Of a stretch of 64,000 nucleotides of DNA, positions 1-64,000 are shown piece by piece. Source of the DNA: Luteibacter aegosomaticola (GTDB lineage Bacteria > Pseudomonadota > Gammaproteobacteria > Xanthomonadales > Rhodanobacteraceae). The stretch spans positions 3,224,001 to 3,288,000 of the forward strand of contig NZ_CP095741.1 of assembly GCF_023078475.1 (NCBI RefSeq). Direction: 5' to 3'. The number at the start of each line of letters is the position of its first letter. Position 1 is the stretch's first letter. The notes beneath the pieces were generated by a model. It searched no databases, had not been told where the DNA came from, and was given only the letters and a program-made list of their open reading frames with translations. Position numbers and translations under genes: made by a program.

Positions 1-951
1 CAGGCTGGTCTCCGGCTCGTTCAGCACCATCAGCGGCGGCGGCCGGGGCGTATGGAGCGCGGCGATCCACAGCAGGTAGCGCAACGTGCCGTCGGAAAGC
101 TCCGCTGACGACAGCGGTCGCAAAAGCCCAGGCTGATGAAACCGCAAGGTCAGGCGCTCGCCTTCGTGCACCACGGTGACGTGTGCGCCCGGGAATGCAT
201 CATCCACGGCCGCATCGAGCCCGCGCGGATCGCCGATTTCCCGAATCGTCTGCCAGGCGGCCGCGAGGTCGCGGCCATCGTGGCTGAGCACCGGTGTCCG
301 TGTGGCCAGCTGTGGCGCACGCGCCGGCGCATCGGCATCGGAACGAAAGTGATCGTAGAAGCGCCAGCCTCGGATCAGCTCACGCAGCGTGAGCACTTCC
401 GGCGCGCGCTCGGGATCGGCCATTTGGGTGAAGATCGATTCGAAGGGCGCGAGATGCTGGGCGACGACGCGCCAGGATTTTCCATCACGCGCGCGCACCG
501 AAGCCCCCTTGCGCACGACAAGCGAACTCGCCTCGCGCAGGAACGCGCCGTTGAAAATGACTTCCGATTTGATCGCGGGATCGAAGTCGAACATCGACAT
601 CGATGGCACCGGGTAGCCGAGATCGATAGCGTAGCCAAATCCGTCGCTCGCGAACCCGAGCTTCAAGGCCACTGCATTATCGCGGCGGGCGGCACCCTCG
701 ACCGGCTCCGTACCAGCCAACATACCCTTCGAGAATTTCTCGGGACCGGCCCACAAGGTGGAACCTAACCCGCCCTCGCGCGACAGCGCGCTTACCACCC
801 CGCCCTGCGCCGTCTCTGCCAGCAACCGCAGGGCCCTATACAGGCTGGACTTGCCACTGCCATTGGCGCCCGTCACAAGGTTGAGCGACCCCATGGGCAT
901 AACCAATGAACGCAGAGAACGATAGTTAGCGACAGCAAGCGTGGTGAGCAT
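1..951 (-). CDS. AAA family ATPase (ABC/SMC-like AAA_21 type), 3' end beyond window
   Basis: The reading frame is open from an ATG at 951 to base 1, so at least 317 residues are present and the C-terminus is missing. The N-terminus reads as a RecF/SMC-like ATPase head: a short beta-strand start (LTTLAVANYRSL), a Walker A motif GANGSGKSS at about residues 28-36, and a Walker B-like LNEPETSL at the last visible residues, typical of the AAA_21 family. Such stand-alone proteins are usually predicted ATPases of unclear function, some acting in anti-phage or DNA-repair systems; no partner gene is visible here. The function beyond ATP binding is not known. The family assignment is good, the biological role open. 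Confidence 0.8.
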   Translation of the reverse strand, partial: MLTTLAVANYRSLRSLVMPMGSLNLVTGANGSGKSSLYRALRLLAETAQGGVVSALSREGGLGSTLWAGPEKFSKGMLAGTEPVEGAARRDNAVALKLGFASDGFGYAIDLGYPVPSMSMFDFDPAIKSEVIFNGAFLREASSLVVRKGASVRARDGKSWRVVAQHLAPFESIFTQMADPERAPEVLTLRELIRGWRFYDHFRSDADAPARAPQLATRTPVLSHDGRDLAAAWQTIREIGDPRGLDAAVDDAFPGAHVTVVHEGERLTLRFHQPGLLRPLSSAELSDGTLRYLLWIAALHTPRPPPLMVLNEPETSL

Positions 952-1028
952 GTTGATCCTTCAACCATAGCGAGCCTGGAGAATAGCCCACCTCAATCTC
1001 CCGGCTTGAGACCCGAAGGGCCCCGACG

Positions 1029-2021
1029 CTACGAGCGCCCGACCTCACCGCGGAACTGGCTTGGCGGCAACGCATGGTTCCGTGCCCATGCCCGGCGCAG
1101 TTGGCGTGTCGAGCCGAAGCCCGAACGCTCGGCGACCGCCTCCATGTCTAGCCGCGATTCGGCGAGCAGCTCCCGGGCCAGCGCCAACCGCATGCGGTTC
1201 ACGTACTCACTGACGCTCATGCCCGCATGCTCATTGAAGAGGCGCGACAGGTGCCGGGGACTGGCAGCAGCCACCTGGGCTAGCGCATCAACCGACCACG
1301 CCCGCGCCGGATTCGCCGCGACGGCGTCCTGCGCACGGTGAATCACGGGATGCATGTGGTTTCGCCCTTCGAGCCACGGCGAGAGCTGCGGATCACCGCC
1401 CGCCCTGCGCAGATAGACAACGAGGAACCGGGCCACCGCCACGGCAATCGCTGGCCCCGCCAGGCCGGCCACCACGTGCAACATCAGATCGATGCCGGAG
1501 GTGATGCCTGCGCTACTGAGGCGCTCGCCATCCTCGACGTAGAGGCGATTCTCCCGCACTCGTGCGCCGGGCACCTCCGCAGCGAGTTCCGCCGTGTTCG
1601 CATGGTGCGTGGTGCATTCGAAGCCATCGAGCAACCCGGCACGCCCGACCAACATGGCACCGGAACAGATCGACATCACGCGAATGCCTGGGTGCACGAC
1701 CGTTGCGAGCCAGTGGACGATGGCCTGTTCCGCCGCCGCGTTGTCTTCGGGCGTTTCGCGCGACCCGCCCATCGGCTCGTCAGCGTGGCCCGGCACCACC
1801 ACCATCGCACCCTCCGGCAAGCGTGGGGGCATGGGCGCGATACCTTCGATACCCAGGCCCACGGAGCTGCCCACTTTCCGCCGTGGGCCGACGAACGTCA
1901 CCTCGAAACGAACATCGGCCTGAAGCAGATTGGTCTTGCGCAGGACTTCCACGGGTCCGGCCAGATCGAGCAACAGCACCCTCGGCGGGACGACGACGAA
2001 GATGGGCAGCACCCTGGCCAT
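1029..2021 (-). CDS. GlxA-type transcriptional regulator (DJ-1/PfpI + AraC HTH)
   Basis: This 330-residue protein has an N-terminal DJ-1/PfpI-like domain (about 4-180) with the nucleophile-elbow cysteine C119 in SICSGAML and a TTHH stretch at 137-140. A C-terminal AraC/XylS double helix-turn-helix follows (about 226-325, with SPRHLSRLF and GFGSTRQLRRAW). This architecture defines GlxA-family activators, which in studied members control catabolism of small nitrogen compounds; the ligand here is unknown. The start ATG (2019-2021) overlaps the stop of the upstream cysteine hydrolase gene in a TGATG, so the two are translationally coupled and the hydrolase may be linked to the same small-molecule response. 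Confidence 0.9.
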   Translation of the reverse strand: MARVLPIFVVVPPRVLLLDLAGPVEVLRKTNLLQADVRFEVTFVGPRRKVGSSVGLGIEGIAPMPPRLPEGAMVVVPGHADEPMGGSRETPEDNAAAEQAIVHWLATVVHPGIRVMSICSGAMLVGRAGLLDGFECTTHHANTAELAAEVPGARVRENRLYVEDGERLSSAGITSGIDLMLHVVAGLAGPAIAVAVARFLVVYLRRAGGDPQLSPWLEGRNHMHPVIHRAQDAVAANPARAWSVDALAQVAAASPRHLSRLFNEHAGMSVSEYVNRMRLALARELLAESRLDMEAVAERSGFGSTRQLRRAWARNHALPPSQFRGEVGRS

Positions 2022-2581
2022 CAGGCTGCCCTTTCGACCCGACCTGCCAGGGCCTCTTCAACCGAGACGATGCGTGCGAAGCGATCGGCAAGCACCAGTT
2101 CGGTGCGTGCGCGGATCTCGGCCGCGCCCCACTCACGGCCCGTAGCATCGATCATCGGAAACGTAAGGGTTGCTTCACCCACGTAATCCACCTGATAGCC
2201 GAGATCAGAAGCGTGGCGCGTCGTTGTCTCGCAGCACTGCTCGGTACGAATACCGGAAATGATGACGCGGCGGATGCCGTGCTCAGTCAGCCAGACATCA
2301 AGGCCCGAGCCGACGAGCGCACTGTGCCGGCGCTTGCGGAAGGTCACATCGGGTTCGATGCGAATCGGCGCCAGTGTCACGACGAAACCAGACGCCTCGG
2401 AGAACGCACCCTCATCTTCCACATGGAATATCCGGACCACCGGTATGCCGCGAGCCCGGGCGCCATCAATCAGCGCCTGCTGCCGCTGCACATAGGCGGC
2501 CACCCCGTCCTCGCGCCAATACGGGCGCTGGCGGAACGATTCCTGGACATCAATGACGATGAGGGCGGTATCTGAAGCCAT
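2021..2581 (-). CDS. cysteine hydrolase, isochorismatase family
   Basis: The product is 186 residues, the usual size for isochorismatase-like hydrolases. It carries the family's Asp-Lys-Cys triad: D11 in VIDVQESF, K83 or a neighbour in TFRKRRHS, and C116 in GIRTEQCCETT. The family cleaves amide or vinyl-ether bonds (nicotinamidase, isochorismatase, N-carbamoylsarcosine amidase); the substrate cannot be read from the sequence. I chose the ATG at 2581 because the protein then begins at the first beta-strand (ALIVIDVQ); the frame stays open upstream to about 2806 but that extension resembles no domain. It is the first gene of a two-gene operon with the GlxA-type regulator. Confidence 0.88.
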   Translation of the reverse strand: MASDTALIVIDVQESFRQRPYWREDGVAAYVQRQQALIDGARARGIPVVRIFHVEDEGAFSEASGFVVTLAPIRIEPDVTFRKRRHSALVGSGLDVWLTEHGIRRVIISGIRTEQCCETTTRHASDLGYQVDYVGEATLTFPMIDATGREWGAAEIRARTELVLADRFARIVSVEEALAGRVERAA

Positions 2582-2702
2582 GGGGATCGTCCTGCCGTAT
2601 GTGGGATGACAACAGTCTGCGCCCAGGCAGCAGCCCGCGACAGACCCCGCACGGACGCACAGCGGACAATTCACGCCATGCTCGCGACCCTGGTCCCGAA
2701 GG

Positions 2703-3686
2703 CTACTCGCCCAGTTGTCCGATCGTAACGCGGGACTCGTGAAGCAGGGATTCGTAAGCCGAGTCGGAAGCAGCCCCGGCCTCGGCAAACTTCGCGGCGA
2801 GCGCACTGCGCTGCTTCAGGATGTCTGCATACTCGGTCGCGGCGCTACCGGAGAACGCCGCATCGCCTGTTTTCGGATCGACCGATGGCGAATGCTTCGC
2901 GGCAAGCGCGCCAAGGTTTTCGATGAGAGCGAGCTGCTGGCGACCGATCTCCAGGTGCTTCTTCTCCGCTTCAACATAGGCATGGGCCGGCGTCACCACG
3001 GTCTGCATGAATTGCTCGCGCACGTCGGGAGGCAACGGTAGGGTTTCGTGTTCCAACTCGGTTACCAGGGTCTCGTTTGCTGTCAGGTGCGCCGCTATCT
3101 CGACACGCCAGCGCAAGAGGTCGCTCGCGACAGCATCGCGCTGTAGCGCCGTTGCATAGCGTTGAGCCTCCCACGGCGACGCGGTGTCTGCTTCCTGGGA
3201 GCCCTTCTCGATTGCCTGCGAATCGTGCCACCACCTCGCGAGCGACGCTTGTACCAGTATCACCGCGGTACGACGAGACGCATCCGCCGTGACCGCAGAA
3301 TGCGCCGCAGCCACACCCTCCATGATCGACGGCGTCGTATCCGCCAGCGACAGCCGGGCGGGTCGCTGCCACCAGATCACGCCTGCCGCGAGCAGCAGGA
3401 CGCCGCAAAGCGAGTGGATCGCATAGCGAGCGGCACGTTGCACGCCTTGGGGCCGCGCCAGCCGTAAGCTGTCCGCCGGCGACACCCATTCAGGTTGCGC
3501 CGCCTGTGCCCGCATGGCGGCACGCGCCGTTAGCGCTTCGGGGTCGATATCACGGGAGACCAGCTCCTCACGCAGGGCGGCCTCGGCCCAGTCCACCCGT
3601 TCCTCGCCTACCCAAATCCGCTCGAGGGCGTCGGTATCCATGGCCGCATAGCGCGCTCGCGCACCAGCCTTTCGGGTCTCATCCAT
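2703..3686 (-). CDS. hypothetical protein with one transmembrane segment
   Basis: This 327-residue protein is not recognised. Its start is the ATG at 3686, preceded by an AGGGGA ribosome binding site; an upstream in-frame start exists at 3776 but is less likely. The N-terminal 75 residues are charged and helical (an acidic stretch around WVGEERVDWAEAALREEL). One hydrophobic segment lies at about 88-104 (HSLCGVLLLAAGVIWW). The remaining 220 residues are alanine-rich and helical and would lie on the other side of the membrane. The gene stands alone between the hydrolase operon and a short plus-strand ORF, and no function is offered. Confidence 0.6.
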   Translation of the reverse strand: MDETRKAGARARYAAMDTDALERIWVGEERVDWAEAALREELVSRDIDPEALTARAAMRAQAAQPEWVSPADSLRLARPQGVQRAARYAIHSLCGVLLLAAGVIWWQRPARLSLADTTPSIMEGVAAAHSAVTADASRRTAVILVQASLARWWHDSQAIEKGSQEADTASPWEAQRYATALQRDAVASDLLRWRVEIAAHLTANETLVTELEHETLPLPPDVREQFMQTVVTPAHAYVEAEKKHLEIGRQQLALIENLGALAAKHSPSVDPKTGDAAFSGSAATEYADILKQRSALAAKFAEAGAASDSAYESLLHESRVTIGQLGE

Positions 3687-3893
3687 TGCGTTTTCCCCTG
3701 TCCGTCGGGCGAAGTGTGCCGCCATCTCCCAGGGAAGGCCAGCGCCCATCCAGCATAGGGACACCCGGACCATCATCCGGCGTGGTCAAGCGCCACCGTT
3801 CGATACCGCCACGGAAATAGTTAAACTCTAGCGACAAGAAAGACCCGAAGCCCGACCCTTCCGGCAAGCCGAACGAACGCAAAGACGAGCCCA

Positions 3894-4277
3894 ATGGAGC
3901 GGCCTGATATGCCTGGGAAATCAACGCGCGGCATAGGGTTACGCCTAGTCCAGGCCATTTGCCTCCTTCTGGTGACGTACGCGCTGTCAGCCATCGTCAT
4001 CACGTACGCGCAGAATCGAGCGCTACAAGGGACCGCAACTGGCACGCCCGAGGTAAGCGCTCGCGCATCGTTCTGGTTCACACCAGCCGTCGAAACTGCT
4101 GCTGCCCCCGAACCAAGTCCCGGCAAGAATTTCACCACCTCGGAGACGCGCTGCACCGCCCCATGCGTACGACGCTTGTGGTGGATCCATCCGTTACTGC
4201 CCGACATGGAAGCATGGAGCGTTGATCTCGACAACAACGGGCGAGTTAGCAAGAGCTATCACTGGACGTCACCCTGA
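3894..4277 (+). CDS. small hypothetical membrane-anchored or exported protein
   Basis: The ORF encodes up to 127 residues. A hydrophobic segment (about 15-38, LVQAICLLLVTYALSAIVIT) follows a basic N-terminus and could be a signal anchor. The rest has two cysteines (RCTAPC) and a C-terminal stretch DLDNNGRVSKSYHW that could sit in the periplasm. A second ATG at 3909 has a GGAG at 3896-3899 with 9-base spacing and is probably the better start. There is no recognisable family, and the gene is followed by the 4318-4342 hairpin that it shares with the convergent S53 peptidase gene. I am fairly sure it is coding but cannot assign a role. Confidence 0.45.
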   Translation: MERPDMPGKSTRGIGLRLVQAICLLLVTYALSAIVITYAQNRALQGTATGTPEVSARASFWFTPAVETAAAPEPSPGKNFTTSETRCTAPCVRRLWWIHPLLPDMEAWSVDLDNNGRVSKSYHWTSP

Positions 4278-4317
4278 CGGTGAGCGACTCAGTCAGTCCC
4301 GAGCGCCTGATATAGGG

Positions 4318-4342
4318 ATGCCCGCCCATGACGGGCGGGCAT
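4318..4342. terminator. bidirectional hairpin terminator
   Basis: A perfect 10-bp stem (ATGCCCGCCC / GGGCGGGCAT, 4318-4327 and 4333-4342) with a 5-base loop sits between the convergent 3894-4277 ORF and the S53 peptidase gene. It lacks a long T tract, but its position between two convergent stops fits termination in both directions. Confidence 0.6.
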
Positions 4343-4358
4343 CGTGTCGCCGTGCTTC

Positions 4359-6857
4359 TTAGTTGGTCCAGGTCGCCTTCAACGTCACGCCCGAGAACGC
4401 GGCGTAGCCGTTGAGCATCACGTAGTACGTGCCGGTCTGCGGCGAAGCCGCGGTGCACGATTCAGTGTTGCCGGTGACATACGGACGGCAGTCGTAGCTC
4501 GACGTCGTCGGTGCCGAGCCGAACTTCACGTACAGGTCCGCATCGCCCGAGCCACCCGAGATCGCGATCTTCAGGTTGGTCGCGCCAGCCGGCACCGCCA
4601 CGGTGTAGTTCAGCTTGCCGTTCTTCGCCGCCGACAGGCCGGTGACCGCCACGCCATTCTGCAGCGTGTTGCCACCCGTACCACCACCCGAGGAGCTCAC
4701 CGTCACCGACGAGGTCTTCGTGTTGGTGGCACCGGCGTTGTCGGTCACCGTCTCGCTCACGCTATAGGTGCCGGCCGCGGTGTAGGTGTGGCTCGGGCTG
4801 GTCGTGGTCGAGGTGCTGCCATCGCCGAAGTTCCACGCATGCGAGGCAACGGTGCCGTCGCTGTCGGTCGAGCTATCGGTGAAGGTGGCAGTGAGCCCGC
4901 TGGTGGTGAAGCTGAAGTTCGCCACCGGCGGCGCGTTGGTCGTGCCACCACCGCCGCTCACCCAGTTGGCCTGGGCGTAGGTGTTGAGCTTGCCGATATC
5001 GAAGCTGCCGAAACCCGTGGCTTCATCGAAGCCGGTAGCAGCGGTGTAACCGTGGTTCTGGTAACCGTTGTTACCCGAGGTCACGTCATGCAGCAGCGAG
5101 GTCTGGGTCGGGAACGCGGCGTAGAACTTCGACGCCGGGAAGCCGATGCCATTGGCGTTTGCGGACTCGATTCTGGCGAACGCACCGACGAACAGCGGCG
5201 ATGCCAGCGACGTGCCACCCACCTGCTCGGTGGAACCATTCACCACGATGAGCGCACCGGACGACGAGGCCGCGTCGAAGGCCACATCCGGACCGACGCG
5301 CTTAGTGCTGCTGGACACGGACGACTGCCACGACGGCGCTGTTTCGTACAAGCTGGTGCCGCCACCCGTCGCCCACAGGCGCTGGTTGTTGTCACCCTGG
5401 CTCGGCGCGATCGCGGAGAGGCCTTCGTTCCACACGGTTTCGCCCGACCAGGTCGTACCACTGGTGGAAAGCTGCGTGCCGCCCACCTGGATCACATACG
5501 GCGAGCTTGCCGGTTCACTGACCGAGTAGTGGGTCAGGTCGATCTTTACCGTACCGGCCGAGTTGGCCACGTAGCCCGGCGAACCCGAGGTCGGGTCGGT
5601 CGACCACTGGTACACACCGGCATCGCCCGAGGCGATCGAGAAGATCTGGCCCTGCGCGACGGCCTGCTGGAAGATCGCATCATCCGCGGCCTGCGTACCC
5701 GACTCTTCCGCAGCGGTCTCGTCTTCACCAAGCGACACGTTGATCAGCTTCGCGATGTTGTCGGTAACGGCCTTGTTATAGGTCGCGGTGATGCCCGCAT
5801 CGGTGATGCCCGATGACGTCGAGTTACCGTTGGCCGAGGTGTAGAAGATCAGCTGCTTCACGCCACCGGCGATGCCGACGATGTCCTGGCTGTCGAGCGA
5901 CCATTCGCCGTTGGAATCCGGATCGTTGGCGAACGTGCCACTGCCCACCTTGGTGATCGTGCTGTTGACCGTCGCAAGGCCGGCGCTGGACGTGAAGCTG
6001 TTGAGATCGGTCACGGTCTGCGTGATCGAACCCCAGGTGATGATACCGACGGCCGTGTTCGTGGCAGCCGGCACGCTGCTTCCACCGTAGATCGCCGCGA
6101 AGTCCTGCGGATGATGGGCAGCGACAGCGGCGGCGGCCTGCGTGCTCGACGCGGGGCCAGGCACCGTGACGCGCTCGGGGTGGTACACGTGGTGCAACGT
6201 GTGCTTCACGCTCACGTTTTGCAGGCCGAGCACGGCGTTCACCGATTCGCCCAGCGAGGACGGCACGAGGGCCGGCGCATCATTGGCGAAGAACTCGCGG
6301 CCACCCTGCTCGAAGCGCTTGATCGAGGTGTGGAAGCCCGTGGTCGCGGCGTTGGCCGTACCGTCGGCCGAGATCAGCAGGTTGTTCGGGGTGACTTCGA
6401 TATTCGTGAAGCCCGACTGCTTCAGGTGGGCCACCACGGCATCCACCTGCGCCTGGGTCGGACCGTATGCCGCCTTGAACTGCTCCGGCGTGAGGAACTT
6501 GCCGTAGGCGGCGCTCCCCGGCGTCGTCACGTTGCGCAGGAAGGTCTGCAGCTGATCCGGATTGCGCAGCTTCATGCCGATGACGACATGCAGCGGATGG
6601 TCCGCCGCCATAGCGGTTACGGCGGCGCCCTCAATGGACGGCTGGCCGGTCATGTTGAGGCGATAGCCCGTACCCACCGTGGTCGCTGCAGTGGAACTCA
6701 CGGCGAGGGTCTGCGTGGTCGACGCAGGCAACAGGGCCGCCTTGGTGTTCGTTGATACCCACGCATCAGCCGCGTGGCTCCCCAGGGATGTCATCGCGAG
6801 AGTGATCGCGACCGTCAATGCCGTCTTCCGAGTGACGCGAAAAGCATCGATCTTCAT
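4359..6857 (-). CDS. secreted S53 (sedolisin) peptidase with PKD and PPC domains
   Basis: The start is the ATG at 6857, with GAAGGAA upstream; translation from there gives 832 residues. Domain order: Sec signal peptide (1-30), pro-kumamolisin activation domain (about 40-190), S53 catalytic domain (about 235-630), PKD domain (about 643-720, with the WNFGDG motif) and a C-terminal prepeptidase (PPC) beta domain (about 731-832). The sedolisin catalytic set is present: E318 and D322 in GEWSLDSQD, oxyanion D412 in ASGDAG and S550 in GGTSLASP, plus a probable Ca-site D591. The family is active at acid pH and self-processes. PKD and PPC domains typically aid substrate binding or secretion and are often trimmed. 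It is monocistronic and divergent from the AraC gene. Role inferred: extracellular protein degradation. Confidence 0.95.
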   Translation of the reverse strand: MKIDAFRVTRKTALTVAITLAMTSLGSHAADAWVSTNTKAALLPASTTQTLAVSSTAATTVGTGYRLNMTGQPSIEGAAVTAMAADHPLHVVIGMKLRNPDQLQTFLRNVTTPGSAAYGKFLTPEQFKAAYGPTQAQVDAVVAHLKQSGFTNIEVTPNNLLISADGTANAATTGFHTSIKRFEQGGREFFANDAPALVPSSLGESVNAVLGLQNVSVKHTLHHVYHPERVTVPGPASSTQAAAAVAAHHPQDFAAIYGGSSVPAATNTAVGIITWGSITQTVTDLNSFTSSAGLATVNSTITKVGSGTFANDPDSNGEWSLDSQDIVGIAGGVKQLIFYTSANGNSTSSGITDAGITATYNKAVTDNIAKLINVSLGEDETAAEESGTQAADDAIFQQAVAQGQIFSIASGDAGVYQWSTDPTSGSPGYVANSAGTVKIDLTHYSVSEPASSPYVIQVGGTQLSTSGTTWSGETVWNEGLSAIAPSQGDNNQRLWATGGGTSLYETAPSWQSSVSSSTKRVGPDVAFDAASSSGALIVVNGSTEQVGGTSLASPLFVGAFARIESANANGIGFPASKFYAAFPTQTSLLHDVTSGNNGYQNHGYTAATGFDEATGFGSFDIGKLNTYAQANWVSGGGGTTNAPPVANFSFTTSGLTATFTDSSTDSDGTVASHAWNFGDGSTSTTTSPSHTYTAAGTYSVSETVTDNAGATNTKTSSVTVSSSGGGTGGNTLQNGVAVTGLSAAKNGKLNYTVAVPAGATNLKIAISGGSGDADLYVKFGSAPTTSSYDCRPYVTGNTESCTAASPQTGTYYVMLNGYAAFSGVTLKATWTN

Positions 6858-7255
6858 TGCGTTGTGTTCCTTCGTTTGCCCGTAGGAATGCCGCACACAT
6901 TGCGTGGCGGCGTTGACACTGCAGGCGCTTCAGCGCAGGAATTTGCGAACCCCTAAGCCGAAACGCCGACTTCCCCCTGTCCATCGAGCAGGCGCTGTTG
7001 AGACTTTCGCGAGCCTTTCCCCAGGAACCGGCGGGTTGACGATCGGCGCGTTCTTGTGACGGCGTCCGTATAGGTTCAGTGAAGACGGCAAGGATCTTGC
7101 GGCGCCGGAGATGCGTACCTGCTGACGCATGCGCAAGTTATTGCGTTATCGTCTTATGAGCGGCCGCCCCGGTGTCCGGAGTAATGCGCAAGATGGGGAC
7201 CGCGCCGGCCACTGGGCGGCCCCATGCTGGCCTCACCCTTTCGCTGGAGCCCGCC
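6858..7255. other. 398-bp divergent intergenic region
   Basis: This separates the minus-strand S53 peptidase gene from the plus-strand AraC-type gene and must hold both promoters. I see no gene in it. The only local structure noted is a small inverted repeat (CGCAA-GTTA-TTGCG, near 7131-7147) on the regulator side. I could not identify convincing -35/-10 pairs. Confidence 0.5.
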
Positions 7256-8086
7256 ATGAACGCTGCACCCGAAGACCGCTGGAACAACCGCCTCGCTGCC
7301 GCCGTCGGCCTGCTGACCGAACGCATGGATGCACCGCCGAGTCTGGACGAACTGGCGGCGGCGGCCTGCGTCTCGCCTTATCACTTTCACCGCGTATGGC
7401 GCGCACTGACCGGCGAGACCGTCGGCGAGACGATCGCCCGTCTGAGAATCGAGGCCTCGCAGCACCGCCTGCGCGCGGCAGGCGGCAGCGTAACGATGGT
7501 CGCCATGGACGCCGGTTTCGCCACACCCCAGGCGTTCTCCCGGGCGTTCCGACGCCAGACCGGCATCACTCCCAGTGATTTTGTCGGCGGCCGTGTCGTC
7601 GAAGACCGTCCGCTTGCCGACACCGAAGTTCGCGTCGTCTTGCGCGAGCCCTTCGAAGTGGTGGCGCTACGCCGCAATGGCAACGACTACGCCGAGGTGG
7701 CCGAAGGCTATGGTCGCCTGTTCGCGTGGGCCGGCGCCGCCGGGCTCATGGGGCAGTTCCATGGCATCTACGGAATCGCGCTCGACGACGTCTTGAGCGT
7801 TGACGATGCGCGCTTCGATGCCTGCGTCGCATTGGGCCAGGTCGAACCGCCGGGTGAATTTCGCCTGGAGCGTATCGCCGGCGGCCACTACGCCTGCCTC
7901 ACCCATAGGGGCGACTACGCCGGGCTGCCAGACGCCGAGGCGCGCCTCATGGCGACGACGCTGCTCGACCTCGATGCCGAGCCAGCGGATGCCCCCATGC
8001 TGCACCACTATCTCAACGACCCTGATGAAACACCGGTCGAGGACCTGCTGACCGAGATCTACGTACCGCTGGCGAGCGGCAGATAG
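7256..8086 (+). CDS. AraC-family regulator with GyrI-like effector domain
   Basis: I chose the ATG at 7256 because GGAG lies 8 bases upstream and the protein then begins just before the HTH; this gives 276 residues. The first ~110 residues are an AraC double HTH (VSPYHFHRVWRALTG and ATPQAFSRAFRRQTG). The rest is a GyrI-like small-molecule binding domain of the SoxS/Rob-BmrR fold, ending in the family's conserved IYVPL strand. Proteins of this make-up usually sense hydrophobic drugs or metabolites; the ligand is unknown. The 3' end overlaps the convergent paralogue by 28 bp, and both genes encode PLASG inside the overlap. Confidence 0.9.
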   Translation: MNAAPEDRWNNRLAAAVGLLTERMDAPPSLDELAAAACVSPYHFHRVWRALTGETVGETIARLRIEASQHRLRAAGGSVTMVAMDAGFATPQAFSRAFRRQTGITPSDFVGGRVVEDRPLADTEVRVVLREPFEVVALRRNGNDYAEVAEGYGRLFAWAGAAGLMGQFHGIYGIALDDVLSVDDARFDACVALGQVEPPGEFRLERIAGGHYACLTHRGDYAGLPDAEARLMATTLLDLDAEPADAPMLHHYLNDPDETPVEDLLTEIYVPLASGR

Positions 8087-8928
8087 ATATCCGTCACTGC
8101 CTCATGTTCCGCCACATCCGGGAAAAACGTGACACGGTGGAAGAATAGCGGTGCATCGCGCGGCGTCTCCTTGCCCGCACTCAGCCATTCGCCGTAAAGA
8201 AAGCGCACGCTGTCGATCAGCTGGCTATCCGGACCCGTGTGCCGGAGAACTGCGCAACGTCCTGCGTCGATCGTCGCCGCCACCACGCCATGCTCGTTGG
8301 GGAGGACGCTCGCGCAGGTGCAACAGATATCCATGCGGTATGCGTCAGGTGGCGTTTCATCAGGGTCGTCGTAAGCGATGTTCCAGGTGGCCGCACGGGA
8401 TGGCGGCAGTCGGTTTTCCTTTCGCCAGGCGATGAAGCGGCGGATCGTTTCCCCTATGCGTTCCTGCGGCCCGCGATGCGGAAGGCAGGCCACGGCAGTT
8501 TCCGGGAATTCGACGATGCGCACATCGCCATGCTGGTGCGCCAAAGGCATGACAAACCTCCTGACTTGATCAAGATCCTGCCAGGCGTGCGCCCAGCGCG
8601 CCCAATCCGGTTGCTCACGAAACGCCGTGGGCGATACCCCGAGGCGCTGACGAAACGCGCGTGAAAAGGCATCCGGACCTTCATACCCGGCCTGCATCGC
8701 CATCTCGGTCACCGATAGGTCGGACCGGAACGCTGCCTGCCATGCCGCGCGCTTGAAGCGCGAGAGCTTCACGTAGCGATGCACACCCATGCCGGTAAGC
8801 GCCGCGAAACGACGGTGAAAATGGAAAGGCGAATAGGCGGCCTGGGCGGCAAGCACGCCAAGCGAGAGCGTGTCGTCGAGGTGGCTATCGATATAGCCAA
8901 GTACGTGGCGGAAGCGGTCTTCACTCAT
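8059..8928 (-). CDS. AraC-family regulator with GyrI-like effector domain (paralogue, convergent)
   Basis: This 289-residue protein has the same domain order as its convergent neighbour: AraC double HTH (about 5-108, with YSPFHFHRRFAALTG and GPDAFSRAFRQRLG), then a GyrI-like domain ending TDIYLPLASGT. The likely start is the ATG at 8928; a TTG six bases upstream (8934) is also in frame. A CCTC run (ICCTCASV) in the effector domain is unusual and might bind a metal or thiol-reactive ligand, which is speculation. Its last codons are antisense to the last codons of the other regulator. The pair may cross-regulate through transcriptional collision or antisense RNA. Confidence 0.9.
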   Translation of the reverse strand: MSEDRFRHVLGYIDSHLDDTLSLGVLAAQAAYSPFHFHRRFAALTGMGVHRYVKLSRFKRAAWQAAFRSDLSVTEMAMQAGYEGPDAFSRAFRQRLGVSPTAFREQPDWARWAHAWQDLDQVRRFVMPLAHQHGDVRIVEFPETAVACLPHRGPQERIGETIRRFIAWRKENRLPPSRAATWNIAYDDPDETPPDAYRMDICCTCASVLPNEHGVVAATIDAGRCAVLRHTGPDSQLIDSVRFLYGEWLSAGKETPRDAPLFFHRVTFFPDVAEHEAVTDIYLPLASGT

Positions 8929-8980
8929 GGGCAAAGCCTAGCGGTTGCCGCCCGGCTACGCATGACCGATCTTGCGCAGA

Positions 8981-9340
8981 TCAATCGAGGGACTGCATCT
9001 CCCCGTCTGCTGGATCGAGCGCGTCGGTGGTCATGGCCCCGGTGGTCGCATCCACGTCGATCGTAAACAGCCGAGGCGATGTCTCGGGATCGCCACCACA
9101 CTTTTCGTCGTGCAGCTCATGGACATCGATGGACCAGCCGTTCGTGAGGTCTTCGGACATCAGAGCCAGGCATGCCGGGGCAAGCGAAGTAAGGTGATGG
9201 CGTGCGATCGCATCGAGGGCCAGCGTCTCCGCTTGTGCCTCGCTGGCGACGTGCGGCGTGGGGTTCGCCACAGCGGCCACGGTCCGGACAGAGACGAACG
9301 CGAGTACATAGCAAAGGGTGCACAGGACACGTGGGGTCAT
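8981..9340 (-). CDS. small secreted hypothetical protein
   Basis: Read from the ATG at 9340 (a GTG at 9349 is in frame upstream), the product is 119 residues. It begins with a clear Sec signal peptide (about 1-24, TPRVLCTLCYVLAFVSVRTV, probable cleavage near AVA). The mature part is acidic with two to three cysteines, and its end (LFTIDVDATTGAMTTDA) resembles the PepSY-like or YpeB-like strand of small periplasmic proteins, but too weakly to name. The gene lies alone upstream of the divergent M56-blaI operon, so the two may share the 9341-9556 regulatory region. Confidence 0.6.
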   Translation of the reverse strand: MTPRVLCTLCYVLAFVSVRTVAAVANPTPHVASEAQAETLALDAIARHHLTSLAPACLALMSEDLTNGWSIDVHELHDEKCGGDPETSPRLFTIDVDATTGAMTTDALDPADGEMQSLD

Positions 9341-9506
9341 GGAAAGCACGGTGGCAAAGTGGCCGGTGGCGGACTATGCATCTAACGCCGGCGCCATCAC
9401 AAGGTTTACCGACGCCCCGCCAACATCGACGTCGTAAGCGCGGGACCTTGTATTCCCGGCATGCTCCTCGTCCGTATCGAGGCGATCCAATGCTTCCCAT
9501 TCGTCG

Positions 9507-9545
9507 TTTACGCGTGTAATCTCAATCTACGATTACGGGCGTAAA
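9507..9545 (+). promoter_or_regulatory. BlaI-type operator: two TTAC-N4-GTAA palindromes over the promoter
   Basis: Two near-palindromes, TTACGCGTGTAA (9508-9519) and TTACGGGCGTAA (9533-9544), lie 25 bp apart centre to centre. They are themselves arranged as a larger inverted repeat (9507-9521 and 9531-9545). They sit 12-50 bp upstream of the M56 start codon, where the promoter must be. BlaI/MecI repressors bind dyads of this general type as dimers, so this is most likely the autoregulatory operator for the downstream M56-blaI operon. A TACGAT at 9528-9533 could be the -10 box. Confidence 0.7.
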
Positions 9546-9556
9546 CGGAGCATGGG

Positions 9557-10834
9557 ATGCTGATCAACCACTTGTGGGACTGGCGAGACACACCGTTCCG
9601 CGCCGTCCTGGCGTTCACCGTTGCGAGTATCGGACTGGCCGTTCTGAGACGCCCGTGGCGTGCCCTCTTCGGCGGCGGCGCGCCCTACCTGCTATGGCTG
9701 GTCGTTCCACTCGTGCTCGCGCTCACCCTCGCTCCTACGCACGCCCCGCCAGGCTTCAGCAGCGTTGCCATGCAACTACGCGAGGTGGCCGTTCCGTTAG
9801 CCGCACCGACAAATGCGTCGGAAGCGACGACAGGATGGGACCGTTACCTGCCCCTGGCGTGGCTCGCAGGCATGGTCGGATGCGCGCTTTGGTTCGGCAT
9901 GGCTCAATGGAGATATTCGACGGCACTGCGGAAGGCATACGCGCTGGGTAATCACGAGGGCATCCCCTTGTTCGTAGCCGTACGCCCGGATATAGGCCCG
10001 GCCCTGCTGGGACTGTTCACCCCACGGATCATCCTGCCCTCCGATTTTGCCGAACGCTTCACCACGGAAGAACAGGCGCTGGTCCTTGCGCACGAACAGG
10101 TCCACGCCGGTCGGCGCGACACGGCCTGGAGTGCGTTGGCGCACGTGGTGGTCGTCCTGTTCTGGTTCCACCCGCTTGCGTGGTGGGCGCTTGGTGCGTT
10201 CCGCATCGATCAGGAACTGGCTTGCGATGCCGCGGTGGTCCGCGATCACGCCCACGCGCGGCGCACCTATGCCGAAGCCCTTCTCAAGAACCATGGCGCC
10301 GCCCGACTACCCGTCGGCTGCACGTGGTTTTCCACCCACCCCCTCACGGAACGGATCGCCATGCTCACGTCCACGCCAACGAAGCTTCGCCGCCGCATCG
10401 CGGCGATCGCCGCACCCTTCGCCTTGCTTGGCGTGATGGCTTCCGCCTGGAGCACTACGCCCGCACCGGTTCACGCGAAACCGCAATACCAGCTACAGGC
10501 GGATATCGCTACAACGAGTGGCAGCGATGCTCACGTCACCGTCTGTGCTTATGAAAACGAAGCCGCTTCGATCACGCCGGCGACCAAAGACGGCACACCA
10601 CCCTGGACCGTGACGTTCACCGTGACACCTGCACCGCAGGCGGGCATGCTGGACATCACTATCGATAGCGCGCGGGACGATGCCCACCATCGAGTGGCAT
10701 CACGACAGATCCTGCGCGGCAAGCCGGGCGAAGCGATGGCCGTACGCTATAGCGAAAACGCCGACAGCGGCTTGCGCGCGATCGACATCGTGCCATCGAC
10801 AGGCTGTCCTGCCGCCGGCAAGGCCCACGCATGA
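9557..10834 (+). CDS. M56 (BlaR1/MecR1-like) membrane zinc metallopeptidase
   Basis: The protein is 425 residues. N-terminal hydrophobic segments occur at about 15-30, 42-60 and 98-117. The M56 zinc site is HEQVH at 179-183, with the third ligand E220 in DQELACDAAV; membrane segments follow at about 193-212 and 282-300. The roughly 125-residue C-terminal periplasmic part is not the penicillin-binding domain of true BlaR1, so the signal sensed is unlikely to be a bound beta-lactam. GGAG lies 6 bases before the ATG. Its stop overlaps the start of blaI in an ATGA. By analogy, an external cue would activate the peptidase, which would directly or indirectly relieve BlaI repression. Confidence 0.92.
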   Translation: MLINHLWDWRDTPFRAVLAFTVASIGLAVLRRPWRALFGGGAPYLLWLVVPLVLALTLAPTHAPPGFSSVAMQLREVAVPLAAPTNASEATTGWDRYLPLAWLAGMVGCALWFGMAQWRYSTALRKAYALGNHEGIPLFVAVRPDIGPALLGLFTPRIILPSDFAERFTTEEQALVLAHEQVHAGRRDTAWSALAHVVVVLFWFHPLAWWALGAFRIDQELACDAAVVRDHAHARRTYAEALLKNHGAARLPVGCTWFSTHPLTERIAMLTSTPTKLRRRIAAIAAPFALLGVMASAWSTTPAPVHAKPQYQLQADIATTSGSDAHVTVCAYENEAASITPATKDGTPPWTVTFTVTPAPQAGMLDITIDSARDDAHHRVASRQILRGKPGEAMAVRYSENADSGLRAIDIVPSTGCPAAGKAHA

Positions 10835-11196
10835 CAGCCTCGATCACTGATGCGGAGGCGATTGTCATGGAGGTGCTCTGGACGAGCGCCCCACGCACCA
10901 CCGAAGAGATCCTCGCCGCCGTCACCACCACGCAGGCATGGCAATTGGGCACGGTGAAGTCCCTGCTCAACCGCTTACTGAAAAAGAATGCCGTCAAGGC
11001 AGAACAGGAGGGGCGACGTTATCTCTACACACCGCTCATCTCGCGCGACGACTATCTCTCGTCCGAAAGCGCAGGATTGCTTGACCGCCTTTTTGGCGGC
11101 CGGGTGGCACCACTCGTTGCGCATTTTTCGGCGCATCGCCCGTTATCGAAGCGCGATATCGCGGAGCTGCGCAAGTTACTGGACCGGCTCGAGTGA
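10831..11196 (+). CDS. BlaI/MecI/CopY-family transcriptional repressor
   Basis: At 121 residues it has the normal length for the family. Residues 5-75 form the winged helix (ITDAEAIVMEVLW ... GTVKSLLNRLLKKNAVKAEQEG RRYLYTP), and the C-terminal helices would dimerise. It is coupled to the upstream M56 peptidase gene by an ATGA overlap and presumably binds the two dyads at 9508-9544. The usual order is repressor first, peptidase second; here it is reversed. Its last 21 bp overlap the 3' end of the convergent coiled-coil gene. Confidence 0.93.
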   Translation: MTASITDAEAIVMEVLWTSAPRTTEEILAAVTTTQAWQLGTVKSLLNRLLKKNAVKAEQEGRRYLYTPLISRDDYLSSESAGLLDRLFGGRVAPLVAHFSAHRPLSKRDIAELRKLLDRLE

Positions 11197-11688
11197 CGCA
11201 CTAGCCACACCTTTCTTGTAGAAGAGCTCGACAACAGCGTTCCACACGGATGGTGCGACGGTCGTGGCCACCCCCACGAGGAATAGCATGCCCCACACGC
11301 GTTGTTTCCAGTCCAGAAGCTTCCGAAGATCTCCCTCCATGATCTTCGCACCTGCCTTGAGCCCCGAAACATCCACCTTCAGAACGGTGACGTCAGCCTT
11401 CAGCACGGTGACGTCTGTCTTCAGTTCGGCCACGTCCGTCTTGAGGACCGCTACGTCCGTTTTGAGGACTGCTACATCGGTTTTGAGGACCGCCACATCG
11501 GTTTTGAGTACGGCGACGTCCATTTTGAGCGCCGTGACATCGGATGTGAGATGCGCGATCGACGCTTCGACCGCGGCAAACTTCACATCGAACTTCGCAT
11601 CAAGCTTGGCCAGCGCCGACGTGATGCCCAGCAGCATGTCGACACTGATCTGTGCGGGAACGGGGGCTGCGCTGGTAAGTGCGGTCAT
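11176..11688 (-). CDS. heptad-repeat coiled-coil protein with C-terminal membrane segment
   Basis: The 170-residue product has a strong AAGGAG ribosome binding site 6 bases before the ATG at 11688. After a helical N-terminus, residues 50-112 are nine uninterrupted heptads of the pattern D-V-x-x-L-K-x, several identical (DVAVLKT), a textbook parallel coiled coil. A hydrophobic segment (about 132-150, VWGMLFLVGVATTVAPSVW) would anchor it to the membrane. Such short proteins appear in many proteobacteria without known function. It is convergent with and overlaps blaI by 21 bp. The DNA repeat could change copy number by slippage. Confidence 0.75.
   Translation of the reverse strand: MTALTSAAPVPAQISVDMLLGITSALAKLDAKFDVKFAAVEASIAHLTSDVTALKMDVAVLKTDVAVLKTDVAVLKTDVAVLKTDVAELKTDVTVLKADVTVLKVDVSGLKAGAKIMEGDLRKLLDWKQRVWGMLFLVGVATTVAPSVWNAVVELFYKKGVASASLEPVQ
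11353..11541 (-). repeat. nine tandem 21-bp units encoding DVxxLKx heptads
   Basis: The coding DNA of the coiled-coil protein is made of nine consecutive 21-bp units, the central ones nearly identical at nucleotide level (each reading GACGTAGCGGTCCTCAAAAC or close to it on the minus strand). Such in-frame repeats can expand or contract without a frameshift. Confidence 0.8.
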
Positions 11689-11780
11689 GGCGGCTCCTTG
11701 GGTGACGGGAGCACAAGTTAGCTAAATGACCTGCGGATGGATGTAGGCGCAGGGCGCCAATCCTTGTAGGCACAAAAGAA

Positions 11781-11810
11781 AAAAGGCGCTGACCAGAGTC
11801 AGCGCCTTTT
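11781..11810. terminator. strong intrinsic terminator downstream of tRNA-fMet
   Basis: A 13-bp perfect stem (11781-11793 and 11798-11810) with a 4-base loop includes the A/T tracts themselves, so it reads as AAAAGGCGC...GCGCCTTTT on either strand. It lies just past the 3' end of the minus-strand tRNA gene and would end its transcript. Confidence 0.85.
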
Positions 11811-11819
11811 TATTGAAAC

Positions 11820-11896
<77 letters not shown>

Positions 11897-11908
11897 TCAG
11901 AGAAAAAA

Positions 11909-11937
11909 AGTATAGCGACGTGGCGGGATTCTTGCAA
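11909..11937 (-). promoter_or_regulatory. sigma70-type promoter of tRNA-fMet
   Basis: On the minus strand TTGCAA (11932-11937) is separated by exactly 17 bases from TATACT (11909-11914), ending 13 bp before the mature 5' end of tRNA-fMet at 11896. The match to the consensus is close. Confidence 0.75.
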
Positions 11938-11975
11938 GCCCTTTCTTACACATTCATGAAGAAAGGGCTGCAAAG
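11931..11975. terminator. long stem-loop after nuoN, end of the nuo operon
   Basis: A 17-base imperfect inverted repeat (11931-11947 and 11959-11975, core AAGCCCTTTCTT / AAGAAAGGGCT) starts 6 bp past the nuoN stop. It is probably the operon terminator or a 3' stabilising stem. No T tract follows at once, and it overlaps the tRNA -35 box. Confidence 0.55.
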
Positions 11976-11980
11976 ATCCT

Positions 11981-13441
11981 TTAGACGCCGAAGGCTCGCT
12001 GGCACCACGCGAACAGCGGGGACCAGGTGAAGCCGAGCACGAGCAGTGCGATCGCATTAAGCGACAGCACCCAGCGCGATGCGACGTCGGACGTGGCACG
12101 CACATCGGTGCCCTCGACCGGCGCATCGAAGTACATGACCTTCACGACGCGCAGGTAGTAGTACAGGCCGATGATCGCGGCAACCGCACCCGCAACGGCG
12201 AGCCACAGGTAACCCGCATCCATCGCAGCCTTCAGCACCAGCAGCTTGCCGAAGAAGCCAAACAGCGGCGGCACGCCAGCCAGCGAGAACATCACCAGCA
12301 GCATCATGAAGGCGAACCACGGCGAACGCTGGTTCAGGCCCTTCAGGTCGTCGATCTCTTCGCACTCGAAGCCGGCGCGCGAGAGCACCAGGATCATGCC
12401 GAACGCGGCGGCGCTGGTGAGCGCGTAGCTGACGGCATAGAACATCGAGGCCGAGTAGCCTTCCGGACCGGCGTTCACCAGGCCAACCAGCAGGTAACCC
12501 ATGTGCGAGATGGTCGAATAGGCCAGCAGGCGCTTGAGGTTGGTCTGCACGAGGGCAACGAAGTTACCGATCGCCAGCGACAGCACGGCGAGCACCGCCA
12601 CCATCAGCTGCCACTGCGGCGCGAGGCCCGTGGTGCCGCCAGCAATATCGCCCATACCCGTGGACAGCAAGCGGTAGGCCATGCCGAACGCGGCGAGCTT
12701 CTGTGCCGAACCGATGAAGATGGTCACGGCCGTCGGCGAACCCTGGTACACGTCCGGGATCCACATGTGGAACGGAGCGGCGCCCAGCTTGAAGCCGATG
12801 CCCACGATCATGAAGACCAGGCCGAACAGGAGCAGCGTATGCCATTCGGCACCGACGATGGCGGCATGAATGCCGTGCAGGTCGAGCGTGTGGGTCGCGC
12901 CGTACACCATCGACATGCCGTACAGCAGCATGCCCGAGGCCAGGGCACCCAGCACGAAGTACTTGATGGCCGCTTCCGACGAGAGACGCGAGTCGCGGTT
13001 CAGGGCGACCAGCGCATACGACGACAGCGTCAGCAGTTCGAGACCGAGGTAAACGGTAACCAGGCTACCAGCGGCGACGAGGAACATGATGCCGATCGTG
13101 GCGAAGATCGACAGCGTGTAGAACTCGCCGAACGGGATGGCCCGCTCTTTCAGGTACGGACGTGCGTAGATGAAGATCACCGCCATCAGCAGCAGCGAGA
13201 ACACCTTCAGCACTTCGGCGACGCCGTCGCGGACGAACATGCCGCTGAACGCGGTGACGCTGCTATCCGGCTGGCCGCTCACGACCAGGTAGGCACCGAC
13301 CAGGAGCACCAGCACTGAAAGCCAGTGCACGGCGCCCTTCTGGCCCGGCTTCAGGAACGCATCCAGCATAAGCAGGACGCACGCCGCGACCGTGAGGTAA
13401 GCCTCGGGGAGCAGGATAAGGATGTCATTGATACCAGGCAT
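11981..13441 (-). CDS. nuoN: NADH-quinone oxidoreductase subunit N
   Basis: NuoN is one of the three antiporter-like, proton-pumping membrane subunits of complex I. The 486-residue product is hydrophobic throughout, with about 14 membrane helices, and has the family's ion-channel signatures, including the GLELLTLSSYAL helix with the channel glutamate and the FKLGAAPFHMWIPDVYQG segment. The length fits the family (485 in E. coli). It is the last gene of the operon, 14 bp after nuoM, and is followed by the 11931-11975 stem-loop. Confidence 0.98.
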   Translation of the reverse strand: MPGINDILILLPEAYLTVAACVLLMLDAFLKPGQKGAVHWLSVLVLLVGAYLVVSGQPDSSVTAFSGMFVRDGVAEVLKVFSLLLMAVIFIYARPYLKERAIPFGEFYTLSIFATIGIMFLVAAGSLVTVYLGLELLTLSSYALVALNRDSRLSSEAAIKYFVLGALASGMLLYGMSMVYGATHTLDLHGIHAAIVGAEWHTLLLFGLVFMIVGIGFKLGAAPFHMWIPDVYQGSPTAVTIFIGSAQKLAAFGMAYRLLSTGMGDIAGGTTGLAPQWQLMVAVLAVLSLAIGNFVALVQTNLKRLLAYSTISHMGYLLVGLVNAGPEGYSASMFYAVSYALTSAAAFGMILVLSRAGFECEEIDDLKGLNQRSPWFAFMMLLVMFSLAGVPPLFGFFGKLLVLKAAMDAGYLWLAVAGAVAAIIGLYYYLRVVKVMYFDAPVEGTDVRATSDVASRWVLSLNAIALLVLGFTWSPLFAWCQRAFGV

Positions 13442-13455
13442 GGACTAATTCCCGC

Positions 13456-14967
13456 TCAGACTTTCGTAATGGCCAGCTGCTCGACCAGGCGAGCGACCGA
13501 CGCATCCATGAGGTGGACCAGCGGCTCCGGCCAGATGCCGAAGACCAGCACGCCGGCGGCGAACGCGGAGAGCATGAAGATCTCGCGGCCGTTGACGTCG
13601 GTCAGTTCCTTCACGTGCGGGTTGGTGATTTCACCCCACAGCACGCGCTTCACCATCCACAGCGTGTAAGCCGCACCGATGATCAGCGTGAAGGCCGCAA
13701 ACAGGGCAATCCACGGGTTGGCACTGAACGCGGCCAGGATGACCATGAACTCGCCGACGAAACCCGAGGTGCCCGGCAGGCCGGAGTTGGCCATGGCGAA
13801 CAGCACGTAGAACGGAGCGAAGATCGGCATGACGTTGATGACGCCGCCGTAATCCTTGATCTGACGCGAGTGCAGGCGGTCGTACAGCACGCCGATGCAG
13901 CTGAACATCGCGCCGGAGATGAAGCCGTGCGAAATCATCTGGACCATCGCACCCTGCATGCCCAGGCGGGCGGCATCCGGGTTGTTGGCCTCACGCACCA
14001 GCATGAAGGCGATGAAGATGCCCAGGGTGACGAAACCCATGTGCGCGATGGACGAGTACGCCACCAGCTTCTTCATATCGCCCTGCACCAGGGCCACGTA
14101 ACCGATGTAGCAAACCGCGATCAGCGAGAGCGCGATGATCAGCCAGGCGAAGTGCTCCGACGCATCCGGCACGATCGGCAGCGAGAAGCGCAGGAAACCG
14201 TAGCCACCGATCTTCAGCATCACCGCCGCCAGCACCACCGAACCGCCGGTAGGCGCTTCGACGTGGGCATCCGGCAACCAAGTGTGTACCGGCACCATCG
14301 GGACCTTGATGGCGAAGCCCAGCAGGAAGGCGAAGAACAGCCAGCTCTGCTCGGTGAGGGTCAGGTGCACCTTGGCCATATCGGCCAGGGCGAAGCTGCC
14401 GCCGGTCTTGTGGTACAGGTAAATCAGGCCGATCAACATGAAGATCGAGCCGAAGAACGTGTAGATGAAGAACTTCAGCGTGGCGTAAACGCGGCGCGGG
14501 CCACCCCAGATACCGATGATGACGAACATCGGGATCAGCATGGCTTCGAAGAACACGTAGAACAGCAACGCGTCCGTCGCGCAGAACACGCCGACCATGC
14601 AGCCCTCGAGGACGAGCATGGCGGCCATGTACTGGTGCGGCTTGTTCTGGATCACTTCCCACGCCCCCACGATCACGAGGATCTGGGTGAACGTGGTGAG
14701 GATGATCAGAGCGACGGAAATACCGTCGACCGCCAGCGAGTAGTTGATGCCAAGCGACGGAATCCAGCTGAAGGATTCCGAAAGCTGCATGGTGCCGGTA
14801 GCGGCATCATAGGCAGGCAGGAGGGCAAGGCTGGCGGCGAAAGTGGCAACCGCGACCAGCAGCGAGATCCAGCGGGCGAGGCCTGGGCGACCGGAACCGG
14901 CGAGCAGCACCGGGATGGCGCCGACGATCGGAAGCCAGATCAGCAGGCTGAGCAAGTGATTCGACAT
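13456..14967 (-). CDS. nuoM: NADH-quinone oxidoreductase subunit M
   Basis: NuoM is a proton-pumping antiporter-like subunit of complex I. The protein is 503 residues with about 14 predicted helices. The helix-5 glutamate is in FFEAMLIPMF, and the conserved lysine and histidine segments KVPMVPVHTWLPDAHVEAP and AYSSIAHMGF are intact. The gene lies 14 bp upstream of nuoN and 14 bp downstream of nuoL, so all three pump subunits are made from one tightly spaced mRNA. Confidence 0.98.
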   Translation of the reverse strand: MSNHLLSLLIWLPIVGAIPVLLAGSGRPGLARWISLLVAVATFAASLALLPAYDAATGTMQLSESFSWIPSLGINYSLAVDGISVALIILTTFTQILVIVGAWEVIQNKPHQYMAAMLVLEGCMVGVFCATDALLFYVFFEAMLIPMFVIIGIWGGPRRVYATLKFFIYTFFGSIFMLIGLIYLYHKTGGSFALADMAKVHLTLTEQSWLFFAFLLGFAIKVPMVPVHTWLPDAHVEAPTGGSVVLAAVMLKIGGYGFLRFSLPIVPDASEHFAWLIIALSLIAVCYIGYVALVQGDMKKLVAYSSIAHMGFVTLGIFIAFMLVREANNPDAARLGMQGAMVQMISHGFISGAMFSCIGVLYDRLHSRQIKDYGGVINVMPIFAPFYVLFAMANSGLPGTSGFVGEFMVILAAFSANPWIALFAAFTLIIGAAYTLWMVKRVLWGEITNPHVKELTDVNGREIFMLSAFAAGVLVFGIWPEPLVHLMDASVARLVEQLAITKV

Positions 14968-14981
14968 ATAGCTCGTTTCCC

Positions 14982-17039
14982 TTATTGCCCGATCAGCCAG
15001 TACCCGCCGAGAAGCAGGATGAGGCCGAGGATCATGGCGAACGCGTAATGGAAGAGGAATCCGGACTGCAGGCGGCGTGCGCCACCCGCGATGCGCTGCA
15101 CGAGGCCAGCCGAGCCGTTGACGAGAGCGCCGTCGATGATGGCCTGATCGCCCACCTTCGAAAGACCCTCACCCAGCTTCACGCCGCCCTTCGCGAACAC
15201 CGCGAAGTACAGTTCGTCGATCCAGTACTTATGGTCAAGCAGGTTGTACAGCGGCTTCAGCGCGCTCTTCGCCTTGTCGGCGATGGACGGGTTGAAGAGG
15301 TAGATGTACGTAGCGCTGACGAAGCCAGCCAAGGCGATGATGAACGGCCACTGGTAAAAACCGTGGATGCCAGCCGCCAGCGCACCGTGGAACTCATGCG
15401 CGAGCTCGCCCAGCACGTTGTTTTCTTCGTTGACGTGGATCGCCTTGCCGAACCAGTTGTCGTAAAGCATCGGCTTCACGGTGAACAGGCCGATCAGGAT
15501 CGACGGGATCGACAGCAGCACCAGCGGCACCGTCACCACCCACGGCGACTCATGCGGCGCGTGTTCGAGCACGCCCGGGGTACCGTGGCCGTGGTCGTCG
15601 TGCGCATCGTCATGGTGGTCGGCATGGGCATCGTGGCCGTGGTGGCCATGTGCCTTGTGCTCGATCGTGAAGCGCTCCTTGCCATGGAAGGTCATGTACA
15701 GGAGACGGAAGCTGTAGAACGAAGTCACGAACACGCCGCCCAGCACGCAGAAGTAAGCGTACGAGGCACCCCAGCGATGCGACTCACCCACGGCCTCGAT
15801 GATCGCGTCCTTCGAGTAGAAACCCGAGAAGAACGGCGTACCGGCGAGGGCGAGCGAACCGATCCACATGGTGATCCAGGTGATCGGCATGTACTTGCGC
15901 AGGCCGCCCATGTAGCGCATGTCCTGCTCATGGTGCATGCCCATGATGACCGAACCGGCACCCAGGAACAGCAGGGCCTTGAAGAACGCGTGGGTCATCA
16001 GGTGGAACACGGCGCCGCTATAAGCGGAGACGCCCAGCGCGACGGTCATGTAGCCCAGCTGCGAGAGCGTGGAGTACGCGATGACGCGCTTGATGTCGTT
16101 CTGCACGATGCCGATGAGGCCCGTGAAGAAGGCAGTGGTCGAACCGATGACGAGGATGAACGACAGCGCCGCGTCGGACAGTTCGAAGATCGGCGACATG
16201 CGCGCGACCATGAAGATGCCCGCGGTCACCATGGTGGCCGCGTGGATCAGCGCCGAGATGGGGGTCGGGCCTTCCATCGAATCGGGCAGCCACACGTGCA
16301 GCGGCACCTGGGCCGACTTACCCATGGCACCGATGAACAGCAGGATGCCGATCACGGTAGCCGCATCCCACGCATGGTTCTGCGTGATCTGCAGGGTCTT
16401 GCCCACGAGGTCCGGCGCATGGTCGAACGCGGTCTGGTAATCCAGGGTGCCCAGGAAGTACAGGATCGCGGCGATACCGAGGAGGAAACCGAAGTCACCC
16501 ACGCGGTTGACCAGGAAGGCCTTGAGGTTCGCGAAGATCGCGGTCGGGCGCTTGTACCAGAAGCCGATCAGCAGGTACGACACCAGGCCCACCGCTTCCC
16601 AGCCGAAGAACAGCTGCATGAAGTTGTTGCTCATGACGAGCATCAACATCGAGAAGGTGAAGAGCGAGATGTAGCTGAAGAAGCGCTGGTAGCCCGGGTC
16701 TTCCGCCATGTAGCCGATGGTGTACAGATGCACCAGCAGCGACACGAAGGTAACCACCACCATCATCATGGCGGTCAGGCGATCGACCATGAAGCCGACG
16801 GAAGCGTGGAAGCGGCCAATCTCGAACCAGGTGTAGACATCCTGGTTGAAGTTATCCGCCCCACCCCACACCAGCTGGTAGAGCACGTAGAACGACAGGC
16901 CGCAGGCGATGGCGACGCCGAGGATAGTGGCGCTGTGCGCCCCTGCCCTGCCGATCACCTTGCCGAAGAGGCCCGCCAGGATCGCGCCGGCCAGCGGGGC
17001 CAGTGCGATCGTGAGCAGGATTGAAAGCGAGAGACTCAT
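14982..17039 (-). CDS. nuoL: NADH-quinone oxidoreductase subunit L, with histidine-rich loop
   Basis: NuoL is the distal pump subunit carrying the long lateral helix of complex I. The product has 685 residues (613 in E. coli). Key residues are present: E148 in FGWEAVGL, K241 in MGKSAQVPLHVWLPD and the lysine in NDIKRVIAYSTLSQLG. An insertion at about 461-486 holds 11 histidines and 6 aspartates in 26 residues (HGHHGHDAHADHHDDAH and neighbours), in a loop between late helices; it could bind metal ions. The C-terminal part contains the lateral helix and final transmembrane helix. It lies 4 bp after nuoK. Confidence 0.98.
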   Translation of the reverse strand: MSLSLSILLTIALAPLAGAILAGLFGKVIGRAGAHSATILGVAIACGLSFYVLYQLVWGGADNFNQDVYTWFEIGRFHASVGFMVDRLTAMMMVVVTFVSLLVHLYTIGYMAEDPGYQRFFSYISLFTFSMLMLVMSNNFMQLFFGWEAVGLVSYLLIGFWYKRPTAIFANLKAFLVNRVGDFGFLLGIAAILYFLGTLDYQTAFDHAPDLVGKTLQITQNHAWDAATVIGILLFIGAMGKSAQVPLHVWLPDSMEGPTPISALIHAATMVTAGIFMVARMSPIFELSDAALSFILVIGSTTAFFTGLIGIVQNDIKRVIAYSTLSQLGYMTVALGVSAYSGAVFHLMTHAFFKALLFLGAGSVIMGMHHEQDMRYMGGLRKYMPITWITMWIGSLALAGTPFFSGFYSKDAIIEAVGESHRWGASYAYFCVLGGVFVTSFYSFRLLYMTFHGKERFTIEHKAHGHHGHDAHADHHDDAHDDHGHGTPGVLEHAPHESPWVVTVPLVLLSIPSILIGLFTVKPMLYDNWFGKAIHVNEENNVLGELAHEFHGALAAGIHGFYQWPFIIALAGFVSATYIYLFNPSIADKAKSALKPLYNLLDHKYWIDELYFAVFAKGGVKLGEGLSKVGDQAIIDGALVNGSAGLVQRIAGGARRLQSGFLFHYAFAMILGLILLLGGYWLIGQ

Positions 17040-17043
17040 CGGA

Positions 17044-17349
17044 TCAACCCTTCATGCTGTCGATTTCGGCGACATTGATCGTGCTCCGGTTACGGAACAG
17101 CAGGACCAGGATCGCCAGGCCGATGGCGGATTCCGCCGCGGCCACGGTGAGGATGAAGAACACGAACACCTGGCCCTGCACATCGCCGAAGAAGCGCGAG
17201 AAGGCCACGAAGTTGGTATTCACCGCGAGGAGCATGAGCTCGATCGCCATGAGCAGCACGATCACGTTCTTGCGGTTGATGAACAGGCCAGCCACCGCGA
17301 TGCAGAACAGGATCGCGCCGAGCACGATGTAATGGGAAAGCGTGATCAC
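17044..17349 (-). CDS. nuoK: NADH-quinone oxidoreductase subunit K
   Basis: NuoK is a small three-helix membrane subunit at the heel of complex I. I set the start at the GTG at 17347-17349, which overlaps the nuoJ stop as GTGA. This gives 101 residues, the family's normal length, beginning (M)[14 protein letters not shown]. The frame stays open upstream to 17607 but that stretch lies inside nuoJ and has no NuoK homology. The conserved acidic residues sit in [13 protein letters not shown] and [12 protein letters not shown]. Confidence 0.96.
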
Positions 17350-18008
17350 TTGGTGTTCTCCTGCGTCGGTTCGGCAGCCGGGGGTGCCGGCGGCGGTACC
17401 ACCGAAGCCACCTGGCTCGGGGCCATCTTCACCACGCGCACGCGATCGGTCGCCTGCACGGCCACCTGCTGGGCAGCCGACTGGTGACGCGAACCCAGGC
17501 GCTCGCGCAGGGTCAGGGCCACGGCGGCCACGACACCCACGGTAAGGATCAGCGCGGCGATCTCGAACGGCAGCAGGAAGTCGGTGTACAGGGCCTGGCC
17601 CAGCCACGCGACGTTCGAGTTACCGGCCGGGTTCGGGCCAAGCGTATGGGCGTGCATGGACTTCACGCCGATCATGGCCAGCATTTCGACCAGCATGACC
17701 ACGGCGACGATGATGCCCACCGGCAGGTAGCGGATGAAGCCCTCGCGGACGACCTCCTGCTTGATGTCGAGCATCATGACCACGAACAGGAACAACACCA
17801 TCACCGCGCCGACGTAAACGACGACGAGGGCGATAGCAAGGAACTCCGCTTCGGCCAGCAGCCACACGCAGGCCATGCTGAAGAAGGTAAGCACCAGCGA
17901 CAGCACGGCGTGGACCGAGTTGCGCACGGTGATGACCATCAGGCCGGCGAGGACAGCCACGCCACCGAAGAGGTAGAAACAGATGAGTTGGAGCAGATCG
18001 GTATTCAT
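17346..18008 (-). CDS. nuoJ: NADH-quinone oxidoreductase subunit J
   Basis: NuoJ is a five-helix membrane subunit of complex I. The 220-residue protein contains the conserved region [23 protein letters not shown], with the pi-bulge helix. Past the last helix it carries a polar, alanine/proline-rich cytoplasmic tail of about 50 residues (ending [13 protein letters not shown]) that is longer than in minimal NuoJ. It overlaps nuoK by 4 bp and lies 14 bp after nuoI. Confidence 0.97.
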
Positions 18009-18022
18009 CGTAATCCGGGCCC

Positions 18023-18514
18023 TTAGCGGTAAGCCGCGTCCTGGGCGCGGGCGGCAGCGATGTCCTGCTCGAAGCGGTCACCAATGGCCAGCAGCTGCGC
18101 CTTGGTCACCACGTTCTCGCCGCGATGTTCCATGTGGTACTCGTGCACGTGCGTTTCGACGATGGAATCGACTGGGCAGCTCTCTTCGCAGAAACCGCAG
18201 AAGATGCACTTGAACAGATCGATGTCGTAACGCGTGGTACGACGCTGGCCATCTTCCGGGCGCGGGGCCGAGTCGATGGTGATGGCGAGGGCCGGGCACA
18301 CCGCTTCGCACAGCTTGCAGGCGATGCAGCGCTCTTCACCGTTAGCGTAACGGCGCAGGGCGTGCAGGCCACGGAAGCGGTTCGACTTGGGGATGTGCTC
18401 GAACGGATAGCGCATCGTGTACTTCGGGCTGAACATGTAGCGCATGGTCAGGCCCATGCCCTTGAACAGCTCGAGCAGCAGGAGGCTCTTGAAATAGTGG
18501 GTTACGCGGGACAT
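18023..18514 (-). CDS. nuoI: NADH-quinone oxidoreductase subunit I (2 x 4Fe-4S)
   Basis: NuoI carries clusters N6a and N6b in the peripheral arm. The 163-residue protein has two ferredoxin motifs, [12 protein letters not shown] (about 63-74) and [12 protein letters not shown] (about 103-114), each C-x2-C-x2-C-x3-CP. The length equals that of the compact proteobacterial form. It lies 6 bp downstream of nuoH. Confidence 0.98.
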
Positions 18515-18520
18515 GGCTCT

Positions 18521-19543
18521 TTAGGCTCCCGTGCCGATGTGGACCCAGCCGAAATACTTCATGCAGCCGGCGACAAGGACCCAGACGATGGTGATGGGGA
18601 TGAAGACCTTCCAGCCGAGGCGCATGATCTGGTCATAGCGGTAGCGCGGGAAGCTGGCGCGGAACCACAGGAACAGGAAGGCGAAGACGAAGACCTTCAC
18701 GAACAGCCAGAGGATGCTGGCGTGGCCGAGGAAGCCGAAGCTTTCCGGGAACGGCGACAGCCAGCCGCCCATGAACAGGATCGAGGTCAGGAACGAGACC
18801 AGGATCATGTTGGCGTATTCGGCGAGGAAGAACAGCGCGAACGGCGAACCCGAATATTCCACGTGGAAACCGGCGACGATTTCCGACTCGCCTTCCGCCA
18901 CGTCGAACGGTGCGCGGTTGGTTTCCGCCACGCCCGAGACGAAGTAGATGACGAAGACGGGCAGCAGCGGGATCCAGTACCAGCTGAGCAGGCCGCCGTG
19001 CTGTGCTTCCACGATGGCGGTGAGGTTCAGGCTACCGGTGAGCACCAGCACGCAGACGATGGACATGCCCATCGACAGTTCGTACGAGATGACCTGTGCC
19101 GCGGCACGCATGGCGCCGAGCATCGCGTAGCGCGAGTTGGAAGCCCAACCGGCGAGGATGATGCCGTACACGCCCATGGAGGTCATGGCCAGCAGGTACA
19201 GCACGCCGGCGTTGACGTTGGCGAGCACGATACCCGGAGCGAACGGCACCACCGCCCAGGCGGCCAGCGCCGGCACGAGGGCCAGCATCGGTGCCAGGAA
19301 GTAGAGGAACTTGTTCGCGTTGGTCGGCAGCACCACTTCCTTGATGAGCAGCTTCACCACGTCGGCGAAGGCCTGCAGCAAGCCGGCGGGGCCGACCTTG
19401 TTGGGCCCCATGCGGACGTGCATCCAGCCCAGCACCTTGCGCTCCCACCACACGTACAGCGCGACGGTGATAACGAGCGGCAGGACGATCGCCAGGATGA
19501 ACAGCACCGGCAGCAAGAGGTGGTCGAAGAGTTGATCGGCCAT
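18521..19543 (-). CDS. nuoH: NADH-quinone oxidoreductase subunit H
   Basis: NuoH forms much of the quinone-binding chamber at the membrane interface. The 340-residue protein has about eight helices, the early loop [21 protein letters not shown], and the acidic loop motif [24 protein letters not shown] that lines the proton path. It starts 3 bp after nuoG and ends 6 bp before nuoI. Confidence 0.98.
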
Positions 19544-19546
19544 GGT

Positions 19547-21862
19547 TTACGCCTTGCTCAGGGTGATGGCGGCGCCGTACGGCGGCAGCATCGCAGTTTC
19601 GGGAAGCGCGGCGTCGATCCACACGGCGCCGGTCGGCACCGCGGTATCGACAACCACCGGGAGCACGCTGTCACCGATGCGGCCCTGGCCACCATCGGCC
19701 AGGCCGAGCTTGCCGGCGTCTTCCGCGCTGACGCGGATGGCGGCGGCGCGGTTGAGCGGATGCGAGTTCAGCGCACCAGCGCGGCGCAGCACGGCATCGC
19801 CGCGATACACCGGCACCGTGGCCACGCGCGAGAGCGTCGTACCCGACGTGCGCTGGCCCAGCACCGAACGGACATCGGTCGTGCGCTCGACGATCCCGCT
19901 ACGCAGGCCCGCCATGTCGTCGAACTCGAAGCCGGCGACATTAAGCGAACCACCCAGCGCGCGGAGCACCTTCCAGCCTTCGCGTGCTTCACCCGGGGCC
20001 TTCGCACCGGCGAGCACGGCCTGGGCGGTGCCCTCGGCATTCACCAGGGTGCCTTCCAGTTCCGGCGTCAGCGCGATCGGGAGGATCACGTCGGCCGAAT
20101 CCTTGAGGGCATCCGACGCGTAGGCGGCGAAGGCGACAACGGTCTGCGCCGAATGCATGGCCTGCAAGGCCTGTGCACCATCGGCGAAATCGTACGGCGG
20201 CTCCACGTTGTAGAGCACGTAACCCTTGCGCGGCTGCGCCAGCATGGCGCGCGCGTCGAGGCCACCTGCCGTCGGCAGCACGCCGACGGTGGAGAGGCCC
20301 ACGGCGTTGGCACCGGCCGGGATTTCGTTAAACGCCGCGCCAGCGGCCTGCGCGATGTAACGCGCGATGGCACGCAGCCACGAAGCTTCCGGGTGGTTGG
20401 CGGCGGCGTGGCCGAAGATCACCACGGCGCCTTCGACCGCGAACTCGGCGTAGGCAGCGCGGTGGTCGTCAGTGGTCGTGGCAGCGTTCACCACGCCCGC
20501 GATCGACTCGGGCACGGCGGCACCGTTTTCAGCGGCCACCTTGGCGAACTGCAGCAGCTCGGCGACGAGCTCGTGCGGCGGAGCTACTGCTTCGCCAGCG
20601 AGATCGAAGTTGAAGTTGAAATGCGCCGGGTTCACGGCAAACACCTTGGCGCCCTTCTTGGCGGCCTGGCGGATGCGGTGGTTGAGCAGCGGCACTTCGT
20701 AGCGCAGGTCCGAAGCAACGATGAGCGCGGACTTGACCTTGTCGAGCGAGGCGATCGGCGACGCAAACGGACGCGCGAAGGCGTTGTCGGCGAAGTCGAG
20801 CTGACGCAGGCGGTGGTCGACATGGGCGCTGCCCAGGCCACGCGCCAGGCGGACGAGCAACTCGCCCTCCTCGTTCGTGGTTGCCGGGTTCACCAGGATG
20901 CCGAGGTCGGCACCGGAGACGCTCTTCAGCGCTTCGCGGGCAACCGACAGCGCGTCGTCCCACGTGGTGGTCGCCCACTGGCCGTTGCGCTTGACCATCG
21001 GTGCCTTGACGCGATCCGCGGCGTACAGGCCCTGGTGGCTGTAGCGGTCGCGGTCCGAGAGCCAGCACTCGTTGATCGATTCGTTATCGCGCGGCACCGT
21101 GCGCAGCACTTCGCCGCGGCGCGTGTGCAGCCACAGGTTCGAACCCAGCGCGTCGTGGTAAGCCACCGACGGACGGGCGACCAGCTCCCAGGCGCGCGCC
21201 TGGAACTGGAACGGCTTGTTGGTCAGCGCGCCCACCGGGCAAACGTCGATGATGTTGCCCGACAGTTCGCTTTCGATGGTCTTGCCAATATAGGTGCCGA
21301 TCTCGAGGTTTTCACCGCGGCTCATGCCACCCAGTTCATACGTGCCGGCGATCTCGCTAGTGAAGCGGACGCAGCGCGTGCACTGGATGCAGCGGGTCAT
21401 CTCGGTGGCGATCAGGGGGCCGAGGTTTTCATCGGCCACCGTGCGCTTGCGCTCGACGTAACGCGACACCGAACGGCCGTAGCCGAGCGAGACGTCCTGC
21501 AGTTCGCACTCACCACCCTGGTCGCAGATCGGGCAATCCAGCGGGTGGTTGATCAGCAGGAACTCCATCACGTTGCGCTGTGACTTGAGTGCCTTGTCGG
21601 AACGGGTGAAGACCTTCATGCCCTCGCCTACCGGCGTGGCGCATGCGGGTGCCGGCTTCGGCATCTTCTCGATTTCCACCAGGCACATGCGGCAGTTGGC
21701 GGCGATCGGGAGCTTGCGGTGGTAGCAGAAGCGCGGAATCGCGATACCGACGGCATCCGCCGCCTGGATGATCATCGACCCCTTGGCTACCTGCACCGGA
21801 ACGCCATCGATCTCGATATTGACGAGATCCGGCGCGGCATTGGCTACGGGCTGCGCACTCAT
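19547..21862 (-). CDS. nuoG: NADH-quinone oxidoreductase subunit G (Fe-S rich)
   Basis: NuoG is the large peripheral subunit. I set the start at the ATG at 21862, which overlaps the nuoF stop (ATGA); translation then begins [20 protein letters not shown], giving 771 residues. The N-terminal ferredoxin-like part has the 2Fe-2S set ([15 protein letters not shown]), the His-Cys 4Fe-4S set ([14 protein letters not shown]) and a third set [10 protein letters not shown] with a distal CPVG. The rest is a molybdopterin-oxidoreductase-like domain that lacks the cofactor. The longer open frame to 21976 lies inside nuoF and is not used. Confidence 0.97.
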
Positions 21863-23202
21863 GCAGCGACTCCAGTGGTGGCCGTGCCAGCGGGGCCGTC
21901 CACGATGGAACGGCCGTGCTGCACGTAGTATTCGAATTCGTGCCAGAAGTGGAACAGGAAGCCCTGCACCGGCCATGCGGCGGCTTCGCCGAAGGCGCAG
22001 ATGGTGTGGCCTTCGATCTGGCCGGCGACAGCCTTCAGGCGGTGCAGGTCATCCTGCGTGCCCTTGCCTTCGACGATGCGCGACAGCACGCGGTGCATCC
22101 AGCCGGTACCTTCGCGGCACGGGGTGCACTGGCCGCACGATTCGGCCATGTAGAAGCGCGAGATGCGGTGGCAGGCGCGGACCATGCAGGTCTTGTCGTC
22201 CATCACGATAACGGCGCCCGAACCCAGACCCGAACCCGCCTTCTGCAGCGAGTCGTAGTCCATCGTGCATTCCATCATCTTCTCGGCCGGCAGCACCTTC
22301 ATCGAGGAGCCGCCCGGGATGACCGCCTTGAGCTTGTTGCCCGTGCGAACACCGCCCGCCATCTCCAGCAGTTCGGAGAACGGCGTGCCGAGCTTGATCT
22401 CGAAGTTGCCCGGGTTGTTCACGTGGCCGGAGACCGAGAAGATCTTCGGGCCGCCGTTGTTGGGCTTGCCGATGTTGAGGAACCACTCCGCGCCGTTGCG
22501 CAGGATCGCCGGCACCGAGGCGTAGGTCTCGGTGTTGTTGATCGTGGTCGGACGGCCGTACAGACCGAAACCGGCCGGGAACGGCGGCTTGAAGCGCGGC
22601 TGGCCCTTCTTGCCTTCCAGCGATTCCATCAGCGCGGTTTCTTCGCCGCAGATGTAGGCGCCAGCGCCGAGGGCGTTGTAGATGTCCACGTCGATGCCGG
22701 TGCCATCGATGTTCTTACCCAGCAGGCCAGCGGCGTACGCTTCCTTCAGGGCTTCTTCGATGTGCTCGAACGGCTCGTGGTGGAACTCACCGCGCAGGTA
22801 GTTGTAGGCCACGGTGGAACCGGTGCAATAGCACGCGATCGCCAGGCCTTCGAGCACCGAGTGCGGATTGAAGCGCAGGATGTCGCGATCCTTGCAGGTG
22901 CCCGGCTCGGATTCATCCGAGTTGCACAGGATGTACTTCTGGCCCGGCGCATTGCGCGGCATGAACGACCACTTCAGGCCGGTGGGGAAGCCGGCGCCGC
23001 CGCGGCCACGCAGCGAGCTCTTCTTGATTTCTTCGATCAGCGCAGCCGGATCCGGCTTTTCAGCCAGGATCTTGCGCCATGCCTTCCAGCCGTCGACCTT
23101 CTCGTAGCTCTCGAGCGACCAGGGCTTTTCGAAATGCAGGGTCGTGTAGACGACCTGGTGTTCCTTGGGTGCGGGTCCGACCGGACCAGTGGTGCTAGCC
23201 AT
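21859..23202 (-). CDS. nuoF: NADH-quinone oxidoreductase subunit F (NADH/FMN site)
   Basis: NuoF binds NADH, FMN and cluster N3 and is the electron entry point of complex I. The 447-residue product shows the nucleotide-binding glycine run [15 protein letters not shown], the FMN-loop [13 protein letters not shown] and [13 protein letters not shown], and the N3 ligands in [13 protein letters not shown] with a distal cysteine in HTICAFGEA. The first ~15 residues are a variable extension. It lies 10 bp after nuoE and overlaps nuoG by 4 bp. Confidence 0.98.
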
Positions 23203-23212
23203 TGCCCTTACC

Positions 23213-23740
23213 TCACTTAAGACCGTCGAGGATCGCGTCGACCGAATCGGTCGTCAGCTTCTCGTGGTAATGACCGTTGACGACCATCATCGGCGCGCCA
23301 GCACAGGCAGCCAGGCATTCCTCTTCCTGCTTGAGGTAGATGCGGCCGTCGGCGGTGCTCTCGCCGGTCTTGATGCCCAGCTTCTTTTCGCAGTGGCGCA
23401 CGAGGCCTTCGGCCCCGTTCAACCAGCACGAGATGTTGGTGCAGATGGCGACGTTGTTGCGACCGACAGGCGTGGTCTCGAACATCGAATAGAAGCTCGC
23501 GACTTCGTACGCCCAGATCGGCGGCAGGTCGAGGTACTTGGCGACGGCGGTGATCAGCTCGTCGGTGAGGTAGCCCTGGTTCTGCTCCTGGGCGGCCATC
23601 AGCGACTGGATGAGCGCCGAGCGCTTGCGGTCCGGCGGGAACTTACCGACCCAGTGGTCGATATGCTCCCGGGTGTGATCGTTGAGCACGGCGATCGGAT
23701 CGACGTCCTTCACCTGCTCGAAATGACCGGTGGCTTTCAT
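23213..23740 (-). CDS. nuoE: NADH-quinone oxidoreductase subunit E (2Fe-2S)
   Basis: NuoE is the thioredoxin-fold 2Fe-2S (N1a) subunit of the NADH module. The 175-residue protein has a helical N-terminal bundle and the four cluster ligands as two pairs: C-x4-C in [11 protein letters not shown] and C-x3-C in [10 protein letters not shown]. The gene follows nuoD by 21 bp and precedes nuoF by 10 bp, the standard order. Confidence 0.97.
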
Positions 23741-23761
23741 GATTCTGTGTACTCCGTCGAC

Positions 23762-25015
23762 TTAGCGGTCGACTTCGCCGAAGACGAGATCGTAAGTGCC
23801 GATCATCGCGACGACGTCGGCGAGCATGTGGCCACGCACGAACGCGTCCATCGAAGAAAGGTGGGCGAAGCCCGGCGCGCGCAGATGCACGCGGAACGGC
23901 TTGTTCGCACCATCGGACATGAGGTAGCAGCCGAATTCACCCTTCGGTGCTTCCACGGCGGCGTAGGTTTCGCCGGCGGGAACGCCATAGCCCTCGGTGA
24001 AGAGCTTGAAGTGGTGGATCAGCGCTTCCATGTCGTTCTTCATCTCGACACGGCTGGGCGGGGCGACCTTGTAGTTCTGCACCATGACCGGGCCCGGATT
24101 GGCCTTCAGCCACTCCACGCACTGGCGGATGATGCGGTTCGACTGGCGCATTTCTTCCACGCGCACCAGGTAGCGGTCATAGCAATCGCCATTCACGCCG
24201 ACCGGGATGTCGAAATCCATCTTGTCGTACGCGGCGTACGGCTGTTTCTTGCGCAGATCCCAGGCGATACCCGAGCCGCGCAGCATCGCGCCGGTCATGC
24301 CCCAGGCCTGTGCCTTCTCGGGGTCGACCACGCCAATGCCGACCGTACGCTGCTTCCAGATACGGTTATTGGTGAGCAGCAGCTCGTATTCGTCGACGCG
24401 GGCCGGGAAGTCGTTGGTGAACTCCGTGAGGTAGTCCAGCATCGAGCCTTCGCGCCACTGGTTCAGGCGCTTGAGATCGCCACCCTTGTGCCACGGCGAT
24501 TCGCGGTACTGCGGCATCTGCTCCGGCAGGTCGCGGTACACGCCGCCCGGACGGTAGTACGTGGCGTGCATGCGCGCGCCCGACACCGCCTCGTAGACGT
24601 CCATGAGCTCTTCGCGCTCACGGAACGCGTAGAGGAACACGGCCATGGCGCCCAGATCGAGCGCGTTCGAACCGACCCACATGAGGTGGTTCAGGATGCG
24701 GGTGATCTCGTCGAACATGGTGCGGATGTACTGCGCACGGATCGGCGCTTCCACACCCATGAGGTTCTCGATGGCGCGCACGTAGGCGTGCTCGTTGCAC
24801 ATCATCGAGACGTAATCGAGGCGATCCATGTAACCGATGGACTGGTTGAACGGCTTCGATTCGGCGAGCTTTTCGGTACCACGGTGCAGCAGGCCGATGT
24901 GCGGATCGGCACGGACGATGGTTTCGCCGTCCATTTCCAGCACGAGGCGCAGCACGCCGTGCGCCGCAGGATGCTGCGGGCCGAAGTTCATCGTGTAATT
25001 GCGAATTTCTTCCAC
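23762..25015 (-). CDS. nuoD: NADH-quinone oxidoreductase subunit D
   Basis: NuoD is the 49-kDa-type subunit that builds the quinone site with NuoB. The protein is 417 residues with the family start [13 protein letters not shown], where the histidine lines the quinone pocket, followed by [14 protein letters not shown] and [13 protein letters not shown]. NuoC and NuoD are separate genes here, not fused as in E. coli; they are 3 bp apart. Confidence 0.98.
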
Positions 25016-25018
25016 GGC

Positions 25019-25747
25019 TTAATTCTCCCGCCAGCGGTCGGCGGCTTCCGCCCTGGCCTGATCGAGGTCGGCATCGTTGCGGATCGTGCGCGGCACCAGC
25101 ACGCGCGGCTCGATCGAAACCGGTTCGTAGACAACACGCTTCTGCTCGGCGTCGTAGCGAACTTCGACGTTGCCGATGAGCGGGAAATCCTTGCGGAACG
25201 GATGGCCGACGAAACCGTAATCCGTGAGGATGCGGCGCAGATCGGGGTGGCCATCGTAAATAATGCCGTACAGGTCGAACGATTCACGCTCGAACCAGTC
25301 AGCGCCCGGCCAGATGCCCGTCACCGACGGCACCACCGGGAAGTTGTCGTCTTCGCAGAACGAACGCAGGCGGATGCGCTGGTTGTGTTCCAGCGACAGC
25401 AGCTGGTACACCGAGGCGAAGCGGCGCGGCAGGTCTGCCGGGCGCGGGCGCTCTGCCCAGGTGAAACGGCCGACGGCCTGGCCTTCGACGCCACGCGAGA
25501 AGCTTTCGCCCTGCGCGGTATCGGTATCCCATTCGGTCTTGCCGTAGCTGAGGTAATCCACGCCGCACGCGTCGATGAAGACGGTGAAGCGGAAACCGGC
25601 TTCATCACGCAGCGCGGTGGCCACGGCCAGCAGATCGCGCGGGGCGACCTCGGCGGTGACTTCGTTGCGTTCGACCTTCACCGTCAGCATGTCGCCGAAG
25701 CGCGCGGCGAGGCGTTCGACCAGCGAGGTCTCGTTATTAACGCTCAT
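25019..25747 (-). CDS. nuoC: NADH-quinone oxidoreductase subunit C
   Basis: NuoC is the 30-kDa-type peripheral subunit. The 242-residue protein has the signature [20 protein letters not shown] (its central part) followed by [19 protein letters not shown]. Between the two halves lies an insertion of about 30 residues (around [15 protein letters not shown]), which also occurs in xanthomonad homologues. It is separate from nuoD, 3 bp upstream of it. Confidence 0.97.
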
Positions 25748-25759
25748 GTGCAGGCCCTG

Positions 25760-26314
25760 TTAGCGCGCGATCGTGTGGGTGCGACGGATCTTCTTCTGCA
25801 GCTGCAGGATGCCGTGGATCAGCGCTTCGGCCGTCGGCGGGCAACCCGGCACGTAGATGTCGACCGGCACGATGCGGTCGCAGCCGCGCACGACCGAATA
25901 CGAATAGTGGTAGTAGCCGCCGCCGTTGGCGCACGAACCCATGGAGATGACCCACTTCGGCTCAGGCATCTGGTCATAGACCTTGCGCAGCGCGGGGGCC
26001 ATCTTGTTGACCAGGGTGCCGGCGACGATCATGACGTCGGACTGGCGCGGGCTGGGGCGGAACACGACGCCAAAGCGATCGAGATCGAGGCGAGCAGCGC
26101 CCGCATGCATCATCTCAACCGCGCAGCACGCCAGGCCGAACGTCATCGGCCACATGGAGCCGGTGCGTGCCCAGTTCATCAGGGCATCCACGCTGGTGAC
26201 GCCGAAGCCGCGCTGCGGCACCGGTGCATCGCCATTGGGACGAATGATGTCGTCGACGAGGTTGAGGGGCTGCGGGTTGTGCATCACCCGGTCGATGGTG
26301 GTCATCACTCCCAT
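25760..26314 (-). CDS. nuoB: NADH-quinone oxidoreductase subunit B (cluster N2)
   Basis: NuoB holds cluster N2, the last Fe-S centre before quinone. The ligands are all present: the tandem cysteines in [12 protein letters not shown] in [14 protein letters not shown] and C in [11 protein letters not shown] prefer the ATG at 26314 ([14 protein letters not shown], 184 residues, close to xanthomonad NuoB), which overlaps nuoA by 10 bp. The ATG at 26305, overlapping the nuoA stop as TGATG, is the alternative and would remove only three residues. Confidence 0.96.
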
Positions 26315-26661
26315 TCGAGCGCTCCCTTCTTCCAGACATAACCGAAACCGACCACGAGAAGCGCCAGGAAGAGCGCCATTTCCACCAGTGCGATGAGTCC
26401 GATCTTGTCGAACACCACGGCCCACGGGAAAAGGAAGGCGATTTCGAGGTCGAAAATAATGAAGAGGATCGCGATGAGGTAATAGCGCACGTCGAACTTC
26501 ATGCGTGCGTCTTCGAAGGCTTCGAAGCCGCACTCATAAGGCGAGAGCTTTTCCGCATCGGGGCGCTTCGGGCCGGCGAGCATGCCGAGCACCATGAGCA
26601 CAGCGCCAAGGCCGACGGCCACGGCTATGAACAACAGGACGGGCCAATATTGGGCGAGCAC
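26305..26661 (-). CDS. nuoA: NADH-quinone oxidoreductase subunit A
   Basis: NuoA is a small three-helix membrane subunit next to the quinone site. The product is 118 residues with the conserved loop [24 protein letters not shown] split by its usual cysteine, and the acidic helix [16 protein letters not shown]. It is the first gene of the nuo operon; the promoter must lie in 26662-26971. Confidence 0.97.
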
Positions 26662-26971
26662 GATGCTGCGTACCTCCGCGCCTCTCTGGGCGCATCAGTG
26701 ACCGTCGGCGGGGGACGGCGGTCCGGACTAGGGGCGCCGGAGCCCGATCGAATCGATCTAAACCGAACCGACCCGCGACGAGAGACCACAGGGTCTCGTC
26801 AACTCCGGTGTACTACGATGTCCTATGGGAGAACCGAGCTATTGTACCAGTGCGTGCAGGTATGCCGACAAGTCTTAACAGACAAAAAATGCGCATTAAA
26901 TAAGGCCCAAATGCGAGGGACTCGCATTAGGCGCGCAGGCCGACCTGCCACGAGGGAAAAAGCCTCGCTGG
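26662..26971. other. 310-bp region upstream of nuoA: leader and promoter zone
   Basis: No gene is visible here. It separates the minus-strand nuo operon from the minus-strand pilZ gene. A hairpin GAGACC-ACAG-GGTCTC (26782-26797, with partial extension outward) would lie in the nuo leader RNA. A possible promoter on the minus strand is TTGTCG (26866-26871) with TACAAT (26841-26846), but the 19-base spacer is long. The 26870-26930 part is A/T-rich by local standards, as expected for a promoter region. The secG and tRNA-Leu genes often found upstream of nuoA in relatives are not present. Confidence 0.45.
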
Positions 26972-27331
26972 TTACATCGTCTGGGTGGGGCGTTCCGAGT
27001 TGAGCGTACCCGCCAGCAGGGCCTCGATACGCTGCCGGGCGGCCTCGCTCTCGGGCGACTCGTTGAACTGGATGCCGACACCGGCCGTACGGTTACCTTG
27101 CGCCCCCACCGGGGTGATCCAGACCACCTTTCCGGCAACAGACAGCCGCTCGCTGTCATCGATCAGCGTCACCAGCAGGGCCACTTCATCGCCCAGGTTG
27201 TAGCGCTGGGCGGTCGGGGCGAACAGGCCGCCCGTCTTCAGGAACGGCATGTACGAGATGTACAGGGAGTTCACGTCCTTGATCTTCAGCGACAGGATGC
27301 CCTGGCGCGGCGACGGGCTGGTGGCGTTCAT
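26972..27331 (-). CDS. pilZ: PilZ-domain protein (type IV pilus assembly)
   Basis: The 119-residue single-domain protein has the layout of PilZ proper, the type IV pilus biogenesis factor: a short N-terminus, then LSLKIKDVNSLYISYMPFLKTGGLF and the downstream NRTAGVGIQF. It lacks the RxxxR / DxSxxG c-di-GMP binding residues, as does the PilZ prototype of Pseudomonas and Xanthomonas, so it probably acts by protein contacts (PilB/FimX in relatives). It lies downstream of tmk-holB as in related bacteria, but with a PIG-L gene in between. Confidence 0.9.
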   Translation of the reverse strand: MNATSPSPRQGILSLKIKDVNSLYISYMPFLKTGGLFAPTAQRYNLGDEVALLVTLIDDSERLSVAGKVVWITPVGAQGNRTAGVGIQFNESPESEAARQRIEALLAGTLNSERPTQTM

Positions 27332-27368
27332 GGAGAGGTCGGATTCCCTTGATTAGCGGCCATCGTAG

Positions 27369-28358
27369 CTAGCCCACCGGCCGGGCCACAAGCCCAACCG
27401 GTTCCGGATCCTGAGCGATCCAGCCGTAGCGATCGAAGATCCACGGCGTGGAGAGGTCCGCGGTGAGCTTGACGAACGCCGGGCCGGGCACGGGGCGCAG
27501 GGCCAACAGCCAATCATCGCCATCGCGTTCGAGCGGTGCGCTGCGCCAGGTCCAGTGCCGAGCCCCCTGCCCGTCCGCCAGCAGCACCCGCAGGCGACTA
27601 CGAGCCATGGCGCCAGGCCGCCATGGCAGCCTCAGGGTGTCGCCTACCGCCACAACAGCCGGCCGGTCAAAGCGCTCGGGGCGGGCGGCAAGGGCGAGCA
27701 TGCGTTCCCGACTCAGCACCATCTGGGTGCCGTGCTCCTGCACCGCCGCGATCTTGGTGGCCTGGCGGCCGGGGTCCAGGTCGGGAACGATCAGGTCTTC
27801 CGGCGCGCAGGCCTCGGTGCCATGCACCATGTAGGTGAGCAGATCGGCCGTCGAGCCCGCCGCATGCAGGGCCAGGCGCGCCAGCACATGGCCGGCACCG
27901 TGGTCGGGATGGCGGTCACCCAGGTCGGGAATGACCACCAGGGTCGGGCTCACCCGTTCGATGACGGCACGCAACGCGCCCACCGACGCCTCATGGTGAT
28001 GGCGGAGCTGCGCCGTGACCTGCATATCGTGCCAGCCCTGGGCGTGCAGCCGATCCACCGGCACACCCAGCCGACCCAGCGCCGCGGCGACCTCGATACG
28101 CCGCCGCGCACCCCAGCGCCGGCGCCCCGCGGCACCCACGAAGACCCGCTTCTCGAGCCAGCGCTGGGGCCAGGGGTTGTCGTCGCCATCGGTCAGGAGC
28201 ACCACGTCGACACTGCCACCGGCGGCCAGGCAGCGCTGGATCAGCATGCCTGCGGCGAGCGACTCGTCATCCGGGTGCGGCGCCACAACGAGCAAGCGTG
28301 TCGATGCATCGATGAGCGGCGGCTGGGACACGGCAGGACCGGGGCGCGAAAACGTCAC
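27369..28358 (-). CDS. PIG-L family deacetylase
   Basis: Using the GTG at 28356-28358, one base after the holB stop, gives 329 residues. The LmbE/PIG-L zinc site is clear: PHPDDESLA near residue 30 and the HPDHGAGH motif near 155. The family removes N-acetyl groups from GlcNAc-type sugars or related amides. A C-terminal region of about 75 residues beyond the catalytic domain is not recognised. The frame stays open upstream to 28517, but that part lies inside holB. It appears inserted between holB and pilZ, which are usually neighbours in xanthomonads; the substrate is unknown. Confidence 0.88.
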   Translation of the reverse strand: MTFSRPGPAVSQPPLIDASTRLLVVAPHPDDESLAAGMLIQRCLAAGGSVDVVLLTDGDDNPWPQRWLEKRVFVGAAGRRRWGARRRIEVAAALGRLGVPVDRLHAQGWHDMQVTAQLRHHHEASVGALRAVIERVSPTLVVIPDLGDRHPDHGAGHVLARLALHAAGSTADLLTYMVHGTEACAPEDLIVPDLDPGRQATKIAAVQEHGTQMVLSRERMLALAARPERFDRPAVVAVGDTLRLPWRPGAMARSRLRVLLADGQGARHWTWRSAPLERDGDDWLLALRPVPGPAFVKLTADLSTPWIFDRYGWIAQDPEPVGLVARPVG

Positions 28359-28359
28359 G

Positions 28360-29295
28360 TCAACGCCAGGCGGCGATGAGTTCGAGCAGGACCAGGTCGG
28401 CGCGCAGCGGCCCGCGCAGGGCATCGCGGGCGCGATTGGCGCGGCCATACCAGGCATCGAGCGATTCGTCGTCGAGCTGGCTTTCCAGCGGCGCCTGCCG
28501 TCCGGCGGCACGGGCACGCAACTCGTCGGTGGCGGCCTGGGCCGCGAACCACACGTAACGGGAGGGATCCGTCGCCTGCCAGCGCTTCACGACCTCCATG
28601 GGATCGCCCCGCCCTGCGGCCAGGCTCTTCAGGTCGTTGCGCACTTCGGTGCGCTGCTTCAGCGCGCCATCGCCGGCCCAGGCACGGGCCAGGCCCGGAT
28701 TGCCCCCCGCCGCCTCAAGCGCGGCGGGTGCATCAGCCACGCCCTGGCCACGCAGCCACTCCAGCGCCACCTCGCGGGTGGGCACCAGGAAATCGATGCG
28801 CTGGCAGCGGCTACGGATCGTCGCAGGCAAGCGCGCCGGCTCGTCGGCGACGAGGATGAGGATCGTCGACGGGGTCGGCTCCTCCAGGGTTTTCAGCAAC
28901 GCATTGGCCGCGGCCGCGTTCATCGCATCCGCCGGATCGATGGTCGCGACCTGCCAGCCACCGAACTGACTGGACATGGCCAGCCGCTGGGAAAGGTCGC
29001 GCACCTGGTCGACCACGATCTCGGTACGCACGCCGCCATCCTTGCGCAAGCCGAAGCTCAGCGCGACCACGTCGGGGTGGGTGCCTGCCGCCAGCAACAG
29101 GCAGCTACGGCAGGTGCCGCAGGCGACACCCTGTTCCGGACGCTGGCAGAGCAGCCCCTTGACGAAATCCGCCAGGAACTCACGCTTACCGAGGCCTGCC
29201 GGGCCGGCCAGTAGCAACGCATGGGGTAGCGCATCGCGCTCGCGGCGCGCCTGCAGGCGCGCCCATGCATCGGCATGCCACGGCCGGGCGATCAC
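28360..29295 (-). CDS. holB: DNA polymerase III subunit delta'
   Basis: HolB is part of the clamp loader with DnaX and HolA. The 311-residue protein has a Walker A-like GPAGLGKREF, the four-cysteine zinc motif starting in LLCQRP and ending CGTCRSC, and the sensor region MNAAAANALLKTLEEPTPST. The start is a GTG at 29295 overlapping the tmk stop by 4 bases. The tmk-holB pair is conserved widely. Confidence 0.96.
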   Translation of the reverse strand: MIARPWHADAWARLQARRERDALPHALLLAGPAGLGKREFLADFVKGLLCQRPEQGVACGTCRSCLLLAAGTHPDVVALSFGLRKDGGVRTEIVVDQVRDLSQRLAMSSQFGGWQVATIDPADAMNAAAANALLKTLEEPTPSTILILVADEPARLPATIRSRCQRIDFLVPTREVALEWLRGQGVADAPAALEAAGGNPGLARAWAGDGALKQRTEVRNDLKSLAAGRGDPMEVVKRWQATDPSRYVWFAAQAATDELRARAAGRQAPLESQLDDESLDAWYGRANRARDALRGPLRADLVLLELIAAWR

Positions 29296-29942
29296 GGCGC
29301 CTCCGGGCTGAACAAGCCACTGACGCCGGCGACTGCCTGCGCAAGCACCCCGTCCGGCGCGGCGCTCGCATCGAGCACGCGAAAGCGCGACGGGTCGGCT
29401 GCCGCGCGTTCACGGTACGCACCGCGGATACGCTCAAAGAAGGCATCGCCTTCGACTTCGATACGATCAGCCTCGCCGCGGCCAGCGGCCCGCGCGCGCC
29501 CTTCGCTCACCGGCAGGTCGAGCAGCAGGGTCACGTCGGGCCGCAAGCCCAGCGCGGCCCAGCGCTCCAGCTCGGCGATGCGTTCGACCGGCTGGCCACG
29601 CCCGCCACCCTGGTAGGCATAGCTGGCATCGGTGAAACGATCGCAGAGCACCCAGCGACCAGCGGCCAGCGCTGGCTCGATCACCTGGCGTACCAACTGC
29701 GCGCGCGAGGCGAACATGAGCAGCAGCTCGGCTTCGGCACACAGCTCGTTGTTTGCGGCGTCGAGCACCACGCCGCGCACAGCCTCGCCCACGACGGTGC
29801 CACCCGGTTCACGGGTCACGACGAGGTCGACGCCACGCTCGCGCAGGTGGGCCTCGAGCCCACGCAGCAGCGTGCTCTTGCCGGCACCTTCGCCGCCTTC
29901 AAGGGTGATAAGCCGTCCGCGCTGTCCCTGGGTCACTTGCAT
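29292..29942 (-). CDS. tmk: thymidylate kinase
   Basis: Tmk phosphorylates dTMP to dTDP. The 216-residue protein has the P-loop LEGGEGAGKST (about 14-24), the ERGVD...TREPGGT motif and the DRF signature in WVLCDRFTDASYAYQGGGRG, followed by the lid region GRARAAGRGEADRIE. It overlaps the end of mltG by 10 bp and is coupled to holB. Confidence 0.97.
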   Translation of the reverse strand: MQVTQGQRGRLITLEGGEGAGKSTLLRGLEAHLRERGVDLVVTREPGGTVVGEAVRGVVLDAANNELCAEAELLLMFASRAQLVRQVIEPALAAGRWVLCDRFTDASYAYQGGGRGQPVERIAELERWAALGLRPDVTLLLDLPVSEGRARAAGRGEADRIEVEGDAFFERIRGAYRERAAADPSRFRVLDASAAPDGVLAQAVAGVSGLFSPEAP

Positions 29943-30961
29943 CGCTTCAACTGGTAGCAGGCCACGGCCTTGTTATGTTCTTCGAGGGTGGCCGAAAACA
30001 CGTGACTGCCGTCGCCACGTGCGACGAAGTACAGCTCATTGCCATCGGCCGGGTGCAGTGCTGCCCGGATCGCCGCCACACCCGGGAGGGCGATGGGCGT
30101 GGGCGGCAGGCCCGCACGCGTGTACGTATTGTACGGGGTGTCGGTGGTGAGGTCGCTTTTGTGGATATTGCCGGCATACGCCGCGCCCATACCGTAGATC
30201 ACGGTGGGATCGGTCTGCAGCAGGATGTGCTGTTCGAGGCGGCGGACGAATACGCCTGCAATGCGCGGCCGCTCATCTGCCCTGCCCGTCTCCTTCTCCA
30301 CGATCGACGCGAGGATGAGCGCTTCATACGGGCTTGTGAGGGGCAAGCCCTCCGCCCGCCCGGGCCATTCGGCATCCAGCGTCTTCGTCATCGCCACGTA
30401 GGCACGCTTCAGGATGCTGCTATCGGCATCACCCTTTACGTAGGCATAGGTCTCCGGCAGGAACCGCCCTTCGGGCAGTGCACCGGGGGCACCCAGGCGC
30501 TTCATGATCTCGGCGTCGTCCACGCCGGCGGTATCGTGGGTCAACGTATCCACGGCACCAAGTGCGCGGCGCAGGTCCGCAAAGGTCCAGCCATCGACGA
30601 TGGTGAAATTGCGCTGCATCACCTTGCCGGCTGCCATGTCGGCAATGAGCTCGCGTGGGGTCATGTTCTGGCGCAAGGCGAACTCACCTGCGTGCAGGCG
30701 ACCGGAGGCGTGCATTTCCATGGCGAGCGCACGCCAGTAGAGCGCAGGCGCCCGCGTCGCGCCACGCGTCCGCAGTTCGCTCACGATCGTGGCGAAGGAT
30801 GAGCCGCGGGCCACATCGATACTCTGGCCGGCGGTGGGGACCGTCAGCGGGGTCCGCGCAAAGCGCGACCAGTCCATCCACAGCCACGCGCCGACGGCGA
30901 CCGCCGCAAGCAGCAACACCAGCAAAACCGCGCGCCACAGGGCGGCGCCACGCACTTTCAT
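29933..30961 (-). CDS. mltG: endolytic murein transglycosylase
   Basis: MltG cuts nascent peptidoglycan and limits glycan strand length. The 342-residue protein has an N-terminal membrane anchor (about 9-30), a LysM-like segment and the YceG catalytic domain with the glutamate in ILASIVEKETG, plus YNTYTRAGLPPTPIALPG. Its ATG overlaps the pabC stop as ATGA, and tmk starts within its last codons. The order pabC-mltG-tmk-holB matches E. coli. Confidence 0.96.
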   Translation of the reverse strand: MKVRGAALWRAVLLVLLLAAVAVGAWLWMDWSRFARTPLTVPTAGQSIDVARGSSFATIVSELRTRGATRAPALYWRALAMEMHASGRLHAGEFALRQNMTPRELIADMAAGKVMQRNFTIVDGWTFADLRRALGAVDTLTHDTAGVDDAEIMKRLGAPGALPEGRFLPETYAYVKGDADSSILKRAYVAMTKTLDAEWPGRAEGLPLTSPYEALILASIVEKETGRADERPRIAGVFVRRLEQHILLQTDPTVIYGMGAAYAGNIHKSDLTTDTPYNTYTRAGLPPTPIALPGVAAIRAALHPADGNELYFVARGDGSHVFSATLEEHNKAVACYQLKRCK

Positions 30962-31794
30962 CGATCAGGATCCTTGGCACGGTTCGGTGATGGCAGCCCC
31001 AGCGATGCCCAATGGGCCTGGAGGGCACGGGCCACAGGGCCGGGCTGCCACGTTCGAGCGCCGAGCGCCCGAACCGGGAGGATGCCGCGAACGGCGGATG
31101 TGAGGAAGACCTCTGACGCTTCCAGCAACCGGGGCAGGCTCAGGCGAGCGACCGTTACCGCCCGCAGGGCAAGGATTTCGGCCCGCGCCACGCCCGCTAC
31201 GCCACATTGATCGACCGGTGGCGTCACCAGCTCGCCATCGAGCACGGCGAACAGGTTGGCGGCGGTGGCGCACACCACCTCACCCTCCGGATCGCATAGC
31301 AGGCCTTCGCCGATCGCCGGGTCGGTCCATTCCGCCCGCGCCAGCACCTGCTCGAGCCGATTGAGATGCTTGAGGCCGGCAAGGATCGGCTGGCAGGCGA
31401 GGCGTATATCGCACAGCCGGACGGCGATGCCATCGTGGGCCGCCCCCGAATCCAGTGCGAGCGGCGACGCAGCCACCACCAGGGTCGGCCGCGGCTCGAG
31501 GGGCAACGCATAGCCGCGTTCGCCCACCCCACGGCTCAGCGTAAGACGCACCACTGCGTCGGGGAGCCCATGGCACAGGCGCGCGATTTCCGTGTGGATG
31601 GCAGCCAGGTCGGGAGGCGGAAGACGCAGCCGCTCACAACCATGCGCCAGGCGTGCCGCGTGACGCGGCCAGAGCGGCGCCCGGCCTTCCACCACACGCA
31701 ACGTTTCAAACAGGCCATCGCCGTAGGTGAATCCGCGATCCGCGGCCGAGACGGCGCTGGTATCGCTGAAATTCACCGAGAAGCGCGTGCTCAT
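30958..31794 (-). CDS. pabC: aminodeoxychorismate lyase
   Basis: PabC releases pyruvate from aminodeoxychorismate to give p-aminobenzoate for folate synthesis. The 278-residue PLP-dependent fold-type IV protein shows DRGFTYGDGLFETLRV near the N-terminus, the PLP lysine in ILAGLKHLNRLEQVLA, and the AATANLFAV phosphate-binding region. It is coupled to pabB by an ATGA overlap, so both steps of pABA synthesis are made together. Confidence 0.95.
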   Translation of the reverse strand: MSTRFSVNFSDTSAVSAADRGFTYGDGLFETLRVVEGRAPLWPRHAARLAHGCERLRLPPPDLAAIHTEIARLCHGLPDAVVRLTLSRGVGERGYALPLEPRPTLVVAASPLALDSGAAHDGIAVRLCDIRLACQPILAGLKHLNRLEQVLARAEWTDPAIGEGLLCDPEGEVVCATAANLFAVLDGELVTPPVDQCGVAGVARAEILALRAVTVARLSLPRLLEASEVFLTSAVRGILPVRALGARTWQPGPVARALQAHWASLGLPSPNRAKDPDR

Positions 31795-33137
31795 GCCGCG
31801 CCAAAAATCCGCAGAAGGCCCCGTGCTTTGGCCCGGGTTTCATCCAGCTCCTTCTCAGGCACCGAATCCGTGACGATGCCCGCGCCCGCGCGTAGCGATA
31901 CGTCACATCCCTCTGCCATGAGCGTGCGGATGAGAATATTGAGATCCATGTCACCGCTATCGTCGATGTAGCCGAGCGCGCCGGTGTACGCGCCGCGCGG
32001 CTCCTGCTCGATATCGCCGATGATCTGCATGCAACGAACCTTGGGACAGCCGGTGATGGTGCCACCAGGGAACGTCGCGGCAATGACCTGACCGGGCGTG
32101 ATGCCTTCGCGGGCACGGCCCCGAACGTTCGACACGATGTGGTGCACATGGGCGTAGCTTTCCACCACCATGAGTTCATCGACGCGCACGCTACCCGGCA
32201 CGCAAACGCGCCCAAGGTCATTGCGCTCGAGATCGATCAGCATGACGTGTTCAGCACGCTCTTTCGGGTGCGTGGTGAGCTCGCGAATGCGTGCGGCATC
32301 GTCGTCGCCAGGCGTACGGGGACGCGTGCCGGCGATGGGGCGCGTTTGCAGTACGCCATCACGCGACTCGACCAGCCGCTCCGGCGATGAGCTGACGACG
32401 GCCCAGCCTGGCTGCTGTAGCAAACCGGCGAAAGGCGCCGGGTTCGCACGCCGCAGCGCATGCATGAGTGCAGCGGGTGCAGGCGGCTCGGCAAAATGCG
32501 CGCACCAGCGCCGCGACAGATTGACCTGGAAGGTATCGCCCGCGTGCAGGTGCTCGTGGATGCGGGTTACGCCAGCGAGGAATCGCGCAGGCTCATCCTC
32601 GTCCACCCGCTCGGGTGCGGCCAGGTCGTAGGCAGGCGTCGGCGCGGCCAGATCCGCCTCGAGCGTGTCGAGCCAGGCCTCAGCCCCCTCTTCCGCCACG
32701 AGGATCGTCCGCCCTTCGACGTGATCCACGATGGCCGCTGCGGGAGCACGCAGCGCGCACGCCACCGGCGCGGCACCACGCGAGCCCGGCAAACGCAGCG
32801 AAGGCTCAACCTGCGCCGCCAGTTCGTAAGCGAGATAGACCACCCAACCGCCATGGAACGGCAAGCCGTCGTCGACCCTTGGACGATGCTTCGCAGCCCA
32901 TGCCCGATCAAACGCGTCGAGGAAGGTACCCTCCACCGCCTGCCCGGCCGCATCGCGCAGCACGCCATCGGCATGCAGCGCCAGCGTCATGCCGCCATCG
33001 GCAAAAAGGATATCGAAGCGGGATTGCGCGGTACCGCTGACCGCGGAGGCAAGCAGCGCCGGATAGCGCTCCGGAAACAGCGCGGCCGGCGCGAGAAGAT
33101 CGCGCCGGCCGGCCAGGGTTCGCGTGGAAAACGCCAC
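31791..33137 (-). CDS. pabB: aminodeoxychorismate synthase component I
   Basis: PabB converts chorismate to aminodeoxychorismate. The GTG at 33137, 7 bp after the fabF stop, gives 448 residues. The chorismate-binding domain has the signatures FQVNLSRR, SSSPERLVE, PIAGTRPRTPGDDDAARI and FPGGTITGCPKVRCMQII. A more distal GTG at 33182 would overlap fabF by 38 bp and is less likely. The lysine in the TGCPK motif is typical of aminodeoxychorismate synthase rather than anthranilate synthase. Placement between fabF and pabC is a xanthomonad trait. Confidence 0.93.
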   Translation of the reverse strand: MAFSTRTLAGRRDLLAPAALFPERYPALLASAVSGTAQSRFDILFADGGMTLALHADGVLRDAAGQAVEGTFLDAFDRAWAAKHRPRVDDGLPFHGGWVVYLAYELAAQVEPSLRLPGSRGAAPVACALRAPAAAIVDHVEGRTILVAEEGAEAWLDTLEADLAAPTPAYDLAAPERVDEDEPARFLAGVTRIHEHLHAGDTFQVNLSRRWCAHFAEPPAPAALMHALRRANPAPFAGLLQQPGWAVVSSSPERLVESRDGVLQTRPIAGTRPRTPGDDDAARIRELTTHPKERAEHVMLIDLERNDLGRVCVPGSVRVDELMVVESYAHVHHIVSNVRGRAREGITPGQVIAATFPGGTITGCPKVRCMQIIGDIEQEPRGAYTGALGYIDDSGDMDLNILIRTLMAEGCDVSLRAGAGIVTDSVPEKELDETRAKARGLLRIFGAA

Positions 33138-33144
33138 GCGGGGA

Positions 33145-34443
33145 TCAGACGCGACGGAAGATGAGCGTACCGTTGGTGCCACCGAAACCGAACGAGTTGG
33201 ACATGGCTACCGTGAGGTCGGCCTTTTCCGCCTTGTTCGGCACGAGGTCCATGCCGAGCGCCGCCACTTCCGGATCCACCTCGTTGAGGTTCATGGTCGG
33301 CGGCATGATGCCGTCGCGCAGCGCCAGGATCGAGAAGATCGCTTCCACGCCGCCCGCGGCACCCAGCAGGTGACCGGTAACCGACTTGGTGGAGCTGACC
33401 GCGAACTGGCCCTTCTTCGTGGCGTGTTCGCCGAACACGTTGCGGATGGCCTTGGCTTCGCCCAGGTCGCCCACCGGCGTGGAGGTACCGTGCGCATTCA
33501 CGTACTGCACATCCTCGGGCTTGAGGCCTGCGTCGTGCAGCGCGTTGCGCATGGCGAGCTCGGCGCCATCGCCGCTCGGCGAGGTGATGTGGTAAGCGTC
33601 GCCGCTCATACCGAAGCCGATGATTTCACCCAGGATCGTGGCACCACGCGCCTTGGCGAACTCGTATTCCTCGAGCATGAGCATGCCCGCGCCGTTCGAC
33701 AGCAGGAAGCCATCGCGGCCGGTGTCCCACGGACGGCTGGCGTGCGTCGGATCATCGTTGCGGGTGGACATGGCCTTGGCCGAGCAGAAGCCTGCCATGG
33801 CCGTCGGCGTGGTGGCGAATTCGGCACCGCCCGCCAGCATCGCGTCGGCATCGCCGTACTGGATAAGGCGCATGGCCATGCCGATATTGTGCGCGGCCGT
33901 GGTGCAAGCCGACACCAGGGCGATGTTCGGGCCCTTCAGGCCGTGATAAATCGAAAGATTGCCCGCCACCATGTTGATGATGGAGCTCGGCACGAAGAAC
34001 GGCGAGACCTTGCGGGGGCCCTTCTCGGCGAGTTCGAGGGCCGTAGCCTCGATGGTGTGGAGGCCACCGATGCCCGCGCCGGCGGCAACGCCGACACGGC
34101 CGGCGTTCTCGTCGGTGATGACGAGGCCGGACTGGCGGAACGCATGCGTGCCCGCGACGATGCCGTAGTGGATGAAGGGATCCATCCGCTTGAAGTCTTT
34201 GGCGATGGAGCGCTTCTCGTCGTCCGGTGCTTCCGCGCCGGTAAAGTAAGCTTCCACGGGATCGAAATCCGGGACTTCGCCAGCAATCTGCGTGGCGTAC
34301 TTGGACCAGTCGTTGCCTTCGATGGGCTTGACCGGGCCGATGCCCGACTTGCCTTCGACGACGTTCTTCCAGGCGGTGGCGAGATCATTACCGACCGGCG
34401 AGATGATACCCATGCCGGTCACTACCACGCGTCGCTTAGTCAT
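33145..34443 (-). CDS. fabF: beta-ketoacyl-ACP synthase II
   Basis: FabF elongates acyl-ACP by condensation with malonyl-ACP. The 432-residue thiolase-fold protein has the nucleophile C180 in VSACTTAAHNIG, and the two catalytic histidines in VNAHGTSTPVGD and TGHLLGAAGG. It is slightly longer than the E. coli enzyme (413) because of an insertion near residues 38-80. It lies about 150 bp after acpP, separated by a hairpin that could reduce read-through. Confidence 0.97.
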   Translation of the reverse strand: MTKRRVVVTGMGIISPVGNDLATAWKNVVEGKSGIGPVKPIEGNDWSKYATQIAGEVPDFDPVEAYFTGAEAPDDEKRSIAKDFKRMDPFIHYGIVAGTHAFRQSGLVITDENAGRVGVAAGAGIGGLHTIEATALELAEKGPRKVSPFFVPSSIINMVAGNLSIYHGLKGPNIALVSACTTAAHNIGMAMRLIQYGDADAMLAGGAEFATTPTAMAGFCSAKAMSTRNDDPTHASRPWDTGRDGFLLSNGAGMLMLEEYEFAKARGATILGEIIGFGMSGDAYHITSPSGDGAELAMRNALHDAGLKPEDVQYVNAHGTSTPVGDLGEAKAIRNVFGEHATKKGQFAVSSTKSVTGHLLGAAGGVEAIFSILALRDGIMPPTMNLNEVDPEVAALGMDLVPNKAEKADLTVAMSNSFGFGGTNGTLIFRRV

Positions 34444-34510
34444 GCACTTGTTCCTTCACTGTGCCCACGCAAAACCATACGCAAGCGCAGGTTTCGATAG
34501 GCGGAAACGA

Positions 34511-34533
34511 AAACTGCGCCATAACGGCGCAGC
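34511..34533 (-). terminator. hairpin between acpP and fabF (attenuator)
   Basis: A 7-bp G/C stem (CTGCGCC / GGCGCAG, 34514-34520 and 34526-34532) with a 5-base loop is followed on the minus strand by TTTTCGTTT. It would end most acpP transcripts and let a fraction reach fabF, matching the need for much more ACP than synthase. Confidence 0.6.
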
Positions 34534-34594
34534 TTCCATGTCGCTCGGAGATCGACGGGAGGACAAACCCCCGATCGACGACCAGTCAACGTAA

Positions 34595-34834
34595 TCAAGC
34601 CTTGACGTGGGCCTTGACGTAGTCGACAGCCTGCTGAACCGTCGTGATCTTCTCGGCTTCTTCGTCCGGGATCTCGCACTCGAACTCTTCTTCAAGAGCC
34701 ATGACGAGTTCGACGGTATCCAGCGAATCGGCGCCCAGATCGTCCACGAACGAGGCGTTCGCAGTGACTTCATCTTCCTTGACGCCCAGCTGTTCGACGA
34801 CGATCTTCTTGACGCGTTCTTCGATGGTGCTCAT
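34595..34834 (-). CDS. acpP: acyl carrier protein
   Basis: ACP carries fatty acyl chains on a phosphopantetheine arm. The 79-residue acidic protein has the attachment serine S37 in [12 protein letters not shown] and the helix [20 protein letters not shown] strong GGGAGG ribosome binding site precedes the ATG. It is separated from fabG by 160 bp with its own likely promoter and from fabF by a hairpin. Confidence 0.98.
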
Positions 34835-34864
34835 GTCGCTATAACCTCCCGAGGGGAAAAATCC

Positions 34865-34880
34865 GGCGCATTGTAGTGGC
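34865..34880 (-). promoter_or_regulatory. possible acpP promoter (-10 region)
   Basis: TACAAT on the minus strand (34870-34875) lies about 36 bp before the acpP ATG and 20 bp before its strong ribosome binding site. No good -35 box is found at 17 bp, so the assignment rests on the -10 match and position only. Two G/C hairpins just upstream (around CCCGGGCGAGCCCGGG, 34924-34939) may terminate fabG transcripts. Confidence 0.35.
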
Positions 34881-34997
34881 TAAGGTCCATACCCGCCAGC
34901 ACGTAGCCGTGTCGTAGATAGCACCCGGGCGAGCCCGGGCGCGAAAGGGTGATTGTCTCTCAAAAATGGCCCGGTGGCGACTGCCGGGGCCAACCGG

Positions 34998-35741
34998 TCA
35001 GGGCATGTACATGCCGCCGTTGACGTGCAGGGTCTCACCGGTGATGTACTTCGCTGCCGGCGAGGCCAGGAAAGCCACCGCCTCGGCGATATCACGGCCC
35101 TCGCCAAGATGGCCCAGGGCGATGCCCGACAACAGGGCCTCACGCTGCTCTTCCGGCAGGGCGCGGGTCATATCGGTATCGATGAAGCCCGGCGCCACCA
35201 CGTTCACGGTGATGCCACGCGAACCGATCTCACGGGCCAGCGACTTCGAGAAAGCGATGATGCCGGCCTTGGCGGCCGCGTAGTTGGCCTGGCCGGGATT
35301 ACCGGTGACACCGACGACCGAGGCGATGCTGATGATGCGGCCCTTGCGCGCCTTCATCATGCCGCGCATCACGGCCTTGGAGGTACGGAATACCGACGTC
35401 AGGTTGGTATCCATGATGGCGCTCCAGTCCTCTTCCTTCATGCGCATGAGGAGCTGGTCGCGGGTAATACCTGCGTTATTCACCAGGACGCTGATGGCAC
35501 CGGAGGCCTTGGCGATCTCGTCCACCAGGGCATCAATGGCTTCCGGGTTGGTCACGTCAAGCACGCGGCCATGGCCGCCGTGCGCGGCGAGCCGCTCACC
35601 GATGGCCTTAGCTCCGTTTTCGCTGGTGGCAGTGCCGTACACGGTCGCGCCGTGCTCGGCCAGCAGATCGGCGATGGCGGCGCCAATACCGCGGCTGGCG
35701 CCGGTGACCAGGGCGATCTCGCCCTTCAGGGAATGGGTCAT
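34998..35741 (-). CDS. fabG: 3-oxoacyl-ACP reductase
   Basis: FabG reduces beta-ketoacyl-ACP with NADPH. The 247-residue short-chain dehydrogenase has the nucleotide motif TGASRGIG, the NNAG motif, and the catalytic triad around S141, Y154 and K158 (YAAAK). The C-terminus ends in the family's HVNGGMYMP. It lies 30 bp after fabD in the fab cluster. Confidence 0.97.
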   Translation of the reverse strand: MTHSLKGEIALVTGASRGIGAAIADLLAEHGATVYGTATSENGAKAIGERLAAHGGHGRVLDVTNPEAIDALVDEIAKASGAISVLVNNAGITRDQLLMRMKEEDWSAIMDTNLTSVFRTSKAVMRGMMKARKGRIISIASVVGVTGNPGQANYAAAKAGIIAFSKSLAREIGSRGITVNVVAPGFIDTDMTRALPEEQREALLSGIALGHLGEGRDIAEAVAFLASPAAKYITGETLHVNGGMYMP

Positions 35742-35771
35742 GGTTAGGATCCTGCTACAGGGAAAGGGGGA

Positions 35772-36713
35772 TCAGGCCTGCACGGCCGCGTCGAGTTCGG
35801 CCGGCGTGCCGATGGCCTTGGCTTCGATCGACTTGTCGATGCGCTTGATGAGGCCAGCCAGGACCTTGCCCGGGCCACATTCGAGGGCCTGGGTGATGCC
35901 GTTGGCCGCCAGGACCTGGACGCACTCGGTCCAGCGCACCGGCAGGTACAGCTGGCGCTGCAGGGCGCCACGGATATCGTCGAGCGAGGCATGTACCTTC
36001 GCGTCGGCATTCTGGACCACGGGAATGGAGGGCACCTGCCAGTCGATGGCAGCCATCTTCTCGCCAAGCTTGTCGGCGGCATCGCGCATCAGCATGGAGT
36101 GCGAGGGCACGGAAACGGCCAGCTTCACAGCCTTCTTCACACCCAGCTCGGCGAGGCGCGCCAGCGCACGATCCACCGCTTCGGCGTGGCCGGCGATCAC
36201 CAGCTGGCCAGGGGAATTGAAGTTGGCCGGGGCCACGATCTGACCCTGGGCGACTTCCTCGCACACCTGGGCGATCTGGGCATCGTCGCCACCGAGGATG
36301 GCGGCCATCGCACCCACACCCGCCGGGACGGCGGCCTGCATGAGGCGGCCACGCTCGGCGACGAGGCCAGCGGCATCCTTCAGCGACAGGGCGCCAGCAG
36401 CGACCAGCGCGCTGTATTCGCCGAGGCTATGGCCGGAAAGGTAGGCAGGCAGCGCACCGCCCTGCTTCAGGTAAACGCGCCACACGGCCACGCTGGCGGC
36501 CAGCAGGGCCGGCTGCGTGTTCTCGGTGCTGTTGAGCTTTTCTTCGGGGCCGTTCTGGCTGATATCCCACAGATCGACGCCGGCGCCCGCGGAGGCCTCA
36601 TCAAATGCCGCACGGACCTCGGGATGGACAGCGGCCAGTTCGGCAAGCATGCCGATGGACTGGGACCCCTGGCCGGGGAAAACGATGGCGAGCGAGGCAC
36701 TGGTCGAGGTCAT
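35772..36713 (-). CDS. fabD: malonyl-CoA:ACP transacylase
   Basis: FabD loads malonyl units onto ACP. The ATG at 36713 gives 313 residues with the oxyanion motif FPGQGSQSIGM, the nucleophile S96 in GHSLGEYSALV and the histidine in VPSHSMLM. The upstream open frame to 36818 runs into the rpmF terminator and is not used. In E. coli plsX and fabH lie between rpmF and fabD; here only 144 bp separates them. Confidence 0.97.
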   Translation of the reverse strand: MTSTSASLAIVFPGQGSQSIGMLAELAAVHPEVRAAFDEASAGAGVDLWDISQNGPEEKLNSTENTQPALLAASVAVWRVYLKQGGALPAYLSGHSLGEYSALVAAGALSLKDAAGLVAERGRLMQAAVPAGVGAMAAILGGDDAQIAQVCEEVAQGQIVAPANFNSPGQLVIAGHAEAVDRALARLAELGVKKAVKLAVSVPSHSMLMRDAADKLGEKMAAIDWQVPSIPVVQNADAKVHASLDDIRGALQRQLYLPVRWTECVQVLAANGITQALECGPGKVLAGLIKRIDKSIEAKAIGTPAELDAAVQA

Positions 36714-36804
36714 GCTGGGCGATTCCGGTGGTTCAAACCGCGAATGGTGCCAGCAACCCATGGGCGAATGCACCATTCGCAAGGGTTTGGAGCGCGCCAG
36801 AAAT

Positions 36805-36834
36805 GCAAAACGGCGCATCGCTGCGCCGTTTTGC
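36805..36834 (-). terminator. intrinsic terminator of yceD-rpmF
   Basis: A 13-bp perfect stem (GCAAAACGGCGCA / TGCGCCGTTTTGC, 36805-36817 and 36822-36834) with a 4-base loop begins 24 bp past the rpmF stop. The T run lies inside the stem. Confidence 0.85.
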
Positions 36835-36857
36835 TACATCTTCACCTGGGGTGAAGA

Positions 36858-37052
36858 TCAGTCTTCGACTTCAACCGCACCGCGGGTGTCGATGACCTTC
36901 TTGCCACGGTAGAAGCCGTCCTTCGTGACGTGGTGGCGCAGGTGGACTTCACCGCTGGTCGGGTCGGTCGACAGCTGCACACCCTTGAGGGCGTCGTGCG
37001 AACGGCGCATGCCGCGGGTGGACGGGGTCTTGCGGCTCTTGGCAACGGCCAT
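36858..37052 (-). CDS. rpmF: 50S ribosomal protein L32
   Basis: The 64-residue basic protein begins [20 protein letters not shown] and continues with [18 protein letters not shown], the bL32 pattern. It lacks the zinc-binding cysteines, so it is the C-minus form. It follows yceD by 18 bp and is ended by a strong terminator, as in most proteobacteria. Confidence 0.98.
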
Positions 37053-37070
37053 GGCGAATCTCCAGCGAAA

Positions 37071-37586
37071 TTACTTAATAAGTCCGCGGAGAGCCGCGAA
37101 CGGGTTATCGGATGAGTCCTGCGGAGAAGGTTCTTCTTCCTCAGGCGCATTTACGTCTTCAGGCAGCTCCGCGTCCGGGTTCACCGGAACAAGGGGCAAC
37201 GCCAACAACAGTTCGTCCTCGATCGCGGCCAGCGGATCCAGCTTGCCGTCCTGCTCCAGCAGGAGCGGTTCGTAGCCGGGCGGAAGCGAGGCTTCCTCAC
37301 GCTCTTCGACGATCAGGCCGAGCACGGCATCAACCTCCACCGGGAGCTTGAACGGCTCCAGGGAACGCTGGCAGACCAGCGTGGGCGAAGCCTTTGCGCG
37401 AACGGCCACATAGGCGACACCGAGGTCATCACGACCAAAGTCCAGTTCGTAGGTTACGTCGCCTTCGGGCGAAGCCACCACATCAGCCAGGCGCTTGAAC
37501 GCCGACAGTGGGAGCTGGCCCTGGAACGAACGCCGCGCACGTACTTCGCGCCAAGCGTCCACGGACGATGGCAGAGTCACGGACAT
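37071..37586 (-). CDS. yceD: YceD family protein (DUF177, 23S rRNA accumulation)
   Basis: The 171-residue acidic protein has the DUF177 core with the cysteine in LVCQRSLEPF and the tail DEDELLLALPLVP-like segment (here IEDELLLALPLVPVNP), ending in an acidic linker and DNPFAALRGLIK. In E. coli and plants homologues are needed for normal 23S rRNA levels. It is co-transcribed with rpmF and divergent from the membrane-protein/maf pair. Confidence 0.93.
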   Translation of the reverse strand: MSVTLPSSVDAWREVRARRSFQGQLPLSAFKRLADVVASPEGDVTYELDFGRDDLGVAYVAVRAKASPTLVCQRSLEPFKLPVEVDAVLGLIVEEREEASLPPGYEPLLLEQDGKLDPLAAIEDELLLALPLVPVNPDAELPEDVNAPEEEEPSPQDSSDNPFAALRGLIK

Positions 37587-37742
37587 AATCGGGAAATGGT
37601 AGGCATCAACATGCCTGAAGTCAACCGGTTAGGTGGAATCAAAAGCTCGGCCCGGCGATTTTGCGAAGCATCCCGGGTTTCGGGCAGACTCGCCGGGAGC
37701 GGGAAGTTTGCCGCAACACGCCCAACAGGGGGAAGAGTAAGC

Positions 37743-38189
37743 GTGTTTTCCTTTGTCTATTATGCACTTATGGTGATCGCAGTCGCGGTCATCGTGCTAC
37801 TTGGCTGGCTGGTGGCCCACCATCGCCGCCGGCGCCGCCATAGTGCCCTGCAGGACCTGATGGATCAGGCCGACCGCCTTGAGACCGATCTGAAGGACTG
37901 CCGGGATCGTCTACAGCGCGCCCATGCCGTGATGCAGTTCAGCCCGGATCAGCCTGCCGTGGGCGAAGTCGAAGCCCAGCAGGCCGTGGATTCCGGACTA
38001 CGGGCCTTGCTCCAGCAACGGCTGTGGATCCGCGATCGCGCGCCCAGCGCCAGCCAGCGCGAGCTCGACGATGCCGTGAATGCCCTCGTCCGGGCCCGCC
38101 ACCAGCTCGAACCGCGACTGCAGGCGCTGGATGATGCCCAAACCGCTCTCGACACAGCGGTTCGTGAACATTTCCAGCCGGATCGATAA
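37743..38189 (+). CDS. membrane-anchored coiled-coil hypothetical protein
   Basis: I set the start at the GTG at 37743, preceded by GGGGAAGAG, giving 148 residues; the frame is open from 37596 but that part has no sensible N-terminus. The protein has an N-terminal membrane helix (about 6-27, VYYALMVIAVAVIVLLGWLV), a basic stop-transfer HHRRRRRH, and a long helical, probably coiled-coil, cytoplasmic part. It ends 3 bp before maf and is likely co-transcribed. The family is not recognised. Confidence 0.65.
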   Translation: MFSFVYYALMVIAVAVIVLLGWLVAHHRRRRRHSALQDLMDQADRLETDLKDCRDRLQRAHAVMQFSPDQPAVGEVEAQQAVDSGLRALLQQRLWIRDRAPSASQRELDDAVNALVRARHQLEPRLQALDDAQTALDTAVREHFQPDR

Positions 38190-38192
38190 GCC

Positions 38193-38774
38193 GTGCCCCA
38201 GCCTGACGTCATCCTCGCCTCCACCTCGGCCTACCGCGCCGCCCTCCTCCGCCGACTCCTTGATACCTTCACCCAGGCATCGCCTGGCACCGACGAGGAC
38301 CCGCTCGAGGGCGAGGCGCCTTCGGCCCGCGCCCTGCGCCTGGCGGAAGCCAAAGCGCGGGCGGTCGCCGTAGCGCACCCCGGCGCCGTCATCATCGGTT
38401 CGGACCAGGTCGCCGACCTTGACGGCACGGTGCTGGACAAACCGGGGACGGTACACGCCGCTCACCGGCAGCTCGAGGCGAGTTCGGGCCACGACGTGGT
38501 GTTCCACACCGCCGTCTGCGTCATCGATGCGCACGGGGATGCCCATACGCACCTCGATGAAACGCGCGTCACGTTCCGCCACCTGACGCACGACGACATC
38601 GTTCGTTACGTCGAACGCGAACGTCCGCTGGATTGCGCAGGCAGTTTCAAGTGCGAAGGGCTCGGCATCACCTTGTTCGAGCGGATCGCCAACGAGGATC
38701 CCACCGCGCTCATAGGCCTGCCACTCATCGCTACCTCGCGATTACTGCGCACTGCGGGCATCACCCTGCCCTGA
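38193..38774 (+). CDS. Maf family nucleotide pyrophosphatase (YceF-like)
   Basis: The 193-residue protein starts at a GTG. It has the Maf signatures LASTSAYRAALLRRL, the GSDQVADLDG motif with the catalytic aspartate, KPGTVHAA and the GSFKCEGLG loop. Absence of some dTTP/UTP-specific residues and its location beside yceD-rpmF point to the YceF subgroup, which hydrolyses m7GTP. Maf proteins are house-cleaning enzymes that remove modified nucleotides. The C-terminus overlaps the convergent glycosyltransferase gene by 33 bp. Confidence 0.92.
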   Translation: MPQPDVILASTSAYRAALLRRLLDTFTQASPGTDEDPLEGEAPSARALRLAEAKARAVAVAHPGAVIIGSDQVADLDGTVLDKPGTVHAAHRQLEASSGHDVVFHTAVCVIDAHGDAHTHLDETRVTFRHLTHDDIVRYVERERPLDCAGSFKCEGLGITLFERIANEDPTALIGLPLIATSRLLRTAGITLP

Positions 38775-40346
38775 CGCCCGCCAGGCATTCATCCAGACCA
38801 CGCACCCGTCGGCCGGGCCAACGCGGCCCATGCTGGCCTTCGCCCTCGCTTCGTAAAACGCGAAACGACGCCGCCCATCGAACACATCCACCCGCCCCAA
38901 CGGGCGGATGATATCCACGCGGGCGCACACCGAACCTAGCCAGTCACGCGCATCACGATCACGCAGCGCCGTTTCATCGACGGCAAGGAGCACGGACGCC
39001 CCAGCGTGCGCATGCAGCGCCGCTTCATCCAGACCCCAAGCCCGCACCTGTGGCGCACGCCCATGCTTCACGTTAAGCGGGCTGTCGAGCGTATAAACCG
39101 TGGACGCCGCGCCGAACGCGAAGCGCAGTTCGGCAGCCAACATGAAGTTGTCGGCAACGAGCAACGTGCCCTCGGCTCGCGGCGGCAAGCCATCTGCCGC
39201 ATCGCGCCAGCCGACGAAATGCGAGGGAAACGCCTTGGCCTCCGCAAGCACTGACGCACCACGCGGCGAGGCCGCCAGCGCAAGATAGATGAGGCCGGCT
39301 GCCAGACCCAGGCCCGCTGTCCCCAAGGCCACGAACGCGAAACGCCGCCAGCGCCCCGACGCACCGGCGAGCACCTGCGGCACGGCTGCGCAGAGCAACA
39401 CATACGCCGGGAGCGGCCAGTGCGCACGGAAGCGGAGATCATCCGCGAACAGGCCGAGGATGAAATAGGCCACGACAAAGGTGCCCGCCAGGGCGGCGAA
39501 CACATCGAGCGGCGGCACACGACGTCGCGCCCACGCCTTCCACAGCACCCACAGAAGCAGGACATAAAGAAGCGGCGTGCAGGCGACCGCTTGCTCCAAC
39601 GGCTGCACGAGCGCATCGGCGTGGAATTGCCACGGATTGCGCTCCACCACCTGGAACGCGAGGCCCGCGCCGCGTGCAGCGAGGTTGTAGATGATGATCG
39701 GCAGCAGCCCCAGCGAGGCCACGGCCATGGCCAGCCACAGGCCACGCTGGCGCCACGCCTTGCGGCCACGCGGCATGACGGCAAGGAACACGAGACCCGC
39801 AAGCATCGCCATGGCTGCGCGGTAATGGGTTGCCCATGCGAGCGCCAGCCCAAGTCCAAGCACGAGCCAATCACGCCTACGATTTACCTCAAGCGCAGCG
39901 ACGAGGCCTTGCGTGGCCAGCAGGATGGCGCACGTCAGCGGTACATCGGGTAGCGCCAGCACCCCCAGGCTACCGACGAGCGGCAGCATCAGGGCGAAGG
40001 TAGCGGCCTGCCACCCGGCCACGGCGCCGCCCGCGCGCCGGGCCAGCGAGGCGACCTGCCAGGGCACCAGCGCACCCAACACGAGAAACGGAAGGCGCAT
40101 CGACAGCAGGCCATGCCCGAAAACGGCCTCGGAGGCCCCGATGAGCCACGCCGTGAGCGGAGGCAGGTCGCTATAGCCCCACGCGGGCCGCAAGCTCTCC
40201 TGCCAGTAGAAGGCCTCGTCGCCAAAGGGCGATAACGTGGCCGCTATGGCCACCTTGCACGCAAGAACGAAAACGAACAGAACGAGGAATACGCCTCGCC
40301 AGCGCCGCATGCGCACCGCTAAACTCGATGGATCATTCATCGACAT
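38742..40346 (-). CDS. GT39/GT83-like membrane glycosyltransferase (ArnT/PMT fold)
   Basis: With the ATG at 40346 (others at 40340 and 40310, and a TTG at 40370), the product is up to 534 residues. It has about ten to eleven membrane helices and the early periplasmic-loop acidic motif FGDEAFYWQ, typical of ArnT, PMT and related enzymes that take sugars from polyprenyl phosphate. The C-terminal ~130 residues form a soluble periplasmic part with three cysteines. The acceptor could be lipid A, a protein or a polysaccharide. It is divergent from moxR with almost no spacer, so its promoter must overlap that gene's start. Confidence 0.85.
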   Translation of the reverse strand: MSMNDPSSLAVRMRRWRGVFLVLFVFVLACKVAIAATLSPFGDEAFYWQESLRPAWGYSDLPPLTAWLIGASEAVFGHGLLSMRLPFLVLGALVPWQVASLARRAGGAVAGWQAATFALMLPLVGSLGVLALPDVPLTCAILLATQGLVAALEVNRRRDWLVLGLGLALAWATHYRAAMAMLAGLVFLAVMPRGRKAWRQRGLWLAMAVASLGLLPIIIYNLAARGAGLAFQVVERNPWQFHADALVQPLEQAVACTPLLYVLLLWVLWKAWARRRVPPLDVFAALAGTFVVAYFILGLFADDLRFRAHWPLPAYVLLCAAVPQVLAGASGRWRRFAFVALGTAGLGLAAGLIYLALAASPRGASVLAEAKAFPSHFVGWRDAADGLPPRAEGTLLVADNFMLAAELRFAFGAASTVYTLDSPLNVKHGRAPQVRAWGLDEAALHAHAGASVLLAVDETALRDRDARDWLGSVCARVDIIRPLGRVDVFDGRRRFAFYEARAKASMGRVGPADGCVVWMNAWRASGQGDARSAQ

Positions 40347-40375
40347 GGCCAGGCCGGGGGGCACACGCAACGATC

Positions 40376-41317
40376 ATGTCTGCCATTACTCCACTTAACG
40401 ACGAAATGTTGCGCCACCGGCTCGATGCCGCCCTGGCACAGGTGAACGGCGTGCTGCTCGGCAAGCCGCGCCAGGTGAAGCTGGCCTTCACCTGCCTGGT
40501 CGCCGGCGGCCACCTCTTGCTCGAGGACGTGCCGGGCGTGGGCAAGACCACGCTGGCCCATGCCCTGGCCGCCACGTTCGACCTCGAATTCCAGCGCATC
40601 CAGTTCACCAGCGACCTGTTGCCATCGGACATTATCGGTGTGAGCGTCTACGAGCGCGAGACCGGCGAGTTCCGTTTCCATCCGGGCCCGATTTTCACCA
40701 GCCTGCTGCTCGCCGACGAAATCAATCGCGCGACGCCAAAAACACAGAGCGCGCTGCTCGAGGCGATGGCCGAAGGCCAGGCGACCGTCGACGGAACGAC
40801 GCATGATTTGCCGAAACCCTTCTTCGTGGTCGCCACGCAGAACCCGCTCGACCTCGCCGGCACCTTCCCGCTGCCGGATTCGCAGCTCGATCGTTTCATG
40901 CTTCGGCTATCGCTCGATTACCCCGACCCGGCTGCAGAGCGCGCCCTGCTGATCGGCGAGGATCGCCGCGACATGATGGCCACCTTGCGCCCGCGCCTGG
41001 ATGTCGAAGCCATCGGCCAGCTGCGTGCCGCCGCGCAAAGCGTCAAGGCGAGCAGCACCCTGCTCGATTATCTGCAGGCACTGCTTGCCGCCAGCCGCAA
41101 GCACAGCGAGGTGCGCGTTGGCCTGTCGCCACGCGCGGGCCTCGCCATCCTGGCGGCCTCGCGCGCATGGGCCATGCTGAGCGGCCGCGATCACGTCATC
41201 CCCGAGGATGTGCAGACCGTCTTCATCCCTGCGGCAGCGCACCGCCTGGTGCCCGGCCGAGGAAGCCACCGCGAGGCGATCGCCCGCGCCATCCTCGCCG
41301 AGACCCCGGTACCCTGA
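40376..41317 (+). CDS. MoxR-type AAA+ ATPase
   Basis: MoxR ATPases act as chaperones for partners encoded beside them. I prefer the ATG at 40376 (MSAITPLNDEML, 313 residues); an in-frame ATG at 40328 adds 16 residues and would overlap the divergent gene. The AAA+ core has Walker A LEDVPGVGKTTLAHAL, Walker B LLADEINRA and the sensor NPLDLAGTFPLPDSQLDRF. It is coupled by a TGATG to a DUF58 gene and then a transglutaminase gene, the standard three-gene MoxR module. Confidence 0.93.
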   Translation: MSAITPLNDEMLRHRLDAALAQVNGVLLGKPRQVKLAFTCLVAGGHLLLEDVPGVGKTTLAHALAATFDLEFQRIQFTSDLLPSDIIGVSVYERETGEFRFHPGPIFTSLLLADEINRATPKTQSALLEAMAEGQATVDGTTHDLPKPFFVVATQNPLDLAGTFPLPDSQLDRFMLRLSLDYPDPAAERALLIGEDRRDMMATLRPRLDVEAIGQLRAAAQSVKASSTLLDYLQALLAASRKHSEVRVGLSPRAGLAILAASRAWAMLSGRDHVIPEDVQTVFIPAAAHRLVPGRGSHREAIARAILAETPVP

Positions 41318-42273
41318 TGGCGCATGCCGCACCACGGATGCTGGCGTGGGCGGAACGACGCCTGCCCGCCCTCACCCGGTTACGCCCGCGCGAAGCACTC
41401 CCCATCGTGCTGCACAGACGCCGCATCTATATCGTGCCCACGGGTTTTGGCATGGGCTTCGCGATCCTGCTGGGCGTCATGCTGGTTGGCGCGCTCAACT
41501 ACGCCAACAACGCCGCACTCATGCTGACCTGCCTGCTCGGCGCAGCCACCGCAGGCAGCATGCTTGTCGCCTTTCGCGTCCTGAATGGCCTGATGGTCAG
41601 CACGCTGCGTGCCGACACCGCACGCGTGGGCGAGCGCATTCGCGTATCCCTGGACCTGTCGGCGAGCCAGCGCGCGCGCCACGCTGTCCGCATGGATATC
41701 GCGGGCACCGAGCATGCGGTCGATGTGCCACCGGGTGGCCCGGCCACCATGGAGTTCGAACTGGATGCGGAACACCGCGGCTGGCTACCGTTACCTCGCA
41801 TCCGCATCCACACCCGCTGGCCGCTAGGCCTGTTCCGCGCGTGGAGCTGGATCCATCCAGATAGCTCCGTCCTCGTCTATCCGATGCCCGAAGCCATGGG
41901 CCCCTCGCCATTCGAGCCACAAGGCGACGCGGACCGCGGACGGCCACGCGTGGGGGACGAACTCGCTGCGCTCCGCGAATACCGTCCGGGTGATCCCCGC
42001 CGGCATATCGCGTGGAAATTGAGCGCCCGGCACCACGGGCTACTCGTGAAGGACATGGAACAACCCGCGCCGCAGGAAGACTGGCGGCTCGACTGGGAAA
42101 GCGTGCGTGGCCTCGACGACGAATCCCGCATCGCGAGGCTCGCCCGCTGGATCGACGAGGCCCACGACAGCGGCAGGCGCTGGAGCCTGAAGCTGCCTGA
42201 TGCGTACTTCGACGTAGCCCACGGCGACGAGCACTATCATCGCTGCCTCACGGCACTGGCGCTGCGGCCATGA
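41317..42273 (+). CDS. DUF58 domain protein (MoxR partner)
   Basis: The ATG at 41317 overlaps the moxR stop, giving 318 residues. Two membrane helices lie near residues 42-85 (GFGMGFAILLGVMLVGAL and LMLTCLLGAATAGSML). The DUF58 core follows with the signature GDELAALREYRPGDPRRHIAWKLSARHHG cut across residues about 205-235. In this family DUF58 resembles a von Willebrand-like fold and works with MoxR; its exact job is unknown. Downstream it overlaps the transglutaminase gene by 4 bp. Confidence 0.92.
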   Translation: MAHAAPRMLAWAERRLPALTRLRPREALPIVLHRRRIYIVPTGFGMGFAILLGVMLVGALNYANNAALMLTCLLGAATAGSMLVAFRVLNGLMVSTLRADTARVGERIRVSLDLSASQRARHAVRMDIAGTEHAVDVPPGGPATMEFELDAEHRGWLPLPRIRIHTRWPLGLFRAWSWIHPDSSVLVYPMPEAMGPSPFEPQGDADRGRPRVGDELAALREYRPGDPRRHIAWKLSARHHGLLVKDMEQPAPQEDWRLDWESVRGLDDESRIARLARWIDEAHDSGRRWSLKLPDAYFDVAHGDEHYHRCLTALALRP

Positions 42274-44267
42274 CCGGCTTCCGCCTCTCGATTGCCCCGC
42301 GCGTCGATACGGAGCCTCGTCTCGGCGAACGTCCGTTCAACCTGCTGTGCCTGAGCATGGCGTTCGTACTTGCCACGCACGCCATCCACCTGCCCTGGTG
42401 GTTCTCCGCCACACTGGCGGCGGTGCTTGGCTGGCGATGGTGGCATCGCCGGCACGGTGGGCAGCCTGTCTCGATGTGGATCAAGCTGCCAGTGGTCGGC
42501 CTGCTGCTAGCCGTTGTCATCGCCACCTACGGCACGCTGTTCGGCCGCGAGCCGGGAGCCGCATTCGCCGCGGGCCTGCTGGTGCTGAAAACCCTGGAAA
42601 CGGAGCATCGCCGCGATGCCCGGGTCGGCGTCGCGTTTGGCGGGTTTGCGCTCATGAGCGCCCTGCTTTTCAACCAATCCCTGATCGCAACCCTCGTGGT
42701 CGCCCTTGGCCTGGTCCCTGCGCTGGGGACGCTACGTGCCATCGAAGAACTTTCACCCCCACGTGATGCCTGGCGAGGGGAATTCGCGCCAGCCCTCGTC
42801 ATGCTGGCCGCGTCCGTCCCACTGGCCGCCTTCGCGTTCTTCTTTATTCCGCGCCTCGAATCGCCACTATGGGGCGCGCCCGCCGCCCAGCGAGCGGTCA
42901 CGGGGTTGGCCGACACCATGTCACCAGGTGATATGGGCGAACTGCTGGTCGACGACACGCCCGCCCTGCGCATCACCTTCGATGGTCCTGTTCCCACGGG
43001 CGAAGGGCGCTACTTCCGCGCTTACACCATGCTCTACTTCGACGGGCGGCAGTGGAGCTCCGGATACGGCGCATTCCCTGCGGCGGCCGATGTGACCGCC
43101 GGGACCCCGCGCTTTCGCTACCACGTGACGATGGAACCGACCCAGCAGCGGATCCTGCCAATGCTGGACATGCCCGTTGCCGCTCCCTCGGATGCATCGC
43201 TCCAGTACGACCGGACAGCGCTGGCGAATCAGCGCGTGCAATCGACGCACATGTACGATGCCGTCGCCAACGTAGACGCCGTCGTAGACCCCGTGCTGAA
43301 CCCGGCCCTTCGCCGGGCGGCACTGCAATTACCAGCCACGACGGGCGAGCGAGCGCGCGTGCTCGCCCAGGGCTGGGCAACCGAGTTCAACCATGACCCC
43401 CTCGCCATCGCCCGCGCAGCCCTTGGCATGTTCCGCGACGGCGGGTATCGCTACACGCTGGCCCCCGCACCGCTCGGTGCCGACCGGATCGATGATTTTC
43501 TTTTCGGCACGCGGGAAGGCTTTTGCGAGTACTACGCCTCTAGCTTCACCTTCCTCATGCGCGCCGCCGGTATCCCCGCGCGCGTCGTGACGGGCTACCA
43601 GGGCGGCTATTGGAACAAGCTCGGCTCGTACCTCCTTGTCCGCCGGTCCGATGCGCATGCGTGGACGGAACTGTGGATCGAGGGACGCGGCTGGGTTCGC
43701 TTCGACCCCACGGGCGCCGTGCGCCCCGAGCGGGTTAGCCAGGGCGCCGCATCGGCCGCCAATGCCAGTGGTGAAGGCGTATCGTTCTTCGATGGCAGTT
43801 GGTTGCGGCCCCTGCGCGACCGGTGGGATGTAGTCAACCAATGGTGGAACCAGGCCGTTAATGGATTCGACGCCCTCCGCCAGCGTGGCATGCTGCAGCC
43901 GTTTGGCATCCGGCGTACCGAGATAGGCGACCTCGCCGTCATCTTCGCGGTGGGTTGCACCTTCCTCGTTGCCGCAGCACTGGGCTGGGCTCTGTTCCAG
44001 CGACGTGAAGGCGACGCATTGGATGCGTGGATGCACCGGCTACAACGCAAACTTGCGAAGGCCGGCGTGGTGAGGCGTACGGGCGAAGGCCCAAAGCATT
44101 TCATGGCAAGGGCAGCACGCTCCCTGCCCACGCATCGAAATGCCTTGGAAAGGTTGAGCGAGCTTTACTTGAGATCACGCTACGCGCACGACGAACCGCC
44201 ACCTGAACTGGTCAAGCAGTTTCGGCAGCTGGTTAGGGAATTCCGGACGCGCGGCGTGGTCAAATAG
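42270..44267 (+). CDS. tgpA: TgpA-like transglutaminase (DUF3488 / transglutaminase core / DUF4129)
   Basis: The 665-residue protein has about six N-terminal membrane helices (to residue ~195), a periplasmic transglutaminase-like domain with catalytic C419 (EGFCEYYASSF), H463 (SDAHAWTEL) and D479 (FDPTGA), one more membrane helix near 555-575, and a cytoplasmic tail. This is the TgpA architecture; in Pseudomonas aeruginosa the protein is essential. Its position after moxR-DUF58 is the usual one and suggests that the three work together at the cell envelope. The ATG overlaps the DUF58 stop (ATGA). Confidence 0.93.
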   Translation: MTGFRLSIAPRVDTEPRLGERPFNLLCLSMAFVLATHAIHLPWWFSATLAAVLGWRWWHRRHGGQPVSMWIKLPVVGLLLAVVIATYGTLFGREPGAAFAAGLLVLKTLETEHRRDARVGVAFGGFALMSALLFNQSLIATLVVALGLVPALGTLRAIEELSPPRDAWRGEFAPALVMLAASVPLAAFAFFFIPRLESPLWGAPAAQRAVTGLADTMSPGDMGELLVDDTPALRITFDGPVPTGEGRYFRAYTMLYFDGRQWSSGYGAFPAAADVTAGTPRFRYHVTMEPTQQRILPMLDMPVAAPSDASLQYDRTALANQRVQSTHMYDAVANVDAVVDPVLNPALRRAALQLPATTGERARVLAQGWATEFNHDPLAIARAALGMFRDGGYRYTLAPAPLGADRIDDFLFGTREGFCEYYASSFTFLMRAAGIPARVVTGYQGGYWNKLGSYLLVRRSDAHAWTELWIEGRGWVRFDPTGAVRPERVSQGAASAANASGEGVSFFDGSWLRPLRDRWDVVNQWWNQAVNGFDALRQRGMLQPFGIRRTEIGDLAVIFAVGCTFLVAAALGWALFQRREGDALDAWMHRLQRKLAKAGVVRRTGEGPKHFMARAARSLPTHRNALERLSELYLRSRYAHDEPPPELVKQFRQLVREFRTRGVVK

Positions 44268-44308
44268 GTCATGGCGGCGGTTGTGCCCGTCGCCCCCAGG
44301 AGAGTGAC

Positions 44309-44902
44309 ATGTCCATGTACAAACCGTTGGCCGTCGCCGCTGCCACCCTTGCGTTGGGCGCCTGCGCCACGGTACCGCAGCCGCTGCAAGGCCAGTTCAA
44401 CGACGTGACCACCGTCAGTGCCCAGCAGGGTGGCGCACCGGGTGCCAAGGTGCGTTGGGGTGGCGAAATCATCAAGACCGAGCCGGGTCCGCAGCAAACC
44501 TGTTTCTTCGTGCTCTCGCAGCCGCTCGACGACGAGGCCCGCCCGACCGCGAGCAAGTCTGAGAGCCAGGGCCGCTTCGTGGCTTGCCGCGACGGCTTCT
44601 ACGATCCCGAGGTCTTCACTCGTGGCCGCGAAATCACGGTGACTGGCACGCTGCATGGCGCGGTGTCGCAGAAGGTCGGCGATTTCGATTACGCCTACCC
44701 GCGTGTCGAGGCCGACGTGGTCTACCTCTGGCCGAAGCGCGTGCCGATCAACCGCTACCCGCCAGGCTTCTACGACCCGTTCTGGGGTCCGGGCTGGGGC
44801 CCGGGTTGGGGCCCGTATGGTTACGGCCCGTGGGGCGATCCGTTCTGGTACCGCCCGCGCACCGTGATCATTCGCCCGGCTCCGCCGCCGCGCGCCAGGT
44901 AA
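44309..44902 (+). CDS. Slp family outer-membrane lipoprotein
   Basis: A good AGGAGAG ribosome binding site precedes the ATG. The 197-residue product has a lipoprotein signal with lipobox LGAC (cysteine near 19). The mature part contains the Slp pattern with VRWGGEIIKTEPG, SQGRFVACRDGFYDP and VTGTLHGAV, and a C-terminal tail rich in Gly, Pro, Trp and Tyr. Slp proteins are stress- or starvation-induced lipoproteins of unclear function. It is 41 bp after tgpA and is ended by a strong terminator. Confidence 0.9.
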   Translation: MSMYKPLAVAAATLALGACATVPQPLQGQFNDVTTVSAQQGGAPGAKVRWGGEIIKTEPGPQQTCFFVLSQPLDDEARPTASKSESQGRFVACRDGFYDPEVFTRGREITVTGTLHGAVSQKVGDFDYAYPRVEADVVYLWPKRVPINRYPPGFYDPFWGPGWGPGWGPYGYGPWGDPFWYRPRTVIIRPAPPPRAR

Positions 44903-44911
44903 GCGCCCACG

Positions 44912-44942
44912 AAAAAGCCCGGCTCACGCCGGGCTTTTTTTT
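44912..44942. terminator. strong intrinsic terminator after the Slp gene
   Basis: A 12-bp stem (AAAAAGCCCGGC / GCCGGGCTTTTT, 44912-44923 and 44928-44939) with a TCAC loop runs into a further T tract. It also has an A tract on its left, so it can serve the convergent HIT gene. Confidence 0.92.
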
Positions 44943-44961
44943 GCGCCACTCCTACAACGGC

Positions 44962-45306
44962 TTAGCCTGGCGGCCAATGCATCTGGCGACCGGCCAGGAG
45001 GTGGACATGGATATGGAAGACCGTCTGGCCACCGTGGCCATTGGTGTTGATGACCGTGCGGTAGCCATCCTTTTCGAGCCCCTGCGCACGCGCATAGGCC
45101 GCCGCCGCAAGTAGCAGCTTGCCCAGCAGCTCGGCGTCCCCCGGCACGGCATCGTCCAGCGTGGCGATGGCCCGCTTCGGAATGAAGAGCACATGGACCG
45201 GCGCTTGCGGGTTCAGGTCGCGGAACGCCAGCACGTCGTCGTCTTCGTAGACGATATCGGCCGGGATTTCGCGGCGGACGATCTTGGCAAAAATGGTGTC
45301 GGTCAC
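44962..45306 (-). CDS. hinT: HIT family nucleotide-binding protein
   Basis: HinT-type proteins hydrolyse AMP-lysine and related purine phosphoramidates. The histidine triad is in FHIHVHLLAGR near the C-terminus. The GTG at 45306 is likely the real start: AGGAG abuts the ATG at 45312 with no spacing but lies 6 bases from the GTG, and translation then begins (M)TDTIFAKIVRREIP, the typical family start, giving 114 residues. It is the last gene of the dnaX-ybaB-recR run. Confidence 0.93.
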   Translation of the reverse strand: MTDTIFAKIVRREIPADIVYEDDDVLAFRDLNPQAPVHVLFIPKRAIATLDDAVPGDAELLGKLLLAAAAYARAQGLEKDGYRTVINTNGHGGQTVFHIHVHLLAGRQMHWPPG

Positions 45307-45327
45307 TGCCATCTCCTGAAAGGGATT

Positions 45328-45930
45328 TCAGCCTAGCGATTGCCGGCTGCCAAACGCGTGCGCCAGGGTGCCGCGATCGACGAACTCCAGTTCGCCACCC
45401 AGCGGTACGCCGTGGGCGAGACGCGTCGCACGGATACCGGCGGCCTTGGCCAACTGGCCGATGTAGTGGGCCGTGGCTTCGCCCTCGACGGTCGGATTGG
45501 TGGCGATGATCATTTCCTCCACCTCTCCTTCGCCCAGGCGCTCGACGAGCAACGGCAGGCCGAGCTCTTCCGGCCCCAGGCCATCGAGGGGCGAGAGCCG
45601 GCCCAGCAGCACGAAGTAATGGCCGCGATACCCTGTGGCCTGTTCGATCGCCGCGAGATCCGAAGGCGATTCCACCACGCAAAGGACCTGTCGATCACGG
45701 GTCGCGCTGGCGCACACCGTGCACACGGGCGTCTCGCTGAAGTTCCGGCAGCGCGTGCAGTTGCCCACGTCGCGCATGGCGGAATCCAGCGCGGAGGCGA
45801 GGCGCAAACCACCCTGCCGCTCACGCTCGAGCAGATGGAAAGCCATGCGCTGCGCGCTCTTGGCGCCGACGCCCGGCAGGCAGCGCAAGGCGTCGATCAG
45901 TTCGCCCAACAGGCGGGAACCGTTGCTCAT
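45328..45930 (-). CDS. recR: recombination mediator RecR
   Basis: RecR acts with RecF and RecO to load RecA at gaps. The 200-residue protein shows the N-terminal HhH ([17 protein letters not shown]), the four-cysteine zinc finger ([16 protein letters not shown]) and the Toprim domain ([13 protein letters not shown]). The length matches the family. It lies 17 bp after ybaB, as is common. Confidence 0.97.
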
Positions 45931-45947
45931 GAAGGTGATGGGTGCTC

Positions 45948-46267
45948 TTAGAACGGCATCTTGAAGCCAGGCGGCAGGTTCAGACCCGAGGTGACACCCC
46001 CGAGACGGCTGCGGCTGACTTCGGCGATCTTGTTGACGGCATCGTTGACGGCGGCGGCAACGAGGTCTTCCGCCATCTCCGGATCATCGGCGAACGCCTG
46101 GCGATCGATGTGCACGGCGCGCACTTCGTGGCCGCCCGTCATGGTCACGGTGACGAGGCCGCCACCGGCGCTACCGGTGATTTCCGTCTTCGCCAGTTCT
46201 TCCTGCGCGCGCTTCATTTCATCCTGCATGCGCTGGGCCTGCTGCATCAGCTGACCGATTTGACCTT

Positions 46268-46271
<4 letters not shown>
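45948..46271 (-). CDS. ybaB: YbaB/EbfC nucleoid-associated protein
   Basis: The 107-residue dimeric DNA-binding protein begins [19 protein letters not shown] and contains [19 protein letters not shown], the YbaB pattern. It is coupled to dnaX by an ATGA overlap. The ybaB-recR-dnaX grouping is conserved in many bacteria. Confidence 0.96.
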
Positions 46272-47944
<1,673 letters not shown>

Positions 47945-48016
47945 GCGATCTACCTTGGGGCGACAGTGGATTGTGCCAAGGAGACAGGGCTGGCGAAAGC
48001 GCTGGCCCGAAAAGGC

Positions 48017-48126
48017 GATGACCCTGCCAGCCACACCCCGGCACCCGAATCATCCGCTACCGTTGCTTCCTTCCGGACCTGGCGGAGTTTACGGACTATC
48101 GTCGCGGGGGGACCGACAGGGCCACC
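48017..48126 (-). ncRNA. ffs: signal recognition particle RNA (4.5S type)
   Basis: The minus strand carries the SRP signature CAGGTCCGGAAGGAAGCA, with the conserved tetraloop GGAA, flanked by segments that pair to form one long helix: the 5' GGTGGCCCTG pairs with the 3' CAGGGTCATC. The 110-nt length and internal boxes (GGTGCCGGG near the 3' side) follow E. coli 4.5S RNA. It lies upstream of dnaX on the same strand, and a short T run follows the 3' end. Confidence 0.95.
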
Positions 48127-48150
48127 ATAAAGACGTTAAAACTGAATAAC

Positions 48151-48241
48151 TGGCGGAGAGGGCGGGATTCGAACCCGCGATACGCTATTAACGTATACAC
48201 ACTTTCCAGGCGTGCTCCTTAAACCACTCGGACACCTCTCC
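48151..48241 (-). tRNA. tRNA-Ser (anticodon GGA)
   Basis: The 91-nt type II tRNA has an encoded CCA, acceptor stem GGAGAGG/CCTCTCC, discriminator G73, anticodon loop CTGGAAA and a long variable arm, as expected for serine tRNAs. It sits just upstream of the SRP RNA gene on the same strand. Confidence 0.96.
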
Positions 48242-48322
48242 GCACTTGTACTACCTCTTCACCGGCTTCCGTCCCGGCAAAGAAGCGGAAGGATAACGGC
48301 ATGCGGGGCCCCGCACAAGCGC

Positions 48323-49081
48323 CTAGCCCGCCGTGGGGCGTGCTGGCGGGGGTTCGGGAAGGGCCAGGCGCTCACTTGGCCGGGCGATCCGGTAGCCGCG
48401 CGCCTCCAGCGTCTCGCCGTCGGCGACACTGCCGTAGTGGTAGAGCGCCATCCGGGCACGGACCTCGCTGGTGTACTCACGTTCGAGGTCATCGACCCCG
48501 GTGTGCGATGGGTTGCCGACGACGCCGCAATCGTGGGCGATGAGTTCGCCGGAGGCGCCATGGAGGGCAAGCGCTTCGGGCACGGGCCGCGTATCGCCCG
48601 TGAAGACGAAGGAACCGCGCAGGCCCAGGCCGTAGGACGTGCCCTGCACGTGGTGCCGGGTGGGAAACACGTCGAACCACAGGCCTTCGTGCCAGAAACC
48701 GCGCGTGCACGGGACCAGATGGAAGGCCTCCCAGTAATTCACGCCACCCTCGGCCAGCGCACCCGGGTAGTCCGCCACCCTGCCCTGCAACCAGGGCAAC
48801 AGGCCCGCGTGGAGAAAGACCTTGGTGCGGCCGCGCAGGGTTTCGTCGAACCACAGCCGGAAGAACAGCCGTTCCATGCCAGCCACATGGTCCATGTGGG
48901 TATGGGTGATGTAGAGCGCCGCGGGCGGTGCGCCGTACGTGTCCACGTAACGATCCAGGGTGTCGGGCCCGCAATCGACCAGCAGCAAGGGCCGGCCATC
49001 ACGCTCAAGCACCACGGCCGAGGAGCCGAGTTCGACGGCGTGCGCCGCTCCGGTGCCGAGGAAACGGAGGTCGTAGCTCAC
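48323..49081 (-). CDS. MBL-fold metal-dependent hydrolase
   Basis: The 252-residue protein has the metallo-beta-lactamase signature HTHMDHVAGM (about 59-68), the GTGAAHAVELGSSA start seen in RNase Z/PqqB-like members, an FTGDTRPV strand and a late AHDCGVVGNPSHTG with a conserved His. Its substrate is not known; the RNase Z-like layout suggests a phosphodiester or ester. It overlaps kdkA by 4 bp, so it may be tied to lipopolysaccharide synthesis, but this is only context. Confidence 0.85.
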   Translation of the reverse strand: MSYDLRFLGTGAAHAVELGSSAVVLERDGRPLLLVDCGPDTLDRYVDTYGAPPAALYITHTHMDHVAGMERLFFRLWFDETLRGRTKVFLHAGLLPWLQGRVADYPGALAEGGVNYWEAFHLVPCTRGFWHEGLWFDVFPTRHHVQGTSYGLGLRGSFVFTGDTRPVPEALALHGASGELIAHDCGVVGNPSHTGVDDLEREYTSEVRARMALYHYGSVADGETLEARGYRIARPSERLALPEPPPARPTAG

Positions 49082-49803
49082 GCGCGGAAACCCTCATCGT
49101 AGGCCTGGACCAAGGCAGGCCACAGGACCTCATCAAACATATCGCCCTCTTCGCGCGCGCCGATTTTCACCAGCGAGCGCTTCAACCGCGCGAGATTGGC
49201 GCGCCGCCAGCCCACCGCCGGGCGACGCAGGCGCCCACGGTCGAAATCGATCAGGTAGAGGCCATCGGCATTCACGAGAATATTGTGCGCATTCAGATCG
49301 GCATGCCATGCGCCTTCGCGGTGGAAGCGCGCCACGAGGCTGCCCACCTGCCGAGCCAGCGCCTCGTTGAAGGCGCCATCCGCCACGCGCTCCGCGAGCG
49401 TACGGGCCTCGGGGATCCGCAGCGTAATGAGGTCGGCGCGATAGCCCAGCCCCCCACGGACGTGCTGCGCCGCGACCGGCGGCGGTACGGGCAAGCCACG
49501 CCGCGCCAGCTCCGCCAACAGACGGAACTCACGACTGCTACGGGTGCGCTCGTGGCCCGTAAAAAGGTAGCTATCACCCAGCAATGCGGCCACCATGCCG
49601 CCACGGCGGTAGTGGCGCAGCACAGCCTCGCCCGCTGGCGTATCTATAATGGCGACGCCGCCCCGGCCACCCGGCTGGGCACGCAACGCGCCCTGGCTGG
49701 CCCACGCCTCAGGCGAGAACCAGCTGGCGTCGACTTGAGCTGCCCGGGCCGCGTCGAACAAAATCGTGCCGCCCGCGGCCTCCGTTACTCGTTGGTCTGT
49801 CAT
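49078..49803 (-). CDS. kdkA: 3-deoxy-D-manno-octulosonic acid (Kdo) kinase
   Basis: KdkA phosphorylates Kdo on the lipid A core, a step used in place of a second Kdo in some gammaproteobacteria. The ATG at 49803 gives 241 residues. Kinase motifs are visible: GGMVAALLGDSYLF near the glycine loop, HADLNAHNILVN (catalytic loop) and LIDFDRGRLRRP (DFG-like). The divergent neighbour is a GT9 heptosyltransferase, consistent with core oligosaccharide synthesis. The cognate MBL gene is coupled downstream. Confidence 0.9.
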   Translation of the reverse strand: MTDQRVTEAAGGTILFDAARAAQVDASWFSPEAWASQGALRAQPGGRGGVAIIDTPAGEAVLRHYRRGGMVAALLGDSYLFTGHERTRSSREFRLLAELARRGLPVPPPVAAQHVRGGLGYRADLITLRIPEARTLAERVADGAFNEALARQVGSLVARFHREGAWHADLNAHNILVNADGLYLIDFDRGRLRRPAVGWRRANLARLKRSLVKIGAREEGDMFDEVLWPALVQAYDEGFRA

Positions 49804-49848
49804 CTGAAGGGCCGCCCACCTGGCGGCCACCTATCCGGTAACCCGATC

Positions 49849-50928
49849 GTGTCCAGTCTAGCAAGCCGCCCCCTCCCGCCGGGAGATTCCAGCCTATGCA
49901 TCCTGCGCACCTCGGCGATTGGTGATGTAACGCACGTCGTACCCCTCATCCGGACGCTGCAGGCTGCGGTGCCGCAGACCCGGCTGACCTGGATCGTCGG
50001 CAAGCTGGAGCAGAAGCTCGTGGGCGACCTGCCCGGCGTGGATTTCGTGCTGTTTGACAAGGGCAAAGGCCGCGAGGGCGTGCGCGCCGTGCGCGAGGCG
50101 CTGGCTGGCCGCCATTTCGACGCCTTGCTCCACATGCAGGTGGCGCTGCGCTCCAACCTGCTCAGCCTGGCGGTCAAGGCCGATCGTCGCATTGGCTACG
50201 ACAAGGCGCGTTCCAAGGATCTCCACGGACTGTTCGTCAACGAACGCATCCCCGCCCGCACCGGCGAGCATGTGCTCGACGCGATGGCCAGCTTCATCGA
50301 GCCCCTTGGCCTGAAGCAGACCGAGGTGCGCTGGGATATCCCCGTGCCCGCCGACGCGCATGCCTGGGCGGCCGAGCAGTTGCCTGGCGACACGCCGACC
50401 TTGCTGGTGAGCCCCATGTCGAGCCATACGGTGCGCAACTGGCGTGTTGACCGCTATGCCGCCGTGATCGACCACGCCATGGCGCGTGGCATGCGCGTGG
50501 CGCTCGTCGGCGGGCCTTCACCCGCCGAACGCGAGCTGGCCGACCAGATCCTCGGCGCGGTGAAAACCGCCCCCATGGACCTCACGGGCAAGGACACCCT
50601 GAAGCGATTCATGGCCCTGCTCGCCCGGACGAGCATGATCCTTACGCCGGATTCCGGCCCGATGCACATGGCCAATGCGGCCGGGACGAAGGTGCTGGGG
50701 CTGCATGCCGCAAGCAATCCGCACCGCTCGGGTCCTTACTCCGACCGCCGCTGGTGCGTCGACAAATACGATGCCGCGTCACGGAAATTCTTCGGCAAAC
50801 CGGCGGCCGAGATCCCCTGGGGCACCAAGATCGAGAAAGCCGGTGTCATGGATCTCGTCGAGGTGCCGGAGATGATCGACCGCTTTGAAGCCTGCGCGGA
50901 CTTCCTGCAGCTTTCGCTGAAGCGTTGA
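49849..50928 (+). CDS. glycosyltransferase family 9 (heptosyltransferase)
   Basis: From the GTG at 49849 the protein has 359 residues, beginning just before the first Rossmann strand (CILRTSAIGDVTHVVPLI), typical of WaaC/WaaF-type enzymes that add heptose to Kdo. Later motifs include LLVSPMSSHTVRNWRVDRY and LLTPDSGPMHMANAAGTKVLGLHAASNPHRSGP (positions about 240-300), the ADP-heptose site. The open frame continues upstream to 48928 but that stretch is antisense to kdkA. The start codon is inferred from domain limits, since no strong ribosome binding site is seen. Confidence 0.9.
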   Translation: MSSLASRPLPPGDSSLCILRTSAIGDVTHVVPLIRTLQAAVPQTRLTWIVGKLEQKLVGDLPGVDFVLFDKGKGREGVRAVREALAGRHFDALLHMQVALRSNLLSLAVKADRRIGYDKARSKDLHGLFVNERIPARTGEHVLDAMASFIEPLGLKQTEVRWDIPVPADAHAWAAEQLPGDTPTLLVSPMSSHTVRNWRVDRYAAVIDHAMARGMRVALVGGPSPAERELADQILGAVKTAPMDLTGKDTLKRFMALLARTSMILTPDSGPMHMANAAGTKVLGLHAASNPHRSGPYSDRRWCVDKYDAASRKFFGKPAAEIPWGTKIEKAGVMDLVEVPEMIDRFEACADFLQLSLKR

Positions 50929-51336
50929 TCAGAACTTCGGCTTCGCGCCGTAATCCTTGTACGACTTCTCTTCCACCAGGGTGGAGCCGAGCTTCAGGTT
51001 GATCTCGCGCTTCACCGCGGCACGCTCGTCGTTTTCAAAGTACACGGAACGGGCGAGCTGGATGAAGTCGTTATCGAACTCCTGCGCCTTTTCCTTCACG
51101 CGGATGCGGTCTTCGATATCCCACAGGCGCTTGTTCACGGCCAGCAGGCGGCCCGTTTCGTCCTTGATATCGGTCTTGGAGGCCGCGTGGTTGGACCACG
51201 TGGTTTCAAGCAGTTCCAGCTCGTTGCGCACGTTGGCCAGCTTGGCCTCATCGGTGATTTCCTGGAGCTTGATCTGCAGGATGGTCATCTTGTCGATCAG
51301 CTCACCGAAGGACACCGGGGTTTCGATAAGGCTCAT
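50929..51336 (-). CDS. DUF6165 family protein
   Basis: The 135-residue charged, helical protein begins MSLIETPVSFGELIDKMTIL, a pattern I recognise from DUF6165 proteins that lie near lipopolysaccharide genes. No enzyme motif is visible. Its stop codon abuts that of the convergent heptosyltransferase: the two stops together form TGATCA (50926-50931). A role in envelope polysaccharide synthesis is a guess from context. Confidence 0.8.
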   Translation of the reverse strand: MSLIETPVSFGELIDKMTILQIKLQEITDEAKLANVRNELELLETTWSNHAASKTDIKDETGRLLAVNKRLWDIEDRIRVKEKAQEFDNDFIQLARSVYFENDERAAVKREINLKLGSTLVEEKSYKDYGAKPKF

Positions 51337-51387
51337 GTAAGGGTCTCCGTGAGGTTCAGGCGCGGCAGGTTAGCAGTTTTGCCGCCG

Positions 51388-52731
51388 CTACAGCGACACG
51401 GCACCGAAGGCGTCCAGGAGCAGGACCGCGTTCAATCCCAACACGACAAGGGCGGCCGTAGCGGCCAGCGTCGTCACAAGTGGGCCGATGGTGAACGCGC
51501 CCATGATGCGTCGCCGCGCGGCAAATCCGACCAGCGCGGCCATGGGAAATGGCAGCGCGATGCTCAGGGCGACCTGGCTCAGCACGAGCGCGCGCGTGGC
51601 GTCCACGCCCGCCGCGACCACCACGAAGCTGGGCACCATCGTCACCGCCCGGCGCAGCCACAATGGGATCCTGACGTCGACGAAGCCTTGCATGATCATC
51701 TGGCCGGCCATCGTGCCAACCACCGAGCTCGAGAAGCCCGACGCCACCAGCGATACGAGGAAGATGGTCGCGGCCGCACCGCCGAGCAATGGCACCAGTG
51801 TCTGGTAGGCGGTTTCGATCTTCGCGACATCCGGGTGCCCACCGTGGAACGCCCCCGCTGCCATGATCACCATCGCGATGTTGATCAACCCTGCGACCGC
51901 GAGCGCCAGCACCACTTCGATATTCGATACGCGAATGATCCGTTGCCGCTCGGGATCGTTCACGGGCCGGGCACGCCGCTCGGTCAGGCCGGAATGGAGG
52001 AATAGCGCATGTGGCATCACGGTGGCACCGATGATGCCTACCGCGAGGGCGACGGCCATCCCGTCGGGCAGGTCTGGCTTGAAGACATGCAGACCGACGG
52101 CCGCCCAATCCACGGGGGCGATAAACAGCTCCGCGAGGTAGGACAACCCGACCACGCCGACCAGGGCGCCAATGGTGAGCTCAAGACGCCGCGCGCCACG
52201 CCCTTCAAGCAGGAGCAGCAGATACGTGACGACACCGGTTATCACCATTCCCGCCAGCAAGGGCATGTGGAACAACAACGACAGGCCAATGGCGCCACCG
52301 AGGAATTCGGCCAGATCGGTCGCCATGGCGGCCAGTTCGCTGACCACCCACATGACCCACACCAGCGGGCGCGGCAGGTGCAGGCGGCAGAGCTGGGCGA
52401 GATTGCAGCCGGTGACGATACCGACGCGGGCCGACAAGGCCTGGAAGAGCATGGCCACCAGATTGGCCAGCACCACCACCCACAGCAGCGCGTAGCCGTA
52501 GCGCGCGCCAGCCTGGATGTTCGTCGCGAAATTACCCGGATCGATATAGGCGACGGAGACCACCACCGCCGGACCGGCAAACGGCGCCAGGGCGGCCAGC
52601 CCGCCACGTCGGCCGTCGAGGACGTCCCGCATCACCTGGGCATCGCGTGCCTGCCTGACGTCTTCTTTCACCCGGCCGCCTGCGTTTACGCACATCGCGT
52701 TCACGTTCATTACAGCCCGCTTCGCGTGCAT
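51388..52731 (-). CDS. mntH: NRAMP family divalent metal transporter
   Basis: NRAMP transporters take up Mn2+ or Fe2+ with protons. The product is up to 447 residues (ATGs at 52731 and 52710) with about eleven helices. The metal site is intact: DPGN in SVAYIDPGNFATN and the MPH motif in ATVMPHALFLHSGL. It is the MntH-like group by these motifs. No metal riboswitch or operator was recognised upstream. It is divergent from a small hypothetical gene with 94 bp between the starts. Confidence 0.93.
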   Translation of the reverse strand: MHAKRAVMNVNAMCVNAGGRVKEDVRQARDAQVMRDVLDGRRGGLAALAPFAGPAVVVSVAYIDPGNFATNIQAGARYGYALLWVVVLANLVAMLFQALSARVGIVTGCNLAQLCRLHLPRPLVWVMWVVSELAAMATDLAEFLGGAIGLSLLFHMPLLAGMVITGVVTYLLLLLEGRGARRLELTIGALVGVVGLSYLAELFIAPVDWAAVGLHVFKPDLPDGMAVALAVGIIGATVMPHALFLHSGLTERRARPVNDPERQRIIRVSNIEVVLALAVAGLINIAMVIMAAGAFHGGHPDVAKIETAYQTLVPLLGGAAATIFLVSLVASGFSSSVVGTMAGQMIMQGFVDVRIPLWLRRAVTMVPSFVVVAAGVDATRALVLSQVALSIALPFPMAALVGFAARRRIMGAFTIGPLVTTLAATAALVVLGLNAVLLLDAFGAVSL

Positions 52732-52825
52732 GGGGCGTGCAAAACCTTGCGGTGCGTTGCGGCGCGCGGGCTTCGCAAGCCATCGACGCAGCGGGGCCTA
52801 TATGTGCGGTGCCCCGGGAGCCTCC

Positions 52826-53233
52826 ATGACCACCATCACTCGCCACATTCCCCGCATCGCGGGTTTCCATGCCGCCCACCAGGATGACATCGGCTTTTGC
52901 GTACTCGCGGAGCTGGATACCGCGCCGGGCGAACGCTGGCTCTCATTGTTTGCGGTGCGCTGCGACGACACCTTCTCGCGTCACACCTCGCCCGATATTC
53001 GTTGGGTCGAGGGCAGCATCTGGTTCCGGGTACCCTCGGCTGACCTTGTCAGCGAATACGCACGGCTGATCGTGAGCGCCGTGAACGCCGCCGGCCAGGA
53101 TGAGGCGGAGGAACAGGCCCGCGAGGCAGAACGAGCTCGCGTACTGGCGCAGAAAACCCACGATCTCGATGACCTGCTGAACACGGTGAACGCCGCCCTC
53201 CCCGACTGGATGGAAGGGCAGCGCACGGCCTAG
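52826..53233 (+). CDS. hypothetical protein
   Basis: The ATG at 52826 has a GGGAG 6 bases upstream and gives 135 residues. The first ~90 residues have alternating strand-like segments (GFCVLAELDTAPGERWLSLF, DIRWVEGSIWFRVPSADLV), the rest is an acidic helix (AEEQAREAERARVLAQK) that may form a coiled coil. No family is recognised. The gene is divergent from the NRAMP gene and convergent with the methyltransferase gene. Confidence 0.6.
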   Translation: MTTITRHIPRIAGFHAAHQDDIGFCVLAELDTAPGERWLSLFAVRCDDTFSRHTSPDIRWVEGSIWFRVPSADLVSEYARLIVSAVNAAGQDEAEEQAREAERARVLAQKTHDLDDLLNTVNAALPDWMEGQRTA

Positions 53234-53234
53234 T

Positions 53235-53900
53235 TCAGGGCGAGGGACTCTTTGCGCTGAACAACGCCACGCAGCCGATCGTATCCACACGTACATCGTT
53301 AAACCGGCTGGCGAGGGCCAGGCGCAGGTCATCGAGCGAATCGCGTGCGTTACCGAAGATGCCCTTCTTGTTGTAGAAGCCCATCAGCTTCTGCGCCGCC
53401 CCGGACCGCGGCACGCCCTGGGCCAGAATGGTCGCGCCGAAGACCGTGCCGCCCGGCGCCAGCAAGGGGATCAGGTGATCGAAAACCACCGCCTTCTGCC
53501 GGATATCGCCGGCCAGGCAGTGCAGCAGGTACGTGACACCGATGGAGCCGTAAGTGTCCGCATGGCCCTCGATGGGCTTCAGCACATCCGCCACATGCGT
53601 GCTGGGCGCATAGCGCTCCACTCGCCGGGCGGCGGCAGCCAGCGCGTTCGGGTTGAGGTCCATCAGGGCGAGCCGCGGCGGCGCCGGGAAACGACAGTGA
53701 TCCATGTACCAGCCGGTGCCCACGCCGACATCGAGGTGCGCATCGGTGACGTGCTTGTTGTACAGATCGAGGATCCGGCCGGTCGGGCAACGCCAGACCA
53801 GCGGGTTCGATAGCCGGAGTACGAGGGTGTCGTAGATCGCCAGGGTGGCCGGGGAATAGACGGACTGGCTGTCGTAAGTCTTTGAGGACGGGGCGGGCAT
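53235..53900 (-). CDS. class I SAM-dependent methyltransferase
   Basis: The ATG at 53900 gives 221 residues; the frame is open to an ATG at 53960. The SAM-binding motif I is LDVGVGTGWYMD, with the acidic loop LMDLNPNALAAA and the post-motif GGTVFGATIL. A comparable fold occurs in ubiquinone/menaquinone and small-molecule methyltransferases; the substrate is unknown. It stands alone. Convergent with the preceding hypothetical gene, with 1 bp between the stops. Confidence 0.85.
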   Translation of the reverse strand: MPAPSSKTYDSQSVYSPATLAIYDTLVLRLSNPLVWRCPTGRILDLYNKHVTDAHLDVGVGTGWYMDHCRFPAPPRLALMDLNPNALAAAARRVERYAPSTHVADVLKPIEGHADTYGSIGVTYLLHCLAGDIRQKAVVFDHLIPLLAPGGTVFGATILAQGVPRSGAAQKLMGFYNKKGIFGNARDSLDDLRLALASRFNDVRVDTIGCVALFSAKSPSP

Positions 53901-54073
53901 GGGGAGCGCGGGTTCATGGGGGACTGCCAAGCGTCGCACGATGCCGTGCGATTCCTCCATATCGATTGCCGGAAATGTGCTTCACGTCCCCTTCTAACGC
54001 GCGTTACGTCGGCACGCTAAAGGCTGCACGGCCTCCGCCGATGTCTTCCGTACACCTCAGGAATTCACCTCCG

Positions 54074-54316
54074 ATGCCGGTCCAGCATGCGCGCCACCAG
54101 AATTTACGCAAAGTTCTAATCCAGCTCGAACGTGAAGGCATCGAAGGCTATGCGGAACAGGCCGAACACCTCGGCAACGTTACCGCGGGGAAACTAGCCG
54201 CCATGGACCAGGGCGCGCCCATCGATGTCCTGTTCTCCGAACACGTGGAATGGGCACTCCACCGCCGCCGCGGCTGGATGGATGAACTCCACGAAGACGA
54301 CCCCCTCGAAGCCTGA
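54074..54316 (+). CDS. small hypothetical protein
   Basis: The ATG at 54074 (MPVQHARHQNLRKVLIQLE) gives 80 residues; ATGs further upstream are in frame back to 53882. The protein is helical and charged, with an N-terminal helix (NLRKVLIQLEREGIEGYAEQ) that resembles a DNA-binding or toxin-antitoxin component only faintly. Its codon use fits a real gene. Not assigned. Confidence 0.5.
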   Translation: MPVQHARHQNLRKVLIQLEREGIEGYAEQAEHLGNVTAGKLAAMDQGAPIDVLFSEHVEWALHRRRGWMDELHEDDPLEA

Positions 54317-54335
54317 GGGTGTCGACCGAGCTCCG

Positions 54336-54360
54336 GTAGGAGCGCGCTTGCGCGCGATCC
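54336..54360 (+). repeat. REP-like palindromic element, copy 1
   Basis: GTAGGAGCGCGCTTGCGCGC followed by GATCC, with a 6-bp GCGCGC-TT-GCGCGC stem at its centre, matches the widespread GTAGGAGCG(N)GCTTGC REP family. A second copy in inverted orientation lies at 57577-57602; the two share 23 identical bases. Confidence 0.85.
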
Positions 54361-54396
54361 ACACCCCCTAAACACCCCAAACGGTAGCGTGGCGGG

Positions 54397-55077
54397 ATGA
54401 TTACTCCCGTTGCGATCTTCCTGCGCCTGGCCGTCGCAGCCGCCCTAAGCGGCATCATCGGCATCAACCGTGGACGCCTCGAATGGACCGCCGGCCTCCG
54501 TACCCACATGCTCGTGGGTGTCGGTGCCGCCCTCGCCATCATCGTGTCCGCCTTCGGCTTCAACGACGTCCTCAGCAACGACCATGTCGTGCTCGACCCG
54601 TCCCGTATCGCCGCCCAGGTCATCAGCGGCATCGGCTTCCTTGGTGCTGGCACCATTCTTTTCGTAGAGCGCGACCAGATTGTCCGCGGGCTGACCACCG
54701 CAGCGAGTCTCTGGGCCGTGGCCAGCGTAGGCCTCGCTGCCGGCGCGGGCCTTTACTGGGGCGCCGCCATCGCCACGGGCCTGATCTGGATCATCCTCGC
54801 CATGCTCAAGCCGCTAGAACGCCGCCTCACCGGCAGGCGCGACCGACGCCCGCGCGTCGTCGCGACACTGAGCGGCGTCAACGCCCTCGCCGCTTGCGAA
54901 ACCGTACTGGCGGAACAGCACCTGCCATTCACGAAAACCGTGCTGCGCCGCCAGCCGGATGGCGATGATCGGGTCACCATCCTTTTCGCCAAACCGGTGC
55001 GGCGCGAGCAGCTAGCTACGCTGGCAGATGCGATGCGTGGGGTTGACGGGATCAAGACGGTGACTTACGAGGGCTAG
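54397..55077 (+). CDS. MgtC/SapB family membrane protein
   Basis: The 226-residue protein has four to five membrane helices in its first 135 residues with the family signature GLRTHMLVGVGAALA and the GIGFLGAGTIL helix. The C-terminal ~90 residues form an ACT-like soluble domain. MgtC-type proteins aid growth at low magnesium and in macrophages by affecting membrane energetics; SapB-like members in environmental bacteria are of unknown role. It lies just after the first REP copy. Confidence 0.9.
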   Translation: MITPVAIFLRLAVAAALSGIIGINRGRLEWTAGLRTHMLVGVGAALAIIVSAFGFNDVLSNDHVVLDPSRIAAQVISGIGFLGAGTILFVERDQIVRGLTTAASLWAVASVGLAAGAGLYWGAAIATGLIWIILAMLKPLERRLTGRRDRRPRVVATLSGVNALAACETVLAEQHLPFTKTVLRRQPDGDDRVTILFAKPVRREQLATLADAMRGVDGIKTVTYEG

Positions 55078-55093
55078 GCGACAAACTTGCGCA

Positions 55094-55801
55094 TCAAGAC
55101 AAATGATAGAAAGGCGGTGTCGATGTGTTCCGCATGAGCTCAATCGCCCCACCCTTCGCCTGGTAGGCGTAGGTGTCAGCAATCACCTGCCGCTCGACCA
55201 GCGCAGCAGCACGGTGAAAGGGCGTACCGGCATACCAGCTGTCGGGACGCGTACTTTCGACACCCTTCAAGAGGGAAACGAATCGCGTGGAGCGATCGAT
55301 CGTGCTGCTCAGCTTGTCGTAGTGACGCCCTGGAATCCTGGTAGATGGATCCCGAAAGTCCTTGGGATCCAACACATCGACGGCAAGCTCGTTAAACATT
55401 CCAGCCAAACGTACAAGCTCGCTATCGCCATTCATTGACTCCTCAATCCAAATACGCGAGCGCTCATCCAGCGAATCGTCCACGACGGCGAGCCGGCCGT
55501 GATCGAGTTTCAGGTCAAAGGGCGTATCGGTGATGTCCGGTCGGATATCGCGCATCCTCGACATCGTCGCGTCCAGGCGCTGCCCAAACGATTGCAGAGT
55601 ATTGCCGAGCGCCCAGTGCGTCCTGCTAAATATGTTGAACGCGTTGTAGTCCGGACTAGCGGCCTTTTCTGGCGCTGATGAACCGGATGAAAGAGCGCTT
55701 GACGTTTGCCCAGACGTTACTGATCGCTGCTGCCCGATGGCTGCTTGTTGATTTTGCAGGGCAGGCTTTGCGATCGATGTACCCAATCCAACGGCCATCA
55801 T
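55094..55801 (-). CDS. hypothetical protein of an accessory patch
   Basis: The 235-residue protein has a Ser/Gln/Ala-rich, disordered-looking first ~55 residues and then a mixed helical part with WALGNTLQSFGQRLDATMSR and several charged helices. No family is recognised. The base composition looks lower in GC than the neighbours, suggesting transfer. Its ATG overlaps the stop of a 31-codon ORF upstream (ATGA), which could be its leader or its displaced 5' end. A disordered, Ser-rich N-terminus is also typical of secreted effectors, but no more than that can be said. Confidence 0.55.
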   Translation of the reverse strand: MMAVGLGTSIAKPALQNQQAAIGQQRSVTSGQTSSALSSGSSAPEKAASPDYNAFNIFSRTHWALGNTLQSFGQRLDATMSRMRDIRPDITDTPFDLKLDHGRLAVVDDSLDERSRIWIEESMNGDSELVRLAGMFNELAVDVLDPKDFRDPSTRIPGRHYDKLSSTIDRSTRFVSLLKGVESTRPDSWYAGTPFHRAAALVERQVIADTYAYQAKGGAIELMRNTSTPPFYHLS

Positions 55802-55893
55802 GGACGGTTACCCCGGAAAACTTCGCGGCAAACGTGGGTAGACGCCACCCCACCGTTGATCGAACCAAACAAAAAAGCTGCTACACGTTTCAT
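55798..55893 (-). CDS. 31-residue peptide ORF coupled to the hypothetical gene
   Basis: The short ORF (MKRVAAFLFGSINGGVAS then 13 more residues) is preceded by a perfect GGAGG 7 bases before its ATG and ends in an ATGA with the downstream ORF. The N-terminus, MKRVAAFLFG, looks like the beginning of a signal peptide. It is either a translated leader or the true start of the downstream gene after a frameshift. Coding status is uncertain; the strong ribosome binding site is the main support. Confidence 0.45.
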   Translation of the reverse strand: MKRVAAFLFGSINGGVASTHVCREVFRGNRP

Positions 55894-56222
55894 CGTCGAC
55901 CTCCTTCGCTACGGATCGTGAGGAGAGGTTATGCCGCTGATCGACGATGCACGCCGTGGCGTCTTCCGAAATATGCGTAAGGCAGCGGCGCCTGCGCGTG
56001 CAGGCAACGACGTGTCGCCGTGTCATCTTCACTCTTCCGGAGAACGTGAAGCATGTGCGGCCATTCATGTGGGCGAATACCTACAACGATCGGCGACGAT
56101 CGCTGTCTTGCAAGAAACGTCGATGGCTTTATCGTTGATCGACTAGAACGCAACGGTCCGCGTTCCGGGCGCGCCGGAAACAACGATGGTGCACACGGCG
56201 ACTCGATCAGAGGGAGTATCAG
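55894..56222. other. 329-bp gene-poor stretch
   Basis: Between the peptide ORF and the 56223 gene I see no convincing coding region: short ORFs exist on both strands but lack ribosome binding sites or domains. Sequences around 56088-56105 contain CGATCGGCGACGATCG, a small palindrome. Promoters for the divergent genes are presumably here. Confidence 0.4.
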
Positions 56223-56615
56223 ATGACGGCAATGCACACCGCGGCGCGATCGCGCTTCACCCTCAACGAGGCCGACACCGGCTCAACACCAGGCCATGCA
56301 CACAGTCACGCAGCGAACCTCTGGCACAACACATCCGAGCGAATAACGAGCATCGAAGCCATCCTCCCGACACTGGCGACCAAGGCCGACATCAGCGAAG
56401 TCCGCGCGGATATCCATAAAGCCGACGCGTCGATACGAACCTGGATGATCGCCACTGTGATCGGTTTGTTCCTCGGCTTCGCCGGACTGTTTCTTGCCGT
56501 GAGCTCGTCGTTCAAAACGGCGCTGCCAACAGCATCATCGCCGGCCATGGCACCGCTGATCATTCAGGTGCCCGCCTACGCCAGCCTCGAACAGGCACAA
56601 AAAAGCCCGCATTGA
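56223..56615 (+). CDS. small membrane protein with coiled-coil segment
   Basis: AGGGAG precedes the ATG at 56223. The 130-residue product has a His/Ala/Thr-rich N-terminus, a helical heptad-like stretch (TSIEAILPTLATKADISEVRADI) and a membrane helix (about 79-98, WMIATVIGLFLGFAGLFLAV). The type resembles the DUF1640/XhlA-like proteins and, in outline, the coiled-coil protein at 11176-11688. The role is unknown. Its stop codon lies within the loop of the following terminator. Confidence 0.6.
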   Translation: MTAMHTAARSRFTLNEADTGSTPGHAHSHAANLWHNTSERITSIEAILPTLATKADISEVRADIHKADASIRTWMIATVIGLFLGFAGLFLAVSSSFKTALPTASSPAMAPLIIQVPAYASLEQAQKSPH

Positions 56616-56628
56616 GCGGGCTTCTTTG
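56601..56628. terminator. hairpin terminator overlapping a stop codon
   Basis: GCCCGC/GCGGGC (56605-56610 and 56616-56621), flanked by A and T runs, has a 5-base loop in which TGA (56613-56615) is the stop of the upstream ORF. It can also serve tRNA-Ser(CGA), which ends a few bases downstream on the opposite strand. Confidence 0.8.
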
Positions 56629-56635
56629 TAAATAG

Positions 56636-56725
<90 letters not shown>

Positions 56726-56870
56726 GCAGGGTCGACGGCGGGCTGTGGGGCCTGCCGAGTCGGCAATCATAATGGGTCCGCCTCGCCGTGACAACAGGCT
56801 TTTGATGGGGCATGCTCGCGGGGCATTCGGGACGCTCCCGGCGCCCTCCCCCAAGCAGCCCAAGGCCACC

Positions 56871-57578
56871 ATGATCGAGTTCGGACACGGCACGCACACC
56901 GGCCTCCGCCGGCAGCGCAACGAGGATTCTTACTACGCGGATGCCAGCCTGGGCCTGTTCCTGGTCGTCGATGGCATGGGTGGCCATCAGCATGGCGAGG
57001 TGGCCTCGGCCATGGCCCGCGATGGCGTGGTGGCGCAGGTCACCGCCGGCCAATCGCTGGTCGATGCGATCCAGCGGGTGAACGAGGCGCTGATCGCACG
57101 CTCCCGCGGCCTGCGCGATGCTCGCCCCATGGGCACCACGATCGCCGCGATCCGCGTGGCGGGCCGAACGTACGAAGCGGCATGGGTCGGCGATAGCCGG
57201 ATCTACCGCTGGGCGGATGGCACCCTTGAGCGCCTTTCGCACGATCACTCGATCGTGGAAGCACTCGTGGAGGCCGGCGAATTGACCGAGGCGCAGGCGC
57301 AAAGCCATCCGCAGCGCAGCGTGCTCACCCAGGCGCTGGGCATCACCCTGCCGGAGCAGCTTCATATCGGCCTGGCTCGTGGCGAGCTCACCCCGGGCGC
57401 CCGGCTTTTGCTGTGCACCGACGGGCTGACCGATGACGTGGCTGACGAACGGATCGGCGAGATCGTGGCGCGCGCGGATATCGCTGCGCAGGAAGCCGTG
57501 GATCACCTCATTCTTGAGGCTCTGGCGGGTGCGGGGCGGGATAACGTGACGGCTATTTTGGTGCGTGTCGCGGGGTGA
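56871..57578 (+). CDS. PP2C-family serine/threonine phosphatase
   Basis: From the ATG at 56871 (AAGG upstream) the protein has 235 residues. All PP2C metal and motif blocks are present: RRQRNEDSYYAD, LVVDGMGGHQHGEVAS, GTTIAAI, WVGDSRIYRW, LLCTDGLTDDV and GRDNVTAILV. No membrane segment or extra domain is seen. In many bacteria such enzymes oppose Hanks-type kinases or control type VI secretion; no kinase gene is visible in this window. The stop overlaps the second REP copy. Confidence 0.95.
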   Translation: MIEFGHGTHTGLRRQRNEDSYYADASLGLFLVVDGMGGHQHGEVASAMARDGVVAQVTAGQSLVDAIQRVNEALIARSRGLRDARPMGTTIAAIRVAGRTYEAAWVGDSRIYRWADGTLERLSHDHSIVEALVEAGELTEAQAQSHPQRSVLTQALGITLPEQLHIGLARGELTPGARLLLCTDGLTDDVADERIGEIVARADIAAQEAVDHLILEALAGAGRDNVTAILVRVAG

Positions 57579-57602
57579 ATCGCGCGCAAGCGCGCTCCTA
57601 CA
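57577..57602 (-). repeat. REP-like palindromic element, copy 2 (inverted)
   Basis: Read on the minus strand the element is TGTAGGAGCGCGCTTGCGCG then CGATTC, sharing 23 consecutive bases with the copy at 54336-54360. It begins at the stop codon of the PP2C gene and may end its transcript through the central stem. Confidence 0.85.
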
Positions 57603-57649
57603 GGAGCCGCGGGTCCGTTGAAGCCATACGGACCCGCGCGAGGACGCTG

Positions 57650-58375
57650 TTAGTGGATGGTTTCGCCTGACTCGAGCTTGCGCCAGATGCTCTGGCCGCC
57701 AGCGGCTTTATCGAGGGCGTCGAGGCGCTTGTCGTGCAGCGCCAGTTCGTCGTCGGAAGCGCGTACCACCACCGGCCTGCGGCTGATGACGATGTCACCG
57801 AGTACATCGCCCTTCGCATTTTCCGCGTTCGCATCGAACACGAAGTCCAGGCCGACCTGGCCTGACGTCATCGCGACATAGACATCCGCCAGCAGCTGCG
57901 CATCGAGCAGGCCGCCGTGCAGGTCACGATGCGTGTTGTCGACGCCGAGGCGTTTGCACAAGGCATCCAGGCTGTTGCGCTGGCCGGGATACATCGTGCG
58001 CGCCATCGCCAGCGTGTCGAGCACGGTAGCGTGGTCGGTAACCTTGCCGTACTCCGGCCCAAGGCGGGCGAGTTCGGCATTGATGAAGCCCACGTCGAAC
58101 GCCGCGTTGTGGATGATCAGCTCGGCGCCCTTGATGTAGGCGAGGAACTCTTCCACCTTGTCGCGGAAGAACGGCTTGTCGAGCAGGAACTCATCCTGGA
58201 TACCCGTGACCTCGCGAGCGCCCTCGTCGATGGCGCGCTCCGGGTTGAGGTAGGTATGGAAGTGGTTGCCACTGGGGCGGCGGCCGATCAGTTCCACCGC
58301 ACCGATTTCAATCAGGCGATGGCCAAGATGCGCTTCAAGGCCCGTGGTTTCGGTATCGAGGACGATCTGCCTCAT
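57650..58375 (-). CDS. dnaQ: DNA polymerase III subunit epsilon (3'-5' exonuclease)
   Basis: DnaQ proof-reads replication errors. The 241-residue protein shows Exo [10 protein letters not shown], Exo [13 protein letters not shown] and Exo [21 protein letters not shown], with the catalytic D-E-D-H-D set. The C-terminal region that binds the alpha subunit is present. The ATG overlaps the rnhA stop by 4 bp, the common rnhA-dnaQ arrangement, though here both lie on the same strand. Confidence 0.97.
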
Positions 58376-58827
58376 GCCACCTTCCCCTTCTCCTTGAACA
58401 CGATGGCCTGGTCACGCGCGGCGACGTCCACACGCTCGTTTTCCTCGTGGCCGTTGTGGCCCTTCACCCATTCCCACGTCACGGTATGAACCTGCGCGGC
58501 GGTATCAAGACGAACCCAGAGATCCTGGTTCTTCACCGGCTTCTTGTCGGCGGTCATCCAGCCATTGCGACGCCACTTGGGTACCCACTCCTGGAGGCCC
58601 TGCATGACGTACTTGGAGTCGGTCATGAGGTGCACCTTACACGGGCGCGTCAGCGCTTCGAGCGCCGAGATCGCACCCATCAGCTCCATGCGGTTGTTGG
58701 TGGTATCGGCTTCGCCGCCCGAAAGCATCTTCTCGATGCCCTTGGTACGCAGGAGGGCGGCCCAGCCGCCGGGGCCGGGGTTACCCAGGCAGGCGCCGTC
58801 GGTAAACGCTTCAACAAGATCAGTCAT
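58372..58827 (-). CDS. rnhA: ribonuclease HI
   Basis: RNase HI removes RNA from RNA-DNA hybrids. The ATG at 58827 gives 151 residues; an ATG four codons upstream at 58839 would overlap the methyltransferase gene by 4 bp. Catalytic residues lie in [38 protein letters not shown] and [16 protein letters not shown]. It is coupled to dnaQ. Confidence 0.97.
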
Positions 58828-58835
58828 GGAGCTCT

Positions 58836-59528
58836 TCAACGAATGTGTTCACGGGCGTGGCGGCGCGCGCCGGAGGCGAACGTGCCGGGCACGGGTGCGG
58901 GCACCTCGGCCACGCGGGGCCGCAAGGGTACAGCCGCCGGGCGTTTTTTGCGCGCCACGAGGAGGTAACCGCCGCCGATGAGCGATTCGCCCATGGTGGC
59001 GCCACCGGCGCGCGGCCAGGCGCTGCCCAGCCGGCGCGGCATCGATAGTTCGAAATCGTCGCGGACCAGGCGCTGGCTCCACCACCACGGCCAGGTCAGG
59101 CGCGGGCGGGTGCCACGGGATTGCCGCGCCACCCAGGGCGACCACAAGCCAAGGGGATGGATGCCGGTAATGGCGATCATGCCGCCGGGCTCGAGGACCC
59201 GGATGGCCTCGTCAAGCAGGTTGTCCTGGCGGGCGGTCGTTTCCAGCGCATGGCGCAGCAAGACCACCCCGAAGGCCTCATCGGTGAAAGGCAGCGGCTC
59301 GAGGCCGCTCCCCAGCACATCCCCCTCCAGACGGGCTCCGGTGACGCGTACCGTCGCCCAGTGGCCCAGGAGCGGAATCGCCGGCGCCTCGGCGCCCAGT
59401 GCGGCCGTCAGGTGCAAACCATGGTCGCCCGTGCAGCGGTTGAGCAAGGGGGCGAGCACACGGTTTTCGTCCGCAATCAGCTTGCGGAGGTGGGGCGTCG
59501 CATAGATGTCGGAGACGAGGCCAGCCAT
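58836..59528 (-). CDS. SAM-dependent methyltransferase (YafS-like position)
   Basis: The 230-residue protein has a methyltransferase type-11 core: motif I is degenerate ([18 protein letters not shown]), but [20 protein letters not shown] and [14 protein letters not shown] are typical. It sits between gloB and rnhA-dnaQ, exactly where E. coli has yafS. The C-terminal 30 residues are proline/arginine-rich and variable. Substrate unknown. Confidence 0.85.
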
Positions 59529-59695
59529 GTGTGATCAGTGTAGTGAGGTTGAACCCCGGCCGCACGGGTTAACAACTCACTAACGAGCGGGAAATACCCG
59601 GCTGATATAGTCCGGCCGCCCCTGCCCCGCCTCCCGCGCGGGTGGCGGCCAAATCCTGGGTGTTCGCGCCCTATCGACGTCACGGAGTCCGCCCG

Positions 59696-60463
59696 ATGCA
59701 TTGGGTTCCCGTCGCGGCCTTGAGCGACAACTACATCTGGCTGGTCGCCGATGACGAGGGCAATGCTTTCGTCGTGGATCCCGGTGAAGCCGCCCCTGTC
59801 GAAGCTGCGCTGAAAGCGCGCGGCTGGACGCTGCGCGCGATCCTGCTCACGCACCACCACAACGACCACATCGGTGGCGTGTTCGACCTCGTGCGCGACC
59901 ACGATGTGGAGGTGTATGCGCCGCTCGATACGCGCATTCCTTATAAGACCCAGATCGTGGGTGATGGCGATACGGTCACCCTTGAGTCGCCCGAAGCCAC
60001 GTTCACGGTGCTGGACGTGCCCGGCCACACGAAGACGCACATCGCCTATGCCGGCGAAGGCTTCCTCTTCTGTGGCGACACGTTGTTCAGCGTGGGCTGC
60101 GGCCGTCTTTTCGAAGGCACCGCCGAGCAGATGCTCGCCGCGATGGACAAGTTCAGCCATCTGCCGCCGGAGACCCTGGTCTGCTGCGCGCACGAATACA
60201 CCGCGGCCAATATCCGTTTCGCGCTCAGCGTCGATCCGGACAACGGCCCGCTGCGCCGCCGTCAGGATGAGGTGGCGCGCCTGCGTGAGGAGGGGCGCCC
60301 CAGCGTGCCCAGCCACCTCGCCGATGAGCTCGCCACCAACCCCTTCCTGCGCGTAGACAGCGAGGCGATCGCCCGCTGGACCGAGGCCCACGGCAAGGAA
60401 CACGCCACGCGGGTGGAACGCTTTGCAGCGCTCCGCTCGGCCAAGGACACCTTCGCCGCATGA
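59696..60463 (+). CDS. gloB: hydroxyacylglutathione hydrolase (glyoxalase II)
   Basis: GloB hydrolyses S-D-lactoylglutathione in methylglyoxal detoxification. The ATG at 59696 (CGGAG upstream) gives 255 residues. The two-metal site is LTHHHNDHIGG (H53, H55, D57, H58), with the later VLDVPGHTKTHIAY and FCGDTLFSVGCGRLFEG. The C-terminal helical domain specific for glutathione thioesters is complete, with KEHATRVERF. It overlaps mltD (ATGA). Confidence 0.96.
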   Translation: MHWVPVAALSDNYIWLVADDEGNAFVVDPGEAAPVEAALKARGWTLRAILLTHHHNDHIGGVFDLVRDHDVEVYAPLDTRIPYKTQIVGDGDTVTLESPEATFTVLDVPGHTKTHIAYAGEGFLFCGDTLFSVGCGRLFEGTAEQMLAAMDKFSHLPPETLVCCAHEYTAANIRFALSVDPDNGPLRRRQDEVARLREEGRPSVPSHLADELATNPFLRVDSEAIARWTEAHGKEHATRVERFAALRSAKDTFAA

Positions 60464-61722
60464 ACGTATTGGTCCGACGGCTTTTGCCGACTCTTATGCC
60501 GTTGCTGCTTACCGCGTGCGCCGGAACGACGCCTCGTCCGTCCGCACCGATGGCCCCGCCGCCCGCACCGACCACCGTCGATACGGTGGAGAACGTGAAT
60601 ATGTCACCCAAGCTGGCGCGCCCCGCGCAGCCGGCGGATTTCTGGGGTGACATGCGCGACAGCTTCGCCATGCCGGGCTGCGAGGCCGATCCGCAGGTGA
60701 TGGCGTGGGCCCATACCTACACGCGCATGCCCAATCGTTTCGAGCAGCAGGTGAATGAAGTACTGCCGCTCATCGTGTACGCACACAAGTCGGCGATGAA
60801 GCACAGCGTCGCGGGTGAATTCGCCCTGCTGCCGTGGGTGGAAAGCCAGTACCGCCACGTGCCCGGCGTCAAAAACCGCCCGGCCGGCATGTGGCAGATC
60901 ATGCCGCAAACCGCACGCACGCTCGGCCTGCGCGTGGACAAGAATTACGACGAACGCCTGGACATCACCAAGTCCACCGAGTCGGTCATGTCGATGATGC
61001 GCCGTTATTACGACGATCTCGGCGACTGGCGCCTGGTGGATGTCGCCTACAACGCGGGCGAATTCGGGCTGAAGAAGACGATCGACAAGCACGGCGGCCC
61101 GACGGATGACGACGGCCTGCCCGATGTGCCGATGAAGGCGAATACCCGGGAACACCTGGTCAAGCTGATGGCCATGGCTTGCATCATCCGCGACCCGGCC
61201 CGCTTCAATGTCCAGTTACCGAAGCAGGATCGTGATGACGCCTTGCAGGTCGTGAAAGTGGATAGCCCGCAATCGCTTGCCCAGGCCGCGAAACAGTCGG
61301 GCTTGTCGATGAACGACCTGCGCGACTTCAATCCGGCCTTCCGCACGACGAAGGGCACGATCACCAACACCCTGCTGCTGCCGAAGTCAGCTGCGGACCA
61401 GTACAACCTCGGACCGGTCGATCCGGTCGCTGATGTGCCTGCCGCCGCCGATGACGTGGCGGACGCTGCGCCAGCGAAGGCAACCAAGGCATCGAAGAAG
61501 TCGAAATCGGTAGCCAAGGCCAGCACCACCAAGGGCAAGGCCAAAGCGGTAACGAAGGGCGACGATGCAAAGCTCATCGCCTACAAGGTGAATAACGGCG
61601 AATCGCTGTGGACCATCGCGCGCCGGCACCAGGTGAGCGTCGAGCAGATCATGAAGTGGAACGATCTCGACACCGCGGCGGTCAAGCCCGGCCAGGTACT
61701 CAAGCTCACCGCCTCGCGCTAA
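60460..61722 (+). CDS. mltD: membrane-bound lytic transglycosylase D
   Basis: MltD cleaves peptidoglycan glycan strands. The 420-residue protein has a lipoprotein signal (lipobox LTAC, C20), a proline-rich linker, the SLT domain with catalytic E128 (LPWVESQYRH, then AGMWQIMPQTARTLGL), one divergent LysM around 255-310 and a canonical C-terminal LysM (about 373-418, YKVNNGESLWTIARRHQV). An Ala/Lys-rich linker separates the LysM repeats. The order gloB-mltD follows E. coli in mirrored form. A 9-bp stem-loop lies 12 bp past the stop. Confidence 0.96.
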   Translation: MNVLVRRLLPTLMPLLLTACAGTTPRPSAPMAPPPAPTTVDTVENVNMSPKLARPAQPADFWGDMRDSFAMPGCEADPQVMAWAHTYTRMPNRFEQQVNEVLPLIVYAHKSAMKHSVAGEFALLPWVESQYRHVPGVKNRPAGMWQIMPQTARTLGLRVDKNYDERLDITKSTESVMSMMRRYYDDLGDWRLVDVAYNAGEFGLKKTIDKHGGPTDDDGLPDVPMKANTREHLVKLMAMACIIRDPARFNVQLPKQDRDDALQVVKVDSPQSLAQAAKQSGLSMNDLRDFNPAFRTTKGTITNTLLLPKSAADQYNLGPVDPVADVPAAADDVADAAPAKATKASKKSKSVAKASTTKGKAKAVTKGDDAKLIAYKVNNGESLWTIARRHQVSVEQIMKWNDLDTAAVKPGQVLKLTASR

Positions 61723-61734
61723 AGCAGCTGCTGT

Positions 61735-61759
61735 GTGCATCAGACTTGGGCTGATGCAC
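61735..61759 (+). terminator. stem-loop after mltD
   Basis: A 9-bp perfect stem (GTGCATCAG / CTGATGCAC, 61735-61743 and 61751-61759) with a 7-base loop follows the mltD stop. No T tract follows, so it may be a factor-dependent terminator or a 3' stabiliser; it separates mltD from the peptide gene downstream. Confidence 0.5.
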
Positions 61760-61885
61760 CACCCTCCTTCGCCTACGCGCCTTCATGGCGTGCGCCCACA
61801 TACGCATACGGCCAGCTCACGCATCCTTTCCTGGCGCTAGAGGACTTTCCCTCTGGTGCATAACCCTCAGAAAAGGAGCAGAACC

Positions 61886-62029
61886 ATGGGTCAGGACTTG
61901 CCGCGCTTTGTGCACTTCGAAGCCGAATCGTATGCCGTCGACTACCCGGCATCGGGCCAGGTGAAGCCAGCAACGCCGAAGGTGGAGCAGCTCACCGATG
62001 TGGAACTCAACGCCGTCACCGGTGACTGA
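61886..62029 (+). CDS. 47-residue RiPP-precursor-like peptide
   Basis: AAGGAG lies 6 bases before the ATG. The product is an acidic 47-residue peptide: MGQDLPRFVHFEAESYAVDY, then a Pro/Ser/Gly/Ala stretch, then VEQLTDVELNAVTGD. The last 13 residues match the E-L-x-x-V-x-G-(G/A) end of NHLP/bacteriocin-type leader peptides. Directly after GD comes the stop, so there is no classical core peptide. There is no cysteine; serines are at 15 and 23, threonines at 30, 37 and 45. It lies 53 bp upstream of a YcaO gene. I think it is the substrate or recognition peptide of that enzyme; an alternative is a regulatory or immunity peptide. Confidence 0.75.
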   Translation: MGQDLPRFVHFEAESYAVDYPASGQVKPATPKVEQLTDVELNAVTGD

Positions 62030-62035
62030 GTGACT

Positions 62036-62060
62036 GCAGGGGCGGCACGCCCGCCCCTGC
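62036..62060 (+). promoter_or_regulatory. strong stem-loop between the peptide and ycaO genes
   Basis: A perfect 10-bp G/C stem (GCAGGGGCGG / CCGCCCCTGC, 62036-62045 and 62051-62060) with a CACGC loop begins 7 bp after the peptide stop and ends 22 bp before the ycaO start, just ahead of its AAGGAAG ribosome binding site. It has no T tract. It would stabilise the peptide mRNA and lower YcaO output, the usual precursor-to-enzyme ratio in RiPP loci. Confidence 0.6.
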
Positions 62061-62082
62061 TTGCTCGCAAGGAAGCACGACC

Positions 62083-63261
62083 ATGATTCCGTTCGAACGG
62101 GACGTCCCCATCGCCGATGCGATGGCACGCGTCGCTGACACCATTCATCGCCATGGCCTGCACGCCGTCTCCGCCACCTTCGGCGACGCGCTATGCACGG
62201 TCGAGGTCGAATTGCGCCGCGCCGACGGCACGACCGTCGCGACGGGGCACGGCAAGGGCAACCCGACCACCGCGAGGGTCGGGGCCATGTTTGAAGCGCT
62301 GGAACACTACCTAAGCCTGTTCCATCCCGAGGCGTTCCGCTGCACCCCCATCCCCGTGGATGCCGTGTGCGAAGGCCTGGGAGAAGGGATCGATGCCCTG
62401 CTACGTGCACAGGCAGGGCGCGCCGTGGGGTGCCGCATGTATCGGCATCTTATCGATGGCACAGCGGCCTACATACCGCTTGCGTTGGCGCAACCGCGCT
62501 ACGTTCGCCAGGCACACCCGCGCGACACGTTCGATTACCACGGCCTGGAGCGCTATGCCTCCAACAGCGGTACGGCGATTGGCTCGACAGATGCCGAGGC
62601 CAGCTTGCACGCGATTAATGAATGCATCGAACGTGATGATGTCTCTCGCTGGCTCCATGCCCACTTCCACACCCTGAGCGATGCGCCGCTGCGTCTCGTT
62701 GCACGCGCGACATGCGATGCGGCCATGGAATACGCGTGGCGAGCTGCCGAAGCCGCTCTCGACGATGACATCATCCTGGTGGATGTCGGACGGCATGCGG
62801 GGACCACGAGCCGAATGGCGTTCTCGGCGCATTGGCCTCATGACGTGCATCTGTACGGCGCAGGAAGCTCGATGTGCCCCGCGCACGCGAGCGAGCGCGC
62901 ACTGGCGGAACTGGTGCAACAAGCGATTCGCTCAAAGGGCACGCCGCTCATGGACGCCTATGCGCAACAGGTGGTGGCGCGCGTGGAAGCCTGGCCCCGC
63001 CTTGCGCGCGCCTGCCGGGCAGACCTGCCGCTACGGCTACGTGATGCTGCTGTTATTCAGGTGGGCGCCGGGGAAAGGCTCGCCTGGCAAGCGCCTGCGG
63101 TCATGCTGCAACAGACGACGGCCGCACTGGCCGCCGAGGGCTACGCGCCTATGGCCTGCATGATCCCCACGGGTGGAGAGGTGTCGCTATGCAGCGTCAT
63201 CATCCCTGGGTTCTCACGTTACTACCTGGTGGGCAATGGCATCCCCGTGGCGCCCCACTAG
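62083..63261 (+). CDS. stand-alone YcaO-domain protein
   Basis: YcaO enzymes use ATP to activate a peptide backbone amide and form azoline, thioamide or amidine groups. The 392-residue protein carries the three ATP-site blocks: GKGNPTTARVGAMFEALEHY (57-76, with E71/E74), SNSGTAIGSTDAEASLHAIN then ECIERDD (160-186, E180/E183) and ASERALAELVQQAIR (269-283, E276/Q280). The C-terminus is GNGIPVAPH and lacks the PxPxP tail typical of azoline-forming cyclodehydratases. AAGGAAG precedes the ATG. No E1-like, TfuA or dehydrogenase gene is adjacent; the only partner seen is the 47-residue peptide. The chemistry cannot be predicted safely. Confidence 0.9.
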   Translation: MIPFERDVPIADAMARVADTIHRHGLHAVSATFGDALCTVEVELRRADGTTVATGHGKGNPTTARVGAMFEALEHYLSLFHPEAFRCTPIPVDAVCEGLGEGIDALLRAQAGRAVGCRMYRHLIDGTAAYIPLALAQPRYVRQAHPRDTFDYHGLERYASNSGTAIGSTDAEASLHAINECIERDDVSRWLHAHFHTLSDAPLRLVARATCDAAMEYAWRAAEAALDDDIILVDVGRHAGTTSRMAFSAHWPHDVHLYGAGSSMCPAHASERALAELVQQAIRSKGTPLMDAYAQQVVARVEAWPRLARACRADLPLRLRDAAVIQVGAGERLAWQAPAVMLQQTTAALAAEGYAPMACMIPTGGEVSLCSVIIPGFSRYYLVGNGIPVAPH

Positions 63262-63269
63262 GGCGCCAC
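63247..63269 (+). terminator. stem-loop spanning the ycaO stop codon
   Basis: A 9-bp perfect stem (GTGGCGCCC / GGGCGCCAC, 63247-63255 and 63261-63269) holds most of the TAG stop (63259-63261) in its loop. It lies between the convergent ycaO and fabV genes. No T tract follows. Confidence 0.55.
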
Positions 63270-63296
63270 GGATAACACCGCTTATCGTGGTACGGC

Positions 63297-64000
63297 TTAC
63301 AGCTGCACGACATCCCACTCTTGTACGTCGGGCGAGATGTCTTTGTCGTAATCCACGCCCTTGGCTTCGAAGCCAAAGAGCTTGATGAACTCGTGCTTGT
63401 AGCCGGCGTAGTCGGTCTCAGCGAACAGGTTCGCCGTGGTCACCTTCGGCCAGAGGGCCTTGCACTCGGCCTGCACATCGTCGCGCAGCTCCCAGTCGTC
63501 CAGACGCACGCGGCCTTCCGGATCGGTCTCGGCCGGCTTGCCATCGGTACGGTAGAGGCGATCGTGGAACAGACGGTTGATCTGCTCGATGCAGCCTTCG
63601 TGGAGGCCCTTGGCCTTCATGATCTTGAAGACCATGGAGACATAGAGCGGAATCACCGGAATGGCGGAGCTGGCCTGCGTCACGACCGACTTCAGCACGC
63701 CCACGTACGAGCGCAGGTGGAGACCCGCATGGCGTGCGCCCAGTTCGTGCGCCGTACGCTCAAGGTGCTCCTTGGCGAGGCCCAGGGTGCCACGACGGTA
63801 CATGGGCCACGTCGTCTCCGTGCCGATGTAGCTGTACGCGATGGTCGTGGCGTGGTCGGCGAGCACACCCGCCTTCGCCAGCGCGTCGATCCACAGCGCC
63901 CAATCCTCGCCACCCATGACGGTGACGGTGTCTTTCTTTTCCTGCTCGGTGGCGGGCTCGACCGTGGCTTCGACCACTTCGTTCTTGTTGGTGTCGACCG
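63297..64000 (-). CDS. fabV: trans-2-enoyl-ACP reductase FabV (N-terminal part beyond window)
   Basis: The minus-strand frame is open from the stop at 63297 to the end of the window, giving about 234 C-terminal residues of a roughly 400-residue protein. The FabV active site is present: the tyrosine and lysine of Y-x8-K in [21 protein letters not shown], a spacing longer than in FabI. Further conserved parts are [19 protein letters not shown] and the C-terminal [15 protein letters not shown]. FabV performs the last step of fatty acid elongation and is insensitive to triclosan. It is not linked to the fab cluster at 33-37 kb. Confidence 0.94.

Follow-up and report, generated by a model that had tools for sequence, protein, structure and literature searches.

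Does the small gene that precedes a stand-alone YcaO gene in Luteibacter aegosomaticola encode the substrate of that enzyme, and which reaction would the enzyme carry out on it? We analysed the pair in a stretch of 64,000 nucleotides (the window), whose positions are used throughout. A sequence-only reading had described a 47-codon gene with a strong ribosome binding site, followed after 53 bp by a YcaO gene, and these coordinates proved right: the ATG lies at 61886, the stop codon ends at 62029 (47 codons plus stop), and a spacer of 53 nt (62030–62082) separates it from ycaO (62083–63261). The features of the locus are as follows.

61871–61878, + strand: ribosome binding site AAAAGGAG of the peptide gene (sequence).
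61886–62029, + strand: probable precursor peptide gene, 47 aa, MGQDLPRFVHFEAESYAVDYPASGQVKPATPKVEQLTDVELNAVTGD (sequence; positional homologues).
61889–61921, + strand: putative N-terminal core region from Gly2 (Gly2 conservation; right edge guessed).
61991–62026, + strand: putative follower (recognition) block LTDVELNAVTGD (follower profile built without own-family peptides).
62036–62060, + strand: 10-bp hairpin in the spacer between the peptide gene and ycaO, likely an attenuator (folding z −2.61).
62069–62075, + strand: ribosome binding site AAGGAAG of ycaO (sequence).
62083–63261, + strand: stand-alone YcaO enzyme, 392 aa, BtmF-type (Pfam, family HMM, signature residues, predicted structure).
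61723–63296 (approximate borders), no strand: extra DNA between mltD and fabV (comparison with sister genomes).

The hairpin, a second copy of the system elsewhere in this genome and the empty mltD-fabV site in sister genomes go beyond the sequence-only reading. A Pfam scan of the four flanking ORFs of the window identified a GloB ORF and an SLT/LysM (mltD-like) ORF upstream of the pair and fabV on the opposite strand downstream. No RiPP gene, RRE or transporter was found among the four, in agreement with the earlier statement that none is adjacent. A Methyltransf_11 ORF (34 bits, cut-off 21.2) is present at 58839–59528 on the minus strand, 2.4 kb upstream of the pair and past gloB; it is non-adjacent and probably unrelated.

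To judge the small gene, we used 68 loci of the YcaO subfamily (63 further loci from a genome scan, the window, the second copy and three relatives). A fixed rule (ATG-GGN start, SD, 28–80 aa, not more than 450 nt upstream of the YcaO gene) was satisfied at 57 of the 68 loci, compared with 6 of 419 other long ORFs found there and 53 of 3400 shuffled upstream regions. When residue 2 was ignored in choosing the ORF, 60 loci had an upstream ORF with an SD, and Gly2 was present in 54 of these 60, against 3 of 209 other ORFs having an ATG and an SD. Three of the six exceptions lacked Gly2 (L047, L049, and L060), a longer in-frame start had been taken in two (L030 and L045), and in the sixth, the second copy in the genome of the window, an overlapping ORF had been taken. 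Inspection for Met-Gly, with GTG starts and longer distances allowed, gave an upstream peptide at 62 of the 68 loci; since Met-Gly was the criterion for these peptides, their Gly2 (62/62) is no evidence, and the value of 54/60 is. An upstream Gly2 peptide was missing at L047, L049, L052, L055, L057, and L060. Among these, L055 has a GTG-Gly peptide downstream of the YcaO gene, the small ORFs of L047 and L049 end like a follower and have a residue other than Gly at position 2, and no such peptide ORF was found at the L052, L057, and L060 loci. A small ORF is thus conserved upstream of the YcaO gene in most relatives, and on this point the sequence-only reading is supported.

Held-out plasmid records had a Met-Gly ORF upstream in 8 of the 8 fetched (out of 9 distinct matches; Gloeothece H12 was not among them), under a looser rule without a control of its own (ATG or GTG, SD not required, 500 nt). 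One Pantoea/Acinetobacter peptide recurs in three of these eight records, and six distinct peptides are represented. In the gene tables of seven plasmid stretches, the small ORF is entered as a hypothetical protein three times and is absent four times, which supports the remark that the gene is easily missed by annotation; PLSDB gene tables are incomplete, and the original records may list more small ORFs. The window peptide used as a protein query matched only itself, and conservation is therefore shown by position and not by sequence search. It had no match in Pfam or NCBIfam.

The pooled dN/dS values, which were measured in relatives and not for the window peptide and left out pairs with pS over 0.6, were 0.24 (37 pairs) and 0.27 (12 pairs) for two classes from Pseudomonas, 0.05 in Yersinia (6 pairs), and 0.44 in Nonomuraea (9 pairs); one further pair gave 0.56. 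These values (0.05–0.44 in the four groups) indicate that the peptide gene of the relatives is under purifying selection, on which the sequence-only reading had made its proposal depend. In both Pseudomonas classes the ends of the peptide vary less than the middle. This was not so in Yersinia and Nonomuraea, and the C-terminal part of the Nonomuraea peptides is more variable than the middle.

The N-terminal stretches of the peptides are class-specific (MGYMxSWNANK in Pseudomonas, MGILGLLPNK in Yersinia, MGNVVDYV in Nonomuraea, and MGxRRSEI in Pseudomonas/Butyrivibrio). The C-terminal part is acidic, with 27% D/E past residue 15 compared with 6% in the first 12 residues, and contains L[TS]xxExxxL or a close variant. 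This motif was counted in 57 of 59 distinct peptides, from which it had itself been drawn, and independent follower profiles are the fairer tests. Against the profile built without own-family peptides, the score of the window peptide was reached by 738 of 20000 shuffles, a modest match for a peptide that is an outlier in its class. The score of the bottromycin precursor against a profile that excluded it was reached by 51 of 20000 shuffles, and two of the five held-out plasmid peptides scored, both from Vibrio, do not fit the follower profile. The C-terminal motif had been called leader-type, which did not hold: no residues follow LTDVELNAVTGD, and the other end that is conserved is the N-terminus, so that this block is better read as a follower, with a putative N-terminal core as in bottromycin. 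A double-glycine leader was considered and dropped because no core follows the motif. The earlier view of the unit as a peptide with its stand-alone enzyme is supported, with the role assigned to the motif and the completeness of the pair corrected, and we hold with considerable confidence that the two genes are a RiPP precursor with an N-terminal core and the enzyme that acts on it.

The window YcaO matched PF02624 with 72.2 bits (cut-off 25.7) and belongs to the YcaO superfamily. The NCBIfam SagD, YcaO-kinase and McrA-thioamidation models all scored below their cut-offs for this protein, the SagD/TOMM model TIGR03604 giving 37.6 bits against a cut-off of 219.25. The predicted structure is a single YcaO domain with a mean pLDDT of 95.7. 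Its nearest PDB folds are archaeal YcaOs (best), E. coli YcaO and cyclodehydratases, and the best PDB sequence-profile match gave 91 bits. E71, E74, E180, E183, R272, and E276 do not vary among 48 relatives; we take these columns to be the ATP site, and the fold resembles that of an AMPPCP-bound YcaO (match to 6cib), in line with the earlier statement that the ATP-site residues are intact.

Reference bottromycin clusters were obtained with the precursor model NF033414, which matched 2 of 392 genomes in a second sample and none of the 394 actinomycete genomes in the first. Both clusters read precursor, YcaO in the BtmE position, YcaO in the BtmF position; the assignment (L164/L165) rests on the lettering of the paper, the reported btmD-btmE terminator and the observed gene order. 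The family HMM (63 members) gave 245.5 and 245.0 bits for the YcaOs in the BtmF position and 61 and 52 bits for those in the BtmE position, compared with 48, 39, 34, and 5 bits for PxPxP YcaOs and 29 and 19 bits for canonical YcaO; this model was built on sequences collected for their similarity to the query, and its scores therefore favour its centre. An HMM of the 36 gammaproteobacterial members only gave 209 and 205 bits for BtmF and 51 bits or less for the others. Partial or disrupted YcaOs (L059, L068, L072, L073, and L074) were left out of the trees and the family HMM. The window YcaO as a query matched BtmF with an E value of 5e-27 over 415 aa and BtmE with 7e-9, and BtmF was the best match for the window protein and for six others tested. 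H75, S188, and S263 are common to the family and BtmF and occur in none of the eight other references; Phe at column 380 is likewise restricted to the family and BtmF, and the window protein has Tyr there. In the tree, BtmF and the thiazoline former BtmE are both on the family's side (99/99), with a long BtmE branch, and the tree alone therefore does not single out BtmF. As judged from the sequence comparisons, the window YcaO is a relative of the macroamidine-forming BtmF. The description of the system as undescribed has to be qualified to this extent and otherwise holds: no account of this peptide/YcaO family was found in the open-access literature searched, and papers behind a subscription may already describe some of it.

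BtmF is reported to be needed for the bottromycin macroamidine together with the amidohydrolase BtmI, and in the proposed reaction Gly1 attacks the amide that joins residues 4 and 5 (PMC5103208). Given the same branch of enzyme, a freed Gly and a similar follower, the reaction here is most likely the formation of an N-terminal amidine, and on balance we regard an N-terminal amidine as the probable product. In the proposed pathway, the small gene would supply a precursor whose core lies at the N-terminus and whose C-terminal follower comprises about the last 12–17 residues. Host methionine aminopeptidase would take off Met1 to expose the Gly2 amine, and the YcaO would bind the follower without an E1-like or RRE partner and, with ATP, activate an amide of the backbone a few residues towards the C-terminus. 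The freed Gly2 amine would then attack the activated amide to close an N-terminal amidine ring, a step suggested by the kinship with BtmF and by the conserved Gly. The hairpin between the genes would lower expression of ycaO relative to the precursor, and host or unlinked proteases and exporters would complete the pathway here; in relatives, a methyltransferase, a hydrolase or an ABC transporter is encoded in addition. The N-terminal sequence MGP is described as poorly cut by host aminopeptidases, the peptidase of the bottromycin cluster doing this job (PMC5103208); no Pro at residue 3 was found among the 59 distinct peptides, which fits the absence of a dedicated peptidase gene here.

The system shares with bottromycin the Met-Gly N-terminus, a putative N-terminal core with a C-terminal follower containing the L[TS]xxExxxL block, a stand-alone YcaO nearest BtmF, and a hairpin after the precursor gene. 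It differs in having one YcaO and no thiazoline former, whereas bottromycin clusters have two YcaOs, and in consisting of two genes rather than thirteen. No BtmI-like amidohydrolase, and no radical-SAM methyltransferase, P450 or M17 peptidase of the bottromycin type, was found among the four flanking ORFs scanned, and NF033414 matched 0 of 39 family peptides. The single YcaO, the lack of a precursor-model match and the lack of adjacent tailoring genes indicate that the system is not bottromycin. We think it reasonably probable that the pair represents an undescribed, minimal bottromycin-like RiPP pathway in which the YcaO closes an N-terminal amidine ring.

Streptamidine (ami) likewise has an N-terminal amidine made by a YcaO, and its peptides are described as lacking Ser/Thr/Cys-rich regions; unlike the present system, it is reported to require AmiB (predicted RRE/E1-like), a hydrolase, a dehydrogenase and Fec-type transporters, and to have a YcaO with a proline-rich C-terminus and a leader (PMC8442711). 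A streptamidine-type system was considered for the window and dropped, as the ami-type partner is absent among the flanking ORFs scanned. In klebsazolicin, an N-terminal amidine is also closed by a YcaO (PMC8442711, PMC7136475). Klebsazolicin differs in being a linear azole peptide with an E1-like partner, a dehydrogenase and an N-terminal leader.

The YcaO might instead form an oxazoline or thiazoline at a Ser, Thr or Cys of the peptide. No reaction of RiPP YcaOs is commoner than azoline formation, the thiazoline former BtmE is also on the family's side of the tree, the relatives of the RSEI type retain Ser at residue 6, and a SagB-type dehydrogenase adjoins the YcaO in a Streptomyces plasmid relative. 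However, the C-terminal PxPxP typical of azoline formers is missing in 67 of 68 family YcaOs (the sole match, L059, is a shortened ORF), there is no C, S or T in the first 8 residues of 27 of the 59 distinct peptides, 52 of 59 have no Cys at all, and no E1-like partner was found among the flanking ORFs scanned. The conserved Gly2 is also left unexplained, and we consider azoline formation unlikely.

Slightly less likely again is thioamidation, either of the backbone of the peptide, in the manner of TfuA-linked YcaOs, or of a cellular protein, in the manner of E. coli YcaO and uL16. Archaeal YcaOs, the best fold matches in the PDB, are thioamide formers. E. coli YcaO is reported to thioamidate uL16 without an RRE and, in contrast to the enzymes studied here, to have no nearby small ORF and an extra TPR domain (PMC13063428). 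TfuA was not found in 10 of the 11 genomes searched, including that of the window, and in the eleventh it was beside a different YcaO; it was not found in the E. coli of the control set either, and TfuA is thus not always required and its absence is no disproof. Against thioamidation, canonical YcaO scored 29 and 19 bits with the family model, the linked peptide speaks against a protein substrate, and Gly2 would have no explanation.

The spacer between the two genes bears both on the proposed pathway and on a third alternative. The folding z was below −2 in 31 of 43 spacers and below −1 in 39 of 43 (mean −2.53), and gammaproteobacterial spacers were below −2 in 30 of 39. Control 63-nt stretches before other ORFs were below −2 in 9 of 150 cases, with a mean of 0.01. 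The test took spacers of 30–130 nt, leaving out 18 loci outside this range and L063, and each spacer ended at the start of the match, so that a few coding bases were included in some loci. The stems vary in sequence, yet their position is constant. Sigma-70 promoter and terminator scans of 61600–63400 and an Rfam scan of 61000–64000 gave no match and the window hairpin has no long T run, which indicates that it is no textbook terminator. Folding of the bottromycin loci gave a hairpin likewise after the precursor gene, where transcript levels are reported to drop and a putative terminator has been placed between btmD and btmE (PMC7113386). A sensible reading is that the hairpin likely keeps the precursor in excess of the enzyme.

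The small ORF could alternatively be a regulatory leader peptide whose ribosomes control the hairpin and hence ycaO, the substrate of the YcaO being elsewhere. The placement of a hairpin between the ORF and ycaO, with z below −2 in most spacers, is consistent with this. Regulatory leader peptides are conserved for regulatory codons, whereas Gly2 and an acidic C-terminal block are what is kept across three phyla here. In addition, the peptide persists at three actinobacterial loci (L040, L043, and L062) whose spacer of 10–28 nt is too short for the hairpin, and the bottromycin small gene, with its equally placed hairpin, is a real precursor; a purely regulatory role is accordingly improbable. 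Least probable of all is ATP-dependent cleavage of the peptide by the YcaO, for instance where the core meets the follower. Such cleavage is reported for MusD (7u58, title "YcaO-mediated ATP-dependent peptidase activity"), which matches the window enzyme by sequence profile and by fold, and it would explain removal of the follower without a protease gene in the pair. Against it, the MusD matches are weaker than those to several other YcaOs and Gly2 is again unexplained. Cleavage might also accompany amidine formation as an additional activity instead of competing with it.

The function of most stand-alone actinobacterial YcaO proteins has been called obscure (PMC8442711). For one widespread YcaO branch, formation of an N-terminal amidine offers a testable proposal in which the substrate is the adjacent peptide, the reacting group is the Gly2 amine, and the recognition end is the C-terminus. 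If it is true, two genes can suffice for an amidine-forming pathway, a set readily expressed in E. coli, and the macroamidine step of bottromycin becomes approachable apart from the rest of its cluster. The case also illustrates how the substrate of a RiPP pathway escapes annotation.

Accessory genes were common in relatives. A methyltransferase was present at 24 of the 68 loci (directly downstream of the YcaO in 22), an alpha/beta hydrolase, prolyl-iminopeptidase-like by eye, at 16, a NACHT-type ATPase at 10, and an ABC transporter directly downstream of the YcaO at 7. At the Yersinia and Stenotrophomonas loci and at both copies in the genome of the window, none of these four types directly follows the YcaO; in two of the Yersinia loci, the opposite strand carries an ABC gene. 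The assertion that the unit is complete as a pair is thus supported by the bare loci of Yersinia, Stenotrophomonas and the second copy, and weakened by the accessory genes at many of the 68 loci. A defence role was considered and dropped: PADLOC gave no match for the window YcaO, and its matches in relatives, for the methyltransferase (mad2, 41 bits) and the ABC protein (mad3, 83 bits), are read as generic domain matches. In the linked methyltransferase at L028 (9209–10168), the class I SAM domain is preceded by about 155–170 residues to which Pfam assigns no domain, and in the Streptomyces plasmid relative (L154, 3066–6255) the YcaO is followed by an annotated SagB family peptide dehydrogenase.

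The NACHT-type ATPase directly follows the YcaO at ten Streptosporangiaceae loci (L030, L035, L037, L039, L040, L041, L043, L045, L051, and L062), the domain being shown for L043. It is possible that this pairing links a modified peptide to a STAND-type sensor, and the ATPase of these ten actinobacterial loci could sense the ringed peptide. Separately, the core MG[RKN][RK]RSEI[NHS] is nearly unchanged across Lachnospiraceae, Pseudomonas and Vibrio (L063, L064, L066–L072, and L074, and plasmids L157–L159), and the Pseudomonas and Vibrio loci of this type have an ABC transporter gene after the YcaO. Near-invariant cores between phyla (Pseudomonas, Vibrio, Butyrivibrio) are as expected of signals or metallophores and not of arms-race antibiotics. 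A more speculative suggestion, which we put forward as doubtful, is that the Met-Gly peptides and BtmF-type YcaOs form one large undescribed class of N-terminal lactamidine RiPPs, with the two-gene form ancestral and bottromycin an elaborated actinobacterial offshoot.

The second copy in the same genome (L011; G000:C1:1340514-1341689) has a YcaO 43% identical to that of the window and its own Met-Gly peptide, MGLYMCYCHHLPDDEALDHLDAAANPQLSRIELAELDEE; a distance of 1.9 Mb separates the two YcaO genes, and each is paired with a separate peptide gene. The YcaO was present in 3 of 23 genomes of the genus, that of the window included (a 36-bit match over 124 aa in a fourth, G200, was left out as a relative), and in 4 of 197 genomes drawn from the host family. 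No YcaO relative was found in the viral contigs searched. In 19 sister genomes in which mltD and fabV are neighbours, the distance between the matches, stop codons included, was 12–122 nt in 14 and 522–941 nt in 5, compared with 1580 in the window. The GC content of the insert is 64.5%, near the 64.7% of the window. The occurrence among genomes and the gap sizes indicate that the gene pair is a patchy, inserted unit.

The second copy adjoins an M13-peptidase-like gene, as do, by eye, the copies in G123 and G133, and this common neighbour suggests that the site of the second copy may be the older one. The mltD-fabV gap is a variable site: of the five longer gaps, four were read (L096, L097, L107, and L108), and by eye those of G089 and G178 contain a fabI-like gene and those of G193 and G199 contain repeats, while the window has the pair at this place.
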